53,189 nucleotides of DNA. It comes from a virus. The position numbers and the translations under genes are program-made. Position 1 is the stretch's first letter. Each line of letters begins with the position of its first letter. Of the stretch, positions 1-53,189 are shown one piece after another. The notes below the pieces were generated by a model. The model was given only the letters and a program-made list of their open reading frames with translations, did no database searches and was not told where the DNA came from. The stretch covers positions 1 to 53,189 of the IMG/VR virus record IMGVR_UViG_3300025769_000160; one strand, written 5' to 3'.

Positions 1-1890
1 CGATGCTCTACTTAACAGGTTTGTTACAACGCCAGCACCTTCCTGCTGGAGGCTACTGCTTGTAATTCCTAGTTCTTGCTGTTGTCTTGCTATTGCACCA
101 TCTACGTTAGTATCGGTATAGCCCAATACGCGAGAGAATTTTTTTACAGAGTCATAGAGGGCTGCATTTTTATCCTCTTTTAATTCTTCATAAAGTCTAC
201 CTTTAGAAATAGTATTGTTTATAAGATTTGCTACAAAATCTAATTTTTGCAGCGTCTGTTCTAAGTTATCGGTGGGGCCACCCATCATTTTTAACGCTCT
301 TTCTACGTCAGTATCAGAAATGGTTCGGCCACCAGTGCCGCCCTGAAGAATAGAAGTTAACTGGTACGCAAGCATATTCTGTAACATTTCTACTTGTGCA
401 GCAGCCACACCTTTAGCATCTTGAGAGGCTTCTGCACTAGATAATTTTTTTCCTATTTCTCTAAGTCTACTTTGTGTTTTAGAAGACATTGCTCTATATG
501 GTTTATTATCTTTAGTGTTATAGCGAATTTGAGTACCACTATCTATAACAGACTGAGCTTGAGCACTAAGATTTTTTACAAAAGAAGGAACAGAAGTCAT
601 CAGTGCTTGAAAGCCCGTTAAAATACTGCTACCAACTCCTACAACTTCAACTTGTTCTCTTAAAGCATTTAATGTATTTTTCGCTGCTGATGCAAGAGGA
701 CGAGACTCCTGAACCATCTTTATTTCTGCTTTAATATTAGTATCGTTTTTAGAAAGTTGTTGAATTGTTTTAGGTTGAGGCCTAGCATTTACTTTAGGTC
801 TAAAGCTAGCATTTTGTCTTCCATAGAGTGATACTAAAGAGTATGCTTCATCTTTTAAAGTTCCATCTTCATTAACAAACCCATTATCAGGGTTATACAA
901 CCATTCTCTTGCTTCTTTAATTTGCTGTTCAGTGCCACTACCAATTTGAGAAAAGTATTTAACAGTAGGACTAGACGCTGCTACATATATTTTATTAATA
1001 TCAGAGTCGTTACCTGCTCCCGGATCATAGGGGCCTATAAGTTTTAACATTTCTGCTCCAGCTTGAGCAGGGTTCATCTTACTTCGCCTAACACTACTAA
1101 AGGAAGCGATAGCATCTTTAACTTCGGGAGTATCCGGCATTCTAAGATTATTGCCAAGAACCCTTGTTTGAGAAACTTCAGGACTTCCTGTTTGTGGCAT
1201 TTTTGTAGTGTTGTCTTGTATGCTTAAAAAAGCATTTCTTACAAAAGGGCTTCCTTTCAATACACCGCTGTAAATAGCAGCAACATCAGGATCAGGATTT
1301 GAATCCGTTGAATTTAAATTATACGCCATCTGATATACAGAAAGAAGTTTACGTTTAAGCTCTGGACCCGTCTTTGCATCGTTGTAAGCTGCTTCAAATT
1401 TTTCAGGCTCACTAACAAAGGCAGTCAAGGGATTGACGACCCTCTCCCGCTCTGATGCTCCTTTGAGCCATTCAAAACCACCAGCACTAGAATAGAGTTT
1501 TGCCCTATTTGCTTTTTGTCTAAGCTTTTCTGCCTCTATTTTAGCTTCTTTATTTATACCAGCAACTTTTGCTGCTGATTTTGCGCGTGTTTTAGCAGCT
1601 TCTTCTGCTGATGTTGCACCTTGATCAGCAGCGTATCTGCGGGATGCTGCATTTATTCTAGCAGCATCTAAGCGGGCTTCTGCGCCTGTTGTAGCAGTCT
1701 TTTCCTCTGCTTTAAGTCGCCTCTTAAGAATTAACTCTTTAGTAGCCCTATCAAATTCAAGTTTGTTAAGTTCTCTCTGTTCCTCTTGTTCTGCTAACTT
1801 CTCTGCTGCCTGAGTCTGCTGATACTTATTAATCTGATTATTTACAGCGCCCAAAGCTCCAGTTGCAAACGACATAAAAGGTGATACCAT
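1..1890 (-). CDS. Large internal virion protein, N-terminal part (cut by window edge)
   Basis: An open frame runs from an ATG at 1890 to the left edge with no stop, so the first 630 residues are visible and the C-terminus is missing. Residues about 15-110 are a highly charged Ala/Lys/Glu/Gln-rich helical stretch, probably coiled coil. The rest is helical and polar with no enzyme motif I recognise. Its ATG overlaps the stop of the upstream gene (TAATG), so translation is probably coupled. Size, composition and place at the end of the tail block suggest an internal or ejection protein of the podovirus gp15/gp16 kind; this is inferred from position. It may be the front half of the gene at the right edge (see findings). 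Confidence 0.7.
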   Translation of the reverse strand, partial: MVSPFMSFATGALGAVNNQINKYQQTQAAEKLAEQEEQRELNKLEFDRATKELILKRRLKAEEKTATTGAEARLDAARINAASRRYAADQGATSAEEAAKTRAKSAAKVAGINKEAKIEAEKLRQKANRAKLYSSAGGFEWLKGASERERVVNPLTAFVSEPEKFEAAYNDAKTGPELKRKLLSVYQMAYNLNSTDSNPDPDVAAIYSGVLKGSPFVRNAFLSIQDNTTKMPQTGSPEVSQTRVLGNNLRMPDTPEVKDAIASFSSVRRSKMNPAQAGAEMLKLIGPYDPGAGNDSDINKIYVAASSPTVKYFSQIGSGTEQQIKEAREWLYNPDNGFVNEDGTLKDEAYSLVSLYGRQNASFRPKVNARPQPKTIQQLSKNDTNIKAEIKMVQESRPLASAAKNTLNALREQVEVVGVGSSILTGFQALMTSVPSFVKNLSAQAQSVIDSGTQIRYNTKDNKPYRAMSSKTQSRLREIGKKLSSAEASQDAKGVAAAQVEMLQNMLAYQLTSILQGGTGGRTISDTDVERALKMMGGPTDNLEQTLQKLDFVANLINNTISKGRLYEELKEDKNAALYDSVKKFSRVLGYTDTNVDGAIARQQQELGITSSSLQQEGAGVVTNLLSRAS

Positions 1891-2555
1891 TATACTAATT
1901 CCTCTTGTTCTTCTTCCATAGACATAAAGCCTTCATCCACAGGAGTAGGCTCAGACATCTCTTCCATATCGCCCATCATGCCGCCTTCTGTTACTTCTTC
2001 TCCTTCAGGAGACTCATCAAGGTCTTCTAACAGTACATCAGCAGCATACATTAGCTTGTTATACATATCCGGTCTGTTCTTCTCCATAAGCTCAAGAACG
2101 GCTTCTTCAGACACCATGTTCTTCTCTTTTGTAACTTCAGGATCAATGTTAAAAATTGTAGCCGGAATCTCATTCTCTATAGCTAACCCCATAAAGTGCA
2201 TAGCTATCGGAGGCTTGAGTATTTCAGCCATGTCGGGTGTCCAGTACCCCTCGCTAAAACCAGCAAATACAATGGTATTTGTTATCGCTTCAATAGGAGT
2301 ACCGGCTAATAGCAGTCGCAAGAAGTTCTCTTCAACATCTGGCTTCTCCACCCGCTCAACCACATACATCATCGCTTCTTCAGGATTTGTATATACAGGA
2401 GGTTTTTCCCACGCCCAGTTCTGAGGGGGCTGTGTAAGAGAATGTCCGGGGATAGGGGCGTTGAACCTATCAATAGCCTTTGTGCTTCCCGGCTCTGGAG
2501 ATTTTAACTCCTCAATTTTAGGATCGCGGTAATACGGATCAGGATTTAATGGCAT
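1890..2555 (-). CDS. Conserved marine-phage virion-associated protein
   Basis: 221 residues. The N-terminus is Pro-rich (MPLNPDPYYRDPKIEELKSP), the middle is ordered, and the last 50 residues are strongly acidic and Met/Glu-rich. I recognise this type from marine phage structural blocks but know no defined function. It sits between two proteins of internal-virion type in the same operon, 11 nt after the preceding stop. The acidic tail suggests a chaperone-like or binding role for a basic partner, which is inference only. Confidence 0.6.
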   Translation of the reverse strand: MPLNPDPYYRDPKIEELKSPEPGSTKAIDRFNAPIPGHSLTQPPQNWAWEKPPVYTNPEEAMMYVVERVEKPDVEENFLRLLLAGTPIEAITNTIVFAGFSEGYWTPDMAEILKPPIAMHFMGLAIENEIPATIFNIDPEVTKEKNMVSEEAVLELMEKNRPDMYNKLMYAADVLLEDLDESPEGEEVTEGGMMGDMEEMSEPTPVDEGFMSMEEEQEELV

Positions 2556-2566
2556 AGTTTATTCCT

Positions 2567-3256
2567 CTACACATACTGGCTTTGTCTAATATTAAGGCCT
2601 CTTAAGCTGCTAGGATTTGCAATGGTGCGGCCCTTGGGAGTATTAGTCCCTGCAATCAATTCGCTTAAATCTCTAACGGGCTTACCACCATTAGCCGCCA
2701 TAGCCTGCATAGCTGCTTGCGCTCTAGGAGAAAGACCTGCTAACTGTGCAGAACGGGCAACACCCGGATCACCCACTGGTCTGGTTGGTAGCATTCTTGC
2801 TGCAGGGCTTCTTGGCCCAGCATTTTGATTTGCTTGACCCCTTTGGCCCCCTTGGCCCCCTTGTCCTTTAAGAACAGCACCCGCAGCACCTGCAAAACTT
2901 TTAATTAATTTAGCCGTTTCTTTGTCTACACCTAAATTTTCGTACAGGAAATCTTGTGCCTGTTTAAGGTAGCTACGGTCATCATAAGGCTCAAAGTAAC
3001 CGCCTTTTTGATAATCTCCACTACTATAGCCGTATTCATCGAATCCATCCCCACCGCTAACATATGTAAGAAAGGAATCATCTATATTTCCTTCATCATC
3101 ATAGTTAAGATTCTGATCGGGATAATCATCATAATCATCAGAAGATGTGTAATTAAAAGTAGAGGCACTGCTTCCACCACTGTCAAATGCAGAGGTTACG
3201 CCATAGTATGCATCGCTAACAAACTCTGAAATGCCATCAAATATACTAAAATCCAT
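2567..3256 (-). CDS. Putative internal virion protein, acidic N-terminus
   Basis: 229 residues. Residues about 30-95 are extremely rich in Asp, Tyr, Ser and Gly and likely disordered. A short hydrophobic helix (about 118-130) follows, then a Gly/Gln-rich linker (about 131-145) and a basic Ala/Pro-rich C-terminus. No enzyme motif is visible. It starts directly at the stop of the 466-residue gene, as expected for co-translated virion components. Function is not recognisable; virion role is by context. Confidence 0.6.
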   Translation of the reverse strand: MDFSIFDGISEFVSDAYYGVTSAFDSGGSSASTFNYTSSDDYDDYPDQNLNYDDEGNIDDSFLTYVSGGDGFDEYGYSSGDYQKGGYFEPYDDRSYLKQAQDFLYENLGVDKETAKLIKSFAGAAGAVLKGQGGQGGQRGQANQNAGPRSPAARMLPTRPVGDPGVARSAQLAGLSPRAQAAMQAMAANGGKPVRDLSELIAGTNTPKGRTIANPSSLRGLNIRQSQYV

Positions 3257-4657
3257 TTAAGCCCCCAATACGCCAAAGACGCCCTGAATAACGGTATTAC
3301 CCAATGTATTGTAAAAAGTATCTTCAGCTTGCTTCTCATACAATTCAGAATTAAAATCCTGCTGCTGTGCAAGTACTGCAGTATTATGCGCCCTCTGCGC
3401 TGCATTCTCAGAAATAGTTACCATCCATCCTGCCTCATCTCTATACCTCTGCCAAAGTTTATCCATGCTTGATTGTGTTATACCAAGAAGGTTAAGTGCG
3501 TTAGTCCGATTAACCTCGTTCTCTTCTGCAGTATTAGCCGTATTGATATTTCTACGCCATACAGCATTAGACTGTTGAATTAAATTTTCATTGTTTACGT
3601 TAAACTGCTCCCTAGCATCGTTTAACTTTTCATAATATCTTGTAGATGCATTAGTCTGGTCAGTATTAAACTGGTCCATAGCGGCTAACCGACTAGCATT
3701 AGCGTTCTGTACCTGAGTATCAAGCTCTGTAAAGAACTGATCCACCTGTAGCTGAGACTTAGCATTAAACTGTCTAGCGGCATTCTCTTGCGCCTGATCA
3801 GTAAAGAGTTTCTGAAACTGTGACTGCAGGTCAATAGTTTTTAGCTGCTGTTCGTTAGTAAGGTTTTGTGTGTCTATCTGAAGAAAAGCGCGGGAGTTAT
3901 TTACCGCTGCTGTCATTCGCGCATCTAGATTAGCTTTATCCATTGCAGCGTAAGTAGCGGCATTCTGTAGAGTAGCCTGTTGTTTATTGTTTAAACTTTG
4001 AAGCTGTATAGTAGCATACTTGTTAGCATCCTGTGTTGCTATAGGTATGCCAGATTCCATTATAGCTTGGCTAATAGCAGCCGCTGCCATAGAGGACGCT
4101 CCTAGCCCTCTCTGAGACATCATAGAGCCTACATTACGTACAGCAGGAGCAGCCCAAGGAGGAGGAGGTTGCCCCTCTTCAAAAGATTTAAACAGTTCCC
4201 CTAGCTGAAACTTTACAGTAGCTTTTTCATCTAGCTCTTCTGTAACTCCTACTGCAAGAGCTTCTTCAGAAACTGCACCCTGTATATCTCCAACAACAGA
4301 TTGTGCAGAAAGCTGGCCCTTAGCCGCTTCAAATTCAGGAGTTCCCTCTTCAACAAAGGACTGATACGTAGCCGCTGCTGTTCTAGTAGGAGTGGGAAGT
4401 TCTAGCCCTGTCATACTAGCCGTTTGTATAGGAGGAGCAACATCAGCAAGCTTTTCAGAAGAAGCAAAAAGCTCATCCTCCTGTAAAGTTCTAGGAGTAA
4501 AAGGTACTTTTGCAGCTTCAGGTATCTGATAATTAGGCTCTGATAGATTAGCCTCTTGAGCAACCCTATCTAAAAGCGATACTTGTCCCTGCTCCTCGTC
4601 AATCGTCAGCGGTGTGACATCTGTAGCAGTTGCTGTTGATTCTGTCTCTTCAGCCAT
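3257..4657 (-). CDS. Putative internal virion protein, long helical
   Basis: 466 residues. The first about 140 are acidic and low complexity with a Pro-rich patch (GQPPPPW near 161). Residues about 180-440 are a Gln/Asn/Ala-rich helical rod with heptad-like spacing, and the last about 20 are hydrophobic (IQGVFGVLGA). The architecture fits a podovirus internal core or ejection protein whose hydrophobic tail meets a membrane. No lytic transglycosylase signature is seen. Context: last block of the late operon, after holin-like and coiled-coil genes. Confidence 0.6.
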   Translation of the reverse strand: MAEETESTATATDVTPLTIDEEQGQVSLLDRVAQEANLSEPNYQIPEAAKVPFTPRTLQEDELFASSEKLADVAPPIQTASMTGLELPTPTRTAAATYQSFVEEGTPEFEAAKGQLSAQSVVGDIQGAVSEEALAVGVTEELDEKATVKFQLGELFKSFEEGQPPPPWAAPAVRNVGSMMSQRGLGASSMAAAAISQAIMESGIPIATQDANKYATIQLQSLNNKQQATLQNAATYAAMDKANLDARMTAAVNNSRAFLQIDTQNLTNEQQLKTIDLQSQFQKLFTDQAQENAARQFNAKSQLQVDQFFTELDTQVQNANASRLAAMDQFNTDQTNASTRYYEKLNDAREQFNVNNENLIQQSNAVWRRNINTANTAEENEVNRTNALNLLGITQSSMDKLWQRYRDEAGWMVTISENAAQRAHNTAVLAQQQDFNSELYEKQAEDTFYNTLGNTVIQGVFGVLGA

Positions 4658-4661
4658 TTAG

Positions 4662-4850
4662 TTATTCCTTATGTAATCTTTCTTTAAACAAGTCTTCGGC
4701 CTGTTCTTTACTTTGCTGCTGTGTTAGATTTTGAGTGATAGCTGCCAACTTTGCTTCAAGCTCTGCATTTTTAGACATAGCTGCATCCCTTTGACGAACT
4801 AAAACTCTTATAAGATTTTCAGTGTAAGTGTTATCCATTTCCTTCTTCAT
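4662..4850 (-). CDS. Small coiled-coil protein
   Basis: 62 residues, almost entirely charged helix with heptad pattern, no Cys and no membrane segment. The start overlaps the end of the holin-like gene in another frame, so the two are probably translationally coupled. A second Met at residue 5 (MDNTYTEN) is an alternative start. Function unknown; possibly a partner of the adjacent membrane protein or of the internal virion proteins. Confidence 0.55.
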   Translation of the reverse strand: MKKEMDNTYTENLIRVLVRQRDAAMSKNAELEAKLAAITQNLTQQQSKEQAEDLFKERLHKE

Positions 4851-5028
4851 CTTTAGCTCCTTTAAGCATTGCCCATAACCTAAAGATTAAAAGTATAGAA
4901 CCGCCCACAAGCATAAACAATTGAAGAGTCTGCTCTAAATGTTGCAGCCATATAGGAGTTGACACAAGGCTAGTTCCTATAACTGCATCTACTATATTTT
5001 TAATACTTTCAGGATTCTTAGGGTCCAT
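4831..5028 (-). CDS. Putative holin-like small membrane protein
   Basis: 65 residues with one clear membrane segment (about 36-53, LFMLVGGSILLIFRLWAM), a weaker hydrophobic stretch at about 12-25, and a charged C-terminus (KGAKDEEGNG). Size, membrane segment and charged tail fit a small phage holin or a membrane anchor. It lies far from the spanin cassette at 48.1-49.0 kb, where another one-helix membrane protein is encoded, so which of the two sets lysis time cannot be said. A good -10/-35 pair lies immediately upstream. Confidence 0.5.
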   Translation of the reverse strand: MDPKNPESIKNIVDAVIGTSLVSTPIWLQHLEQTLQLFMLVGGSILLIFRLWAMLKGAKDEEGNG

Positions 5029-5031
5029 ACT

Positions 5032-5059
5032 ATTATACCTTTTTTCAAGTAAAAGTCAA
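5032..5059 (-). promoter_or_regulatory. Candidate sigma70 promoter inside the tail/lysis block
   Basis: On the minus strand TTGACT (5054-5059) and a perfect TATAAT (5032-5037) are separated by 16 nt. The predicted start (~5025) is at or just inside the ATG at 5028, so it would serve internal virion genes downstream better than the holin-like gene itself. Motif evidence only. Confidence 0.4.
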
Positions 5060-5072
5060 GTTAAACATTGTA

Positions 5073-5435
5073 TTAAGAAGCAGTTCTAGAACTTGCTACA
5101 GGAGGATGTACACCATTATGCATTTTCCTTAAAGATTCCGTTGCAGACTTTAAACTATCTATATCTGCTTGCATCTTTGCTGTAGCCATGTGTTCTCTTC
5201 TAAGATTTTCAGGGCTATTCATTTGAGCAAGTATGTCAAGACGTTGTTTTTGTGTGCTATGGTAGGTGTCTAACGTATCTACACGTTTATCCATAGCACG
5301 AAGTCTTTTTTCAATATCTGCTAAGTTTTCTAATATAACTTTAATCTGCATTTTGCCAACAGCAGCAGCACCAGCTACAGAAAAAAGTATACCGCCAAGA
5401 GTTATGATCAGGCGAAGATCAATTGCTCCATCCAC
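5073..5435 (-). CDS. Membrane-anchored coiled-coil protein
   Basis: 120 residues: an N-terminal membrane segment (about 8-27, LIITLGGILFSVAGAAAVGK), then a helical coiled coil (about 30-105) and a short Ser/Thr-rich tail. This is the outline of an inner-membrane lysis accessory or of a tail-associated membrane protein. It follows an oxygenase gene directly and precedes the holin-like gene. It differs from the spanin pair near 48.5 kb in having no lipoprotein partner. Confidence 0.5.
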   Translation of the reverse strand: MDGAIDLRLIITLGGILFSVAGAAAVGKMQIKVILENLADIEKRLRAMDKRVDTLDTYHSTQKQRLDILAQMNSPENLRREHMATAKMQADIDSLKSATESLRKMHNGVHPPVASSRTAS

Positions 5436-5436
5436 T

Positions 5437-6042
5437 TTAGTTACTTTCTAATACAAAATTAAAAGCTATACTAACTCGTCTTTCAGATTTATTTGGCATT
5501 ACACTATGTAAAAGATAGCTAGGAAACATAATTAAAGCACTCTCTACCGGCCTAACAAACATTTGAGTTAAATTTCTTTCATTTTGTTTTAATATTGGTG
5601 TGCATCGCATGTTGTCGTGAAAAGGGGATTTAAATACTAAAGGCCCATCTTCCTTTGAAGCACATGGATAGTAAATTGCACTTATGTCTGAATCGGGATG
5701 ATTATGTGTTTCTTGAGAATGTCCTGCACTATATGCGTTCAACCAAGAGTCTCTAATTTTTAATTTGTAGTTAACCGTGTCATATTCTAACAGATCACAA
5801 AACTCATTTGCTACACTTAGTACAGGGTCTTTAAGCTGTAAAAAATTAGGGTGATCAATTATATTTTCTCCAACTCCAGAAACATATAATTCGCAACACC
5901 AATTAATTGGTTTTTTATTCTTATTATTTTTTATAAAAGTATCTAAATTGTCTAAAATGCCCTTGTTTATTTTATCAGCTTTAGGAATACGTTTTTGTAA
6001 AACAGGAACTGCAAAAAACCCGTTAAAAAGAGTATCACTCAT
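5437..6042 (-). CDS. Putative 2OG-Fe(II) oxygenase (TIGR02466-like)
   Basis: 201 residues. The metal-binding pattern is visible: ETHNHPDSDISAIYY places His115 and Asp117 as HxD, the second His is His179 (YLLHSVMP), and Arg188/Arg189 are placed to hold 2-oxoglutarate. The surrounding pattern (SWLNAYSAGHSQETHNHP) matches a phage/marine bacterial hydroxylase family whose substrates are generally unknown. It lies among tail-fibre genes, so a virion or host surface protein is a possible substrate; this is inference. It is the first of three unrelated-looking oxygenases in the window. Confidence 0.75.
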   Translation of the reverse strand: MSDTLFNGFFAVPVLQKRIPKADKINKGILDNLDTFIKNNKNKKPINWCCELYVSGVGENIIDHPNFLQLKDPVLSVANEFCDLLEYDTVNYKLKIRDSWLNAYSAGHSQETHNHPDSDISAIYYPCASKEDGPLVFKSPFHDNMRCTPILKQNERNLTQMFVRPVESALIMFPSYLLHSVMPNKSERRVSIAFNFVLESN

Positions 6043-6262
6043 CTATACGCGTAAACCTGTTAGCATAAGTTGCTTGAACGTACACCTCACACTCTTCCCT
6101 AGAGGCATTATACTCCTCTTCCGTATATGTGCTACCAAAGTTTTCTATTGCAGCCTCCATTGCTAAACTAGAAGAATGTTCTGGAACATGGTTGGGATAC
6201 CTTTCTCCAGCTTTTCCTATCTCAATATACTTAGATAACATAAAGTCGTATGGTTCAGCCAT
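6035..6262 (-). CDS. Small tail-block protein, unknown
   Basis: 75 residues from the ATG at 6262, chosen because GAGGA lies 6 nt upstream; a TTG at 6274 would add four residues without a ribosome site. Acidic, with YTEEEYNASREECEVY. It overlaps the next gene by 8 nt. Unknown function; its place right after the tail-tip gene suggests a fibre chaperone or accessory protein. Confidence 0.55.
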   Translation of the reverse strand: MAEPYDFMLSKYIEIGKAGERYPNHVPEHSSSLAMEAAIENFGSTYTEEEYNASREECEVYVQATYANRFTRIDE

Positions 6263-6270
6263 AACATTCC

Positions 6271-7584
6271 TCAAAAATAAGCGTTTTCAATATAGTGAAA
6301 CTTAGCAGTGTCTTGATGCCAAATACCAAGATCAGTATTGTTTTTCATAAATATAGGCCATATGGAGGCAGAAGATGAGCTTGAAAAGGTTGTTACTGCT
6401 GTTTGTTTAGTCTCCACTGTGTGAGTCCCATCTGAATTAGAAAAGTCTATAGTTATGGTATCTACTAGCATGTCAGAGCCACTGGTGTAAACTCTTGCTG
6501 TTCGATATAAATCTGGATTACTTCCACTTCTATCTTGACCACACGAATACTTTGGGTAATTACCTGCATATCTAATTCCATCCAATCCTTGCCAAAAACA
6601 CTGTCCTGCGGGTACATCCGTGCCACCATCAAAAGCTACTGAACTGCCAACGGTTGCTGTACCGCCCGACCATGTAATTGGATATACTACTGAATTGGCT
6701 GGATTTGCGGTATCTGAATGTATTAAAACATTACCCCAAGTTGTGGCAAGCAGACGTGGCCTCTCAGTGCTGCCAGTGTGTGTTGGTAAAGTTACTGCGC
6801 TGTCATTATCTGTTCTTGTGAGTGATCCGCTTGCTGAACCTGTCCAAGACATATGATTGATGTCAACCCGTGTCGTTGCATCAGTAAACGTATTTGAGTT
6901 AGCATTATTTAAGAATATAAATTCATTTATTGTTCCGAGGTTTGCATATTCACTGCCGCCTCCCGGAGATGACAATTCATAATGATAGTTTGCACTTGAA
7001 TCACCAGAAGAGGCTGATATTGTAGTGGATGCGCCGCCAGAATATGTCCCCATATAAAATCGCTGTTGATTAGCGTTTATTCCCCATACACCCTGTGTGT
7101 CATTTAATCGGTATCCCCCACCATATCTTTGTGCGGCTGATACTACATTTATATTATTATCAAAACTACCAAGGTTTGCAGCAAGATCAGTAAAATACTT
7201 TCTTGCCGTAAACCCACCAGCAGCAGAACGCATACCCCATATACCTCGATCAAGAGATAACTGTTGCCCCGACCCAGAGTGGGAGGATGATCCTAAGGCA
7301 TACATTGTCCAATCAGAGGCAAGTTCAGTAAATTCGTGAGTTGAAATGTTATAAGAAATTGGTGTCGTTGCATAATAATTGGTATTGTATGGTGCAACCA
7401 TCATTAGCCAATTGTCTGCTGTGCCTGACTGAGTATTGGTTTCATCATCATCATAAACCCAATCTCCGCCTACAGACCATATACCCGCATCACTTGAACT
7501 TGTTAAATCGTCTATATAGACAACTGCTTCTGGAGGCGCACTACCCCCTGCACCAAACCCTAGAATTTGATATCCAAAACTCAT
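6271..7584 (-). CDS. Putative tail tip / receptor-binding protein
   Basis: 437 residues. The N-terminus MSFGYQILGFGAGG is a short Gly-rich opening I recognise from marine phage distal tail proteins. The rest is Ser/Thr/Gly/Asn-rich beta structure with repeating GIWG, GVWG and AGIWS motifs about 45-90 residues apart, suggesting a beta-propeller or beta-helical surface protein. It follows the long fibre directly (12 nt), so a host-recognition role is likely. No depolymerase motif is visible. Confidence 0.6.
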   Translation of the reverse strand: MSFGYQILGFGAGGSAPPEAVVYIDDLTSSSDAGIWSVGGDWVYDDDETNTQSGTADNWLMMVAPYNTNYYATTPISYNISTHEFTELASDWTMYALGSSSHSGSGQQLSLDRGIWGMRSAAGGFTARKYFTDLAANLGSFDNNINVVSAAQRYGGGYRLNDTQGVWGINANQQRFYMGTYSGGASTTISASSGDSSANYHYELSSPGGGSEYANLGTINEFIFLNNANSNTFTDATTRVDINHMSWTGSASGSLTRTDNDSAVTLPTHTGSTERPRLLATTWGNVLIHSDTANPANSVVYPITWSGGTATVGSSVAFDGGTDVPAGQCFWQGLDGIRYAGNYPKYSCGQDRSGSNPDLYRTARVYTSGSDMLVDTITIDFSNSDGTHTVETKQTAVTTFSSSSSASIWPIFMKNNTDLGIWHQDTAKFHYIENAYF

Positions 7585-7596
7585 ATTTTACTCCAA

Positions 7597-9759
7597 TTAG
7601 GCATCGTTGGCTGCATCAGTGGTAAAGAATAACTTTATACCGAGTAGTCGCGCATCTTCTGCCATATCATCGTTACCATCAGAAACATCTCTAAATATCC
7701 TAAAGAAACACATATCTGCATCAGCAGGGCTTCCTGCTATCGTAATTGCACCGCTTTCTGCGGTTACACACAAATCTTCTGCAGCACTTAAAGCGTCATC
7801 TGTTACAACCACTGCAGTACCATATGCAACGTCAATAGTATCATTATCAGAGACTGCTACGCCTTGCAGACCCCAAGCAACACCATCCGTGTCCGTTGCA
7901 GTAGTTGTCCAAAAAACCTGAAAAGTAACTGTGCCTTCATTCCAGCTTTTTGGAAATGCAATTTGAAACTGAGCGTGTGTATCTGCCGAGGCTTCAAAGT
8001 CCAAAACATTCATGTCAGGACGGCCAGAGGTTGTTTCTGCTGTGGTTAACGACGCACAACCATTTGTCGCAGTGGGGGTCATAGCCGCTGCAGGTACAAA
8101 GATAGTCTCTTTACCTGCCGTCTTAATCGCTGCACTTGAAACTGTAGGGGCTTGTGTAAAGTTAACCACACCGCCAGAGGAGATTGATAGCGCATCTGTA
8201 TCTGATGCAGAACCAATAGTGCCAGCATCCTTAATGACAATATCATCCTTAAATGTAACAATACCTGCAGAAGATATGGTCATCGCATCGGTTGCAGATG
8301 CAGAACCAACCGTCCCATCATCAGGCACGGTGACATTAGTGCCTGTAAGAGCTACTGTTCCTGCAGTTGCAGGTAAAGTTATTGTCACATCCGCTGTAGA
8401 TGCAGGGCCAATGAGAGTGACAGCGTTTGTGCCATTGTCACTGTCCTCAAAAAACTTCACAAAACCAGCACTGGTTGCGCCATTTTTAAGATCAGCACCC
8501 GCATTAATTACAGGGGTCGTTAGTGTTTTATTTGTTAGCGTAGATGTAGAAGCATCTGATACTAAAGTTGAGTTACCGCCTGTGCTTGGTATGGTTAAAA
8601 CATTGTTAGCACTTTCTGAGTGAGGCGCAGCTTTTATTTGCTGTCCATGAGTGTTGGCTTCACAGTTGAATTGAATAGTGCCTTGGTTAGTATTACCTCG
8701 AACAGTTACATGGCCTGTGCCATTTGGGGCTAATTCTAGATCAGCGTTTGAAGTGGTCACAATATCCTGACCATTCATGTCTAGATCACCGCCCAACTGA
8801 GGTGACGTATCTTCGACGACATTTGATATAGCACCAGAGGTAGCAAGTCCTGCAACTACAGCAGACCTCTGAATTTTCTTTAGTCCACCACCTGACGTAT
8901 CAACAGCTAAGAAAACATCATCGTTTGCAACAGTAGCTATTTCAGACAGAGAACCTACAGCTACGGAATTAAAGTTTGTGCCGTCTGCGATAAGCAAATT
9001 ACCTGCAGTATTTGTTCCCAGTGTTAAATTACCGCCAACACCAAGATTACCTGAAGAGTCTAATGTAAGAGCGGTGCTAGTGCCTATCGCACTGGTGCCA
9101 ATTTTAAACTTGTCACTGTCTCCATCGTCTACACCCATTGTAAATGTCTGTGTGCCAGACAGCGCAAAGGATAGGAAGGGGTCGCCATCAGTCGCAGTAT
9201 TGTCGATGACTAATCCGGTGGTTCCACCCGCGCCTCCAAGGGTTAGGCCGGTATCTGCAGCATGAGTGACCGTGATATCATTATCAGAACCAAAACCAAG
9301 AACTGCACTATCGCTATCTAGCTTGAGATCATTACTAACTGTAACTGCAGTAGAGGCGTTCATATCAATGGTTGCTTCGCCATCAATACGCAGAACACCA
9401 TCAGAGCTTTGTTGAATAAAGCTTGCGGTATCTCCAAACTGTATCTTTTCTGTGGTCGTTAAGAGAATGTCATCAGAAAATTTAAAATAGTCTTCATCTT
9501 CCATCCATGTTAATACGCCATCTGCAGTATTACCATCAAAGGTTACAACAATATCAGTATCGGCTCCTGTACCAAAAGTAATAGTGTTGCTTAAGAGCTT
9601 TTCAATAGCTCCTCCCTCACCATCTGTACCATCATGCTGATGGCCTCCTGTTTCAAAAGCGGCATCAATAGCATCAAACTCTGTGGTAAAATCAGACGCT
9701 TGAATAGTTTCCCCATCTACAAAATTTGTTGGGCTTGTTTTTGTATAAGCTGTACCCAT
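7597..9759 (-). CDS. Tail fibre protein
   Basis: 720 residues of low-complexity beta-rich sequence dominated by T, D, G, S and A. The start (MGTAYTKTSPTNFVDGETIQ, then GGHQHDGTDGEG) is a typical fibre N-terminus. The middle carries recurring units such as GSASATDAMTISSAGIV and GSASDTDALSISSGGVV, and TLTNKTLTTPVINAG is a common fibre motif. The C-terminal about 180 residues are better ordered and may be the trimeric head. It overlaps the nozzle-like gene by 1 nt. Confidence 0.8.
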   Translation of the reverse strand: MGTAYTKTSPTNFVDGETIQASDFTTEFDAIDAAFETGGHQHDGTDGEGGAIEKLLSNTITFGTGADTDIVVTFDGNTADGVLTWMEDEDYFKFSDDILLTTTEKIQFGDTASFIQQSSDGVLRIDGEATIDMNASTAVTVSNDLKLDSDSAVLGFGSDNDITVTHAADTGLTLGGAGGTTGLVIDNTATDGDPFLSFALSGTQTFTMGVDDGDSDKFKIGTSAIGTSTALTLDSSGNLGVGGNLTLGTNTAGNLLIADGTNFNSVAVGSLSEIATVANDDVFLAVDTSGGGLKKIQRSAVVAGLATSGAISNVVEDTSPQLGGDLDMNGQDIVTTSNADLELAPNGTGHVTVRGNTNQGTIQFNCEANTHGQQIKAAPHSESANNVLTIPSTGGNSTLVSDASTSTLTNKTLTTPVINAGADLKNGATSAGFVKFFEDSDNGTNAVTLIGPASTADVTITLPATAGTVALTGTNVTVPDDGTVGSASATDAMTISSAGIVTFKDDIVIKDAGTIGSASDTDALSISSGGVVNFTQAPTVSSAAIKTAGKETIFVPAAAMTPTATNGCASLTTAETTSGRPDMNVLDFEASADTHAQFQIAFPKSWNEGTVTFQVFWTTTATDTDGVAWGLQGVAVSDNDTIDVAYGTAVVVTDDALSAAEDLCVTAESGAITIAGSPADADMCFFRIFRDVSDGNDDMAEDARLLGIKLFFTTDAANDA

Positions 9760-11288
9760 TACATTCTAGCTCCCGGTGTAAATTCTAATGAAAATCCTTT
9801 TAAAGTATAAGTAGGATTTGTACTTGTATCTGTAAACTTTAGTGCCAATGCAAAGCCTGAACCTTCTACAGATTGGCGGTACAGGGGTGTGTATATTGCT
9901 GCGCCATATTCGGCTGTATTCATTATAGCACTGCCATAAAAAGCAGACCCCGCAGGATCAAGAAGATCATACAGTGCAGGGCTAGGCAAAAGAATATCTC
10001 CATAGTCATATTCAAGATTCATGTCTACACCAGCTACAGTGCCTGTTCCAAGATAGTTTATAACTACCCTTTGCATATTTTTTCTTATTCCTACATCACC
10101 CATATTGTAATCAATTGTTCTGTAAGTACAGGCCATTGTTACGCCATCAAAAGTGCTTCCATTTTCTTGTTGATATACGTAGCCATTATCAAAGTCCCCG
10201 TGAAGAACAGTGTCTTGATTAGATATGTTTCCATGAGCAGCACTCATAGGTTTAATGCCCTTTAGATCAGCATACTCCCAACCAATTTGACCTGTATCCG
10301 TACCTCTCTTTAGAACAGCCATAAGACCTGTAGAGTTAGCATCTGTAGCTGCACCGCTAGGATAGTATATTCTGTATTGACTTTTTCCGCGTATGACATG
10401 CGAGGAGATATTATCTATTTGACCCGCATTTAAACTAATTAACCTTGCCTGAACTTGCTTAGAAATCGTCCCTAGCTCCGTATCGCCAATCTTTTCAGTA
10501 CCCGCGATAGTTCTTAAGCCGTCAGGAGCAAGGTAGATAAGATCACCTCCTATTTCTTGAATGCTAAAACGAGAAGAACAGCCTATGTTTCTTGTAACCG
10601 GCTGCAGCACAAAGTCTGCTACACTAGAACCGGCTAACCTGTATATGCTGTCTTTACAAAAAATAACCAAAGTTTCACGAAATTTTGCTAATCCTACAAT
10701 TTCATCTCCCACAGATATCTGCCCTGCGCCAGAAGCAACACTGAAATCATTTTCACTGTAAGGTGCGCTAAACTGGACTAAGTGTCTGTTATTAGTCATA
10801 CCCGAAAAGAATAGGTGGTTTTTATGCTCCACAACAACTTCAGGTGCCGCAGGTTTAGTTCCTGCTCCAGAACCTGCACCTCCTGTTAAAGGTAGGTAAG
10901 TGTTTCCATCATACGTGGCGGCATCGTTAGCTCCGTCAGCCATTGCAATTTTTTCTGTACCCGTCCAGTTATAAACGGAGAAAGAGTAACGTTCTGCATC
11001 AGAACGATTGCTAGCGATAGAAGTCCATCCAGAGCCTGAACTAAACATCACGTTAGCGCCCCGTGCAGCAACTACTTTATCATTCCATACTGCTATACCA
11101 AGTATTCCGCCTGAGCCAGTAACCTGATTATCATCAAACTTAGTAAACCCAAGAATTTTAGAGTAGCCTCCAGTTACAGAAGGTTCATAGTTTTCAAGAG
11201 TCACTGCTTCTCCGGGCTTTGCAACAAAAACACTTTTGTCAAGAACAAGACCGCCATCGCAGTTTACAGGAAAGGCTTGTATGGGCAT
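9759..11288 (-). CDS. Putative tail nozzle / tail tubular protein B
   Basis: 509 residues, beta-rich, with propeller-like blades (GGILGIAVWNDKVVAARG, GLAKFRETLVIFCKDSIYRL, GDLIYLAPDGLRTIAG). The length, blades and the position between the gp11-like neck protein and the fibre match stabilisation/nozzle proteins of short-tailed phages (T7 gp12-like in role). Starts at ATG 11288, sharing one base with the stop of the upstream gene. Confidence 0.65.
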   Translation of the reverse strand: MPIQAFPVNCDGGLVLDKSVFVAKPGEAVTLENYEPSVTGGYSKILGFTKFDDNQVTGSGGILGIAVWNDKVVAARGANVMFSSGSGWTSIASNRSDAERYSFSVYNWTGTEKIAMADGANDAATYDGNTYLPLTGGAGSGAGTKPAAPEVVVEHKNHLFFSGMTNNRHLVQFSAPYSENDFSVASGAGQISVGDEIVGLAKFRETLVIFCKDSIYRLAGSSVADFVLQPVTRNIGCSSRFSIQEIGGDLIYLAPDGLRTIAGTEKIGDTELGTISKQVQARLISLNAGQIDNISSHVIRGKSQYRIYYPSGAATDANSTGLMAVLKRGTDTGQIGWEYADLKGIKPMSAAHGNISNQDTVLHGDFDNGYVYQQENGSTFDGVTMACTYRTIDYNMGDVGIRKNMQRVVINYLGTGTVAGVDMNLEYDYGDILLPSPALYDLLDPAGSAFYGSAIMNTAEYGAAIYTPLYRQSVEGSGFALALKFTDTSTNPTYTLKGFSLEFTPGARM

Positions 11289-12661
11289 TAAACGGCTCTC
11301 ATATAGTCTTTTTGATTAAGAAGCTCTGTTTTCATTCTGCGGATACCATTCTCATAGTCTCTAAATGCAAACTGTGCAGCTTGATCGTTACCTCTAAGAA
11401 TATGTACGTAGTATTTTACACGGGCTACAATTACATCTTGATACCTTAGAGGGATTTTTGGAGTGTCATTAAATAGAGACAATTCTGCAGAAGAGTCATA
11501 GAAATCAAACTCAACCTCATACTGAGTGTTTTCAGGTATCGGAGTAACTCCAAATGCAACATCACTCCTGATGCGGTATACGCAATCAGGCGCACCAAAC
11601 CCACTATCGGGGGATGAAAGGGATAAGAACTCACTTTGCCTGTAGGAAGAATGATACCTACCTAATCCTTCATGGTACTCTTCATAAGATTTATACTTTA
11701 GAGGTTTTGCTGAAGCGTCCTCTTCAAATACTTCTATAAAATCTATATCAAGATTTTGAGATGCAGTATTGCTAAGACTTATGAAAGTCTGCTGAGTTGA
11801 TGCAGTAAACCTAGCCGTTTTTATTTCTCCAGCGCCAACATTTGAAATAGTAAATGTTGTGGATAAATCAGAATCTTTATCGCTGCTAGAACCAGCAAAA
11901 ACATTAAGAGTTTCAGAAGTAGCTGAAGAACTGCCCGAAGATATTCTTGCAGTAATTCTATATGATCTATTTTCTACTGTAGGTATGGCCTGATCAACGC
12001 AACCAGCGTTTAGCCGAAGAACACCCGCTGCGTATCCGCCATTGCCGCTAATGTCATTACTAACCGCTGGAGTGCCTCCTGTGCTAGTACCTGCAGGGTC
12101 AGAACTACGGCTAGACCAGTAAGAGCCAAGAGTAATTGTCTTGTCAAACTCTCCCTCTTTAATGAGGTTCTGTGGGCGCAGAAAAAACCCATCATAGTCT
12201 ACATCAGTGCAGAAAGTAACAACTCCAGAGGTAGCCGTGCGGGTAGAAGATACGCCTGTTATAGTTTCTGCTGCCTGAAACTCTCCTTCAATAGGTTCTA
12301 TAAGCATGTACTGCTCATCTGAATGACCACCATGCGGAGGTACTCTTCGTAGAATACCCTTTGCAGAGGACGTTCCTCCTGTAACAACCTCGTTGAGGGT
12401 GAAGGCTCCGCTAACACTAGAAACTACTACCTTTACAGGGTATTTATACTGACCTGTACCGCCAAAGAGAGTGTACCTCGCACTGTGGAAATGCCAAGGC
12501 CACTGAATGTACTCGGCATCTATATCGCGTATGGCTTTATTAATGCCTACTTTAACTGTGGTCTGTACACCTCTTGTGCCGGACAAACCTGCAGCAGTTT
12601 CTGCAACAGTTGTTTCGTTTATATCGAACAGAACAGAGTTTATTAATTCTACATAATTCAT
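11288..12661 (-). CDS. Putative tail tubular protein A / adaptor with beta-sandwich insertion
   Basis: 457 residues. Residues 1-75 (start MNYVELINSVLFDINE) and about 320-457 (KYKSYEEYHEGL; ending in RRMKTELLNQ) resemble a head-tail adaptor. Between them sit two insertions: about 80-150, a Gly-rich domain with the GTSSAKG / EGEFQAAETITG pattern seen in phage virion proteins, and about 165-315, a jelly-roll-like domain opening with NLIKEGEFDKTITLGSYW that looks like a carbohydrate-binding module. The latter could bind host glycans. Adaptor assignment is by position and end similarity. Confidence 0.55.
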   Translation of the reverse strand: MNYVELINSVLFDINETTVAETAAGLSGTRGVQTTVKVGINKAIRDIDAEYIQWPWHFHSARYTLFGGTGQYKYPVKVVVSSVSGAFTLNEVVTGGTSSAKGILRRVPPHGGHSDEQYMLIEPIEGEFQAAETITGVSSTRTATSGVVTFCTDVDYDGFFLRPQNLIKEGEFDKTITLGSYWSSRSSDPAGTSTGGTPAVSNDISGNGGYAAGVLRLNAGCVDQAIPTVENRSYRITARISSGSSSATSETLNVFAGSSSDKDSDLSTTFTISNVGAGEIKTARFTASTQQTFISLSNTASQNLDIDFIEVFEEDASAKPLKYKSYEEYHEGLGRYHSSYRQSEFLSLSSPDSGFGAPDCVYRIRSDVAFGVTPIPENTQYEVEFDFYDSSAELSLFNDTPKIPLRYQDVIVARVKYYVHILRGNDQAAQFAFRDYENGIRRMKTELLNQKDYMRAV

Positions 12662-12668
12662 GGTTTGC

Positions 12669-13022
12669 CTAACTGTTAGCTAAAAATAATTCATCTATAG
12701 ATAGCACCGCTTCTAGCCTATTAGCAGTTTCTGCTGTAAGTTTAATAGCGTCTCCCTCATTCAAATTTAAATCTAAATCTAGAATAAGGTAGCTATGTGA
12801 AGCTATTGCAAATTCATTTACAATAGAGTATGTAGCACTCGCACTAGCATCGGTTATCTGTACGGTAATGTCCGTTTGATGTCCTGAGGTTTGGGCTATA
12901 ACAATTTTTTTTAATACAGCATCGTGACCAGCAGGAACGGTGTAGACTGTTGTTTGATCTGTGCTGCTAAGAGCAACCCCTGCATTTCTTAGTCGAACTG
13001 GACGGGCTAGTGCGTTTGTCAA
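12669..13022 (-). CDS. Small beta-sandwich neck or head protein
   Basis: 117 residues, predicted almost all beta: VALSSTDQTTVYTVPAGHDAVLKKIVIAQ is the pattern of a small phage head or neck sandwich domain. It lies between a secreted-type protein and the adaptor-like gene, 7 nt from the latter. Role inferred from position; a head-completion or decoration role is equally possible. Confidence 0.5.
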   Translation of the reverse strand: MTNALARPVRLRNAGVALSSTDQTTVYTVPAGHDAVLKKIVIAQTSGHQTDITVQITDASASATYSIVNEFAIASHSYLILDLDLNLNEGDAIKLTAETANRLEAVLSIDELFLANS

Positions 13023-13336
13023 GAGTCTATCCCCTTAGTTTTTTTTATAGCGGGTGCAAAATTAGTCCCAATAGAGGACACGCATTCAACATCAGGGTTG
13101 ATGTCGGCTACTCCCGTTAACGTGTAGCTTTTAGTTTCAGGGTTTATATACATTGTAAAAGTTATGCTGTATTGAAAATCTCTGAAAGAAAATGCAGGAT
13201 ACTCTCCAATACTTTCAGCTTGAATTTTAATAGTACCTATAGGAAAACAAAGGTTAGAAGCCTCTTGCGATTGGCTTGGTTTTACCGCTATAAAAACCAT
13301 TGCAAAAAAAAGCAACGCCGCCGAAATCCGCTTCAT
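13019..13336 (-). CDS. Exported protein of unknown function
   Basis: 105 residues beginning with a textbook signal peptide (MKRISAALLFFAMVFIAVKPSQSQ, cleavage probably after SQS or SQSQ). The mature part has two Cys (CFPIG and DVECVSS) that could form a disulfide. An exported small protein inside the virion operon is unusual; it might act in the periplasm on receptors, superinfection exclusion or lysis. No family recognised. The stop overlaps the next start by 4 nt. Confidence 0.55.
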   Translation of the reverse strand: MKRISAALLFFAMVFIAVKPSQSQEASNLCFPIGTIKIQAESIGEYPAFSFRDFQYSITFTMYINPETKSYTLTGVADINPDVECVSSIGTNFAPAIKKTKGIDS

Positions 13337-13337
13337 A

Positions 13338-13973
13338 TCACATACCCCAAGCTTTCTTTAAATACATCTGAACAAGCGTTGATTTTGTAAACATGCTCTT
13401 TTGAGTTTCCATGAGATAAGCATTTACCTCATACATATTTTGCAAAATAAAAGACTGTTCGTAAGATACATTAGAGGACATCCATCCAATTATGTTTTGT
13501 CTAAAACCTTTAGTGACCTTCCCTACTCCATGAGGGTATATGATAGGAAATATTACAGCTTCACCTGCACCTAGCTTTTTACCTATCCTGCCTACTGAAG
13601 TATCTAAAATAAATTCTCCACCTTCGTAATCGTCTGATAAATTTACGCTCCACCCATAGTCAAAGAATACATTTTTTGATTTAGGGTTAGCCTTAAAAGA
13701 ATCTACGTGTAAATCGTAGTAGTCGTCTTTAAAATATTTGTTATAAAAGTTTACTGATACTCTAGTAGGGCAATACACGCTGTCTATATAGTGAGTATCG
13801 TAAAATTTGTCTGTAATGAGTTTTCTAACTTCATCTGGAACGCTGTTAGACTCTTGATTGCTTTTTATGCTTTCTAAGTCAGCGGCAGTCTCTTTTCCGC
13901 TTTTGTACGTGTTACTATCTATTTTGTCCAAACAAAAATTTACTTCATCTTTAGTAAGTAGCTTGATAAACAT
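13338..13973 (-). CDS. Putative PKHD-type 2OG-Fe(II) oxygenase
   Basis: 211 residues. The Fe-binding triad is visible as His89 and Asp91 (YYDLHVDS) and His148 (YPHGVGKV), with Arg158 (GFRQNIIGW) as the 2-oxoglutarate contact. NLSDDYEGGEFIL between them is typical of prolyl 4-hydroxylase-like phage PKHD enzymes. Substrate unknown; it could be a virion protein or a host translation factor. It sits between the capsid decoration gene and the neck genes. Confidence 0.8.
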   Translation of the reverse strand: MFIKLLTKDEVNFCLDKIDSNTYKSGKETAADLESIKSNQESNSVPDEVRKLITDKFYDTHYIDSVYCPTRVSVNFYNKYFKDDYYDLHVDSFKANPKSKNVFFDYGWSVNLSDDYEGGEFILDTSVGRIGKKLGAGEAVIFPIIYPHGVGKVTKGFRQNIIGWMSSNVSYEQSFILQNMYEVNAYLMETQKSMFTKSTLVQMYLKKAWGM

Positions 13974-14008
13974 ATGACCTCCATCAATTCAATATCATAG
14001 CAAGAAGG

Positions 14009-14033
14009 GTGGGGTTTTTAAAAGGAACCCCAC
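14009..14033 (-). terminator. Hairpin after the capsid genes
   Basis: An 8-bp perfect stem (GTGGGGTT / AACCCCAC) lies directly downstream of the decoration gene. On the minus strand it is followed by CCTTCTTGC rather than a U tract, so it may be a weak terminator or an mRNA 3'-end stabiliser that raises capsid message levels. Confidence 0.4.
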
Positions 14034-14050
14034 AGAAACCTTTAGTACAT

Positions 14051-14530
14051 TTACGTACCCGACGAAACCGTAGCCGCTTCCGTAAGCGGGTTGCGAGAAA
14101 TGTCAACCAAGCAAACGTGAACGCGGAAACGAGCAGCACTTTCACCAGACGAACCAGCATCAAGGATGAGGGCGTCAATCGTGTCAGCACTTGTTAGGAT
14201 ACGAGCGTTAGCCCCGGAAGCCCCAACAGCGGCTTCAAGGAACGGTGTAAAGCCAGCAGCAAGCACAGAACCGTCAACAAAACAGTCTACGTCACCACCA
14301 GTAATACCGATATCCAGAGTAACCTGAGCATTACCACGCGCTTCAAGAACTTCAAGCGCACCGGCAATAATCATGCTATCCGCAGGAACGTCAACCAACT
14401 GGACGACATCTCCACCCGCACCGCCATCGGCAGTGTCGTGGACCTGCGAAGTGATCACATAAGGAGTAGGCATACGCGAAGGATGACCAACGGTCCCACC
14501 TCCGGTAATAGTACGATCAATAGTAGCCAT
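14051..14530 (-). CDS. Putative capsid decoration protein
   Basis: 159 residues, Ala/Gly/Asp-rich with beta pattern; ALEVLEARGNAQVTLDIGIT and GGDVDCFVDGSVL are typical of a conserved marine-phage protein next to the major capsid gene. Base composition and codon choice (GCC, ACC and GTC used often) match the capsid gene and differ from the AT-rich neighbours, as expected of very highly expressed proteins. Located 16 nt after the capsid stop. Confidence 0.6.
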   Translation of the reverse strand: MATIDRTITGGGTVGHPSRMPTPYVITSQVHDTADGGAGGDVVQLVDVPADSMIIAGALEVLEARGNAQVTLDIGITGGDVDCFVDGSVLAAGFTPFLEAAVGASGANARILTSADTIDALILDAGSSGESAARFRVHVCLVDISRNPLTEAATVSSGT

Positions 14531-14546
14531 AAGTTATGTCCTCCCC

Positions 14547-15521
14547 TTAGCTGTAATCTACAATGCCGAGGCAGAGAGCCTCTGGACGAATGACCTTACG
14601 GCCATAAACGTGCAGACCGCGAACCACATCCGAGAACGAATCGGGATCGCGAATAACTTCTGTCTTAGCAATTGAGTTGGCAGTCGCCATGCCGGAAATG
14701 TGACCAGCAAGAACAATGTTCTCACCAGTACCAACGCCGGAAAGCGATACCATGTCGGTCGTAGTCGTAGCATCCGCCGACTGACGGAGTGCATTTGACT
14801 TGTAGAGGCTGAAGCCCATAATCTTCTGGTTCGTAACCAGACCATTACGGAGCGGGGAACTAGCGTCACCCGTTACCTGAACTTCAACGATCTTCGCACC
14901 CGCTTTGTACAGGTTTTCATAGACACGCGGGGGCGCTACAAACCAACGGTTCTCTTCAGGAACGTCCTGCTCATCGAGCTTACGAGCCATAAGAGCCATA
15001 AGGTTTACAACGTCATCACCGGCATCGGAACCAGTAACCGTAACTGGAGTACCTGAAGTACCAAGATTGGAATCGGTTTCAACCGTGCCAGAAGCACCCT
15101 TGATACCCGCATTGTCAATCATGGCCTGAAGTACGTTCTTGTCGTAGTTACGTTTCAGCGAAAACGCACCTGAAGAGGTGGCAAGCGCCTCAAAGTTCAC
15201 ATGCGACTGACGCTCTTCGATGTCATCCACCTTAAACGCAAACGCCTGTGCCTGATCTACCGTCAACTGGATTTCGTCATCTGCCAAGTCCTGCGGCGTA
15301 ACCACAGAGCCTCGCGAGTATGCGGAAATCGTAACGGTAGGTTCTTTCATAATCCGAACCGTGTCACCAAAGTTCTCAATTTCTCCTGCGTAGTCAGTAT
15401 TGGTAATGTCTTCGACTACCGACGCACGGCGGAAAAACTTAAGAACCTTTTGGCTATAGATTTCGGCCTGAAAATTACCGGTAGGTAGATTACCATAACC
15501 GGCTGATACGGAAACAGCCAT
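14547..15521 (-). CDS. Major capsid protein
   Basis: 324 residues. FGDTVRIMKEPTVTIS, VDQAQAFAFKVDDIEERQSH and KRNYDKNVLQAMIDNAG are the conserved core of HK97-fold coat proteins of the P22/HMO-type podoviruses. It follows the scaffold-like gene and precedes the decoration gene, the usual order. The ribosome site AAAGGA is slightly distant from the ATG. GC content is visibly higher than in neighbours, suggesting codon selection for high expression. Confidence 0.88.
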   Translation of the reverse strand: MAVSVSAGYGNLPTGNFQAEIYSQKVLKFFRRASVVEDITNTDYAGEIENFGDTVRIMKEPTVTISAYSRGSVVTPQDLADDEIQLTVDQAQAFAFKVDDIEERQSHVNFEALATSSGAFSLKRNYDKNVLQAMIDNAGIKGASGTVETDSNLGTSGTPVTVTGSDAGDDVVNLMALMARKLDEQDVPEENRWFVAPPRVYENLYKAGAKIVEVQVTGDASSPLRNGLVTNQKIMGFSLYKSNALRQSADATTTTDMVSLSGVGTGENIVLAGHISGMATANSIAKTEVIRDPDSFSDVVRGLHVYGRKVIRPEALCLGIVDYS

Positions 15522-15544
15522 ATCTCAAGTCCTTTCTTTATAGT

Positions 15545-16405
15545 CTATCTATTAACGATACGTCCCTCCGCTTGAGCCTGATCCAGTTCTGATTCAACTT
15601 TTTCAAATTCATGCGGTTTGAGTCTACGTATCTCTGAAGTAGTCCACACCTTTTTGTTTGCATTCGAGTCTGTAGCAACATTAATGCCTTTAGTCCTTGT
15701 TACGGCTTCTGCTGCTGCAGCCTGTTGTTTGCGAGGTCTGCCTACTTTTTTGTTTGAGCCAGTATCGGCCTTGTACAAGTCAAGAACGCGGGAAGCCCAT
15801 TTAACATCTTCCTTGTTCTTCGTGATACCATCTGAAAGGCTAGGTGGCTGCTCCTGAAGCCAAGAGGCAAACTTTTCAGACTTTTTAATTTCTGAGAAGT
15901 CAGGATGCAGGGCCAGCAATTGCTGATAAGCACTTTTAGCTTTTAGCTGCTCTTCCTTCCGAGAAAGATGCGAAACTTGTTCACGAAGTTCAGCAAGTTC
16001 TTTTTCAGCATTCTTAGCAGTAATCGCTTCAACTACATTATATACGTCAGGATAGTTTTCTTTAAAGTTCTCAATATTGGCGTCATATTCTGGCGCTTCT
16101 TGTTCTACGGGTTGAGAAACAAGCTGTTCCTTTTCCTCTCTCCACTCATGGAGTTTGGAGTCGTAGTGCTTCTTTAAATCATCATAACGTTTTTTGTAAT
16201 CATGCTCCTCCGTCTGCACTTCAGAATTATTCTGAGAGGGCTGAACGGAAATGGTTTCATCGTCAAACTGGTTAGTGTCTTCAGCGTCTTCCTCTAGGGT
16301 AGCTTCCGGGTCAACTACTTCATCGTCCTTGTACACATCAGATTTGTAGCTGCCTTTATAAGGGCCTAGTTTCTCATCTTCTTTAGCTTGTACTTCTTTA
16401 GTCAT
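15545..16405 (-). CDS. Putative capsid scaffolding protein
   Basis: 286 residues, strongly charged. The N-terminus is acidic (about 1-70); a long coiled coil covers about 70-165 (HDYKKRYDDLKKHYDSKLHE and ELAELREQVSHLSRKEEQ). The C-terminus is basic and includes VGRPRKQQ, an AT-hook-like patch, and a helical end. Charge layout and position immediately before the major capsid gene match scaffolding proteins. Ribosome site GGAGG precedes the ATG. Confidence 0.75.
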   Translation of the reverse strand: MTKEVQAKEDEKLGPYKGSYKSDVYKDDEVVDPEATLEEDAEDTNQFDDETISVQPSQNNSEVQTEEHDYKKRYDDLKKHYDSKLHEWREEKEQLVSQPVEQEAPEYDANIENFKENYPDVYNVVEAITAKNAEKELAELREQVSHLSRKEEQLKAKSAYQQLLALHPDFSEIKKSEKFASWLQEQPPSLSDGITKNKEDVKWASRVLDLYKADTGSNKKVGRPRKQQAAAAEAVTRTKGINVATDSNANKKVWTTSEIRRLKPHEFEKVESELDQAQAEGRIVNR

Positions 16406-16490
16406 TTTTCCTCCTTACGGGGCCTATAAAAGGGTAGCCGCAGTTGGGTTTGGTACTACGCAGGGCCGTTAATTAACGGGTAGCTGCATC
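16406..16490 (-). promoter_or_regulatory. Palindrome and short direct repeat before scaffold/capsid genes
   Basis: The 85-nt gap holds a 14-bp perfect palindrome CCGTTAATTAACGG (16466-16479) and two near-identical 12-mers, GGGTAGCCGCAG and GGGTAGCTGCAT, about 45 nt apart. No sigma70 promoter is obvious. It could be an operator or an RNA-processing site setting capsid expression. Confidence 0.3.
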
Positions 16491-17987
16491 TTATTTTGCA
16501 ATGTACGTTGTCGTACTTGCATTTTCTTCCTTTCTCTGTAACTCTTTATCAGAGATTGGAGAAACTCTTGTCTCATTATTTTGAGACATAAAACTTTGTT
16601 GTTTCTCTAGCGCGAGAGGCGTTCCCCCTTCCGGGGAACTGTTGTTGGGGCTAGCGGGTTTTCTCTTGGGCAAAGGTACGGAATTAGGGGTGTATGTAGA
16701 CGACTCTGTATCCTTATAGACCGTATGGTTCCCTATGGTTTTGTAGATTTTTAATCTTCCTCTTTTGACCCCCTTGTCAAAAAAATCCTGACCATCCTTA
16801 GTTGACCCTGCCTTAGAATTTTTATTTCTATAGTAGGTGGAGCCTTCGGTAACGTCATCTAATTTACCTGAAATTTGCTTTTCGGCTATATCCACAGCCT
16901 CTTTCCAAACGGGGCTGTTAGGAGCATCGTTATACAGTTTATTATTATATCCTGTAAACTCATTACCCTTTCCACTAGGAAGCTTTGCGCTTATAACCTG
17001 ATCAAAAGTTTTTTGATTTTTAAAATTAGTTTTTGTATCGAAGAGACGATTTGCAACAACATTAGCTATAACTTGCATTCCTTCTTTACCCTCACCCCCA
17101 GCCTCTGAAACAAGAAGCCTCGCAAGATTATTTACTTCGGGATTTTTAACCCCATCAATACCTTTAGCACCACGCACAGGAATCTGCCTCTGACCCGGAC
17201 GGGCGGCTTGTTCCTGCTGCTGGGGCTGCTGTTCTTGCTGTTCCTTTAACTTTTTCTCTGTCTCTGCTTCGCCACGCTTGTTGATCTTTTCAAGCAAGTC
17301 CGTGCCAATCATTTCAGCTAACTCAGGGGGGATGTAATATTCTTTGTTAGACACAGCAATATCAACAGCACCATCAACCTGCTTAGAAGGAGATTTTAGT
17401 GAGGCTAGTTCTATGTTAACACCTTCCCTCTTAAGCTCTTCAATTGCGGGAGCAAGTATGCGCTTTTCAAAATCAAGCCGCCCTACTTTTGCTATTGCAG
17501 AGGCATTTATAATAAACGCCCCTTCAGGTGCATCCATAGGAACATCATCAGCTACACCCGTTTCATTTTCCGCTCCCGGCTGTTCAATCATACCAGCCAC
17601 CTGATCGCCAAGGGCTAATTGCTGCATCTGATTTTGTATGGGAGTAGCTTGCACTTCTCTTGCCCCCGGAGCAGTAACCTGACCCGGAAAGGCTGCAGGA
17701 TCGGAAACGTCAGGGTCAGGGTCAGGATCAGGGTCCATGCGATTGTCAAACTGCTGCATCTCCTGAAGGTTTCTCTCTCTCGGCAGTAGCGGAGGCTCCC
17801 CACCAACTTCCTCAGAAGGGGCTAACGGCGCTTGTTCTTCACCCATAGTAAGAGTAACACCCAAGCTAGCAGCAAAAGCTCTAAGCACAGGCGGCTCATT
17901 CTGTTCTATTAACTGCATAACCTGAGCTTGCTGTGCTTCAGCCATTTGCCCTACGTTACTTGTAAATTGATCTTGTGTTATTTCCAT
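16491..17987 (-). CDS. Virion-associated SleB-type cell-wall hydrolase
   Basis: 498 residues. The N-terminal half is disordered with a Asp-Pro run (MDPDPDPDPDVSDP, about 84-97) and a conserved phage segment (PEGAFIINASAIAKVG and EYYIPPELAEMIG). Residues about 283-395 carry the SleB/hydrolase_2 pattern (NLARLLVSEAGGEGKEGMQV), with Glu295 the likely catalytic acid. This family cuts peptidoglycan glycan strands. No separate endolysin gene was found, so it may serve virion entry, lysis, or both. Lies between the scaffold gene and an oxygenase gene. Confidence 0.7.
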   Translation of the reverse strand: MEITQDQFTSNVGQMAEAQQAQVMQLIEQNEPPVLRAFAASLGVTLTMGEEQAPLAPSEEVGGEPPLLPRERNLQEMQQFDNRMDPDPDPDPDVSDPAAFPGQVTAPGAREVQATPIQNQMQQLALGDQVAGMIEQPGAENETGVADDVPMDAPEGAFIINASAIAKVGRLDFEKRILAPAIEELKREGVNIELASLKSPSKQVDGAVDIAVSNKEYYIPPELAEMIGTDLLEKINKRGEAETEKKLKEQQEQQPQQQEQAARPGQRQIPVRGAKGIDGVKNPEVNNLARLLVSEAGGEGKEGMQVIANVVANRLFDTKTNFKNQKTFDQVISAKLPSGKGNEFTGYNNKLYNDAPNSPVWKEAVDIAEKQISGKLDDVTEGSTYYRNKNSKAGSTKDGQDFFDKGVKRGRLKIYKTIGNHTVYKDTESSTYTPNSVPLPKRKPASPNNSSPEGGTPLALEKQQSFMSQNNETRVSPISDKELQRKEENASTTTYIAK

Positions 17988-17998
17988 TATCTTTAACC

Positions 17999-18787
17999 TT
18001 AGTACTGTAGGTCTTGCTGATTTTTAGTATCAACGATTAAGTGAATACGATCTTCTCTTGAGTTATTTTCAGCCCAGTGTTTTAAGCCTGTGTTTAAGAA
18101 ATAAACCCTACCGTCATTTTTAAAATGTTCTGTTATCTTATTTCCATTACGATCTATAACACACATCAAGCAATCTTTATTAGTTATAAGAGGAATATGG
18201 TAGCGAGTGATATACGAAGGGTCATAATCTATATGAGGTTTAATTTTAAAATTGGGGGCTAAATTTGCAAACCTTACCCTCGCTAACGGTGCCTTGAAAC
18301 AATTTAAAACTTTTTTAATTTCTCCTTGAACAAGTTCATTTCTTATTCCGTAGTTATATTCATCAGCCTCTGGTAGATAGCTCGGATGATCTGGGTCTAA
18401 TCTTTTGCTTCTTTGAAAAATAGTCGTCTTATCGTAAGAGACATTTCCAGACCTTTTTGTTGAATCAAACTCAGTTAAATATAGCTGTTTATATTTTTTT
18501 CCTTGTAAGAAAGGAGCGCCGTCTTCTTTAAAAAACTTTTCCTTGCAATAAGAATTAGCGGCTGTAAAATCTTGCATACCTCTTTTAGTGTTAAAGTGTG
18601 AGGCTGGAATGTTTTTCCCCTTCACTAAAGGGTATTGAATAACATTTATATCTTTGTATTTTTCTGTATCAAAAAGTTTTTGTTTATGGCAGTAAGCAAT
18701 CAGAGCTTCAGTATCTACTTCAATATCTTTAACAACGCATACAGCCGGAAGCTCTTTTCTATTTTTTCTGGAGTAATTTGCTCTCAT
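17999..18787 (-). CDS. Aspartyl/asparaginyl beta-hydroxylase-like 2OG oxygenase
   Basis: 262 residues. FKIKPHIDYDPSYITRYHIPL shows the HxD pair (His185, Asp187), GLKHWAENNS gives His237 and DRIHLIV gives Arg247; spacing fits the Asp/Asn hydroxylase-like (cupin) family. The start overlaps the desaturase gene by 29 nt, so the two are probably coupled. Possible substrates include Asp or Asn in phage virion proteins, or small molecules. The third and most distinct oxygenase in the window. Confidence 0.75.
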   Translation of the reverse strand: MRANYSRKNRKELPAVCVVKDIEVDTEALIAYCHKQKLFDTEKYKDINVIQYPLVKGKNIPASHFNTKRGMQDFTAANSYCKEKFFKEDGAPFLQGKKYKQLYLTEFDSTKRSGNVSYDKTTIFQRSKRLDPDHPSYLPEADEYNYGIRNELVQGEIKKVLNCFKAPLARVRFANLAPNFKIKPHIDYDPSYITRYHIPLITNKDCLMCVIDRNGNKITEHFKNDGRVYFLNTGLKHWAENNSREDRIHLIVDTKNQQDLQY

Positions 18788-19430
18788 AAAAAAAACTCCT
18801 TTTGTTTAATGTTTCTAATATGAAACCGGCTAAGTCATACCTATTAAGTCTAACCTGTTTAGGATTCTTGTGGTGTATGTCGTGGTATCCTTCACCAGCA
18901 GACAGAATGTTTATCCATTTGTTTGTTCTTGGCCTGAAGTCTTTATGTCCTGCTGCATTAAAAAACCCGTAACCCAAGAAGCCTAAAATAAAAGGTACAG
19001 CTATAAAAATAAGAAATACATCAATACCTATCAGCAAAGCTATTAACGCAGCGGAGAGATGAATATGTTTCCAGTATTGATGAAAAAACATAATTCTAGA
19101 ATTTTTAAGCTCATCTTTAATATGCTTTCTTGGAATACTTTTGCAAGTCCATCTATTAAAAAGAACTTTCCAAAACCCCTTAATATCTGGAGAGTGGGGA
19201 TCATCCACAGTATCTGCAGTGGCATGATGTATCCTGTGTGCGCCTATCCACCCAAGAGGTGATCTTGCTCCAGTAAGGGTCACAAGAAACAAAGCAAACA
19301 CTTCATATACTTTAGATAGTTCAACCTGTTTATGGCAAAGACTTCTGTGTAGCCCTATGGAAATTCCAAAAATAGCAATAAACTGATACCAGAGAAAACC
19401 AAAAAACACACAGGTTAATAGCTCTACCAC
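18759..19430 (-). CDS. Membrane fatty-acid desaturase (acyl-lipid/acyl-CoA type)
   Basis: 223 residues from a GTG right after the previous stop. All three histidine boxes of the di-iron desaturases are intact: H28RSLCH33, H65RIHH69 and H183DIHH187, with hydrophobic membrane stretches before box 1, at about 42-60 and at about 125-158. Spacing fits Delta9-type enzymes, which insert a cis double bond using O2 and an electron donor. It is shorter than most bacterial relatives (roughly 280-400 residues), lacking a long N-terminus. Probably an auxiliary metabolic gene altering host membrane fluidity in infection. Confidence 0.88.
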   Translation of the reverse strand: MVELLTCVFFGFLWYQFIAIFGISIGLHRSLCHKQVELSKVYEVFALFLVTLTGARSPLGWIGAHRIHHATADTVDDPHSPDIKGFWKVLFNRWTCKSIPRKHIKDELKNSRIMFFHQYWKHIHLSAALIALLIGIDVFLIFIAVPFILGFLGYGFFNAAGHKDFRPRTNKWINILSAGEGYHDIHHKNPKQVRLNRYDLAGFILETLNKRSFFYESKLLQKK

Positions 19431-22400
19431 TTATATTTTTACCTTAGAAAGTATTTTCTTTTTCACTAGCCACCCTACGGCAAAGAATAAAGGGCGGACG
19501 GTGTACTTCATCGACCTGTAGTACAGAGGAAGCTTCTGTCCTCTCAATTCTTTCCGTATGTTTATTGTTCGACGCTTGGCAATCCTTTCAAGGGCGGTTC
19601 TTATTACTTTATTTGTAGGCATTTTCTTAACCAGAGGCATGACTAATTTATGATACCCTAGCTCATATTCCTCTGCAGCCATGTGAGACTTTTGATATTT
19701 CATCCACAGAGCATTGCGATATGAACCGAAACCGTACATCTGGTTCATAGCAGTGCAGATTATTTTGCCCTTATTGTGAACAACTAAACCTTCAACAACA
19801 AAAGTATGATCACCATCTAAGGTTAAGTTGTAAACTTTAAAGTTTGAGTCTTCGTGCAAAACTGTTGGGTCTTTAAAAGTAATGTAAGTTACACCGTCTC
19901 TGCTACTTTTCCAAGCAAGCTCATCCTTTTCTGTTATCTCATGGATAACCCCGTCTGCATTTTCAGACGCAACTTTTTCATAATCTTCCGGCCAACTTTC
20001 TTTGTATGCTTTAGGATTAAAGTTTTTCCATCCTTCTTTTGTCAGGATTGGGTGCATTGAGGTAACAAACGGTTGTTTGCCATTGAAACCATGAATTTTA
20101 TTAGCGCCTAAGTTAAATACTGGAGTGGCTATAACTGTATTAGCCTCTCCATCTACGCTCATAACTTTATCGCCAACTTTAATATCTTTTATTTGTTTGT
20201 TTGAACCATCAAACATTGTAACTTGAGCCGTGGGAATAAAACATTCCTTATTATGAACAATATAATTATTTGCTACAAAGGTTTTGTCATTAGCCACTGA
20301 AAGATTATAAACCGTCAGATCAGGGTCGCAGCCTTCAACAATAATATCTTCAACTAGTACCCATTGATTGTCGCTACGTAATAGTTCACAATCATTTTCA
20401 ATTTTAATTAGGTCTTTACCGCCCTGCTCGTTAGCAATTTCTTGGTATGCAGCGGGGCGATGATCTTTAAATTTTTCAGGTTCAAAGCAGCCCCATCCCT
20501 CTTTTGTCATAAACGGGTGATATGCTGTCACAAAAGGCTTATGACCATTGAAACCATATAAAAATGGAATATCTGGCTTTTTAATATGAGTGGCTTTAAC
20601 CTTATTAGCTTTACCATCTTTACCAGCAACAAGATCACCGACTACAACTTTTTCAATGGCTTTTGTAGAACCCTCTGCCATTAGCACTAGAGTCCCTTGA
20701 ACAAAACAATCGCCGCCGGGGCCGCCGGTTTCGCCTGAATCCTCGATTCCGCCTTCGGCTTCGTTTGCGCCTATGCCGTCCGCCAAGCCGTCATAATCTC
20801 CGCCGCCGGGGCCATCCAGCGAAGCCTGCGCCGCTTCCGCCGCCACATCAAACGCAGCCCCGAAAGCGTCAGCTACAGATGTTGAAACAGCGTCAGCAAT
20901 CCCCTCTGCATCAACGCCAGCAGTGCCTCCGGGGCCTCCCCGGCCACCACCCGCTCCACCTCCTCGCGCCCCTGCGGGTGTACCGGGATAGCCAAACCAA
21001 CCCGTTTGAAAAGACGTTGCTAAAGCCGTCGCAAAGTCATTAATTGAGTTATAAGAAAAGTTTCCGTCTGGGTCCATAGAACCCCCCTCAAAATCACCCC
21101 AATCTACACCTTCTATACCGCCCGGATCAGGACCTTGTCCGGCCTCTTGCGACATAGTAGTGGCAACCATATTCGCTATCTCTTCTGCAGTAAGGTCAGC
21201 TAGGGTTACCGAAACGCTTTCAAAAGCTATGTCTGTTGTAGATGCAAGCTCGTCCATAGCTGCAGTTGCTGCTAAGGAATAAGCAGCGTTATAGTCGCTT
21301 ATGCCAAACTCTCCAGCAGCGTTGGTAAAACTTGCTTTAGCTTCTTCAGTTAACGCTGCTAAATTTGCGTTGGCAAATGCCGCTTCTGCATTAGCTGCGC
21401 CTTGATTAGATGTTGATGCTGCTTCGTCAGTCAGGCCCACGCTACTAAAGCTGTACCCTAAGCTTGCCATACCCTGAGAAAAGGAACTAGCAGCCGTTTC
21501 TGCTACACTTGAAATAGAATCTGCAAGCTCGGCTGTTGTTTCTACTCCTCTTGCTTCAGCCATAGCCCCAAACCAACCTTGAATAGCGGCGGTTTGAGCC
21601 TCTTCCTCCTCAAGGGAGTTTGGGAAAGATTGAACAACAGCAGCTTGATTAATATCCGCCATTGTTACATCTGTTAACGCCATATTGCCTAAAGCAGAAA
21701 GGTCAGCTTGAATGGATACATCAGAAAAACCCGGCACAGATATAGAAAAGTCTGCAATCTGACCAAAAGTGCCATACGCTGTAGCTGATACTCCTGTAGC
21801 TGCAGCAATATCTGCAGCAGTGTTTGCATCAGTAAAGCCTATACCCGGAGTTGTTGAAAAAGCCTCGCCAAAGGCCGTAGCCCTATCAGATATACTTGCA
21901 GTATACCCTGAAAAAGACATGCCTTTTTGTGCAAGGCTAAAAGCATTACTTAGAGGGGTTAAACTCATCATAAGGCTTATAAAACCGGGGGTATTAAGTT
22001 GGCCTGTTTTAGAATTTATACTGTATGAAACTTGTCCAGAAGGTAAGGAATAGCTTAAATTGGTGGCGTTTAAACTGCCGTATGTTGAATATTCGGTAAA
22101 GGCTTCTACAGCCGCTGCAGGGTCTGTTATCGCGGACCATGCTCCTTGAGCAAATCCTAAAGCACTATCAAAAGCCTCTTCAGCTATGCTGCTAAAGTCT
22201 TTACCTGATGAAATAGCATCGGCTACATCAGATATAGCCCCTATAGCCCCTATAGCTCCATTTACTCCCGCTAGCCCCTGAGATATGCCAAAATCTCCTC
22301 TGCCAAAGCTAGCAGCAAGATCAGAATAAGTGCTGTACGCTCCGTAAGCCTCACCAATAGTTCCACCAGCAAGGCCAGCGGCTGAAGCGGCTAAGTCTAC

Positions 22401-23030
22401 ATCTGTATAATCTCTTCCTGAAGCTAGACCTATACCTACTCCAAGGGCGCTTGAAACTGCACCAGCCATTCCTGCTTTTTCTGCACCCGTATAGTCAGAG
22501 GTGGCAGTATCAAACCCGCTAGAGCTAACCCCGGAGGAGTCTCCACTAAAACCAACAGAGTCAAAAGACCCAAAGCTATCACTATCTAAACCGTCGCCAC
22601 CCCCTTGACCAAAAAGAGTATCAAAACCGCTCACTGAGCTTGTTGCAGGAGAAGGAGAAAAAGAGGAAGAAGAAGGAGGAGGAGTAGCAGTATCCGGTTG
22701 CGTTAGAGAGGAAAGAATAGCAGGGTCAGTTTCTACAATTCTTTGAATTGCATTATTTCTAAAAGAGAAGACACTTTGAGGGTCTTTAAAGTTAGTATCA
22801 GCTATTAGATCAGCAAAAAAGTCTTCCGTTGAAAGCGCAGCAGTAGAAGAAGTAGTACCTGCAGAAAGGCTATCTTTTGTCTTCTTAACGCCTAACCCTT
22901 CAATCTGAAGCTCTGAAGCACCGCCTGCAACATCAATGGTAGCCTCTGGAAGAGACTCCATAGTAATAGGCTTCGCACCCGTTACCGTGGGTGTGCCAGA
23001 AGACAGTATTTCTTGTAGGTTAGTTGCCAA
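19431..23030 (-). CDS. Large virion-type protein with two tandem Hint (intein-like) domains
   Basis: 1199 residues from a TTG; no ATG or GTG lies between the last in-frame stop and it. Residues 1-774 are Ala/Ser/Gly-rich, ending in a Gly-rich linker. Residues 775-929 and 930-1087 are two homologous Hint domains. Each starts with Cys (CFVQGT; CFIPTA), has a TxxH block (FVTAYHP; FVTSMHP), shares KEGW, and ends in VHNK. Residues 1088-1199 are a basic C-terminal domain (CTAMNQMYGFGSYRNALW) seen in marine phages. The residue after HN is Lys, not Cys/Ser/Thr, so self-cleavage is more likely than normal splicing. Role probably structural or host-contact; the function of the N-terminal part is unknown. 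Confidence 0.8.
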   Translation of the reverse strand: MATNLQEILSSGTPTVTGAKPITMESLPEATIDVAGGASELQIEGLGVKKTKDSLSAGTTSSTAALSTEDFFADLIADTNFKDPQSVFSFRNNAIQRIVETDPAILSSLTQPDTATPPPSSSSFSPSPATSSVSGFDTLFGQGGGDGLDSDSFGSFDSVGFSGDSSGVSSSGFDTATSDYTGAEKAGMAGAVSSALGVGIGLASGRDYTDVDLAASAAGLAGGTIGEAYGAYSTYSDLAASFGRGDFGISQGLAGVNGAIGAIGAISDVADAISSGKDFSSIAEEAFDSALGFAQGAWSAITDPAAAVEAFTEYSTYGSLNATNLSYSLPSGQVSYSINSKTGQLNTPGFISLMMSLTPLSNAFSLAQKGMSFSGYTASISDRATAFGEAFSTTPGIGFTDANTAADIAAATGVSATAYGTFGQIADFSISVPGFSDVSIQADLSALGNMALTDVTMADINQAAVVQSFPNSLEEEEAQTAAIQGWFGAMAEARGVETTAELADSISSVAETAASSFSQGMASLGYSFSSVGLTDEAASTSNQGAANAEAAFANANLAALTEEAKASFTNAAGEFGISDYNAAYSLAATAAMDELASTTDIAFESVSVTLADLTAEEIANMVATTMSQEAGQGPDPGGIEGVDWGDFEGGSMDPDGNFSYNSINDFATALATSFQTGWFGYPGTPAGARGGGAGGGRGGPGGTAGVDAEGIADAVSTSVADAFGAAFDVAAEAAQASLDGPGGGDYDGLADGIGANEAEGGIEDSGETGGPGGDCFVQGTLVLMAEGSTKAIEKVVVGDLVAGKDGKANKVKATHIKKPDIPFLYGFNGHKPFVTAYHPFMTKEGWGCFEPEKFKDHRPAAYQEIANEQGGKDLIKIENDCELLRSDNQWVLVEDIIVEGCDPDLTVYNLSVANDKTFVANNYIVHNKECFIPTAQVTMFDGSNKQIKDIKVGDKVMSVDGEANTVIATPVFNLGANKIHGFNGKQPFVTSMHPILTKEGWKNFNPKAYKESWPEDYEKVASENADGVIHEITEKDELAWKSSRDGVTYITFKDPTVLHEDSNFKVYNLTLDGDHTFVVEGLVVHNKGKIICTAMNQMYGFGSYRNALWMKYQKSHMAAEEYELGYHKLVMPLVKKMPTNKVIRTALERIAKRRTINIRKELRGQKLPLYYRSMKYTVRPLFFAVGWLVKKKILSKVKI

Positions 23031-23259
23031 TCTTTGTGTATTCTTTTTGTTGCGTGTTAACTTGCTGCTTCAGGGATAGGAGGTGATCCACCACCTGTGC
23101 CTTGCCCTGCAGCTTCCGTATCTCTAAGTCCAATGGTTCCACCACCAGCAGGGCCTGATACCTCGCCTTCAGGGCCAGAAGGTAATCCTCCAGACTGTCC
23201 CATTGCTCCTTGCTGTTGACCAGCGGCAGCAGGGTTTTGCATGTTTCCTTGTCCAGCAT
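23020..23259 (-). CDS. Coiled-coil protein encoded within the portal 3' end
   Basis: 79 residues in a different frame from the portal, overlapping its last 203 nt, and overlapping the next gene by 11 nt. AGAGG sits 6 nt before the ATG. The protein is a helical charged sequence with regular heptads (KEQWDSLEDYLLALKARYQ, then IRKLQGKAQVVDHLLSLKQQ), resembling small proteins that follow portal genes in other marine phages. A head-assembly accessory role is likely by context. The portal frame here is low complexity, so this frame looks like the constrained one. Confidence 0.65.
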   Translation of the reverse strand: MLDKETCKTLLPLVNSKEQWDSLEDYLLALKARYQALLVVEPLDLEIRKLQGKAQVVDHLLSLKQQVNTQQKEYTKIGN

Positions 23260-25147
23260 TTAGACCTCTTAATACCTCCGCAAAAATTTGTGCGTCATTA
23301 ATGTCATTTACTAACAGATCAGGATCAATGTCCTGTGCAATAGCTAGCTCTCTTACAAGGTTTGGAATCTTGATAAAGGGAGCAAGCATTGGGTTAGCAA
23401 CTGTTTGAAGCAGCGCAGTAAGTCTCTGACTACGTACTTCTTTCTGCATAACCGCTGAAGTGCCTTGAGGTTTGATCTCAAGATCGCCAACGATCTCTGG
23501 CCTCTCCTCATTGAACTGCATATTCCAGAAGAACATGCACTCTCCAAGAGGCTTAAGCAAAAAGTCATCAATGTTTTTAATAACAGTTTTAACACTAAGG
23601 TTAGCACCGCCCATCAACATACTAAGCCCTGCAGCAGTACGACCCGTGCCTGAAACACCTGTCTGCCCATGCATAATACTAGGCAGACCTGTTTCTTCAT
23701 CGGCTAACTGACGCGCAGCCTGATACATCTGGATGTTTTCACCAGCAGTGTTAGGAAATTTAACAGCGTTGATAGCCGTACCTGTAACACCAGACTGACG
23801 CCTAAACACTTTACCCGGATAGATATCATAGTTCTGACCGGGAACCAAGGATGCTTCATCCACATCAAAGACTACATTACCTGCAAGTGCTAAGTTATCA
23901 ATAGCCATACGAATATGACCATTCATAAGAAGCTGTGCATCTTCCATGTTTTCTGGAATACCCACACCAAACAACTGGTAAGGATTAATCTCGTAAGGAG
24001 TAGCAAAGTATGGAATGCGATAAGGTACAAAAGGATTCATAACAAGGCGAAGTACGCGATTGCCACAAACCCAAACATTTACAGGAACTTCTGTAAGGTC
24101 ATCCATTTCCATAGGAAGACCCATCTCCTGCACTAGGGCGTAATCTAAGTTACCCCAATATTCTAAAACTTCAAAACGCTCTGTGTCACTAATAGACTCA
24201 AGATTTTCGCTACGGATGGTGTCTTCAAAATACTTTTCATCGTAGTTTGGACCCATATCCAAACAACCAGCAACAGCTTCAGGATCAAAGAAGGGCTTGT
24301 CCATAAGATCACGCATCTGTGACCTGTTAAGCCTATGACGCTGTATTACGTATGAGCAGTCTTCAATGCTAGTACCAGAAGGGTCTGGGTAAAAATTCCA
24401 ACATGATACAGATTCAAGTCGAGGGACAAGCTTCTTAGAAGGGTTGTAGTTTTTGTCCGCATCCCACCTATGCAAAGTCTTAGTCTCATTTAACGGTCCC
24501 TTTATAATGCCTGTACCAAGCAGAGCGCACTCAAACAAAGAATGCCGCAAAATATTAGGGGCATTGTTCTCATGCAACTGGTCATGGATTTCTTTTTCCA
24601 TGAGTCGAGCAGCTTCTCTAGCAGGACTAATCTGAGGTTCACCCATTCTGCTAGGCCCTTCCTGCAGATTAGCACCTTCGTACTTATCAGCAAGCCCACC
24701 TAGCGGAGACGCTTCCGTAGCTCCGGGTGGCAATTCTCTACCATCGCCGGGAAAGCCATAAGGGTTCTCCACAGGTGGAGGAGTTTCACCCTGACCAGAT
24801 ACATCCAAATGAGCGAACTCAGCAATGCCCTCTGGAACAGGGCTGGACTCTACTACTATGGGAAACTTCTTATTAGCAAATAGGACATCAATCATCTGCC
24901 CGTAAGAGGCAAGAACTTTAGTCTTGGTAATCTTAATAAAAACTTTACTATTCTCAGAATCTCTAAACTGAGTAGTAGAGTCGTAGATACCACGAAAGTT
25001 CTTATATGCTCTTAGCCAACGCTGTTCGTGTTGATAACGACCAGTTTCAGCCTCTTGAAATTTAGAATTTACAGTACCAACTACACTAGTTGCTGCTTCA
25101 TCTACAAGAGCTACCGCTGGAATGTCACCTAAAGGTGTATCGGGCAT
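23057..25147 (-). CDS. Portal protein
   Basis: 696 residues, large for a portal and typical of podoviruses of this type. SYVIQRHRLNRSQMRDLMDK, NPYQLFGVGIPENMEDAQ and MHGQTGVSGTGRTAAGLSML are conserved portal motifs; the last 70 residues are Gly/Pro/Gln low complexity. It forms the dodecameric DNA gate at one capsid vertex and is the terminase docking site. Separated from TerL by a 508-residue unknown and a small gene. Confidence 0.85.
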   Translation of the reverse strand: MPDTPLGDIPAVALVDEAATSVVGTVNSKFQEAETGRYQHEQRWLRAYKNFRGIYDSTTQFRDSENSKVFIKITKTKVLASYGQMIDVLFANKKFPIVVESSPVPEGIAEFAHLDVSGQGETPPPVENPYGFPGDGRELPPGATEASPLGGLADKYEGANLQEGPSRMGEPQISPAREAARLMEKEIHDQLHENNAPNILRHSLFECALLGTGIIKGPLNETKTLHRWDADKNYNPSKKLVPRLESVSCWNFYPDPSGTSIEDCSYVIQRHRLNRSQMRDLMDKPFFDPEAVAGCLDMGPNYDEKYFEDTIRSENLESISDTERFEVLEYWGNLDYALVQEMGLPMEMDDLTEVPVNVWVCGNRVLRLVMNPFVPYRIPYFATPYEINPYQLFGVGIPENMEDAQLLMNGHIRMAIDNLALAGNVVFDVDEASLVPGQNYDIYPGKVFRRQSGVTGTAINAVKFPNTAGENIQMYQAARQLADEETGLPSIMHGQTGVSGTGRTAAGLSMLMGGANLSVKTVIKNIDDFLLKPLGECMFFWNMQFNEERPEIVGDLEIKPQGTSAVMQKEVRSQRLTALLQTVANPMLAPFIKIPNLVRELAIAQDIDPDLLVNDINDAQIFAEVLRGLNAGQGNMQNPAAAGQQQGAMGQSGGLPSGPEGEVSGPAGGGTIGLRDTEAAGQGTGGGSPPIPEAAS

Positions 25148-25163
25148 AGCCTATTCCTAAGTT

Positions 25164-25382
25164 CTAGTAGTCTTTTTCGTCAGCCATACGAAAAACTGCC
25201 GGATCAACGCCATTGTCTGCGTTAGCCTTACGCGGCATATCCACCTGCAGAGCTTCGCGGTCAGTGGGACCAGCAATCATTGAGTCGTGAGCTTCCCGAT
25301 ACAGGGCAGCTTCAGGCGCATCACTAAGCTCGCCCTGTTTCTTCATCATTCCCATGATGTATTCTTTACCGTATGCGTACAT
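25164..25382 (-). CDS. Small conserved protein next to portal
   Basis: 72 residues, acidic-mixed, starting MYAYGKEYIMGMMKKQGELSD with no membrane segment or Cys. It lies 16 nt before the portal gene in the packaging block. Function unknown; head-assembly factor is inferred only from location. Confidence 0.55.
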   Translation of the reverse strand: MYAYGKEYIMGMMKKQGELSDAPEAALYREAHDSMIAGPTDREALQVDMPRKANADNGVDPAVFRMADEKDY

Positions 25383-25402
25383 AGTTTTTTCCTTTTTTTT
25401 TG

Positions 25403-26929
25403 TTAATCCATGCTTAAAAAGCCGCGTGAGCCTTTTAAGAATTTGGTCGCTTCTTCCTTTTCCATAGCACTAAAAGTTTCTTCATCCGCGCTATAAAAAT
25501 TCTGTAATTCTGCTTTTTTTCTATCTTCTTCTATCTCAGAGAAAGCTGATCTAGCCGTAGGAGTAGAGCCTGTTGCTGCGGCTACTGGGTCAGGGCTACT
25601 AAGGATATCTGCTGCTGCAACAAGGGGCATAGCTTTTAATGCTTTTTTACCGCCTCTTTTAAGCAAGTCTGCAAATCGCCTTTTAGGGGCTTCCTCTTGC
25701 TTTGCTTCTTTTGAAAACTCTCCAGAGCTTATCTGCTCTTCTATAGTCTTAGGCTTTTGTACATCTACAAAAGGGCTAGGCTCTGCGCTTAACTTTCCTA
25801 CTACTAAAGGTTCGTTAGCACCGCCTACATCTAAAGACTTAAGACCCTCTTTATAAAATTTATCGCTTGGCTTTACATACTCAGGAACATCTGTATCTGA
25901 TAGTCTAGACGGTCCAAGTTTTTCTGATATGCTAGTGTCTGCCTCTAGAACGCCATTAAAGTAAAGATAGTCTTTAACGTTCTGCATAGAGTCCATAGAG
26001 ACTTTAGGGTCTATTTTTCTAGCCTCTTCCATAACGCCTTTAAACAGGTTGGTCTTTTCTTCTCTAGGCTTAGTGATATAGGCACTCATAGCCTGTTTAA
26101 AAGTGTTTACATCTCGTCGGCTAATTACAGCGCCGGATGCTCTGCTGGAAGCTCCTTGTCTGTTAGGCTCTACAGTCTCTCCACCGGATAAAGTTTCCTG
26201 CATGGTTGCAGGTAGATTGGCTCGTCTCTGTTCTATCCTTTGAGGAGCTTTTTGCCTTCTTTCTTGAACTTCTAACTCTTTTGTTAGAGGCTGAGAAACA
26301 AAGGAAGGAAGTTTAACAGTTTCTAATGTGTCTAATGCTGTAGGGCTTAGTCTATAAGTATACGGCCTAACCCGCTCTTTGTCAAGTACTAAATTACCAT
26401 CTCTGTCTCTACCTACGACTGTTGGTAAACCACCACTCTCTTTTATGCCAAGTATCTTTTTTCCTTGTCTAGACCTTTTATTTCTTGCAGACTTAGGAAG
26501 CTTTTCAAATTCAACGTCCAAAGCTTTAAAACCGGGATCAGCATCCTCTAGGAAACCTGCATCGTACAGAGCCTGTTCATAAACCTTTGCTTCGTTTAAA
26601 CCCTTCTCTATGCCCTCTATCCCATCAGGAAAATATCTACGAACTAACGAGTCTACATCTCTCCTAGCAACATCATCAGTAGCACTAATTTGAGAGGCTT
26701 TAATACGCTGTTGAAGCTCAACAAAAGCACCTTGGGCGGTCTTACCCGTATCCTTCATCAGGCGCATTATAAGACCGGCACCTTCTGATGTAATTGTTAC
26801 TGGCTTTGTTACGCCTAACTGCTTTAACCTTGCTTCTGGTAAGCCTGTAGTATTACTACGAAGCTGAGTACCCGGCTCTACACCCGCTTTAGCCTCACCA
26901 AAAGTGTTTCTTCCTGCACTATCAACCAT
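25403..26929 (-). CDS. Unknown protein between terminase and portal
   Basis: 508 residues, mainly helical and charged with long disordered stretches. A basic patch (KRGGKKALKAMPLVAAADIL, about 425-445) forms an amphipathic helix. No catalytic motif recognised. It begins 2 nt after the TerL stop. A virion-internal or ejected protein is a reasonable guess by position and composition; there is no direct evidence. Confidence 0.5.
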   Translation of the reverse strand: MVDSAGRNTFGEAKAGVEPGTQLRSNTTGLPEARLKQLGVTKPVTITSEGAGLIMRLMKDTGKTAQGAFVELQQRIKASQISATDDVARRDVDSLVRRYFPDGIEGIEKGLNEAKVYEQALYDAGFLEDADPGFKALDVEFEKLPKSARNKRSRQGKKILGIKESGGLPTVVGRDRDGNLVLDKERVRPYTYRLSPTALDTLETVKLPSFVSQPLTKELEVQERRQKAPQRIEQRRANLPATMQETLSGGETVEPNRQGASSRASGAVISRRDVNTFKQAMSAYITKPREEKTNLFKGVMEEARKIDPKVSMDSMQNVKDYLYFNGVLEADTSISEKLGPSRLSDTDVPEYVKPSDKFYKEGLKSLDVGGANEPLVVGKLSAEPSPFVDVQKPKTIEEQISSGEFSKEAKQEEAPKRRFADLLKRGGKKALKAMPLVAAADILSSPDPVAAATGSTPTARSAFSEIEEDRKKAELQNFYSADEETFSAMEKEEATKFLKGSRGFLSMD

Positions 26930-26931
26930 AA

Positions 26932-28641
26932 TTAATAACCAAAGGTAGAATCAAAAGGCTTAGGCTTTGCAGTTTTCATCTTGTTCATCATACTGTTAAT
27001 TGTTAGATGACCCCGTGCGCGAGTCATGCACATGTACCGCAGAGCATCATAGGCATGATCATCCGCTTTTGTATCTACATCTTCAGGATTAGTCTTAGAT
27101 AGAGGAAGACCTGATAGAGTCCTGATAAGATGCGTACAGGTAGATAGTATTTTTATTCTAGGCTGGTTTGAAACAGGGTCTATCTGTAACCTGCGGTGCA
27201 TTTCCATCTTACCAGCTAATCTGTTCCTGTCAGAAGGTGTGAACCTTGCCCCACATCGTATAAGAGTTTCTGCAATTGATGGGCCGGTTCCTGTCCTATT
27301 CCAACAGGAAGCATCCAGCACTGAGTAGTACATGCCGGGATCGTTTCCCTCTAACGAGGTAATAGTATGGGCTAGCGTCTCAGCAGTTTGACCACTGCCA
27401 TAAAATTCACGGTATATCCAAAGGGTATCATCCCAATCAACAGCACCCCACAATACACAAGAGGGGGCTGCATAGCCGTAGTCTGCTGCCCTAACACGTA
27501 GCCAATTAGTAGGTATCTGCACCTGAGATGCATCTACAACATGGACATTACGTGAAAACTCTGGGAACGCCGCTCCCTCTGCGACATCCCAATCCCCTTC
27601 TAAAAGCCGTCTTCTTTCAACTTCTGGGAGCGACCTCAACATGGCTTCATATTCACCAGTTTCTGCGAGGTAGGGGTTATCAGTCAGCCGCGCTGGAATA
27701 AACTTGCGAAGAAAGAGCGGTTGACCTGCCTTGCCATTCGTTGCTGTATCAGGCCACAAAAGAGCGTTGCCTGTATCCACATCAGTTGCTGCAAAGGGTG
27801 CATTAGCCGGTGCGGGGTCGATATACATCTTCTTGACCCACCAACCACCTACCCCTCCGGGGTTTCCTGTGCAGCGCATATACGCATTGATCTCAGGGTC
27901 AGTTGTACGAAGTCTGGAACGCAAGTACTCCCACACGTAAGGTGTTGGGTAGTGCGTGATCTCATCAATGCCAATCCAAGTAAAAGCCTGTCCTTGGTAG
28001 CGCGTTACGTCTTTGTCCTTGTCGAGGTAGGAGAACCATGCCGTAGCTCCAGAAGGGAACTGCCACATAGCTTTGGATTCTCTAAAAGTCGCGCCCGGAA
28101 AGGCCTTTGGATATAGCTGCTTACTCTTGTCAACAAGCTCGGTAAGCTCGTCAAGTGTGCGCCTAATAATAAGAGCGCGATGATTGGGCCTATCACAGTA
28201 ACGGAGCAAATCAGCAAGAAGAGCATAAGACTTGCCCCCGCCAGCAGCACCGCCATAAAAGACATCCCTTTCAGGGCTTGCCAAAAAGTCAGTTTGTGGC
28301 CCTGAATTGGGCTTGAAGATAATGTCCGCTTCATCCTCAACTAGCTCCCTTACTTTTTTTGGTACGCTATTAAGTACGTTATCTTCAATTACTTTAGACC
28401 CTTTATCACTAAACAGGGCCTTTTCTACCTTCTTTATATTATTCTTTTTATTCTTAGCGTTTACCGCTTTCCTCTGGGCGTTCTTCTTTGCCTTCTCAGC
28501 CTTGCGTATAGCAGCCTGAGAGGCTCTCCTAGCCTTCTCACGGGCGGATAGGTTGTAGCTACCCTTCTCACCCTCTGCTAGCCTTGGACGGCCTCTAGAG
28601 CGTTTTACAGGCTCTTCTTTGACATTGGCCTTATCTGTCAT
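26932..28641 (-). CDS. terL: Terminase large subunit
   Basis: 569 residues. ATPase: Walker A GGAAGGGKS (130-138), Walker B WIGIDEITH (Asp226/Glu227), coupling motif CTGNPGG (257-263). Nuclease: RAADYGYAAPS with the first acidic residue and DTKADDHAYDALRYM with the last. The first about 105 residues are an extra basic region with an AT-hook-like core (RSRGRPRL) and a Lys/Ala helix, not usual in TerL. It packages DNA with TerS and the portal. It overlaps the stop of the 211-residue gene by one base. Confidence 0.93.
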   Translation of the reverse strand: MTDKANVKEEPVKRSRGRPRLAEGEKGSYNLSAREKARRASQAAIRKAEKAKKNAQRKAVNAKNKKNNIKKVEKALFSDKGSKVIEDNVLNSVPKKVRELVEDEADIIFKPNSGPQTDFLASPERDVFYGGAAGGGKSYALLADLLRYCDRPNHRALIIRRTLDELTELVDKSKQLYPKAFPGATFRESKAMWQFPSGATAWFSYLDKDKDVTRYQGQAFTWIGIDEITHYPTPYVWEYLRSRLRTTDPEINAYMRCTGNPGGVGGWWVKKMYIDPAPANAPFAATDVDTGNALLWPDTATNGKAGQPLFLRKFIPARLTDNPYLAETGEYEAMLRSLPEVERRRLLEGDWDVAEGAAFPEFSRNVHVVDASQVQIPTNWLRVRAADYGYAAPSCVLWGAVDWDDTLWIYREFYGSGQTAETLAHTITSLEGNDPGMYYSVLDASCWNRTGTGPSIAETLIRCGARFTPSDRNRLAGKMEMHRRLQIDPVSNQPRIKILSTCTHLIRTLSGLPLSKTNPEDVDTKADDHAYDALRYMCMTRARGHLTINSMMNKMKTAKPKPFDSTFGY

Positions 28642-29276
28642 TATTTTAGTCGAGGTTTCCTTGAAGCATTGGTGTATTTTTTAACGTGACCACCCTTTGC
28701 AAACTTTGCACTACCCCGTACTCCTGCGTAGGCATTACCTGACCTGTCAACTCTACCTGAAGCGGACATATCAAAAGGCCCTGCCTTACCCAAGTTGCGC
28801 TGGGCTGAGATACTTCTAGAATCCACATCAACTCTCGTATCAGGGTCTTCATAAAAAGCACTGGCAGTTTCTGGATTTTTAAAGTTAGGCATTTTAAAAC
28901 CTGCCCTACCTCGTCCAACAGGGGCTGATACACTTCCTCCGGGGGTGCTAAAGCTACCCATAGCCCTAGCCTTTACTCCTGAAGGAAGAAGGTCAACATA
29001 CTTTACAAGAGCATTAGCCATCTCGGAAGTAACTTCACTATCCTTACCATTAGCATATAGGTCGTAGGCTTTAGCTGCTACTGCTGCAGTAGCTGCAGCA
29101 TCCTTAACCTTAATTTCTTTACGGCCCCGGCTTGAAGACATAGCAAAGTCTTCAGGACGAAGACTAAACAAAGTCTCATCTAAAAGCTGCTTACCTTGAG
29201 GAGATTTAGCAATGGCCGCTGCTGACTGCAGGGCGAACTCGGCTAATTCTTTTTTTGTAAGTCTATTATCCGCCAT
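28641..29276 (-). CDS. Unknown structural-type protein between TerS and TerL
   Basis: 211 residues from the ATG at 29276 (MADNRLTKKELAEF); an upstream start would lack an advantage. An N-terminal helical half is followed by a Gly/Ser/Arg-rich beta half ending in a basic tail (KYTNASRKPRLK). FNLSA-like repeats such as DMSASGRVDRSGNAYAGVRG suggest a beta-barrel fold. Function unknown; packaging block location. Confidence 0.5.
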   Translation of the reverse strand: MADNRLTKKELAEFALQSAAAIAKSPQGKQLLDETLFSLRPEDFAMSSSRGRKEIKVKDAAATAAVAAKAYDLYANGKDSEVTSEMANALVKYVDLLPSGVKARAMGSFSTPGGSVSAPVGRGRAGFKMPNFKNPETASAFYEDPDTRVDVDSRSISAQRNLGKAGPFDMSASGRVDRSGNAYAGVRGSAKFAKGGHVKKYTNASRKPRLK

Positions 29277-29382
29277 AAATTTCAATCCGTTTGTAATAAG
29301 TGCCTATACCGCGTCTGTAGCAGAGGACACTACCCGGCATTTTAATTCTAGAAAGATAGACCCCTACACGTATCTTAATCAT
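29266..29382 (-). CDS. 38-residue basic micro-ORF between TerS and the next gene
   Basis: It starts at ATG 29382, overlapping the TerS stop, and its stop overlaps the next start, filling the gap exactly. The product MIKIRVGVYLSRIKMPGSVL plus CYRRGIGTYYKRIEIYGG is strongly basic with many Tyr/Ile, suggesting a small beta-rich nucleic-acid-binding protein. The ribosome site is weak. Support is from fit and composition, not homology. Confidence 0.45.
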   Translation of the reverse strand: MIKIRVGVYLSRIKMPGSVLCYRRGIGTYYKRIEIYGG

Positions 29383-29800
29383 TGTTGATGATGATAGGCT
29401 CTTCCTGACCCGCTTTGGAAGGAAGAAGGACTACACCATGAATCGCAGTTACATTATGCTCAACAACATCATGTTTACCTACGCCTACTCTGTTTAGAAT
29501 GGACTCCGCAGCCTTTATCTTAAGTTCAGCGCGAGGAGTAGTCCCGTCATCATCCAGAGCATTTACAAGACCTGCCGCTGCTTTTACAGAGTTAGCGGCT
29601 AGCATGTTCTTAGCCCGTTCAATAATCTCATCTGCAAGAGAGTTCATAACTGCCTTGCCAGTAGTCTCACAGTAACCAGCCACACGCAAAGCAGCAGCAT
29701 TATTGCCACCGTTGTCCATAAGAGCATCCAAGTATGCAGACTGCATCTCGGTTAGCTCTCGTTTCTTCTTCTTAGGCTGGGCTAGTAAATTATTTACCAT
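29375..29800 (-). CDS. terS: Terminase small subunit
   Basis: 141 residues. LTEMQSAYLDALMDNGGNNA, RVAGYCETTGKAVMNSLADE and AAESILNRVGV match a helix-turn-helix small terminase family of marine phages. It recognises packaging-initiation DNA and regulates TerL. It lies two genes upstream of TerL and is followed by a 38-residue micro-ORF. Confidence 0.8.
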   Translation of the reverse strand: MVNNLLAQPKKKKRELTEMQSAYLDALMDNGGNNAAALRVAGYCETTGKAVMNSLADEIIERAKNMLAANSVKAAAGLVNALDDDGTTPRAELKIKAAESILNRVGVGKHDVVEHNVTAIHGVVLLPSKAGQEEPIIINND

Positions 29801-30255
29801 TAGTAGTTAACTTTACGAACTCCACCACCGCGAGAATACATCTTTGCCACTTTGCTACCTGTAGCCATAGAGGGAGCTACCATGTTATCAGACCTGTTCA
29901 TGTCCATGAGACTTTTCTGAGGATTTTGCTGCATGGAGTTCTGGGATGTCATGCCCCCATAGGCCATCTTTTTCTTGTCTTTACCGTACATCTTTTTTCC
30001 TTTTGCTATCGTTGCAACATTTGTGGGCTTGCCGCCTACTCCTTGAGGCTTTGCTCTCTTACGGGAGACTGCACTCTTCTTCTGTTCCGAGGTCATGGAT
30101 TTAGCTTTAGCCCTTGGCACACACTTAGGGTAGCCCCTCTTGGAGTCTGAAGTAGAAGAGCGGCCACAGGCTTGGAGTTTTCCATCCTTCTTCGGCGCTC
30201 CAATGTCTACCCAATCTCCTTTAGGGCCTTTGCCAAACCACTCTTTAAGGCTCAT
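29800..30255 (-). CDS. Small basic protein (DUF5872-like motif)
   Basis: 151 residues from ATG 30255, overlapping the previous stop (ATGA). SLKEWFGKGPKGDWVDIGAP and RGYPKCVPRAKAKSMTSEQK resemble a family of small proteins in phages and large viruses (tentatively DUF5872). The C-terminal half is Lys/Gly/Met-rich. It belongs to a run of four very basic proteins upstream of TerS; these may bind packaged DNA or be virion components. Confidence 0.55.
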   Translation of the reverse strand: MSLKEWFGKGPKGDWVDIGAPKKDGKLQACGRSSTSDSKRGYPKCVPRAKAKSMTSEQKKSAVSRKRAKPQGVGGKPTNVATIAKGKKMYGKDKKKMAYGGMTSQNSMQQNPQKSLMDMNRSDNMVAPSMATGSKVAKMYSRGGGVRKVNY

Positions 30256-30431
30256 TTGTAACCGCCACCACGCTTCTTGTATTCGCGGACTAACCAAGCG
30301 TTAGCATATGCAGAAGGGTAAACGTCAAACTTCTTCTTAGCTGCAGACTTTACCCTTGAGTACAGAGCAGGGTTAGAGGGAGTAGGAGACTTGCTACTCT
30401 TCTTCTTTGCCTTTGCTTTTTTTGCTGCCAT
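30252..30431 (-). CDS. Small basic protein with YPSAYANAW motif
   Basis: 59 residues from ATG 30431 (the first ATG after the upstream stop). An N-terminal Lys/Ala tail (MAAKKAKAKKKSSKS) precedes a conserved core NPALYSRVKSAAKKKFDVYP and SAYANAWLVREYKKRG, a motif seen in many phage and virus proteins of unknown role. Probably DNA-binding. Confidence 0.6.
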   Translation of the reverse strand: MAAKKAKAKKKSSKSPTPSNPALYSRVKSAAKKKFDVYPSAYANAWLVREYKKRGGGYK

Positions 30432-30435
30432 TGCG

Positions 30436-30669
30436 TCAGGCCTTCTTTTTGCCGCTTTTCTCTTCAAGAATCTTTACAAGCTTGGGAGGCAGACTTTTCC
30501 TCTGCGCTGCAGTCACAGGACCGCCCTTTGCCATCATCCTCATGCCCCGCGCCATCATGTCCGTATCACGGGCATTCATGCCACTCATTCCGCTCATTCC
30601 GCCACGGGCCATGCCCTTAGTGGTTTTACCACCTTTAGCCATGTATTTAGTTTTTTTCTTAACAGCCAT
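30436..30669 (-). CDS. Small basic Met/Gly-rich protein
   Basis: 77 residues; the Met/Gly-rich repeat MSGMSGMN / MARGMRMMAKGG follows a Lys-rich start. The C-terminus LPPKLVKILEEKSGKKKA is helical. No fold assigned; composition suits a DNA-associated virion protein. Sits 62 nt after the previous gene. Confidence 0.5.
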   Translation of the reverse strand: MAVKKKTKYMAKGGKTTKGMARGGMSGMSGMNARDTDMMARGMRMMAKGGPVTAAQRKSLPPKLVKILEEKSGKKKA

Positions 30670-30730
30670 TGGTTCTAATCCTTTGCGTATAAATTATCAA
30701 CTCTACTACTCTACTAAGGGGGGGGTTAGG

Positions 30731-31132
30731 CTAGCACTTCCATCTTTTTCTAGCCTGACGCAGCCGGGAGTTAGGGTCTTTAGCCGCTTCTGGAAACTTC
30801 TTCATTTGTCCCGCAGAACGCGCACAATAAGACTTACGCCTCTTCGCTGCTTTACTTCCCTTTTTAACATCGCCAGTAACCGCACCCTTTAGCTTAGAGC
30901 CGGGGTTAGCCGCACGATAGGCCTTAATGCCCTTCTCAGTCATTCCAGCGCCCTGTTTAGTAGGTCGCTTCATTCCTTTGCCTTTGGGCATTACATCCGG
31001 TTTACGAACTCCACCGCCCTTTGCATAGTCCTTACGGCTAATCGCGGCTACCTTCTCAGATTGCCGCTTGTGCATCTGGGAAGCTTTGTTTAGCTCCTTG
31101 GAGATTTGCTGGAGTTGTTCTTTGGCTGGCAC
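30731..31132 (-). CDS. Basic phage protein (DUF6321-like)
   Basis: 133 residues. GAGMTEKGIKAYRAANPGSK, KLKGAVTGDV and KAAKRRKSYCARSAGQMKK are a conserved block of a small phage protein family I would label DUF6321. An N-terminal helix (about 1-30) precedes it. Function unknown. It shares a base with the stop of the metallothionein-like gene. Confidence 0.65.
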   Translation of the reverse strand: MPAKEQLQQISKELNKASQMHKRQSEKVAAISRKDYAKGGGVRKPDVMPKGKGMKRPTKQGAGMTEKGIKAYRAANPGSKLKGAVTGDVKKGSKAAKRRKSYCARSAGQMKKFPEAAKDPNSRLRQARKRWKC

Positions 31133-31377
31133 TATTCCATCTCCACCGTTGGTTCCGCCCAGCCACTCGTTGCAAAACCAGTGGTTCTTTTATACTGTTT
31201 CTTACAGCAGCAGTCTCCACAGTCACATTGGGGACAAGGGGCTGACTCATGCTCAGAAGTAGATGTAGCTTCTGCACAGTGACATCCTTTGGAATCACAG
31301 TTGCAAGAGGCACAGAAGTTATCAGTGGTATGATTAAGCATGGTAAACGCCGCGTAAGGCCCTTGAGTATAAGGCAT
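31132..31377 (-). CDS. Cysteine-rich metallothionein-like protein
   Basis: 81 residues from ATG 31377; an in-frame GTG at 31434 would add 19 residues. Eleven Cys fall between residues 22 and 58 as CASCNC, CHC, CPQC, CDC and CCC, with a His in CHC and others nearby. No aromatic residues occur within the Cys region. This is the composition of metallothioneins, which chelate Zn or Cu. It is the first gene of the late operon. Zinc-ribbon origin is less likely because of clustered CxC pairs. Confidence 0.6.
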   Translation of the reverse strand: MPYTQGPYAAFTMLNHTTDNFCASCNCDSKGCHCAEATSTSEHESAPCPQCDCGDCCCKKQYKRTTGFATSGWAEPTVEME

Positions 31378-31500
31378 GTTAAATTTCTTTTTAATTTTAT
31401 GAAAAATGCAGCTAGTACAGTCGTGTCTCAACACTCTCTAGGAGGAATATATTTTATATTGTTGATAGAGTGTAGACAGGCTAGTAGCTGCTAATTAACT

Positions 31501-31528
31501 ATTATAGTGCGTGTGAGGAAGTTGTCAA
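31501..31528 (-). promoter_or_regulatory. Strong sigma70-type promoter for the late leftward operon
   Basis: Minus strand: perfect TTGACA (31523-31528) and perfect TATAAT (31501-31506), 16-nt spacer, giving a start near 31494. It faces the virion operon and diverges from the plus promoter 31 nt away. A consensus host promoter for late genes is notable. Confidence 0.75.
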
Positions 31529-31558
31529 GATAAAAGTTAAAGTTAGTTCATTTTATAC

Positions 31559-31586
31559 TTGACAAATCTGAAATGAGGTGTATAAT
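31559..31586 (+). promoter_or_regulatory. Strong sigma70-type promoter facing a gene-free region
   Basis: Plus strand: perfect TTGACA (31559-31564) and perfect TATAAT (31581-31586), 16-nt spacer, start near 31593. A GTAAT-N4-TTACT box (31588-31601) overlaps the start. No protein gene follows; a terminator occurs about 280 nt on. Confidence 0.75.
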
Positions 31587-31587
31587 A

Positions 31588-31786
31588 GTAATTACATTAC
31601 TCCGGGGGGTTTAATATATATACCCTATTAATATTAGCCCATATTGTAATATAATTACTCAAATAACCCCCATAAGCGTAATATAATTACTATATATACC
31701 CTAAGGCATTGATAAATAATAAAAAAATTATAAAAAGGGTAAAAAATACAAAAAATACATGGGGATTGCATACAGATATATACCCA
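31588..31786. repeat. AT-rich repeat cluster (operator or origin-like)
   Basis: Three boxes GTAAT-N4-TTACT lie at 31588-31601, 31646-31659 and 31678-31691; the last two are identical (GTAATATAATTACT), with starts 32 nt apart. Two perfect copies of TATATATACCCTA lie at 31615-31627 and 31691-31703, with a partial third copy (TATATACCC) at 31776-31786. Surrounding DNA is very AT-rich. Such iterons are typical of operators or replication origins. Confidence 0.55.
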
Positions 31787-31893
31787 CCCCCAGTGGCCCA
31801 TGCGCGCCCCCTTTAAGCTAAGTATTTGTTTTTATTGATGTTAATCAATATCCATAATATACATTCACACTCCCCGGCCTCCGGGGTTTTTTT
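31593..31893 (+). ncRNA. Putative ~300-nt noncoding RNA
   Basis: A consensus promoter at 31559-31586 and a strong intrinsic terminator at 31872-31893 frame this stretch on the plus strand. The only ATG frame of note is 20 codons with no ribosome site. The transcript would run opposite to no known gene. An origin-transcription or antisense/decoy RNA is possible. Defined by signals only; no RNA family recognised. Confidence 0.45.
31872..31893 (+). terminator. Intrinsic terminator
   Basis: CCCCGG-CCT-CCGGGG followed by seven T: a 6-bp all-GC stem, 3-nt loop and U tract on the plus strand. It would end transcripts from the promoter at 31559. Confidence 0.85.
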
Positions 31894-32092
31894 ATGTCCA
31901 CACGCCACAAAAAGGGCGGCTAATATGCTTAGGCTCACACCCGCGCTGTTTCAATACTACCGACAAGTTTATGCATCCTACTTTTTGAACTGTTTTGATG
32001 GGGCAAGGGCGTGCAATACAAACCCTCGCAGGAAAGCCCCAGTGCAATAAGTTCGTGGAATATCTGCAGGATAGGGGATATTCACCGGGCAT
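31894..32092. other. Gene-free stretch with a possible structured element
   Basis: No convincing protein gene on either strand. The plus strand can fold GGGGC (32000-32004) on GCCCC (32036-32040) with an inner GGG/CCC pairing. Frames of 41 residues (plus) and 71 residues (minus) are present but lack ribosome sites, and the minus one starts in a terminator. Confidence 0.4.
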
Positions 32093-32118
32093 AAAAAAGG
32101 GGAGCATAAAGCCCCCCT
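32093..32118 (-). terminator. Intrinsic terminator of the 32-34 kb unit
   Basis: Minus strand AGGGGGGC-TTTAT-GCTCCCCT followed by a run of T (complement of AAAAAA at 32093-32098). One G-U pair in the stem. It ends the DUF932 unit and insulates it from the control region. Confidence 0.8.
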
Positions 32119-32143
32119 AATTCCTGCTAAATATTAATCGCTG

Positions 32144-32317
32144 TTAACTGTGAGTGTACCCGTCAGCCTCAATTCCCAAGTACATACCACACCAGTAAAC
32201 GATGGCGCATTGTTCAAGGGGCAAGCTGGATACGGTGCGCCGGAATGCTAAGAAGCTCATTCCCTGATCGTTCTGCAACCATTTGCGATGAAGCGCGGTT
32301 AGCTGGTCCTTGTTCAT
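32144..32317 (-). CDS. Small conserved phage protein
   Basis: 57 residues from ATG 32317, overlapping the stop of the 33-residue gene (ATGA). MNKDQLTALHRKWLQ, YWCGMYLGIEADGYTHS is a pattern I know from phage hypotheticals. Charged N-terminal helix, short Cys/Trp C-terminal core. Function unknown. Confidence 0.6.
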   Translation of the reverse strand: MNKDQLTALHRKWLQNDQGMSFLAFRRTVSSLPLEQCAIVYWCGMYLGIEADGYTHS

Positions 32318-32415
32318 ACGCATGTTAAATGTCCGAAATGAACGGCCATGAAAGCGCCGCAAGCGTATCCGCCGAAGAATAAACAGAACACAATCACAAC
32401 ATCAATAAAGCGCAT
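32314..32415 (-). CDS. 33-residue single-span membrane microprotein
   Basis: The ATG at 32415 overlaps the upstream stop (TGATG) and its own stop overlaps the next ATG, so it sits in a tight translationally coupled chain. Sequence MRFIDVVIVFCLFFGG-YACGAFMAVHFGHLTCV has one hydrophobic helix. Role unknown; possibly superinfection or membrane modulation. Confidence 0.6.
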   Translation of the reverse strand: MRFIDVVIVFCLFFGGYACGAFMAVHFGHLTCV

Positions 32416-32741
32416 CAGACCTGCTCCCCGTAGAAATCCGGTGTTTCATACGGCTGGATGTCATGCTCCGTTGGTTCTGTGATGTCTTTCCAATCATCAA
32501 TTCCGCAAGCGTCCATGAACTTATTTGCATCGTAACGGGGGTTATCCATTCTAAACACATTGTGGAAGTCTAGCGCCGTATCCTTAAGCGCAACCCGCGC
32601 AGCACTGGCGGCGTATATCTCGTTTACGTCGTCGTCGTCATTACCAGTGTTATGCTCCGCAGAGTCATATTCGTACCGCATTAAATTGGTTTTCAGTACG
32701 TGGGCTACTGTTTTGTAGTGCTTTTGTGTAAAGCTTGCCAT
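32415..32741 (-). CDS. Conserved phage hypothetical protein
   Basis: 108 residues, acidic (NTGNDDDDVNEIYAASAARV). Starts MASFTQKHYKTVAHVL and contains DANKFMDACGI, a pattern found in many phage genomes of this kind. No domain recognised. Ribosome site AGGAG before the ATG. Confidence 0.6.
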   Translation of the reverse strand: MASFTQKHYKTVAHVLKTNLMRYEYDSAEHNTGNDDDDVNEIYAASAARVALKDTALDFHNVFRMDNPRYDANKFMDACGIDDWKDITEPTEHDIQPYETPDFYGEQV

Positions 32742-32765
32742 TAGTCCGATCTCCTAATTAGTGTT

Positions 32766-32794
32766 AAAAAAACCGCCCCCCGTTAAGGGGACGG
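32766..32794 (-). terminator. Intrinsic terminator inside the DUF932 unit
   Basis: Minus strand CCGTCCCC-TTAA-CGGGGGGCGG followed by TTTTTTT. It separates the 73-residue gene from the 108-residue gene, so the three genes downstream would be read less or from an unseen promoter. Confidence 0.75.
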
Positions 32795-32832
32795 CCTGAG
32801 TTTACCGGCAGGGATTACCGGGCGTCAATTAA

Positions 32833-33054
32833 TTATTCTGCCTCTTTCACTTGAGGGGTAAAAAGCCCCTGTTTCGCAAGCTTCTCAATCACGCGGGAAA
32901 AAGATCCCTTAGCACCTATGCCATAGAGGCGGGCATGCTCAATATCGATGTTCTGCATTTCAAACTGTAAACCCTCAATAGCGTCGAGTGCTTCCTGAGA
33001 CACAAAAACCTGTTTCCCGCCACTGGTCGGGGTCGCTGTTTTCTTGGTAGCCAT
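32833..33054 (-). CDS. Small protein, unknown
   Basis: 73 residues. Lys/Thr-rich start (MATKKTATPTSGGKQVFVSQ), helical rest with EHARLYGIGAKGSFSRVIEK. No domain recognised. Followed by a terminator. Confidence 0.55.
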   Translation of the reverse strand: MATKKTATPTSGGKQVFVSQEALDAIEGLQFEMQNIDIEHARLYGIGAKGSFSRVIEKLAKQGLFTPQVKEAE

Positions 33055-33067
33055 GATCTAATTTTCC

Positions 33068-33145
33068 TTACAAAATGAAGTGATAAACGATTAAACAAAC
33101 TACTACTATCAAACAAAGCCGATACGCGGCCTCTATAATCTCAAT
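33068..33145 (-). CDS. Possible 25-residue membrane microprotein with AUU start
   Basis: Between DUF932 and the 73-residue gene, GAGGAG lies 7 nt before an in-frame ATT at 33145. The frame reads (I/M)EIIEAAYRLCLIVVVC and then LIVYHFIL, one membrane helix. No ATG/GTG/TTG start is available upstream. AUU starts are rare, so this is a tentative gene. Confidence 0.3.
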   Translation of the reverse strand: MEIIEAAYRLCLIVVVCLIVYHFIL

Positions 33146-33160
33146 TGCACATCTCCTCTA

Positions 33161-34225
33161 CTAGTTAATTGAAGCCCAAGCTGGCGCGGATAGCACTGCC
33201 CAGATACCCTTTGCGCGGTCCATCTGCTCGTTGAGCGTATAGCCCCCGCGATCAGTGTTAACCATGTTCGCAGACTTTCGACCTAGTACATGGGTTTTCT
33301 CTTCCCCGTTTAAATCAAACGTTCTGCTGTCATGGGTATGCGTGGCGTAGTGGGTCAGCACATTATACAATGCCCATTTGTTTTTGCCCAAGCCCCCGCC
33401 TTGTGAGTAGTCGCGAGAATATTCCTCCCACAAGTCATACAAGGCGTGGAATTTCTTGATATTCAGGTCTTCTGCCTTCTCTATCCCGTGCTGTTCTTCA
33501 CGGGCTATGCGTTTCTGTCCTGTAACATCCTTGGGGCAAATATGCTTGATAAATGCACCGGCAGTGGAATCATCAACGGGCGTTGCCTTCCATGCCTTGA
33601 ACCGGTCGATATTATCGCGGAATGTACCGAACACCGTGTTCGCTGTACGTAACAAGCTGGCGGCGTCAAAGTGCTTGGAATGTTTCACCTTATTGTACAC
33701 CGCCTTATCGCCACCGAACACCATTGAGTTTTCGCAGTAGGAACGGTAAGCCCCGGCGAATTGCTGGAAAGCCCATTTAGAATTGACCGAGTTGATTTGA
33801 TCAGAACGGCAATAGACCATATCGCCATTGCCGGACATATCCACGGCCTCATCCAAATACTGTATAGAGCGTTTAGCCTTCATGCCGAAGTCGGAATACT
33901 CGTCACGGACTAGCACGTTATCTGTGGGAAGTTCACTTGCCCGCAAAATGTCAGCATGTTTGCCAAACAAGTTTACGTGATTTTCCAGTGTGTAGCTAGA
34001 TGATACCGCGCTGGTATCGGCAAGCTTTCCATCGTGGAAATAGCGCAAGGCCTTGCTGCCCATGATTTCGTGACCGTCAGTATCAAACACCGAGTCTTTG
34101 TAGACCTCCAGTGGCTCAAAAAAGCTGAGATCAAAAACGTCGTTGTGTTCTCGAACGGCAGCGGGTTTAATCTGTACTAATTCCGTCACGTCGTGGGCGG
34201 GTTCGATTATCTCTATTTGGTTCAT
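33161..34225 (-). CDS. DUF932 family protein
   Basis: 354 residues. SYTLENHVNLFGKHADIL, MGSKALRYFHDGKL, and the AYRSYCENSMVFGGD and KVKHSKHFD blocks are the DUF932 pattern shared with phage and plasmid proteins (TIGR03299-like). Biochemical role unknown; often near replication or anti-restriction genes. It has its own promoter (34256-34284) and AGGA ribosome site. Confidence 0.8.
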   Translation of the reverse strand: MNQIEIIEPAHDVTELVQIKPAAVREHNDVFDLSFFEPLEVYKDSVFDTDGHEIMGSKALRYFHDGKLADTSAVSSSYTLENHVNLFGKHADILRASELPTDNVLVRDEYSDFGMKAKRSIQYLDEAVDMSGNGDMVYCRSDQINSVNSKWAFQQFAGAYRSYCENSMVFGGDKAVYNKVKHSKHFDAASLLRTANTVFGTFRDNIDRFKAWKATPVDDSTAGAFIKHICPKDVTGQKRIAREEQHGIEKAEDLNIKKFHALYDLWEEYSRDYSQGGGLGKNKWALYNVLTHYATHTHDSRTFDLNGEEKTHVLGRKSANMVNTDRGGYTLNEQMDRAKGIWAVLSAPAWASIN

Positions 34226-34255
34226 GGTTTTTCCTGTTTGTTAAAAGCAGGGGAA

Positions 34256-34284
34256 TCTATATAGAAGAAGCAACCCTATGTCAA
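34256..34284 (-). promoter_or_regulatory. Promoter of the DUF932 unit
   Basis: Minus strand TTGACA (34279-34284), 17-nt spacer, TATAGA (34256-34261). Predicted start near 34249, a 24-nt leader to the ATG at 34225. Confidence 0.6.
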
Positions 34285-34314
34285 CTAATATTTTCACTCT
34301 TTATCTGCACAAAT

Positions 34315-34359
34315 AAAAACCCGGCGAGCGAGGCGGGGAAGCCGCCAGCACCCACCGGG
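34315..34359 (-). terminator. Intrinsic terminator of the 34.4-38.2 kb early unit
   Basis: Outer stem CCCGG/CCGGG with inner GGCGG/CCGCC, followed on the minus strand by TTTTTATTT. It separates the early leftward genes from the DUF932 unit. Confidence 0.65.
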
Positions 34360-34436
34360 CTAGGGAGAGGGGGTAAACAGGGAGAAAAACCCCCTCAAGA
34401 ATTGTAATGGGCCGACAAATTTAAGGCCCGACAAGT

Positions 34437-34484
34437 TTAATCTTTGTAGTAATCTAAAATTGCTAAATCTTCAAGTGCAAGCAT
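34437..34484 (-). CDS. 15-residue micro-ORF (possible leader peptide)
   Basis: ATG 34484 follows GAGGAATT 5-8 nt upstream and reads MLALEDLAILDYYKD then stop, just ahead of the terminator region. Acidic amphipathic helix. Too short to call firmly; could be a regulatory peptide or chance. Confidence 0.25.
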   Translation of the reverse strand: MLALEDLAILDYYKD

Positions 34485-34504
34485 TATGCTAATTCCTCTA
34501 ATGT

Positions 34505-34699
34505 TTAATCAGTATTAGACCCAGACCTATACCCAGACTCCGACCTACTCCCAGACTTAGACCAAGACTCAGACCAAGACCTATACCCAGCCCCAGACCT
34601 AGACCAAGCCCCAGACCTAGACCTAGACCAAGACCCGGACCTAGACTTAGACCAAGACCCAAACCCAGACCTAAGCTTAATTTTCTTTGTTTGGAACAT
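34505..34699 (-). CDS. X-Ser dipeptide-repeat protein
   Basis: 64 residues from ATG 34699. About 50 residues are alternating (R/G/W/K/E)-Ser, written by a near-perfect 6-bp unit in which TCT is constant and the partner codon is NGG or NAG. Low complexity and positively charged, it resembles SR/RS-like disordered proteins. Codon change is concentrated at the first base of the partner codon. Function unknown; may bind nucleic acid or be a slipped-repeat tract. Confidence 0.45.
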   Translation of the reverse strand: MFQTKKIKLRSGFGSWSKSRSGSWSRSRSGAWSRSGAGYRSWSESWSKSGSRSESGYRSGSNTD

Positions 34700-34710
34700 C
34701 AGTAACAAGA

Positions 34711-34968
34711 CTACTTCAACACACCAAACGATTCAATACTCTGAGTAGAGACATACCAATCGTTAGGTAGCTTCTGACAGTCCTTCCAACTAGTTTCAGT
34801 AAAAGCACCAGTTTCAAAAACAATACCAGCGTCTTCCAGCTTGATACAAGTATTATTCACACCTACCAGCTTTCCGGTGTAAATATAAACGCCACAGAAT
34901 AGTGTAACACGCTGCCCCATAAGAGCATCAAGACCTTCATTATCAACTTCAGTTACCATAACTTTCAT
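34711..34968 (-). CDS. Conserved small phage protein (beta-barrel-like)
   Basis: 85 residues. LMGQRVTLFCGVYIYTGKLV, GVNNTCIKLEDAGIVFETGA and WYVSTQSIESFGV are a pattern known from several marine phages. Predicted small beta barrel, perhaps Sm-like. Function unknown. Confidence 0.6.
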   Translation of the reverse strand: MKVMVTEVDNEGLDALMGQRVTLFCGVYIYTGKLVGVNNTCIKLEDAGIVFETGAFTETSWKDCQKLPNDWYVSTQSIESFGVLK

Positions 34969-34977
34969 CTCATTTAT

Positions 34978-35232
34978 TTATCCTGCATTAAATGATGCAC
35001 AAATTATAGCACCGGGATAGATGTCATCGTCAGGTTCACCCACGACTTCACCCAGATATATCAACTCTACTAAGTCAGGGCGTGATACCCAATTATCGTA
35101 TAGCAAAAAGTCATCTGATCCATCACAGGGATGTATCTTCTGTGCTTCTTCTGCACTGTTGGCAACCACTACAGCACTGTCGAAAGTGTCGTAGCCCCTG
35201 TTAATATTCTGGTATATCTTAAATAGTTTCAT
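34978..35232 (-). CDS. Conserved small phage protein
   Basis: 84 residues from ATG 35232, overlapping the upstream stop (TAATG). MKLFKIYQNINRGYDTFDSA and VVVANSAEEAQKIHP resemble phage hypotheticals. Acidic, alpha/beta. Function unknown. Confidence 0.6.
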   Translation of the reverse strand: MKLFKIYQNINRGYDTFDSAVVVANSAEEAQKIHPCDGSDDFLLYDNWVSRPDLVELIYLGEVVGEPDDDIYPGAIICASFNAG

Positions 35233-35876
35233 TATGCTACTTCCTGTAATGTTTCGGTAAACCAATTTGGTACAGATCGATTAGTCCACTTTGCAAAGTA
35301 TGCCTTATCACCGACATAATATGCCCTGTAAGCAGACACAACATCATCAAGAGAGGCAGAGTTAGGATTACACTTGTAGTGGTCAGGCATACATTGTGGC
35401 GGTGCTGTTCTTACTCCTGAAAGTAATGTTTTATACATTATGTTCTTAGGGGAATAAAACAAGTTTTCCAGCGTAGCGGCCTTGTGTACTTTGTCATAGC
35501 GGTGCATGTACTCAATACCGAGATAGCCCCATAGGTCCGACAACCAGTTGTAGTTGCCACGGGCTAGCCTTGCCCAAACAGCACTAGGATGGTTCTTGTA
35601 TGCCGCTAGATATATAGGGCATTTATCTGGAACAAGAATACCGTCATCGTTGTAAAAGTCTCCCTCTAGATGGTAGTGCTTGTAGTTTTCTTTAACAGTA
35701 TAGGTTTTATTTTTTTTGGAGTAGGACATTTTAGAAACTACACAAACTTCCCCGTCTAAGATTCGGTGCGCTGTAGATAACAATTGAGCAGTTTCCGTTA
35801 TCATTTTTACAACGTGTTTGTCACAGTGCATTTCCGCTGCAATCTTGGGGTTTTTATCTAGGTAGAATATATTCAC
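35232..35876 (-). CDS. Conserved phage protein with DKHVVKM motif
   Basis: 214 residues from GTG 35876 (GGGAGG 7-8 nt upstream); an upstream ATG is less likely. VNIFYLDKNPKIAAEMHCDK and HVVKMITETAQLLSTAHRIL is a pattern common in phages; a distant link to pyrimidine-dimer glycosylases (His/Lys/Glu cluster) has crossed my mind but is not supported by more than that. Confidence 0.55.
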   Translation of the reverse strand: MNIFYLDKNPKIAAEMHCDKHVVKMITETAQLLSTAHRILDGEVCVVSKMSYSKKNKTYTVKENYKHYHLEGDFYNDDGILVPDKCPIYLAAYKNHPSAVWARLARGNYNWLSDLWGYLGIEYMHRYDKVHKAATLENLFYSPKNIMYKTLLSGVRTAPPQCMPDHYKCNPNSASLDDVVSAYRAYYVGDKAYFAKWTNRSVPNWFTETLQEVA

Positions 35877-36028
35877 CGCTGCTCCTCCCAACGTAACTTT
35901 ACAAGCTCATTAGCTAATATTTCTTTTTCTCCATTAGATATAATGGCATTGCCTAAATCTGATAACGCTTCATAATACATTTCAGATATTCTATCTTCGT
36001 TACTTCCCTCAGTCTCAGGCACACTCAT
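35873..36028 (-). CDS. 51-residue acidic protein
   Basis: ATG 36028 with GGAG upstream, stop overlapping the next GTG (GTGA). Sequence begins MSVPETEGSNEDRISEMYY and is largely helical and acidic. Unknown function; coupling indicates the same operon. Confidence 0.6.
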   Translation of the reverse strand: MSVPETEGSNEDRISEMYYEALSDLGNAIISNGEKEILANELVKLRWEEQR

Positions 36029-36059
36029 TTTGGTTCTCCATGTAAATAAGAAGAATTGA

Positions 36060-36079
36060 CCCTTAGCATATTCTAAGGG
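36060..36079 (-). promoter_or_regulatory. Hairpin upstream of the 51-residue gene
   Basis: CCCTTAG-N6-CTAAGGG, a 7-bp perfect stem in the 69-nt gap. No U tract follows on the minus strand. Could be an operator or mRNA element. Confidence 0.35.
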
Positions 36080-36097
36080 AGCCTGTCAAGTGGTTTT

Positions 36098-36553
36098 TTA
36101 ATCTATACAATATTCATAGTTGTCAGTGAAGACGTTACTCTTTAACAGCTTTGCTCCATTTCCTATATGGAAGTTAGCAGCCATTGTTGTCTTAGGGCTA
36201 AGAGTTACAAATCTAGTTATTTCACCTCTTTCAGACTTTACTCTTTCTAAAGCCGACAATAATACAGACCTACCACACCCTTTAAACAAGGACCAAACAC
36301 TGTAGAACATAGCGACATTTTTTTCTGTGCTTCCATTCGCAATGCTAGACTGTTCGGAAAGTTGGTACAGACTAGAGCAAACATCCTCTGTAAAAGCTAC
36401 ACAGATAAAGCCCCTAGCCACGCCGACATTGTTATCCATAAGACAATAGAAATCTCTATCCCCTGTTATTCTAAACTCATGGGACAACTCTGGTCTTATA
36501 GGGTCTTTGTAAGTAACAGCACCCGCGTAATCTCTTACATTAACTAATGCCAT
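36098..36553 (-). CDS. GNAT-like acetyltransferase-type protein
   Basis: 151 residues. The C-terminal half GCGRSVLLSALERVKSERGE, VTLSPKTTMAANFHIGNGAK has the G-x-G loop and the TLSP...FHIGNGA strand-helix of GNAT-type folds. The N-terminal half is diverged. Acetyl-CoA binding is plausible but unproved. Overlaps the DUF1289 gene by 14 nt. Confidence 0.45.
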   Translation of the reverse strand: MALVNVRDYAGAVTYKDPIRPELSHEFRITGDRDFYCLMDNNVGVARGFICVAFTEDVCSSLYQLSEQSSIANGSTEKNVAMFYSVWSLFKGCGRSVLLSALERVKSERGEITRFVTLSPKTTMAANFHIGNGAKLLKSNVFTDNYEYCID

Positions 36554-36716
36554 GTTCTTTCCTTATTCTAATTAAAACCTGATGTTTTTCTTTGTCGCTG
36601 TATTCTGACCATTGAACAATCTCGTCTTGAGTTCTAAAGCAACCAACGCAAAGCATATGTGTTACCCTATTAACCAAGTGACATATATTTTTGCAAGGGC
36701 TTTTCACCTCGCTCAC
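36540..36716 (-). CDS. DUF1289 protein
   Basis: 58 residues from GTG 36716, overlapping the previous stop (GTGA). The DUF1289 signature is clear: SPCKNIC, MLCVGCFRTQDEIVQW and YSDKEKHQVL, with four Cys likely binding metal. DUF1289 is widespread in proteobacteria; function unproved. Likely of host origin. Confidence 0.8.
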   Translation of the reverse strand: MSEVKSPCKNICHLVNRVTHMLCVGCFRTQDEIVQWSEYSDKEKHQVLIRIRKEHGIS

Positions 36717-36883
36717 TCTACAAGGCTACCAAGGCTGCTACACATTCTTGTATGGTCTACCAAGAGCCTACTAAGCGCATCTTTAGGAACTGTTATATTC
36801 TTTTTTCTACCATCTTTTTCAATTAAAGAATGCAACAACTCTATATCTTTTAAAGATGTTTCAAGAGAAATCTTTTTCATCAT
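36713..36883 (-). CDS. 56-residue helical small protein
   Basis: ATG 36883, overlapping the upstream gene by 23 nt and the DUF1289 start by 4 nt. The sequence begins MMKKISLETSLKDIELLHSL, then KNITVPKDALSRLLVDHTRM. Helical and basic; no domain recognised. Confidence 0.5.
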   Translation of the reverse strand: MMKKISLETSLKDIELLHSLIEKDGRKKNITVPKDALSRLLVDHTRMCSSLGSLVE

Positions 36884-37058
36884 CTACAATCTCTGTGACA
36901 ACCCAACGACCCCTATCAGCTACATGAGGAAACCTTTTAATCCAGCTTCTAGGATAGTTACCAAGTTCAGTCTCATAGAACCACTCCCACTTTAAAACCT
37001 TACCATCTTGTCTCTTAGATGTTTCAGGCTTAGGCCTACGGGCTATTCTTTTACGCAT
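36861..37058 (-). CDS. Small basic protein
   Basis: 65 residues from ATG 37058, chosen because GGGGGA lies about 8 nt upstream; an ATG at 37067 is also possible. MRKRIARRPKPETSKRQDGK is a basic start; the rest (LKWEWFYETELGN) is aromatic. Unknown function. Confidence 0.5.
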   Translation of the reverse strand: MRKRIARRPKPETSKRQDGKVLKWEWFYETELGNYPRSWIKRFPHVADRGRWVVTEIVDDEKDFS

Positions 37059-37353
37059 GGCGAACATCCCCCGTTTCTATGTTGTAGTATACAAGCTCTA
37101 CACCAAGACTTTTTTGTAGGGGTGTTAACGATCTGTTTATCATACTTCCCGGCCTCCAGTTAGCATTCTTAGAACGGAACGACATACTCTTTACCTCGAC
37201 TAACTTCTTTTCTAAGGTTTCTGGGTGTATGGCTACAAGATCGACAGGTCCAGTATTATTTGTTTCGTTATAAACAAAGTAACCTTTATCTACGTAGTAG
37301 CGCATAACAGCAAGCTTAGACTGTATACCCTTTTTTTGTTTTCTATTCATCAT
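37051..37353 (-). CDS. PD-(D/E)XK nuclease (Holliday-resolvase-like fold)
   Basis: 100 residues. KGIQSKLAVMRYYVDKGYFV, GPVDLVAIHPETLEKKLVEVKSM contains the catalytic Asp in GPVDLVA and ExK in VEVKS, the pattern of small archaeal-type Hjc or related endonucleases. Lies beside the GcrA-like gene, coupled by a 4-nt overlap. Confidence 0.65.
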   Translation of the reverse strand: MMNRKQKKGIQSKLAVMRYYVDKGYFVYNETNNTGPVDLVAIHPETLEKKLVEVKSMSFRSKNANWRPGSMINRSLTPLQKSLGVELVYYNIETGDVRHA

Positions 37354-37760
37354 GCTTTTGTACCTGAGCTATAACTGTGTGTGACCATATCGTATGTGTA
37401 GTTTTCATTTCCCTTACAGGGATTGCATATATACAAGTTCTTTTCAAGAAGCACCTCTTTCCTGCACGACAAACATTTCCTTACCCTGAACTGTGAGGGC
37501 TTTATCTTCTGACGATCAGACATGAGCTTATTAAAGTTTATAGCCTTTTTAGTAGCCTTGTCCTTTTGCTTCTCAAGGTCTTCTTGTGAAATAAGGTTTT
37601 TGTTCCTATTCCATATACCTATAACAACATTCTTTGTCATAGTCCTACCTGTTTCGAGGTAGTACTCATGGTTCATTTTAGCAGCAACTTCAGCCGCAGA
37701 CAAATTGTCTTTAACTCTGAGATTAACTACTCGCCTACAAAAGTCTTTTGAGTGCATCAT
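37350..37760 (-). CDS. GcrA-like regulator with zinc ribbon
   Basis: 136 residues. Residues about 15-52 (NLSAAEVAAKMN ... MTKNVVIGIWNRN) look like the GcrA winged-helix-turn-helix that binds alphaproteobacterial promoters. Residues 96-115 hold CLSCRKEVLLEKNLYICNPC, a CxxC-x12-CxxC zinc ribbon. In Caulobacter GcrA works with sigma70 at methylated promoters. It may switch host or phage promoters. It sits early in the leftward unit. Confidence 0.6.
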   Translation of the reverse strand: MMHSKDFCRRVVNLRVKDNLSAAEVAAKMNHEYYLETGRTMTKNVVIGIWNRNKNLISQEDLEKQKDKATKKAINFNKLMSDRQKIKPSQFRVRKCLSCRKEVLLEKNLYICNPCKGNENYTYDMVTHSYSSGTKA

Positions 37761-37774
37761 ACTATATATTTTCT

Positions 37775-37867
37775 TTAACGTTTAAATATTTTTAACCAGC
37801 AGCTAGCACAATAAAGTATATTTTTTTGTACGGCTACTGCTTTTTTTTTACATAAACTACAATCCAC
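37775..37867 (-). CDS. 30-residue zinc-ribbon microprotein
   Basis: GTG 37867, 8 nt after the upstream stop, reads (M)DCSLCKKKAVAVQKNILYC then ASCWLKIFKR. The two CxxC knuckles (CSLC and CASC) are spaced by 13 residues, as in a minimal zinc ribbon. It exactly fills the gap between its neighbours. Ribosome site weak. Role unknown, likely nucleic-acid or protein binding. Confidence 0.5.
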   Translation of the reverse strand: MDCSLCKKKAVAVQKNILYCASCWLKIFKR

Positions 37868-37872
37868 TGATA

Positions 37873-38199
37873 CTACTCAAACTTAGTTTCGTCAGTAAAC
37901 ACATGGTTTATATGATCGACTAAAACAGATTGCAGAGTATCAAGATTTATATTCCTATACCCTTTTGCTTTGAGATCATACACGGTTAACATACTCTTTG
38001 ATGTATTACAATCTCTACCGCCTTTAATATGTTTCTTAACATTTAGTCGGGCATTCATTCTACGGACAGTCCCATCCGCTTTTACAAACTCCGCTGTAAA
38101 GATTTTATCTTGGACGGTAGCCTCAACCACGCGGCGCATGATATCGGCATTTGACAATCTGGGGGAATAGATAGTAACTACTTCATTCACGGCATTCAC
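37873..38199 (-). CDS. SH3-barrel-like early phage protein
   Basis: 108 residues. FTAEFVKADGTVRRMNARLN, LTVYDLKAKGYRNINLDTLQ match a family of small beta-barrel phage proteins. First gene of the leftward early unit, with the divergent promoter immediately upstream. Role unknown. Confidence 0.65.
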   Translation of the reverse strand: MNAVNEVVTIYSPRLSNADIMRRVVEATVQDKIFTAEFVKADGTVRRMNARLNVKKHIKGGRDCNTSKSMLTVYDLKAKGYRNINLDTLQSVLVDHINHVFTDETKFE

Positions 38200-38223
38200 T
38201 CGTATGCTGTTGGAAAGACCCTC

Positions 38224-38252
38224 ATCTTAAACCATAACAAAGATTTTGTCAA
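38224..38252 (-). promoter_or_regulatory. Leftward early promoter
   Basis: Minus strand TTGACA (38247-38252), 17-nt spacer, TAAGAT (38224-38229). Drives the 34.5-38.2 kb unit. Confidence 0.55.
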
Positions 38253-38266
38253 TCGAAATTATTTTC

Positions 38267-38295
38267 TTGACAGAGATTTAAATCCATGATATTAG
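38267..38295 (+). promoter_or_regulatory. Rightward early promoter
   Basis: Plus strand TTGACA (38267-38272), 17-nt spacer, TATTAG (38290-38295). Start near 38302, about 35 nt before the primase ATG. It diverges from the leftward early promoter with only 14 nt between the two -35 boxes. Confidence 0.65.
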
Positions 38296-38336
38296 ATATG
38301 GTTATCGTCTCCCGAAACTCTAAGTAATATATTAAT

Positions 38337-39128
38337 ATGAATAATATTATTAAAGATTATATATATTCTATAGATATACCTATAGATACTTCTGTACGGT
38401 TAGACTGCCCTATATGTAGTGGTACTAAAACACTATCAGTAACAAAGTTTACTGATTGTACTAAGTATTACTGCTTTCATGCTAACTGCACTAAAGGAGG
38501 CGTTATCAAAGAGGGGTTAAACATAACATCCTTTAATAAACCGACAATACAAGACAATGGAGATACTCCTAATAAGTTACAGGAGGACAAACAGCATTGG
38601 CGTAGGGGTATGTATACCACAGAGTTTTGTAATTACATACTAGATAATAGATGCGACTATGCAATGTCTAACAAGCTTGCTGACATACGACACGACTACA
38701 AGCAGGATAGAGTAGTGTTCGTAATCAAAGAAAACAATAAAGTGGTGGATGCTGCCGGTAGGTACATAGGGAAAAATGCTGGCTTTGTACCAAAGTGGTA
38801 CAGATATGGTGATAGTGGTACTCCCTTCATTTGCGGCACCTCTAGTCACGCCATAGTTGTAGAAGACTGTGCTTCAGCCTGTTCTGTATCATCTTTTTCA
38901 ACCGGGGTCGCTCTGTTGGGAACGAGCCTATCTGAGAAAGTTCTTGACATTCTTTCAGATTTCGATACCGTGACTGTTGCGTTGGATAAAGACGCTACAA
39001 CTAAGTCTATCGACATGGTTATGAGATTAAACTGGGAGCTTGAGAATGTAAACATGGTTGTACTTGAAAGAGATTTAAAGAAGTTGGATGTTAAAGAGTC
39101 AAAAAAGGTTTTGAAAATAGATGATTGA
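38337..39128 (+). CDS. DNA primase (zinc-binding and TOPRIM domains)
   Basis: 263 residues. N-terminal zinc ribbon LDCPICSGTK (CxxC, about 24-27) and YYCFHANC (about 45-52), then TOPRIM with AIVVEDCASAC (catalytic Glu about 180) and VTVALDKDATT (DxD). Compared with T7 gp4 it is the primase half only; the helicase is the next gene, overlapping by 8 nt. It makes RNA primers for lagging-strand synthesis. Confidence 0.85.
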   Translation: MNNIIKDYIYSIDIPIDTSVRLDCPICSGTKTLSVTKFTDCTKYYCFHANCTKGGVIKEGLNITSFNKPTIQDNGDTPNKLQEDKQHWRRGMYTTEFCNYILDNRCDYAMSNKLADIRHDYKQDRVVFVIKENNKVVDAAGRYIGKNAGFVPKWYRYGDSGTPFICGTSSHAIVVEDCASACSVSSFSTGVALLGTSLSEKVLDILSDFDTVTVALDKDATTKSIDMVMRLNWELENVNMVVLERDLKKLDVKESKKVLKIDD

Positions 39129-40311
39129 TAGATCAGTACTTGTTGCTTGTCTAACCAAAGAAAATTACAACAGAGTATCTAGTCTAATAAAAAAGGAATA
39201 TTTCCCAAAAGAAGTAGCGACCATAGTTGAAACACTTTCTTACCTACACAGTACTTATGAGGGCGACCTTACTGCAGATGACATTCTTCTTGGGCATCAG
39301 GCTAAATACCCTGCTCTACCAGAGGCTACAGCCAATAAAGCTGTTAAAGAGATTGAAAGACTGCGCTCTACAAAGGTTAATGAAGAGCTAGTTGCAGACG
39401 TATTACATGCCTTTTGGAAAAGGACTAAAGCAAAAGAGATAGGCGAACAGGCTCTTGATATATTTGTTGGTAAGTCCAATAACACTAATGCTCTTTTTAA
39501 TTGTGTAGAAGAGCTTAAAGACAACGACATTAAACAATCTCAGACTTACTCGGTTCTGAGTGACGACATTGAAACATCTTTAGATGAATTTGAACGTGAC
39601 CCAGAGTTTCCTTTTCCTACTTCACTAAGGGACTATGTACCGGGAATAGACAGGCAGAATCTAGGAGTTATCTTTGCAAGACCAGAAATAGGAAAGACTT
39701 CTTTCTCTGCTTGGTTAGCCGGTTGGTATGTTAAGAACAAGTTCAAAGTTGCCTATTGGGGCAATGAAGAGCCTGTTAAAAAGACAAGGATGCGGGTTGC
39801 TAAGTCCATAACAGAAATGTCTAAGCTAGAAGTCCTTACAAACAAAGATAGCTTTATAGATCAGTACAAGGAGCTTGCAGTACCCTACATAAGCTTCATG
39901 GATTGTGTAGGCACTTCTATACAGGAGATTGAGGACTACTGCATAAGAAATGAAGTTGACATAGTAATTATAGATCAGCTAGATAAGATTAGAGTAGATG
40001 GAGAGTTCTCTCGCGGAGATGAGAGGCTAAAAGAGTTGTACTGCCGTTCGCGTGAGCTTGCTAAGAGGAATAATGTTGCCCTGTGGGCAGTATCACAGGC
40101 CTCGTATGAGGCTCATGGTAGAGAGACTATTGACTATTCAATGCTTGATGGCTCTAAGACGGGCAAGGCTGGTGAGGCTGATATAATCATTGGCATTGGT
40201 ATAGCGGAACATGAAGAGTTTAGAACTATTAAGTTCTCTAAGAACAAGATAAATGGTTTTCATGGTTCCGTAGTTCTTCGTAGAGATGGTGATAGGGATA
40301 TATTCTCTTGA
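39121..40311 (+). CDS. Replicative DnaB-like helicase
   Basis: 396 residues. Walker A ARPEIGKTSF (about 186-195; the usual first Gly is Ala), Walker B VDIVIIDQLD (about 280), a polar motif VALWAVSQAS and a conserved KTGKAGEADIIIGI. N-terminal about 150 residues are diverged and may bind the primase. Unwinds DNA at the fork with the primase encoded just upstream. Confidence 0.85.
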   Translation: MIDRSVLVACLTKENYNRVSSLIKKEYFPKEVATIVETLSYLHSTYEGDLTADDILLGHQAKYPALPEATANKAVKEIERLRSTKVNEELVADVLHAFWKRTKAKEIGEQALDIFVGKSNNTNALFNCVEELKDNDIKQSQTYSVLSDDIETSLDEFERDPEFPFPTSLRDYVPGIDRQNLGVIFARPEIGKTSFSAWLAGWYVKNKFKVAYWGNEEPVKKTRMRVAKSITEMSKLEVLTNKDSFIDQYKELAVPYISFMDCVGTSIQEIEDYCIRNEVDIVIIDQLDKIRVDGEFSRGDERLKELYCRSRELAKRNNVALWAVSQASYEAHGRETIDYSMLDGSKTGKAGEADIIIGIGIAEHEEFRTIKFSKNKINGFHGSVVLRRDGDRDIFS

Positions 40312-40892
40312 TTACTACATTAGATATAGAAACTACGATGACGTTTGATTCAGATACAGTCTCTTCACCTTTCTTTGGTAATCAGATAGTATTTGTAGGT
40401 ATAAAACGAGAAGTACCTAACATGTATGCGGAGAATATTGAGGTATGGTTTTATCACGATGTCATACGTGCAACAGAGAATGGTGTGCATAAGGTACAGT
40501 CAGCACTAGACAAGGCTACCTGTCTTGTAGGACACAATCTTAAGTTCGATCTACAATGGCTACGGGCCTGTGGTTTTAAATATGATGGTAAACTATTCGA
40601 TACTATGATTGCTGAGTACTTGCTGGCTAGAGGGAACAAGGTTGGCTTGAGCCTTGCTGCTTGTTGTGAAAGGCGGGGGTTGGGTGAGAAGAGGACCGAC
40701 CTTACAAAAGAATATATTAAAAACAAAGTTTCCTACGAAAGTATGCCCCCTGATATCGTTAATCAGTATTGTATGGCTGATGTTAGTATTACAAAACAAC
40801 TAGCAGATGCACAGATTAAGGAGCTAGGCATGTCTTGGGAAGACTACTCACCGGGTTTATTTTTGAAGGTGCCGCATGAAAAATGTGCTTAA
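40308..40892 (+). CDS. 3'-5' exonuclease subunit of a split DNA polymerase
   Basis: 194 residues from TTG 40308. DnaQ-like exonuclease motifs are all present: Exo I LDIET, Exo II GHNLKFDLQW, Exo III YCMADVSITKQL. In related phages this domain is normally fused to the polymerase. Here the frame ends 17 nt after the next ATG, in a five-A run. It would proofread for the next gene's product. Confidence 0.8.
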   Translation: MITTLDIETTMTFDSDTVSSPFFGNQIVFVGIKREVPNMYAENIEVWFYHDVIRATENGVHKVQSALDKATCLVGHNLKFDLQWLRACGFKYDGKLFDTMIAEYLLARGNKVGLSLAACCERRGLGEKRTDLTKEYIKNKVSYESMPPDIVNQYCMADVSITKQLADAQIKELGMSWEDYSPGLFLKVPHEKCA

Positions 40893-42417
40893 TCTTTCTA
40901 TGGATATGCTGGACGTTCTCATTGACATGGAGAGCGCCGGTATAAAGATATCTAATGATAAACTAGCTAAGATTAAGCTAGAGTATCAAAATGAGTATAA
41001 CGCGCTATACAATGACTTGATGGCTATTGCTGAACGGGCAATGGGAGATACTCCTATCAACCTTGATAGCCCAGATGATCGTAGTATACTGCTATACTCA
41101 AGAAAGGTTTCTGATAAGTCCGCTTGGAAAGAGTCTTTTAACATAGGCACTGAGCTTCGTGGCAACACAAAGAAACAGAAGAATAAAACTAAAATGGATA
41201 GGCAGTCGTTTACCCGATTAGTTAAAGAGCTAGCACCAGTAGTCTACAAGACTATTGGCAGTGCTTGTTCCCACTGTAATGGCAAAGGCTCTTTCTACTA
41301 CACACTAAAGTCGGGTGAGAGAAGTAAGAATAAAAAGAAATGCACAAAATGTAACGGTGTAGGTATAATATACAAGAGGTTAAACGAGGCCGCTGGTCTT
41401 AGGATAATTCCTAGAGGGCCAGAGGACACTGCTTCTGGTGGATTTAAGACAGATAAAGAAACACTTGTTCAGATACGTCTTGATCTAGAAGGAGATGCTA
41501 AAGAGTTTGTTGACAAGTACATGAGGTACTCTATGATTAGAACGTACCTCAACACCTTTGTAGATAGTCTGGAGAAGTATCAAGATGATAACAGCTTTAT
41601 TCATCCTCAGTTTAATCAGTGCGTCACTGCTACTGGAAGACTGTCCTCAAGTAGACCAAACTTTCAAAATATGCCGAGAGGAAACACATTCCCTGCAAGA
41701 GAAGCGATTGTTTCTAGGTATGAAGGTGGCTATATTCTAGAAGGTGACTACTCCCAACTAGAGTTTAGGGTAGCCGGATTTCTATCTAAAGACCCTGTAA
41801 TCTACAAAGAAGTTACAGAGGGATATGATGTGCATTCTTATACAGCTAGCATTATGGGTGTTTCCCGTCAGGATGCTAAAGCGCATACATTTAAACCTTT
41901 GTACGGTGGTATGCTTGGTACTAACAGAGAGATGGCTTACTACTCTGCTTTTAGAGAGAAGTACCAGTCTGTAGCAAGGTGGCATGAAGAGCTTCAAGAA
42001 GAGGCTGTAACTACGAAGAAAGTTGTACTGCCCTCTGGAAGAGAGTATGCATTCCCCTATGCTAAATATACTAGAAGAGGAACTGCAGTAGGGGCTACTT
42101 CAATTAAGAACTATCCGGTACAGGGCTTTGCTACCGCAGACCTCCTACCGCTGGCCTTGATCCATCTACACAAGAGCCTTAAGTCTATGGTTGATCCCAA
42201 GCCAAAGAGTAAGATTATAAATACTGTACACGATTCTATCGTCATGGATGTACACCCAGACGAGAAGAATACTATGATTGAATTACTAAGAAGGAGTATG
42301 TTATGCATATCTAAAGAATGCAAAGAAAAATTTGGTGTTGACTTTGATATGCCTATTGATATAGAATTAAAAATAGGCCACGATTGGCTAAACTCACAGG
42401 AGATTGAATTAGCATGA
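40876..42417 (+). CDS. Family A DNA polymerase with DnaJ-like zinc motif
   Basis: 513 residues. Polymerase motifs A (GDYSQLEFR, Asp291), B (RQDAKAHTFKPLYG; Arg331, Lys335, Phe339 at the position equivalent to Phe762 of E. coli Pol I), C (VHDSIVMDV, His452/Asp453). An inserted zinc motif CSHCNGKG (131-138) and CTKCNGVG (156-163) repeats the DnaJ CxxCxGxG unit. GAAGG lies 6 nt before the ATG, so the split from the exonuclease gene has its own start signal. Confidence 0.9.
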   Translation: MKNVLNLSMDMLDVLIDMESAGIKISNDKLAKIKLEYQNEYNALYNDLMAIAERAMGDTPINLDSPDDRSILLYSRKVSDKSAWKESFNIGTELRGNTKKQKNKTKMDRQSFTRLVKELAPVVYKTIGSACSHCNGKGSFYYTLKSGERSKNKKKCTKCNGVGIIYKRLNEAAGLRIIPRGPEDTASGGFKTDKETLVQIRLDLEGDAKEFVDKYMRYSMIRTYLNTFVDSLEKYQDDNSFIHPQFNQCVTATGRLSSSRPNFQNMPRGNTFPAREAIVSRYEGGYILEGDYSQLEFRVAGFLSKDPVIYKEVTEGYDVHSYTASIMGVSRQDAKAHTFKPLYGGMLGTNREMAYYSAFREKYQSVARWHEELQEEAVTTKKVVLPSGREYAFPYAKYTRRGTAVGATSIKNYPVQGFATADLLPLALIHLHKSLKSMVDPKPKSKIINTVHDSIVMDVHPDEKNTMIELLRRSMLCISKECKEKFGVDFDMPIDIELKIGHDWLNSQEIELA

Positions 42418-43250
42418 GCGCAGTTATGAAGATTGAAGATTTTAATGATGAAAACGTAGCCAAGATTGCGGCTATGATTGGACAGGTAGATGAGAGTGTA
42501 AGTGCTACTGCCGGTCTACCCCGTCTAGCAATTGAACAGCAGAACGAAACCAAGGAAGGCGATACCCTGCCAAAGGGTTCTTTCCGTTTGCGTATTGGTG
42601 ATAAGTCTGTATACAGTAAAGAACTGGAAGTGCGTCTATTTGTTCGCTATTACTCCTACAATCTTTGGAACAATGAACAGCCAGAACTTTCCGTTCGCAC
42701 AGTGCTTGCGCCCTCACTCAGTGATAACTTTCCTGATACAAGTGGTGGCAACAAGTGTGGTAAGCTATCTAAGGATGAGGTATCTGCACTTCCCGCTAAC
42801 TCCATTGAACATGCAAAGCAGGATAGCATTAAATGTACACAGCTTGTATATGGTATGATTACCTCTGCACAAGATGCTAAGACTACTGATGGAGAAGAAG
42901 TAGAACTAAAGGGTACTCCGTTTATCTGGGCAGCAAGGGGATCAGCCTTTATGCCTGTCGCTAACTATATCCGCGAAGTCCCATCCAACAAGATCATGTT
43001 TGGGCAGAAAGCGAAAGTATCTACTAAGCGTAATGTAAATGGTAGTGTTATTTATTATACTCCAGTATTTGATAAACCAAAACCTGCTAAGGTACAAGAG
43101 AGTGATATTGAACTTCTCAATACCTTTATGGAAGATATCGACAAATGGAATACTAGAGTTATTAAAGAGTTCAAGGATCGTAAAGATTCTGTAATAGCTA
43201 GAGATGATCTAGATGTTGCTAATTCTTTAGAGGTGGCGGATAGCATCTGA
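42414..43250 (+). CDS. Conserved replication-operon protein, possible ssDNA-binding
   Basis: 278 residues, acidic N-terminus, beta-rich middle (FRLRIGDKSVYSKELEVRLF) and a helical C-terminus. It lies between polymerase and Cas4-like nuclease with tight overlaps. Position in the operon and the acidic C-terminal tail (LDVANSLEVADSI) suggest an SSB-like role, but no OB-fold signature can be shown by eye. Confidence 0.45.
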   Translation: MSAVMKIEDFNDENVAKIAAMIGQVDESVSATAGLPRLAIEQQNETKEGDTLPKGSFRLRIGDKSVYSKELEVRLFVRYYSYNLWNNEQPELSVRTVLAPSLSDNFPDTSGGNKCGKLSKDEVSALPANSIEHAKQDSIKCTQLVYGMITSAQDAKTTDGEEVELKGTPFIWAARGSAFMPVANYIREVPSNKIMFGQKAKVSTKRNVNGSVIYYTPVFDKPKPAKVQESDIELLNTFMEDIDKWNTRVIKEFKDRKDSVIARDDLDVANSLEVADSI

Positions 43251-44140
43251 TGTCATCAATGCTGTTACATAAAGTACAGCATTTCCTTGAGAAAGCGTCG
43301 AGGGGTGAAGGCGAAGGTCTTCCCCCTCACCTTATCGAAGAGTTTAAGGAGATGTGTGGCTCCGCTATCGAAAGGCAGTTTGCTAGGAAACCTGAGTATC
43401 GGGTACGTATGTCCGGTGTAGGTAAGCCCCTCTGCCAACAAAAGATGTCTATCAGAGAGGACAGAGAAGAAGAGGTAGACTACACTCTCGTAATGAAGTT
43501 CTTGTTTGGTGATTTGATAGAGGCTGTTGCTGTTACAGTATTGAAAGCCTCTGGCGTAGAAATACAAGGAGAACAGGAAGCTGTTAGTCTTGACATTGGT
43601 GGTACAACCTTAAGAGGAACCTACGATGTAAAGATAGATAACAAAATATATGATATTAAGAGTGCTGCTCCCGGTTCCTTCTCTATGAAGTTTGCAGCTA
43701 ATCGTGGCTACAACAACATCAAGAAGGATGATGTTTTTGGTTACGTGCCACAGGGCTACTTATACTCTGAAGCTGCAGGTACTTCCTTCGGTGGTTGGAT
43801 AGCAATCAATAAGGCTACTGGAGAGTGGGCTGTATGTGAAGCACCGCTGGTGCAGGATGAGGATAGAGAAGAGGCTCTAACCTTAGCCGATAATAATATA
43901 AAAGAAGTGCTTAACAATCCTACTATTGATAAGTGTTTTACAGACTCTATAGAAACTTACAAAGATAAAGCAACGGGTACTGTTAAGAAGACAGGCAATC
44001 GTCTTATGGATAGAACCTGTGGTTACTGCGGCTTCAAAAAGTATTGCTGGCCTGATGCTGCTTATAAGATGTCTGCTACTTCAGCAGCTAAGACTAAGCC
44101 TAGAGTATGGTATACAAAGCACGTAAAGGATGAAGTGTAA
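43250..44140 (+). CDS. Cas4-like PD-(D/E)XK exonuclease with Fe-S cysteines
   Basis: 296 residues. Catalytic core GTYDVKIDNKIYDIKSAAP (Asp126, Asp135-x-Lys137). Cys62 plus Cys257, Cys260 and Cys266 (CGYCGFKKYC) reproduce the one-plus-three Cys pattern of Cas4/AddB-type iron-sulfur nucleases. It likely trims DNA ends in replication or recombination with the T7-endonuclease-I-like gene. Confidence 0.8.
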   Translation: MSSMLLHKVQHFLEKASRGEGEGLPPHLIEEFKEMCGSAIERQFARKPEYRVRMSGVGKPLCQQKMSIREDREEEVDYTLVMKFLFGDLIEAVAVTVLKASGVEIQGEQEAVSLDIGGTTLRGTYDVKIDNKIYDIKSAAPGSFSMKFAANRGYNNIKKDDVFGYVPQGYLYSEAAGTSFGGWIAINKATGEWAVCEAPLVQDEDREEALTLADNNIKEVLNNPTIDKCFTDSIETYKDKATGTVKKTGNRLMDRTCGYCGFKKYCWPDAAYKMSATSAAKTKPRVWYTKHVKDEV

Positions 44141-44538
44141 TGCCCTTATATATGCCAGAAAGAATTAGCGACTTAGAAATACAACAAAACCCCTATGCAA
44201 CCTTTGTTTACTTTGATACAGTAAAGGGCGATTGCTTTGTTCAAGACAACCTGCATGTTAAGTCAGCCGCCACTAATTCTAATCTCATATGCATAGTTTT
44301 TGCAAAAGATATGTCACCGGATGGGTTTTGGTCGAAAGAAGAGTTTAATAGCACTGGAAAGTCTGCAATATCTGAGGGCTTTGTTGAAATACGTAAGCAA
44401 AGACAGGTCAACAAACTTGTAGTCTTTCCTATGGTGCCTTTTTCACTTGCTAAATCAACCGCCCCTGAATGGGTTCAAGACTATATGGATAAAAAGTATA
44501 TAGATATGGTAAATTTAGGGTTTACACATGCGATTTAG
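44140..44538 (+). CDS. Unknown protein
   Basis: 132 residues, mixed alpha/beta, starting MPLYMPERISDLEIQQNPYA. No motif recognised. It overlaps the resolvase gene by 11 nt, so it is in the recombination sub-block. Confidence 0.5.
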   Translation: MPLYMPERISDLEIQQNPYATFVYFDTVKGDCFVQDNLHVKSAATNSNLICIVFAKDMSPDGFWSKEEFNSTGKSAISEGFVEIRKQRQVNKLVVFPMVPFSLAKSTAPEWVQDYMDKKYIDMVNLGFTHAI

Positions 44539-44887
44539 ATCAAAATTTGAAGCTGAAGTTGCAATGTCCTTAGACAGGCTTGGTGTATCCTTTGAGTTTG
44601 AGCCTGATAAGATACCCTTTCAACCGCCGCCAAGGGTCTACATACCTGACTTTTATATACCTAGAAATGATATGTATATTGAGGTTAAGGGCAGGTTAAC
44701 ACAAGGCGATAGAGTTAAACATCTGCTAGTACAAAAACAAAATCCTGACTTTAACGTTAAGTTCTTCTTTGCAAACGCTAACAAGAAGATATACAAGGGG
44801 TCCAAGACTACCCATGCAGATTGGGCAGAGCGCCACGGCTTTGATTGGGCGCATAAAAGATTGCCTGTGGAGTGGTTTGATGAGTGA
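44528..44887 (+). CDS. T7 endonuclease I-like Holliday junction resolvase
   Basis: 119 residues. FRSKFEAEVAMSLDRLGVSF carries the first Glu (Glu8), VYIPDFYIP gives Asp41 and YIEVKGR gives Glu52/Lys54, the ordered catalytic set of T7 gp3. Length slightly under the T7 enzyme. Cuts branched DNA to resolve recombination and, in T7, degrade host DNA. Confidence 0.85.
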   Translation: MRFRSKFEAEVAMSLDRLGVSFEFEPDKIPFQPPPRVYIPDFYIPRNDMYIEVKGRLTQGDRVKHLLVQKQNPDFNVKFFFANANKKIYKGSKTTHADWAERHGFDWAHKRLPVEWFDE

Positions 44888-45254
44888 TGATGGGTTCACG
44901 TTCAATCCTGACGAAGATAGTGTCATGGATGAGGAGATGAAAAAGAAGATTTCAGAAGAGACTTTTTTTCTCTCTCCTGACAGGCTATACATAGTCTTAG
45001 ACCCCATATCTATTGACAAGGTTACTGTCCGCGCATATGATACATCAGACTCAGAAGAACTTAGCGCGGCCCATATTCTACAGCAGGGTATGCTTAGTCT
45101 TCTGGAAACGGATTATGATTACTTAATGCAGATAGGACATGAAGCTACATTAGAAAGTATATCAGAGCATCGTAGTAAAGAAGGTAGTACAAAGATTACT
45201 GTCGATGAAGTTTATGACAATGTGATACGGGTTGAATTTAGCAAGGACAACTAA
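44880..45254 (+). CDS. Unknown small acidic protein
   Basis: 124 residues from ATG 44880, overlapping the preceding stop; a longer frame upstream lies within the resolvase gene. MSDDGFTFNPDEDSVMDEEM shows the acidic start. Predicted alpha/beta. Function unknown. Confidence 0.55.
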   Translation: MSDDGFTFNPDEDSVMDEEMKKKISEETFFLSPDRLYIVLDPISIDKVTVRAYDTSDSEELSAAHILQQGMLSLLETDYDYLMQIGHEATLESISEHRSKEGSTKITVDEVYDNVIRVEFSKDN

Positions 45255-45529
45255 TGCCGGATGAGAAAAAATACTTAAGCTCTATACAAGCTATAGATAA
45301 TGACAAAGAATTATCTTACTCAGTAAATAATCCTGATCATTATAATCAAGGAAAAATAGAGACTATAAATATTATACAAGACTCACTTTCTCCAGAAGCT
45401 TTTCGAGGTTATCTTAAAGGTAATATATTAAAGTATATGTGTAGATATGAGTACAAGGGTATGCCTAAGAAAGACCTTCTTAAGGCCGAGTGGTATCTAA
45501 AAAAACTTATTAAAGAGGTAAAGAATTAA
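45254..45529 (+). CDS. DUF3310 protein
   Basis: 91 residues. NNPDHYNQGKIETINIIQDS and GNILKYMCRYEYKGMPKKDL is the DUF3310 pattern, often placed beside nucleotide-metabolism genes in phages. Probably nucleotide-related; biochemical role unproved. Starts one base into the preceding stop (TAATG). Confidence 0.85.
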   Translation: MPDEKKYLSSIQAIDNDKELSYSVNNPDHYNQGKIETINIIQDSLSPEAFRGYLKGNILKYMCRYEYKGMPKKDLLKAEWYLKKLIKEVKN

Positions 45530-45531
45530 AA

Positions 45532-47448
45532 ATGAGCAACAACTACTTCCCTACAGACTATCAAGAGTTTATCCACTTGTCTAGGTATGCCCGTTGGTTG
45601 GGGGACAGGCGCGAGTCTTGGCCTGAGACAGTCTCAAGATACTTTGATTTTATGCAGGAACATCTAAAAAAAGACCACAACCATACCATTCCTAATAGAG
45701 AGGAACTTGAAGAGGCTGTACTTAGTCTTCAGGTAATGCCCTCTATGAGAGCTTTGATGACTTCCGGTCTTGCTCTTTCTAGAGATAATACCGCAGGATA
45801 TAACTGTTCATACATTCCTGTAGACTCTCCGCGATCTTTTGATGAGATACTGTACGTTCTTATGTGTGGTACAGGAGTAGGCTTTTCATCTGAAAGAAAG
45901 TATACAGATAATCTACCTGTTGTTAACGAGCATTTTGAACCTACGGAAACGACTGTTGTTGTGCAGGATAGTAAGGCAGGGTGGGCTAGGGGCTTGCGTG
46001 AGCTAATTGCCTGTCTCTACGCAGGTCAGGTGCCAAAGTGGGATTTGTCCCGTCTACGCCCTGCGGGAGCGCGTTTAAAGACCTTTGGTGGCAGGTCGTC
46101 CGGCCCTGCCCCTCTGGATGATCTTATGAACTTTACCGTAGTTCTGTTTAAATCTGCTGCGGGTAGGAAACTATCTCCGCTGGAATGCCATGATCTTGTA
46201 TGTAAGATTGCAAGTGTTATTGTTGTTGGTGGTGTGCGCCGCTCTGCACTAATCTCTCTATCTGATTTAAACTCTAACAGAATGCGTGTTGCTAAGTCTG
46301 GTGATTGGTTTAGGGAGTATCCCTACCGAGGGCTTGCCAATAATTCTGCAGTTTACGACGAGCGCCCAGACATGAACACGTTTCTAAAAGAATGGTATTC
46401 TTTGTATGAATCAAAGTCTGGTGAAAGAGGTATCTTTAATCGTGGCTCCGCTAAAAATAAAGTTAATAGTATTGGTCGTCGTGATCCTGATCATGTATTT
46501 GGAACTAACCCTTGCTCTGAGATCATTCTAAGGCCTTATCAGTTCTGTAACCTCACAGAGGTAGTTGTTCGTGCGGAAGATACTGTTGGCTCTCTTACAA
46601 AGAAGGTAGAGCTAGCAACTCAGCTAGGAACTTATCAGTCGTCACTTACTGACTTTAAATATCTAAGAAAGATATGGAAGCAGAACACGGAAGAGGAAAG
46701 GCTGTTGGGGGTTAGCCTTACTGGTATTCTAGACAATGTGCATCTGTCCAAGGTGGACTCTAATCTTCCTAAAGTCCTTGAGGGGCTAAAAGAAGTGTCC
46801 ATTAAGAGTAATACTAAGTTTGCTGCTAGCTTGGGAATAAACGCATCCACAGCTATTACCTGCGTAAAACCTTCAGGAACTGTATCTCAGTTAGTAGATA
46901 GTGCTTCCGGTATTCATCCTAGACACAGTGAGTACTACATCAGAACTGTGCGAGGAGATAACAAAGACCCTCTTACTCAGTTTATGATACAGAAGGGCAT
47001 ACCTGCAGAGCCAGCTATAGGCAATGAAGACAACATGACAGTCTTCTCCTTTCCTGTTAAGTCGCCAGAAGGTGCTTTAACTAGGGAGAGTATGACTGCT
47101 ATTGAGCATCTTGAGCTTTGGAAAGTATATGCAGAGTACTGGTGTGAACATAAGCCCTCCATAACTATCTCTGTAAAAGAGGATGAATGGCTCAAGGTAG
47201 GTTCATGGGTATACGAGAACTTCGATTATATCTCAGGAGTATCCTTCCTGCCTTACTCAGATCACACCTATCAACAAGCCCCATACACTGAATGCACTGA
47301 AGATGAGTATAAAGAGTTGTTGACAAACATGCCTAAATCTATAGTATGGGAAGAGCTAAAGAAGCTTGAAGTAGAAGACACTACCACAGGCTCTCAAGAA
47401 TTAAGCTGCACAGGAGATGTCTGTGAAGTTGTTGATATTGGTTTGTAG
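45532..47448 (+). CDS. Class II (B12-dependent) ribonucleotide reductase
   Basis: 638 residues. Active-site triad in FGTNPCSEI (Asn326, Cys328, Glu330), redox pair Cys92 (GYNCSYIP) and Cys339 (YQFCNL), GVRRSALISLSDL, and a C-terminal CTGDVC (626-631) for reduction. Compared with RTPR of Lactobacillus (739) it is compact. It converts ribonucleotides to deoxyribonucleotides using adenosylcobalamin, so host B12 is needed; it supplies phage DNA synthesis. Confidence 0.9.
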   Translation: MSNNYFPTDYQEFIHLSRYARWLGDRRESWPETVSRYFDFMQEHLKKDHNHTIPNREELEEAVLSLQVMPSMRALMTSGLALSRDNTAGYNCSYIPVDSPRSFDEILYVLMCGTGVGFSSERKYTDNLPVVNEHFEPTETTVVVQDSKAGWARGLRELIACLYAGQVPKWDLSRLRPAGARLKTFGGRSSGPAPLDDLMNFTVVLFKSAAGRKLSPLECHDLVCKIASVIVVGGVRRSALISLSDLNSNRMRVAKSGDWFREYPYRGLANNSAVYDERPDMNTFLKEWYSLYESKSGERGIFNRGSAKNKVNSIGRRDPDHVFGTNPCSEIILRPYQFCNLTEVVVRAEDTVGSLTKKVELATQLGTYQSSLTDFKYLRKIWKQNTEEERLLGVSLTGILDNVHLSKVDSNLPKVLEGLKEVSIKSNTKFAASLGINASTAITCVKPSGTVSQLVDSASGIHPRHSEYYIRTVRGDNKDPLTQFMIQKGIPAEPAIGNEDNMTVFSFPVKSPEGALTRESMTAIEHLELWKVYAEYWCEHKPSITISVKEDEWLKVGSWVYENFDYISGVSFLPYSDHTYQQAPYTECTEDEYKELLTNMPKSIVWEELKKLEVEDTTTGSQELSCTGDVCEVVDIGL

Positions 47449-47454
47449 GTTACA

Positions 47455-47937
47455 ATGATAAAAGAAATCCAGATAACTGATGACATGCGGCAGTGGGCCG
47501 ATAGGAAAGCTTTCCTGCTTGGTGAGTTAAACAACTCTATAATCAGGGGTGCAGGGTCATTAGCTGGATACTTGGGGGAGAAGATAGTCGTAGACGTTCT
47601 GGGTGGTTCTCATCAAAACACCTTTGATTACGACCTTACCCTTGGGGATGGCACAACAGTAGATGTCAAAACCAAGCAGGTATCTTCTCCTCCAAGAGAC
47701 TACTACTCATGTTCAGTTGCTAAGTTCAATGCTAAACAGAACTGTGATTCTTATGCTTTTGTTAGGATTAAGAATGACTTTACTATGGGATGGTACTTAG
47801 GTAAAATAACTAAAGATGAGTTTTTTAAAGTAGCTACTGAACACAAGAAGGGAGAGGTAGACCCAGATAACGGCTTTGTATTTAGAGCAGACTGTTACAA
47901 TCTACCAATATCTATGTTAGAGGCTAGTAATGAGTAA
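47455..47937 (+). CDS. PD-(D/E)XK-type nuclease
   Basis: 160 residues. GSLAGYLGEKIVVDVLGG supplies the first acidic residue, FDYDLTLGDGTTVDVKTKQV supplies D-x-K. Fold resembles restriction-type endonucleases. Own ribosome site (GTAGG). May degrade host DNA or process phage DNA. Confidence 0.6.
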   Translation: MIKEIQITDDMRQWADRKAFLLGELNNSIIRGAGSLAGYLGEKIVVDVLGGSHQNTFDYDLTLGDGTTVDVKTKQVSSPPRDYYSCSVAKFNAKQNCDSYAFVRIKNDFTMGWYLGKITKDEFFKVATEHKKGEVDPDNGFVFRADCYNLPISMLEASNE

Positions 47938-48157
47938 GAAGGCTGATGCGCTCCTTTACAGGATGTCCGTATCAATTACTTCAAGTGGAGATATAGCTTT
48001 GGATTTTGAGGGTCCCCCCTCTGCCAAAGATATAGAAAACATTTTTGATAAGTGGAATCCTGAGTTTGAACACACAAAAAAAATAGTCTCGCTGGTAAAT
48101 TACCTACGAGACTATAGTGATCAGCAGTACAGGGATTTTAAAGGTATTATTTATTAG
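47930..48157 (+). CDS. Small protein at the end of the rightward operon
   Basis: 75 residues, starting MSKKADALLYRMSVSITSSG. Its 3' end overlaps the outer spanin 3' end by 11 nt and contains the lysis terminator on the other strand. Function unknown. Confidence 0.5.
   Translation: MSKKADALLYRMSVSITSSGDIALDFEGPPSAKDIENIFDKWNPEFEHTKKIVSLVNYLRDYSDQQYRDFKGIIY
48076..48115 (-). terminator. Terminator of the lysis operon, inside the opposing gene
   Basis: Minus strand ATAGTCTCG-N15-CGAGACTAT followed by TTTTTTTT, with a nested GGTAA/TTACC in the loop. It is a full intrinsic terminator lying within codons of the plus-strand 75-residue gene. Confidence 0.8.
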
Positions 48158-48548
48158 GTATCTTTTTATCCTCTTTTGGTTTCACTGCTTCTTCATAGTA
48201 TACTATCAGTTCTTTCTGCTGCTTAATAAACCTTTTTAGCTCAGACATATTCAGTGCAAGGGTTTCGTAGTCTCTTACGCTTATAGCGTAGAATAGGAAG
48301 TCACCCTTCTCTTGGGTAAACCTTGCCTTGAACTCTTCAAAGTTACTTTCATTAACTACATAAAAGTATATACCGTTCATGTCCACAGGTCTGGGACGAT
48401 TTTGAATAGGTACGTTTCTACTAGCCTCTACAGTCTTAATCTGTAGGGGCATTATTTTTCTAAAGGTGTCGCAACCACTACTTAGCAGGAGAAGCGGGAG
48501 CAGCACCAGAGATAATTTCCAGTGATTTAAGAAGTTTCTTAGTTCCAT
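48147..48548 (-). CDS. Outer-membrane spanin lipoprotein (Rz1-like)
   Basis: 133 residues. A signal peptide with lipobox LLLSSGC (Cys26 lipid-modified) and then a mostly helical periplasmic part. It starts inside the last 71 nt of the inner spanin gene in another frame, the classical Rz/Rz1 nesting. Pairs with the inner spanin to fuse membranes in lysis. Longer than typical Rz1. Confidence 0.7.
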   Translation of the reverse strand: MELRNFLNHWKLSLVLLPLLLLSSGCDTFRKIMPLQIKTVEASRNVPIQNRPRPVDMNGIYFYVVNESNFEEFKARFTQEKGDFLFYAISVRDYETLALNMSELKRFIKQQKELIVYYEEAVKPKEDKKIPNK

Positions 48549-48876
48549 TATTTATTTTCTCTTCTGCTAACTTAGGGTCTTTAATACTAAGAGCTACTAA
48601 ATTACTTTTTCTTAGCCTGTTTATTAAAGTGTCTCTGTACGTATTGGCTATATCAAGTCTGGTTTGAAGTTCAGTGTTTAACTTCTGAAACTTGTTTCTG
48701 TCTTCTTCCATAGTTTTTATAGTGTTATCTTGGATTGCTTTAGCAGTGGCTAGCTTCACATTATTCTCAGTCAAAGTCTGTATGCGCTCTTGCGTATCCT
48801 TGTAATAATAATACGCACCATAGCCAGCACCGCCAAGCAATCCAAGCACTATCAATAGAAGATAGAGTTTAATCAT
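48478..48876 (-). CDS. Inner-membrane spanin (Rz-like)
   Basis: 132 residues. N-terminal signal anchor (YLLLIVLGLLGGAGYGAYYY) and a long periplasmic coiled coil (about 28-100). With the nested lipoprotein frame it forms a spanin pair. Starts at ATG 48876, overlapping the upstream stop (ATGA). Confidence 0.75.
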   Translation of the reverse strand: MIKLYLLLIVLGLLGGAGYGAYYYYKDTQERIQTLTENNVKLATAKAIQDNTIKTMEEDRNKFQKLNTELQTRLDIANTYRDTLINRLRKSNLVALSIKDPKLAEEKINNGTKKLLKSLEIISGAAPASPAK

Positions 48877-49046
48877 TTAACAAGTTTATTCTTAGCCTTG
48901 AGAACGTTCATTCCCAGTGTGTTGATAGCTGTTAGAATGCCCTGAAGTTTTTTATTGTCAGCTTCGTTGGGCGTAACAGCAGCCACTACTGAGAAGCCAC
49001 CTAACACGGCAAGGGCTACAACGATTACGGTAATAATTAGTGTCAT
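48873..49046 (-). CDS. 57-residue putative holin
   Basis: GGAGAT lies 4 nt before ATG 49046. An N-terminal hydrophobic helix (LIITVIVVALAVLGGFSVVA) is followed by a charged C-terminal helix (KKLQGILTAINTLG and KAKNKLVK). Gene order with the spanins supports a holin or pinholin. Single-span, so pinholin-like or accessory also possible. Confidence 0.6.
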   Translation of the reverse strand: MTLIITVIVVALAVLGGFSVVAAVTPNEADNKKLQGILTAINTLGMNVLKAKNKLVK

Positions 49047-49048
49047 TT

Positions 49049-52000
49049 TTATCTCCTAAATTGATCTAGTTCTAGTTCACGGATTTGTGATTCGGTCTTT
49101 TCTTTTCTTTTAATATTTTCGTGATATCCAAGACCATTTATAAGTACAGTAAATAGATTAGGGTCGTACTTTCGTATGGCATCTCCATTAGTTTCTATTA
49201 TTTCAATAACGGCATCTACCATCTTAGGGTCTTTCATAATCTTAGACAGGGCCTCTGCTTTCTTCTTTCTAAACCCAAGAAGTGCTACCTCAGTTGCTAC
49301 GTACTTAGGGCTAATAACTCCTCGCGCAACACTGTAAGTACGAGACAGAAGAGACTCAACGCCTAAACCTTTAGGAGTTGTGACTTTAACTCCTGCACTA
49401 GAAACAGTGTCTCTATTTTGAATCATCAAAAACTGAGCCATTCTAGTTAGCCCGGTAAACTTCTCCTCGCCTATGATACCTCTAACCGTATTAGAAACAT
49501 CTCTGTCAAGTACAAGCGAGTATAGTCTCTCATAGTCAAAGTCTCTCATATATTGACCAACCCTAGCCTCTCTCATCACTCCGTATGAAGCGCGGGAGAT
49601 AGCCTCTAATGTAAGATCAGACATAAGCTCTTTTACGGCGTCATCTCCTACACCTATCTCTTTTGCTACTTGAGGAAGAAGAGTATCAATTCTAGACTGT
49701 CCCTGTGGATTAAGAATGAAGAAGTTCAAGAAGCTATCATAGTCGCTTATCTGTGTGGCCCCTTGCTGCTCCGGTCCAAATCTAGCCATGCTCTTCAAGA
49801 AGTTCTCTCTTAGATTAGCCTGTGCTTGAACATTCTTAGCCGCCCGTTTAACTGCACGGTCAACCTGCGCTTCCGTTCTGCTTAGAAGTTTAGTTCCTCC
49901 AAAGAAGTTATCAACTGCTAGATTGTACTGTGTAACTCTATCAAGATCAATAAGCCCAGCCTTCTCAAGCTCTTTTAGTGCAGGGCTTTCTAAAATTTTA
50001 CCACCAGCTTGATTAGCCCTTGAAAGAAGCTCTCCCTCTACAAGCTTATCAGCAGAGGATACTTTTCCATCGCGAGGTATGAGAGGCTTTATGCCCTTTG
50101 CTTCAACTATACCTGATATATGTCGGGCAAGCAGATCGTTTAACAGGTTTCGAGTAATCTGTTTTGCTTTTCCAGTTAAAACATACTCGCCTGTATCACT
50201 GTAAAACCCACCAAATGTTTTTTCTAGCTGTTTTACTAAATCTACACCATCCTGTTGTTCTCCAGAAATAAGCTTATTAAAGTTAATCCATTTTATAGGG
50301 TCTACTTTATGAGTGCCGTTTGGATTAAAGTGGTCTACATTATAGCCTATAGGGTTTCCTGCTTTGTCTCTATAGCGCATGACTACATTATTAATGTAGT
50401 TTGTTTTTGCCCTGCGTATAGCTTGACCTGCCTCTCCTTCTTCAGGGATAGTGTCTATAATGCTTCTAGACAAACTGCCCATTTTTTCAGAAAGCTCTCT
50501 CTTGCTATCGTACATCTTCCTAGCTTGCTCTGAGAACTTAGATGAATACTCTTGTATATCGCTTACTGTAGCGTTAATTCTAAGGTCTATATCAAGCTCT
50601 TCACCAATTTCTCTAGCAATTCTGAACACATCAAAGTCTGTAAAGTCTTGAGCAGCCCCTGCGTATTCAGACCTAAAGAAGCCCTTTATCTCATTATAGT
50701 TAAAGTTATCTGCAGTGATACCCTCAAGAACATCATCTGCTACGCCTTTCTGTTTCATAGCCGCTTTAAACTCTTCTAATATAACTTCTTTAAGTTCTAT
50801 GTTAGAGTCTAAAGCTTCTTCTACAGCAGCTTTGCCTTCAATGTTTGATAGCGCCTCTAGAGTAGAAGAATTACCAAGTTTTTTACCCTTTAGTATTTGC
50901 TTTACTTTTTCTAATCTTGTCTGACCAATGACATTATCTGCAGTTCCATACAGATCGTCTAACCAATCTGTAATGTCAATCTCATCTCCGTACTGAGAAA
51001 GCTCTTCAAATTGCTTACGGGCCTTGCCTGTAATCGCTGCTTTTCTATTCCTTGCATATGTTGCTAAGGACTCTGCAGCATTCTCCGCATCTATTTGATA
51101 CTTTTGAGGATCAAGAAAAGAGTCAAGAAAACGAACTAAGTCAGTCTCAGTTTCTCCTACAGCCTCTTCTACCTGTTCCAATCTGCGTGTAGCTTGACCT
51201 TCAAGCTCAGGAACGGCTTCTTCTGTAAGCCGCCTAACAGCGGGATCACCCATATCTCCTGCATCATCTAAAAGACTGTTACGGGTAATCTGTTCTACAA
51301 GTTCAGATAGACTTTCTTTATCTTTTACATTCTGTGTAAACGCAGGGTCAGCAACTAAGTCTACAATCTCTTGAACGAGATCATCTAACTGTGCTTTATC
51401 ATTGCCTATCTCTTCAACCTGCTTAGTGCTAGCAGCTTGCATCGCGGATATAAAGCTATCGAACTTAGAGTTCTGTACACCAGCATCTCCAGCAGCCCCT
51501 GCCAGCCTGTCTAACAGCCCACGAAACTCTACAAACTGTTGCTCTATATTTCTTTCATTCTCAATTAACTGAGTAATTTCTTTAGTATTTTTTAAGGTTT
51601 TGGCTAGACTAATGTTCGCTTCTGGAATGGCCTCCCGCATCATCATAAGGGGAATAAGGCCAGTGGCCTTGCCCATAGTAGTTTGAAGAAGCTCAGGGTC
51701 CACCCCAGCTTCCGTAAGGTCTACTCTAATATCATTCAGTAGCTTTAATTGTCCGTAGACGTTAGTTCTATCTTCTTCAGGTAATGACCTGATAAACCTA
51801 GCAAAGCCATTGAGAGACTCTTGTTCTTTTTTTGTAAGGTTGCTTTGCTTAGGTATTATCCCCGTCTTAGCAAGCTGCTTAACCTGTTCATCACTTAATG
51901 CACCCAAGAAGCTTCCAAAACCTACAATTGCAGACCCAAAACCTTGTCCTGATTTAACCAACGCTTTATAGGTTTTATCAAACCCTACAGAGCTAAATAT

Positions 52001-53189
52001 GCCTCCCCCCAGAGCGCCAAACAAAGCACCGAACTCTTCTCCATAAAGATTTCCCGCTATAGTTGCTCCAGTAACAGCACCTACTTCAGTCATAGGTATT
52101 TCTAAAAACTGTTTGGGAATATCACTAACACGTTTTCTTCTAGCAAAGGAAAGAGCGGCCTCTTCACTGTCTATGAGAGTCTTATCCTTAGATTTTCTAG
52201 CAGAAGCTACCTTCTTTCTAGCCTCTCCTATTGCCCTGTTATTCTCTGCAACAGTCTTAAGTAAAGGCTTCTGTTTTGAGGTAAGAACGGCTCCTACTCT
52301 TTTTGCGTATGCCGCTTTGCGTACACCGCCTAACTTAAAAAAGTTAGTTATAGCAAAGGTTGCTTTATCTGCAATCTGCAGAGTAGCCTTGGCTATTTCT
52401 TCATCGGTAGCCTTTAAGATATCTTTACCCATGATATCTTCCGCCTCTTTAACTAACTTTTTGCTGCCCCTTGTAAGAAACTTTATACCAGCAGCCGTGC
52501 CGCCTATAACTTCAGGAATAGCGCGAACTACCTGCTCCGTTGTAGAGGCCTCTGCTCGCCAGTAGCCTGTAAGTTCATCAGCCTCTCTTGCAGTTACAGT
52601 GCCAGCCTGACCTGCTAATCTATCTATAACCCCCTTAACAAACTCTCCTTCATTCTTTAACTCTGGAGACTCATCAAATATTTTTTTAGCAGTTGATAGT
52701 ACTGCCCCTGCCAGAGATCGGTCTTCTTTTTCACGAAGGTTGTCAAAGTACTTTTCATACCTTTCTGAGTCGTACACTTTTTGAGGTTTTGTAAAAAGCG
52801 TTTCAGTTTGTCCCCTGCCTTCAGTTCCAGTATCAAGTCCAAGAGGAACTGCAATAGTATTAGCCACGCCAACAATATTATCTACAAAGAATTTACCAAG
52901 TGTAAAAACATCACGCGCAAGACCAAGAGTATCCTCTTCACCCGGAAGCCTATCAATGGCGCGTTCAATAGTTTCAGCCCGTGTAGTAAGCTGATCAACA
53001 TTTGTTATAGAGGGTACGCCACCTACCTCTTCCTGTTCTTTCGCATATGCTCTCATCAATGACGATGAAATATCTACAGTATCCTGTACGTCTTCGCTAA
53101 TCGTAGTATCTTCAATACGCTGTAAAACAGCAGGGTCGGGTTGGAAGGGCGCAGGAGCTACCGGCTCTTGTTTCTCCTGTTCATCTTCT
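49049..53189 (-). CDS. Giant internal virion protein, C-terminal part (cut by right edge)
   Basis: At least 1380 residues with no stop up to the right edge; the 5' end is missing. Highly helical and charged with repeated hydrophobic short helices (for example the Gly-rich stretch FGSAIVGFGSFLGALS, about 420). No transglycosylase motif is recognisable. Immediately upstream of the lysis cassette. Such size and structure match gp16-like ejection proteins. It may be the C-terminal half of the left-edge gene. Confidence 0.7.
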   Translation of the reverse strand, partial: EDEQEKQEPVAPAPFQPDPAVLQRIEDTTISEDVQDTVDISSSLMRAYAKEQEEVGGVPSITNVDQLTTRAETIERAIDRLPGEEDTLGLARDVFTLGKFFVDNIVGVANTIAVPLGLDTGTEGRGQTETLFTKPQKVYDSERYEKYFDNLREKEDRSLAGAVLSTAKKIFDESPELKNEGEFVKGVIDRLAGQAGTVTAREADELTGYWRAEASTTEQVVRAIPEVIGGTAAGIKFLTRGSKKLVKEAEDIMGKDILKATDEEIAKATLQIADKATFAITNFFKLGGVRKAAYAKRVGAVLTSKQKPLLKTVAENNRAIGEARKKVASARKSKDKTLIDSEEAALSFARRKRVSDIPKQFLEIPMTEVGAVTGATIAGNLYGEEFGALFGALGGGIFSSVGFDKTYKALVKSGQGFGSAIVGFGSFLGALSDEQVKQLAKTGIIPKQSNLTKKEQESLNGFARFIRSLPEEDRTNVYGQLKLLNDIRVDLTEAGVDPELLQTTMGKATGLIPLMMMREAIPEANISLAKTLKNTKEITQLIENERNIEQQFVEFRGLLDRLAGAAGDAGVQNSKFDSFISAMQAASTKQVEEIGNDKAQLDDLVQEIVDLVADPAFTQNVKDKESLSELVEQITRNSLLDDAGDMGDPAVRRLTEEAVPELEGQATRRLEQVEEAVGETETDLVRFLDSFLDPQKYQIDAENAAESLATYARNRKAAITGKARKQFEELSQYGDEIDITDWLDDLYGTADNVIGQTRLEKVKQILKGKKLGNSSTLEALSNIEGKAAVEEALDSNIELKEVILEEFKAAMKQKGVADDVLEGITADNFNYNEIKGFFRSEYAGAAQDFTDFDVFRIAREIGEELDIDLRINATVSDIQEYSSKFSEQARKMYDSKRELSEKMGSLSRSIIDTIPEEGEAGQAIRRAKTNYINNVVMRYRDKAGNPIGYNVDHFNPNGTHKVDPIKWINFNKLISGEQQDGVDLVKQLEKTFGGFYSDTGEYVLTGKAKQITRNLLNDLLARHISGIVEAKGIKPLIPRDGKVSSADKLVEGELLSRANQAGGKILESPALKELEKAGLIDLDRVTQYNLAVDNFFGGTKLLSRTEAQVDRAVKRAAKNVQAQANLRENFLKSMARFGPEQQGATQISDYDSFLNFFILNPQGQSRIDTLLPQVAKEIGVGDDAVKELMSDLTLEAISRASYGVMREARVGQYMRDFDYERLYSLVLDRDVSNTVRGIIGEEKFTGLTRMAQFLMIQNRDTVSSAGVKVTTPKGLGVESLLSRTYSVARGVISPKYVATEVALLGFRKKKAEALSKIMKDPKMVDAVIEIIETNGDAIRKYDPNLFTVLINGLGYHENIKRKEKTESQIRELELDQFRR

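Follow-up and report, generated by a model that had tools for sequence, protein, structure and literature searches.

On balance, we read the rightward transcription unit near 31.6 kb as a moron-like cargo slot, empty here, on the rightward side of a conserved region of divergent promoters in an HMO-2011-type marine podophage. The RNA of the window (the whole 53,189-bp viral record that was analysed) is probably the leftover transcript of this emptied gene slot, the control DNA of which is still conserved. In our model, the rightward promoter P_R would produce a short RNA, probably of ∼300 nt, with its 3′ end at 31893. In most relatives this RNA would be an mRNA, with a ∼40-aa basic protein, a 2OG-Fe(II) oxygenase or a further small protein as its product, whereas in the window lineage the cargo gene has lost its start and frame, which leaves the RNA noncoding. 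A putative dimeric regulator that binds phased GTAAT-N3-ATTAC palindromes may control P_R, and a conserved noncoding stretch further downstream (block 1) may be a second protein site. The features are collected in Table 1.

Table 1. Features of the locus and gene content of the slot in related lineages (positions are those of the window; L numbers denote related loci)
Feature	Position or lineages	Strand	Remarks
P_L, sigma70 promoter TTGACA-16-TATAAT, 12/12	31501..31528	-	reads left into packaging/structural genes; perfect at every related locus
P_R, sigma70 promoter TTGACA-16-TATAAT, 12/12	31559..31586	+	heads rightward unit
Palindrome GTAAT-TAC-ATTAC	31588..31600		covers expected start site; same position in L129, L130, L132
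Palindrome GTAAT-ATA-ATTAC, array copy 1	31646..31658		60-64 nt past the -10 box in nearly all relatives
Palindrome GTAAT-ATA-ATTAC, array copy 2	31678..31690		32 bp from copy 1
Relic of C-terminal half of ∼40-aa basic gene	31703..31760	+	reads KALINNKKIIKRVKNTKN; start codon lost, frame shifted; compare L091, L093, L114
Block 1, noncoding	31760..31812	+	TTGCAT (31766-31771) ... GTGGCCC (31793-31799), both invariant in 20 lineages
AT-rich conserved stretch	31817..31863	+	GCTAAGTATTTGTTTTTATT...ATATCCATAATATACA
Intrinsic terminator of rightward unit	31872..31893	+	CCCCGG-CCT-CCGGGG then T7; hairpin -10.2 kcal/mol
Block 2, conserved, beyond terminator	31961..32019		ends GGGCGTGCAATAC
Terminator of leftward operon on right side	32098..32118	-	insulates region; in nearly all relatives
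Slot with ∼40-aa basic protein	L093, L096, L101, L130, L091, L100
Slot with 2OG-Fe(II) oxygenase upstream of basic protein	L096, L098		PF13640, E 5e-15
Slot with oxygenase without basic protein	L181, L191
Slot with oxygenase reaching contig end	L190
Slot with unrelated ∼60-aa protein	L103, L175, L184
Slot without intact ORF	window, L114, L137, L176, L180, L182, L185

Genomic setting and the divergent promoter pair

HMO-2011-type phages count among the dominant marine viruses (PMC9038755). In its genes for DNA polymerase, helicase and primase the window is related to this type, and its DNA polymerase shares 47% identity with the enzyme of the Pelagibacter phage HTVC033P and 35–40% with those of HMO-2011 and the CRP roseophages. 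Genes run leftward from 1.9 to 31.4 kb and from 32.1 to 38.2 kb, rightward replication genes occupy 38.3–48.2 kb, and the interval of 31.43–32.1 kb is intergenic and separates the two leftward gene blocks. The unit from P_R to the terminator is thus oriented opposite to the flanking operons, and the 200 bp from 31537 have the lowest GC content of the whole window (24.5%).

Three leftward genes of the window are recorded here as observations in their own right. Directly behind P_L (31132–31434) lies the gene for a Cys/His-rich 100-aa protein containing QCDCGDCC, possibly a small metal-binding protein, for which a PHROG comparison gave no match. It is followed by a 133-aa protein (30731–31132), the C-terminal half of which occurs in hundreds of marine viral contigs and in pelagiphage records. 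In Pfam, the product of 36098–36553 matches the C-terminal domain of malonyl-CoA decarboxylase (E 2e-9); it is possibly an accessory gene product of the acetyltransferase fold.

In dinucleotide shuffles, perfect promoters occurred at 0.02 per window, and none of 300 shuffles contained a divergent pair, of which the real window has exactly one. Moreover, P_R and P_L both match 12/12 in all of the ∼26 distinct related leaders, a number counted by hand from our table, with wrong-orientation duplicates excluded and four members of the window's own clade included. Third codon positions of the neighbouring genes of the relatives are 32–75% identical to those of the window, so retention of the pair at 12/12 despite this divergence argues for strong selection on it. 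Among the relatives, several records are nearly identical to the window and many have diverged from it, and the clade of the window is nearly uniform (L005 has 0 differences over ∼526 nt, where ∼5 are expected), so that conservation inside that clade is a weak test. Sequence conservation supports a real transcription unit, and the 5′ end of its RNA would lie at ∼31592–31594, downstream of P_R. The loci L173, L178 and L189, which matched the leader pattern by chance, and L133–L135, which had the neighbouring gene alone in common, were discarded.

A first-pass annotation of this DNA had described a near-perfect sigma70 promoter that faces right into a stretch with no gene and ends at a strong terminator. 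The promoter is in fact a perfect match, a hairpin and T7 close the unit, and the stretch is free of intact genes, since no ORF of at least 60 aa was found on the plus strand between P_R and the terminator; a 74-aa TTG frame begins only at 31826 and continues across the terminator. The AT-rich repeats that the transcript was said to span are real and locus-specific, and the predicted unit crosses the 200 bp in which the AT content of the window is highest.

The position near the terminase genes, which lie 1.7–4.6 kb leftward, and the conservation of sequence without coding would suit a packaging (pac/cos) or recombination site with an incidental transcript. Such a site leaves the perfect promoter, the terminator and the exchange of cargo described below unexplained, and the paper on the HMO-2011-type group that was searched has nothing on genome ends, nor on promoters or origins. 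We consider it very improbable.

An exchangeable gene position, decayed in the window

The relatives carry a basic protein, an oxygenase, a ∼60-aa protein, two of these, or none (Table 1), always flanked by a leader and a 3′ block that are both conserved, and in most of them the rightward transcript is, as its gene content indicates, an mRNA. The oxygenase ORFs of L181, L190 and L191 are near-identical. The leaders of L191 and of L137 and L185 are near-identical as well, yet L191 holds the oxygenase and the slot of the other two is empty. The ∼40-aa basic protein has the consensus MxxKxKKxPKKRNPFYKELAxLGHKVLKNKKIYSRKGKK, and its ORF is under purifying selection, with pairwise pN/pS mostly of 0.2–0.5; pairs that involve the aberrant L129 and L100 reach values of up to 1.0. 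Every relative that tblastn detected for this protein sits in this slot. Searches of Pfam, NCBIfam and PDB gave no relative, and the L100 version has a sole match, to phrog_20887 of unknown function (E 1.8e-5). A suspected likeness to the ribosome-rescue factor ArfA gained no support from the Pfam and PDB searches and was dropped. L007 (reverse strand, ∼100–360 nt past P_R) has lost block 1, and its basic ORF is extended to an 83-aa frame, which may represent a fused or read-through version of the slot.

What the empty lineages have in common is a remnant of the basic gene that comes from its C-terminal half and has no start codon, e.g. ..PKALKNNKKLLKKGKK* in L114. In the window, a leader-like repeat stands in place of the N-terminal half, and A-runs have shifted the frame. 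Hence the predicted RNA of the window is noncoding because its cargo gene decayed, through loss of start and frame. The earlier statement that the RNA is not explained by any gene holds insofar as an intact gene is absent; it does not hold insofar as a decayed relic is present here and cargo genes occupy the unit in relatives.

It might be supposed that a short protein is still translated, from a 35-aa TTG frame at 31709 or from plus-strand frames across block 2, as the relic frame is open as far as 31816 and ‘CFDG.ACNT’ recurs in one plus-strand frame of block 2. We find this scarcely credible: the start codon is not consistent, indels in A-runs place the relics of L114 and of the window in different frames, the ORF has lost its N-terminal half, and a consistent ORF start for block 2 was found on neither strand.

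In the sister clade, the terminator of the unit is retained as an identical hairpin in L129, with a G-U pair in L132, and as a different hairpin at the corresponding position in L130; in lineages other than these and the window, no terminator was seen at that position. Retention through a different hairpin, a promoter-to-terminator unit without intact ORF, and a C-rich, strongly conserved block 1 are what a trans-acting regulatory or decoy RNA would display, with block 1 as a conserved unpaired seed. However, most relatives are without the terminator at this position, Rfam 15 gave no family match at the gathering score (matches at a lax threshold were chance only), and folding of the RNA was no more stable than that of shuffles (z +0.50, −0.30, −1.45). 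A tRNA search of the locus found none. The covariance search among related phages that had been suggested as a check detected no covarying structure in block 1: its RNAalifold consensus fold contained no compensatory changes, and two hand-drawn helices were not convincingly above controls. Structured trans-acting RNA is therefore not supported. Moreover, the core of block 1 has no second copy or complement within the window. We regard a trans-acting regulatory or decoy RNA as improbable here.

Phased palindromes, block 1 and the question of an origin

The 53 kb contain three copies of the palindrome GTAATNNNATTAC, where 0.04 are expected, and all of them lie at the locus (31588, 31646, 31678); GTAAT-N3-ATTAC is restricted to this locus in 15 of 18 related records, as it is in the window. 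In lineages that have the array, copy 1 begins 60–64 nt past the −10 box, with the exception of L100 (72 nt), and the two copies are spaced by 21 bp, or two helical turns, in every other lineage that has both; in the window clade the distance is 32 bp, or three turns. The half-sites are invariant among relatives, and the palindromes are missing from L091 and L007. The 21-bp spacing could have been a coding artefact (seven codons), but stops after each repeat in L103-type leaders rule this out. In block 1, the spacing from TTGCAT to GTGGCCC is 20–24 nt in the 20 lineages, and L103 equals the window over 41 nt with 0 differences, although its neighbour gene g133 has third positions that agree with the window at 42%. 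A search of 84,980 genomes found block 1 in no host and no prophage. Blocks 1 and 2 were seen to share ATTGCA and C-rich motifs, inverted relative to each other.

Invariant half-sites, helical spacing and the lack of covariation favour DNA-binding sites over folded RNA. Since promoter, palindromes and block 1 are conserved without cargo, they must have a function of their own. Together with the exchange of cargo, the evidence for DNA sites leads us to a regulated slot, emptied here, whose control sites would be retained for protein binding. Two genes of the window, at 35232–35891 and at 37873–38199 (the latter a WYL_2 gene), are candidates for encoding a DNA-binding protein.

The same elements may be arranged as a replication origin, in which the palindromes are iteron-like initiator sites, transcription from P_R opens or primes the DNA, and block 1 is a second site. 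A priming or origin role had been raised for this transcript, and the locus-specific phased palindromes fit it, as do the position of the locus in the lowest-GC 200 bp of the window and conservation that does not depend on cargo. Mycobacterial prophages provide examples of RNA-based origins that involve a noncoding RNA (PMC7157519). The skew gave no help: a third-position GC skew hinted at a sign change, which fourfold sites did not confirm, as these had no consistent sign change at the locus, either in the window or in seven relatives, where the symmetric promoter pair may have caused some contigs to be oriented wrongly. Moreover, no initiator gene was recognized adjoining the locus, and L091 and L007 are without palindromes. 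We judge an origin unlikely.

One observation speaks against the cargo slot, namely that several diverged empty lineages still hold a perfect promoter, which a pure cargo slot should lose. Thus the unit must do more than carry cargo, and the slot reading assigns this to the putative regulators. A dual-purpose element would account for a perfect promoter and sites after gene loss: the palindromes and block 1 would form a transcription-activated origin combined with the exchangeable slot, and the RNA would be needed for replication with the cargo riding along. We rate this combination as somewhat less likely again than an origin by itself.

Relation to known systems and significance

Phage morons are accessory cargo genes, each equipped with a promoter and a terminator of its own (PMC2147016). 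Like these, the locus has its own promoter (P_R is 12/12 in all members), its own terminator in the window, L129, L130 and L132, an orientation opposite to the flanking operons, and a gene content that is present, absent or exchanged among relatives. It differs in that the accessory gene, intact in relatives, is a decayed relic in the window, in that the control elements and the slot occur in all relatives and outlast gene decay, and in that a palindrome array and a 3′ block are added to the unit. Iteron-type origins, such as the RepA sites of P1, likewise have phased locus-specific repeats in AT-rich DNA, whereas the repeats here are short palindromes in 1–3 copies, with no adjacent initiator gene recognized and no support from skew. 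The RNA-based origins of cluster A mycobacteriophage prophages (PMC7157519) resemble the locus in their short noncoding intergenic transcript, but belong to another phage group, and the transcript here appears as an mRNA in most relatives.

The isolate Pelagibacter phage HTVC033P (MZ892993, near 51.5 kb) has a similar divergent-promoter gap beside its terminase small subunit gene, with a perfect left promoter, an 11/12 right promoter, and a rightward gap of ∼420 nt near 51.6–52.0 kb, closed by a leftward terminator; the leader and block 1 are not recognizable there by sequence. This gap (L120, 24500–25030) is unannotated in the isolate.

A ‘noncoding RNA’ called from a single genome can thus turn out to be a gene unit that has been emptied. 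For this phage group, the locus provides a defined divergent promoter region with a slot where accessory genes, e.g. 2OG oxygenases, come and go. The palindrome array, on our reading, would have to have a cognate protein, and the HTVC033P isolate offers a comparable region for testing.
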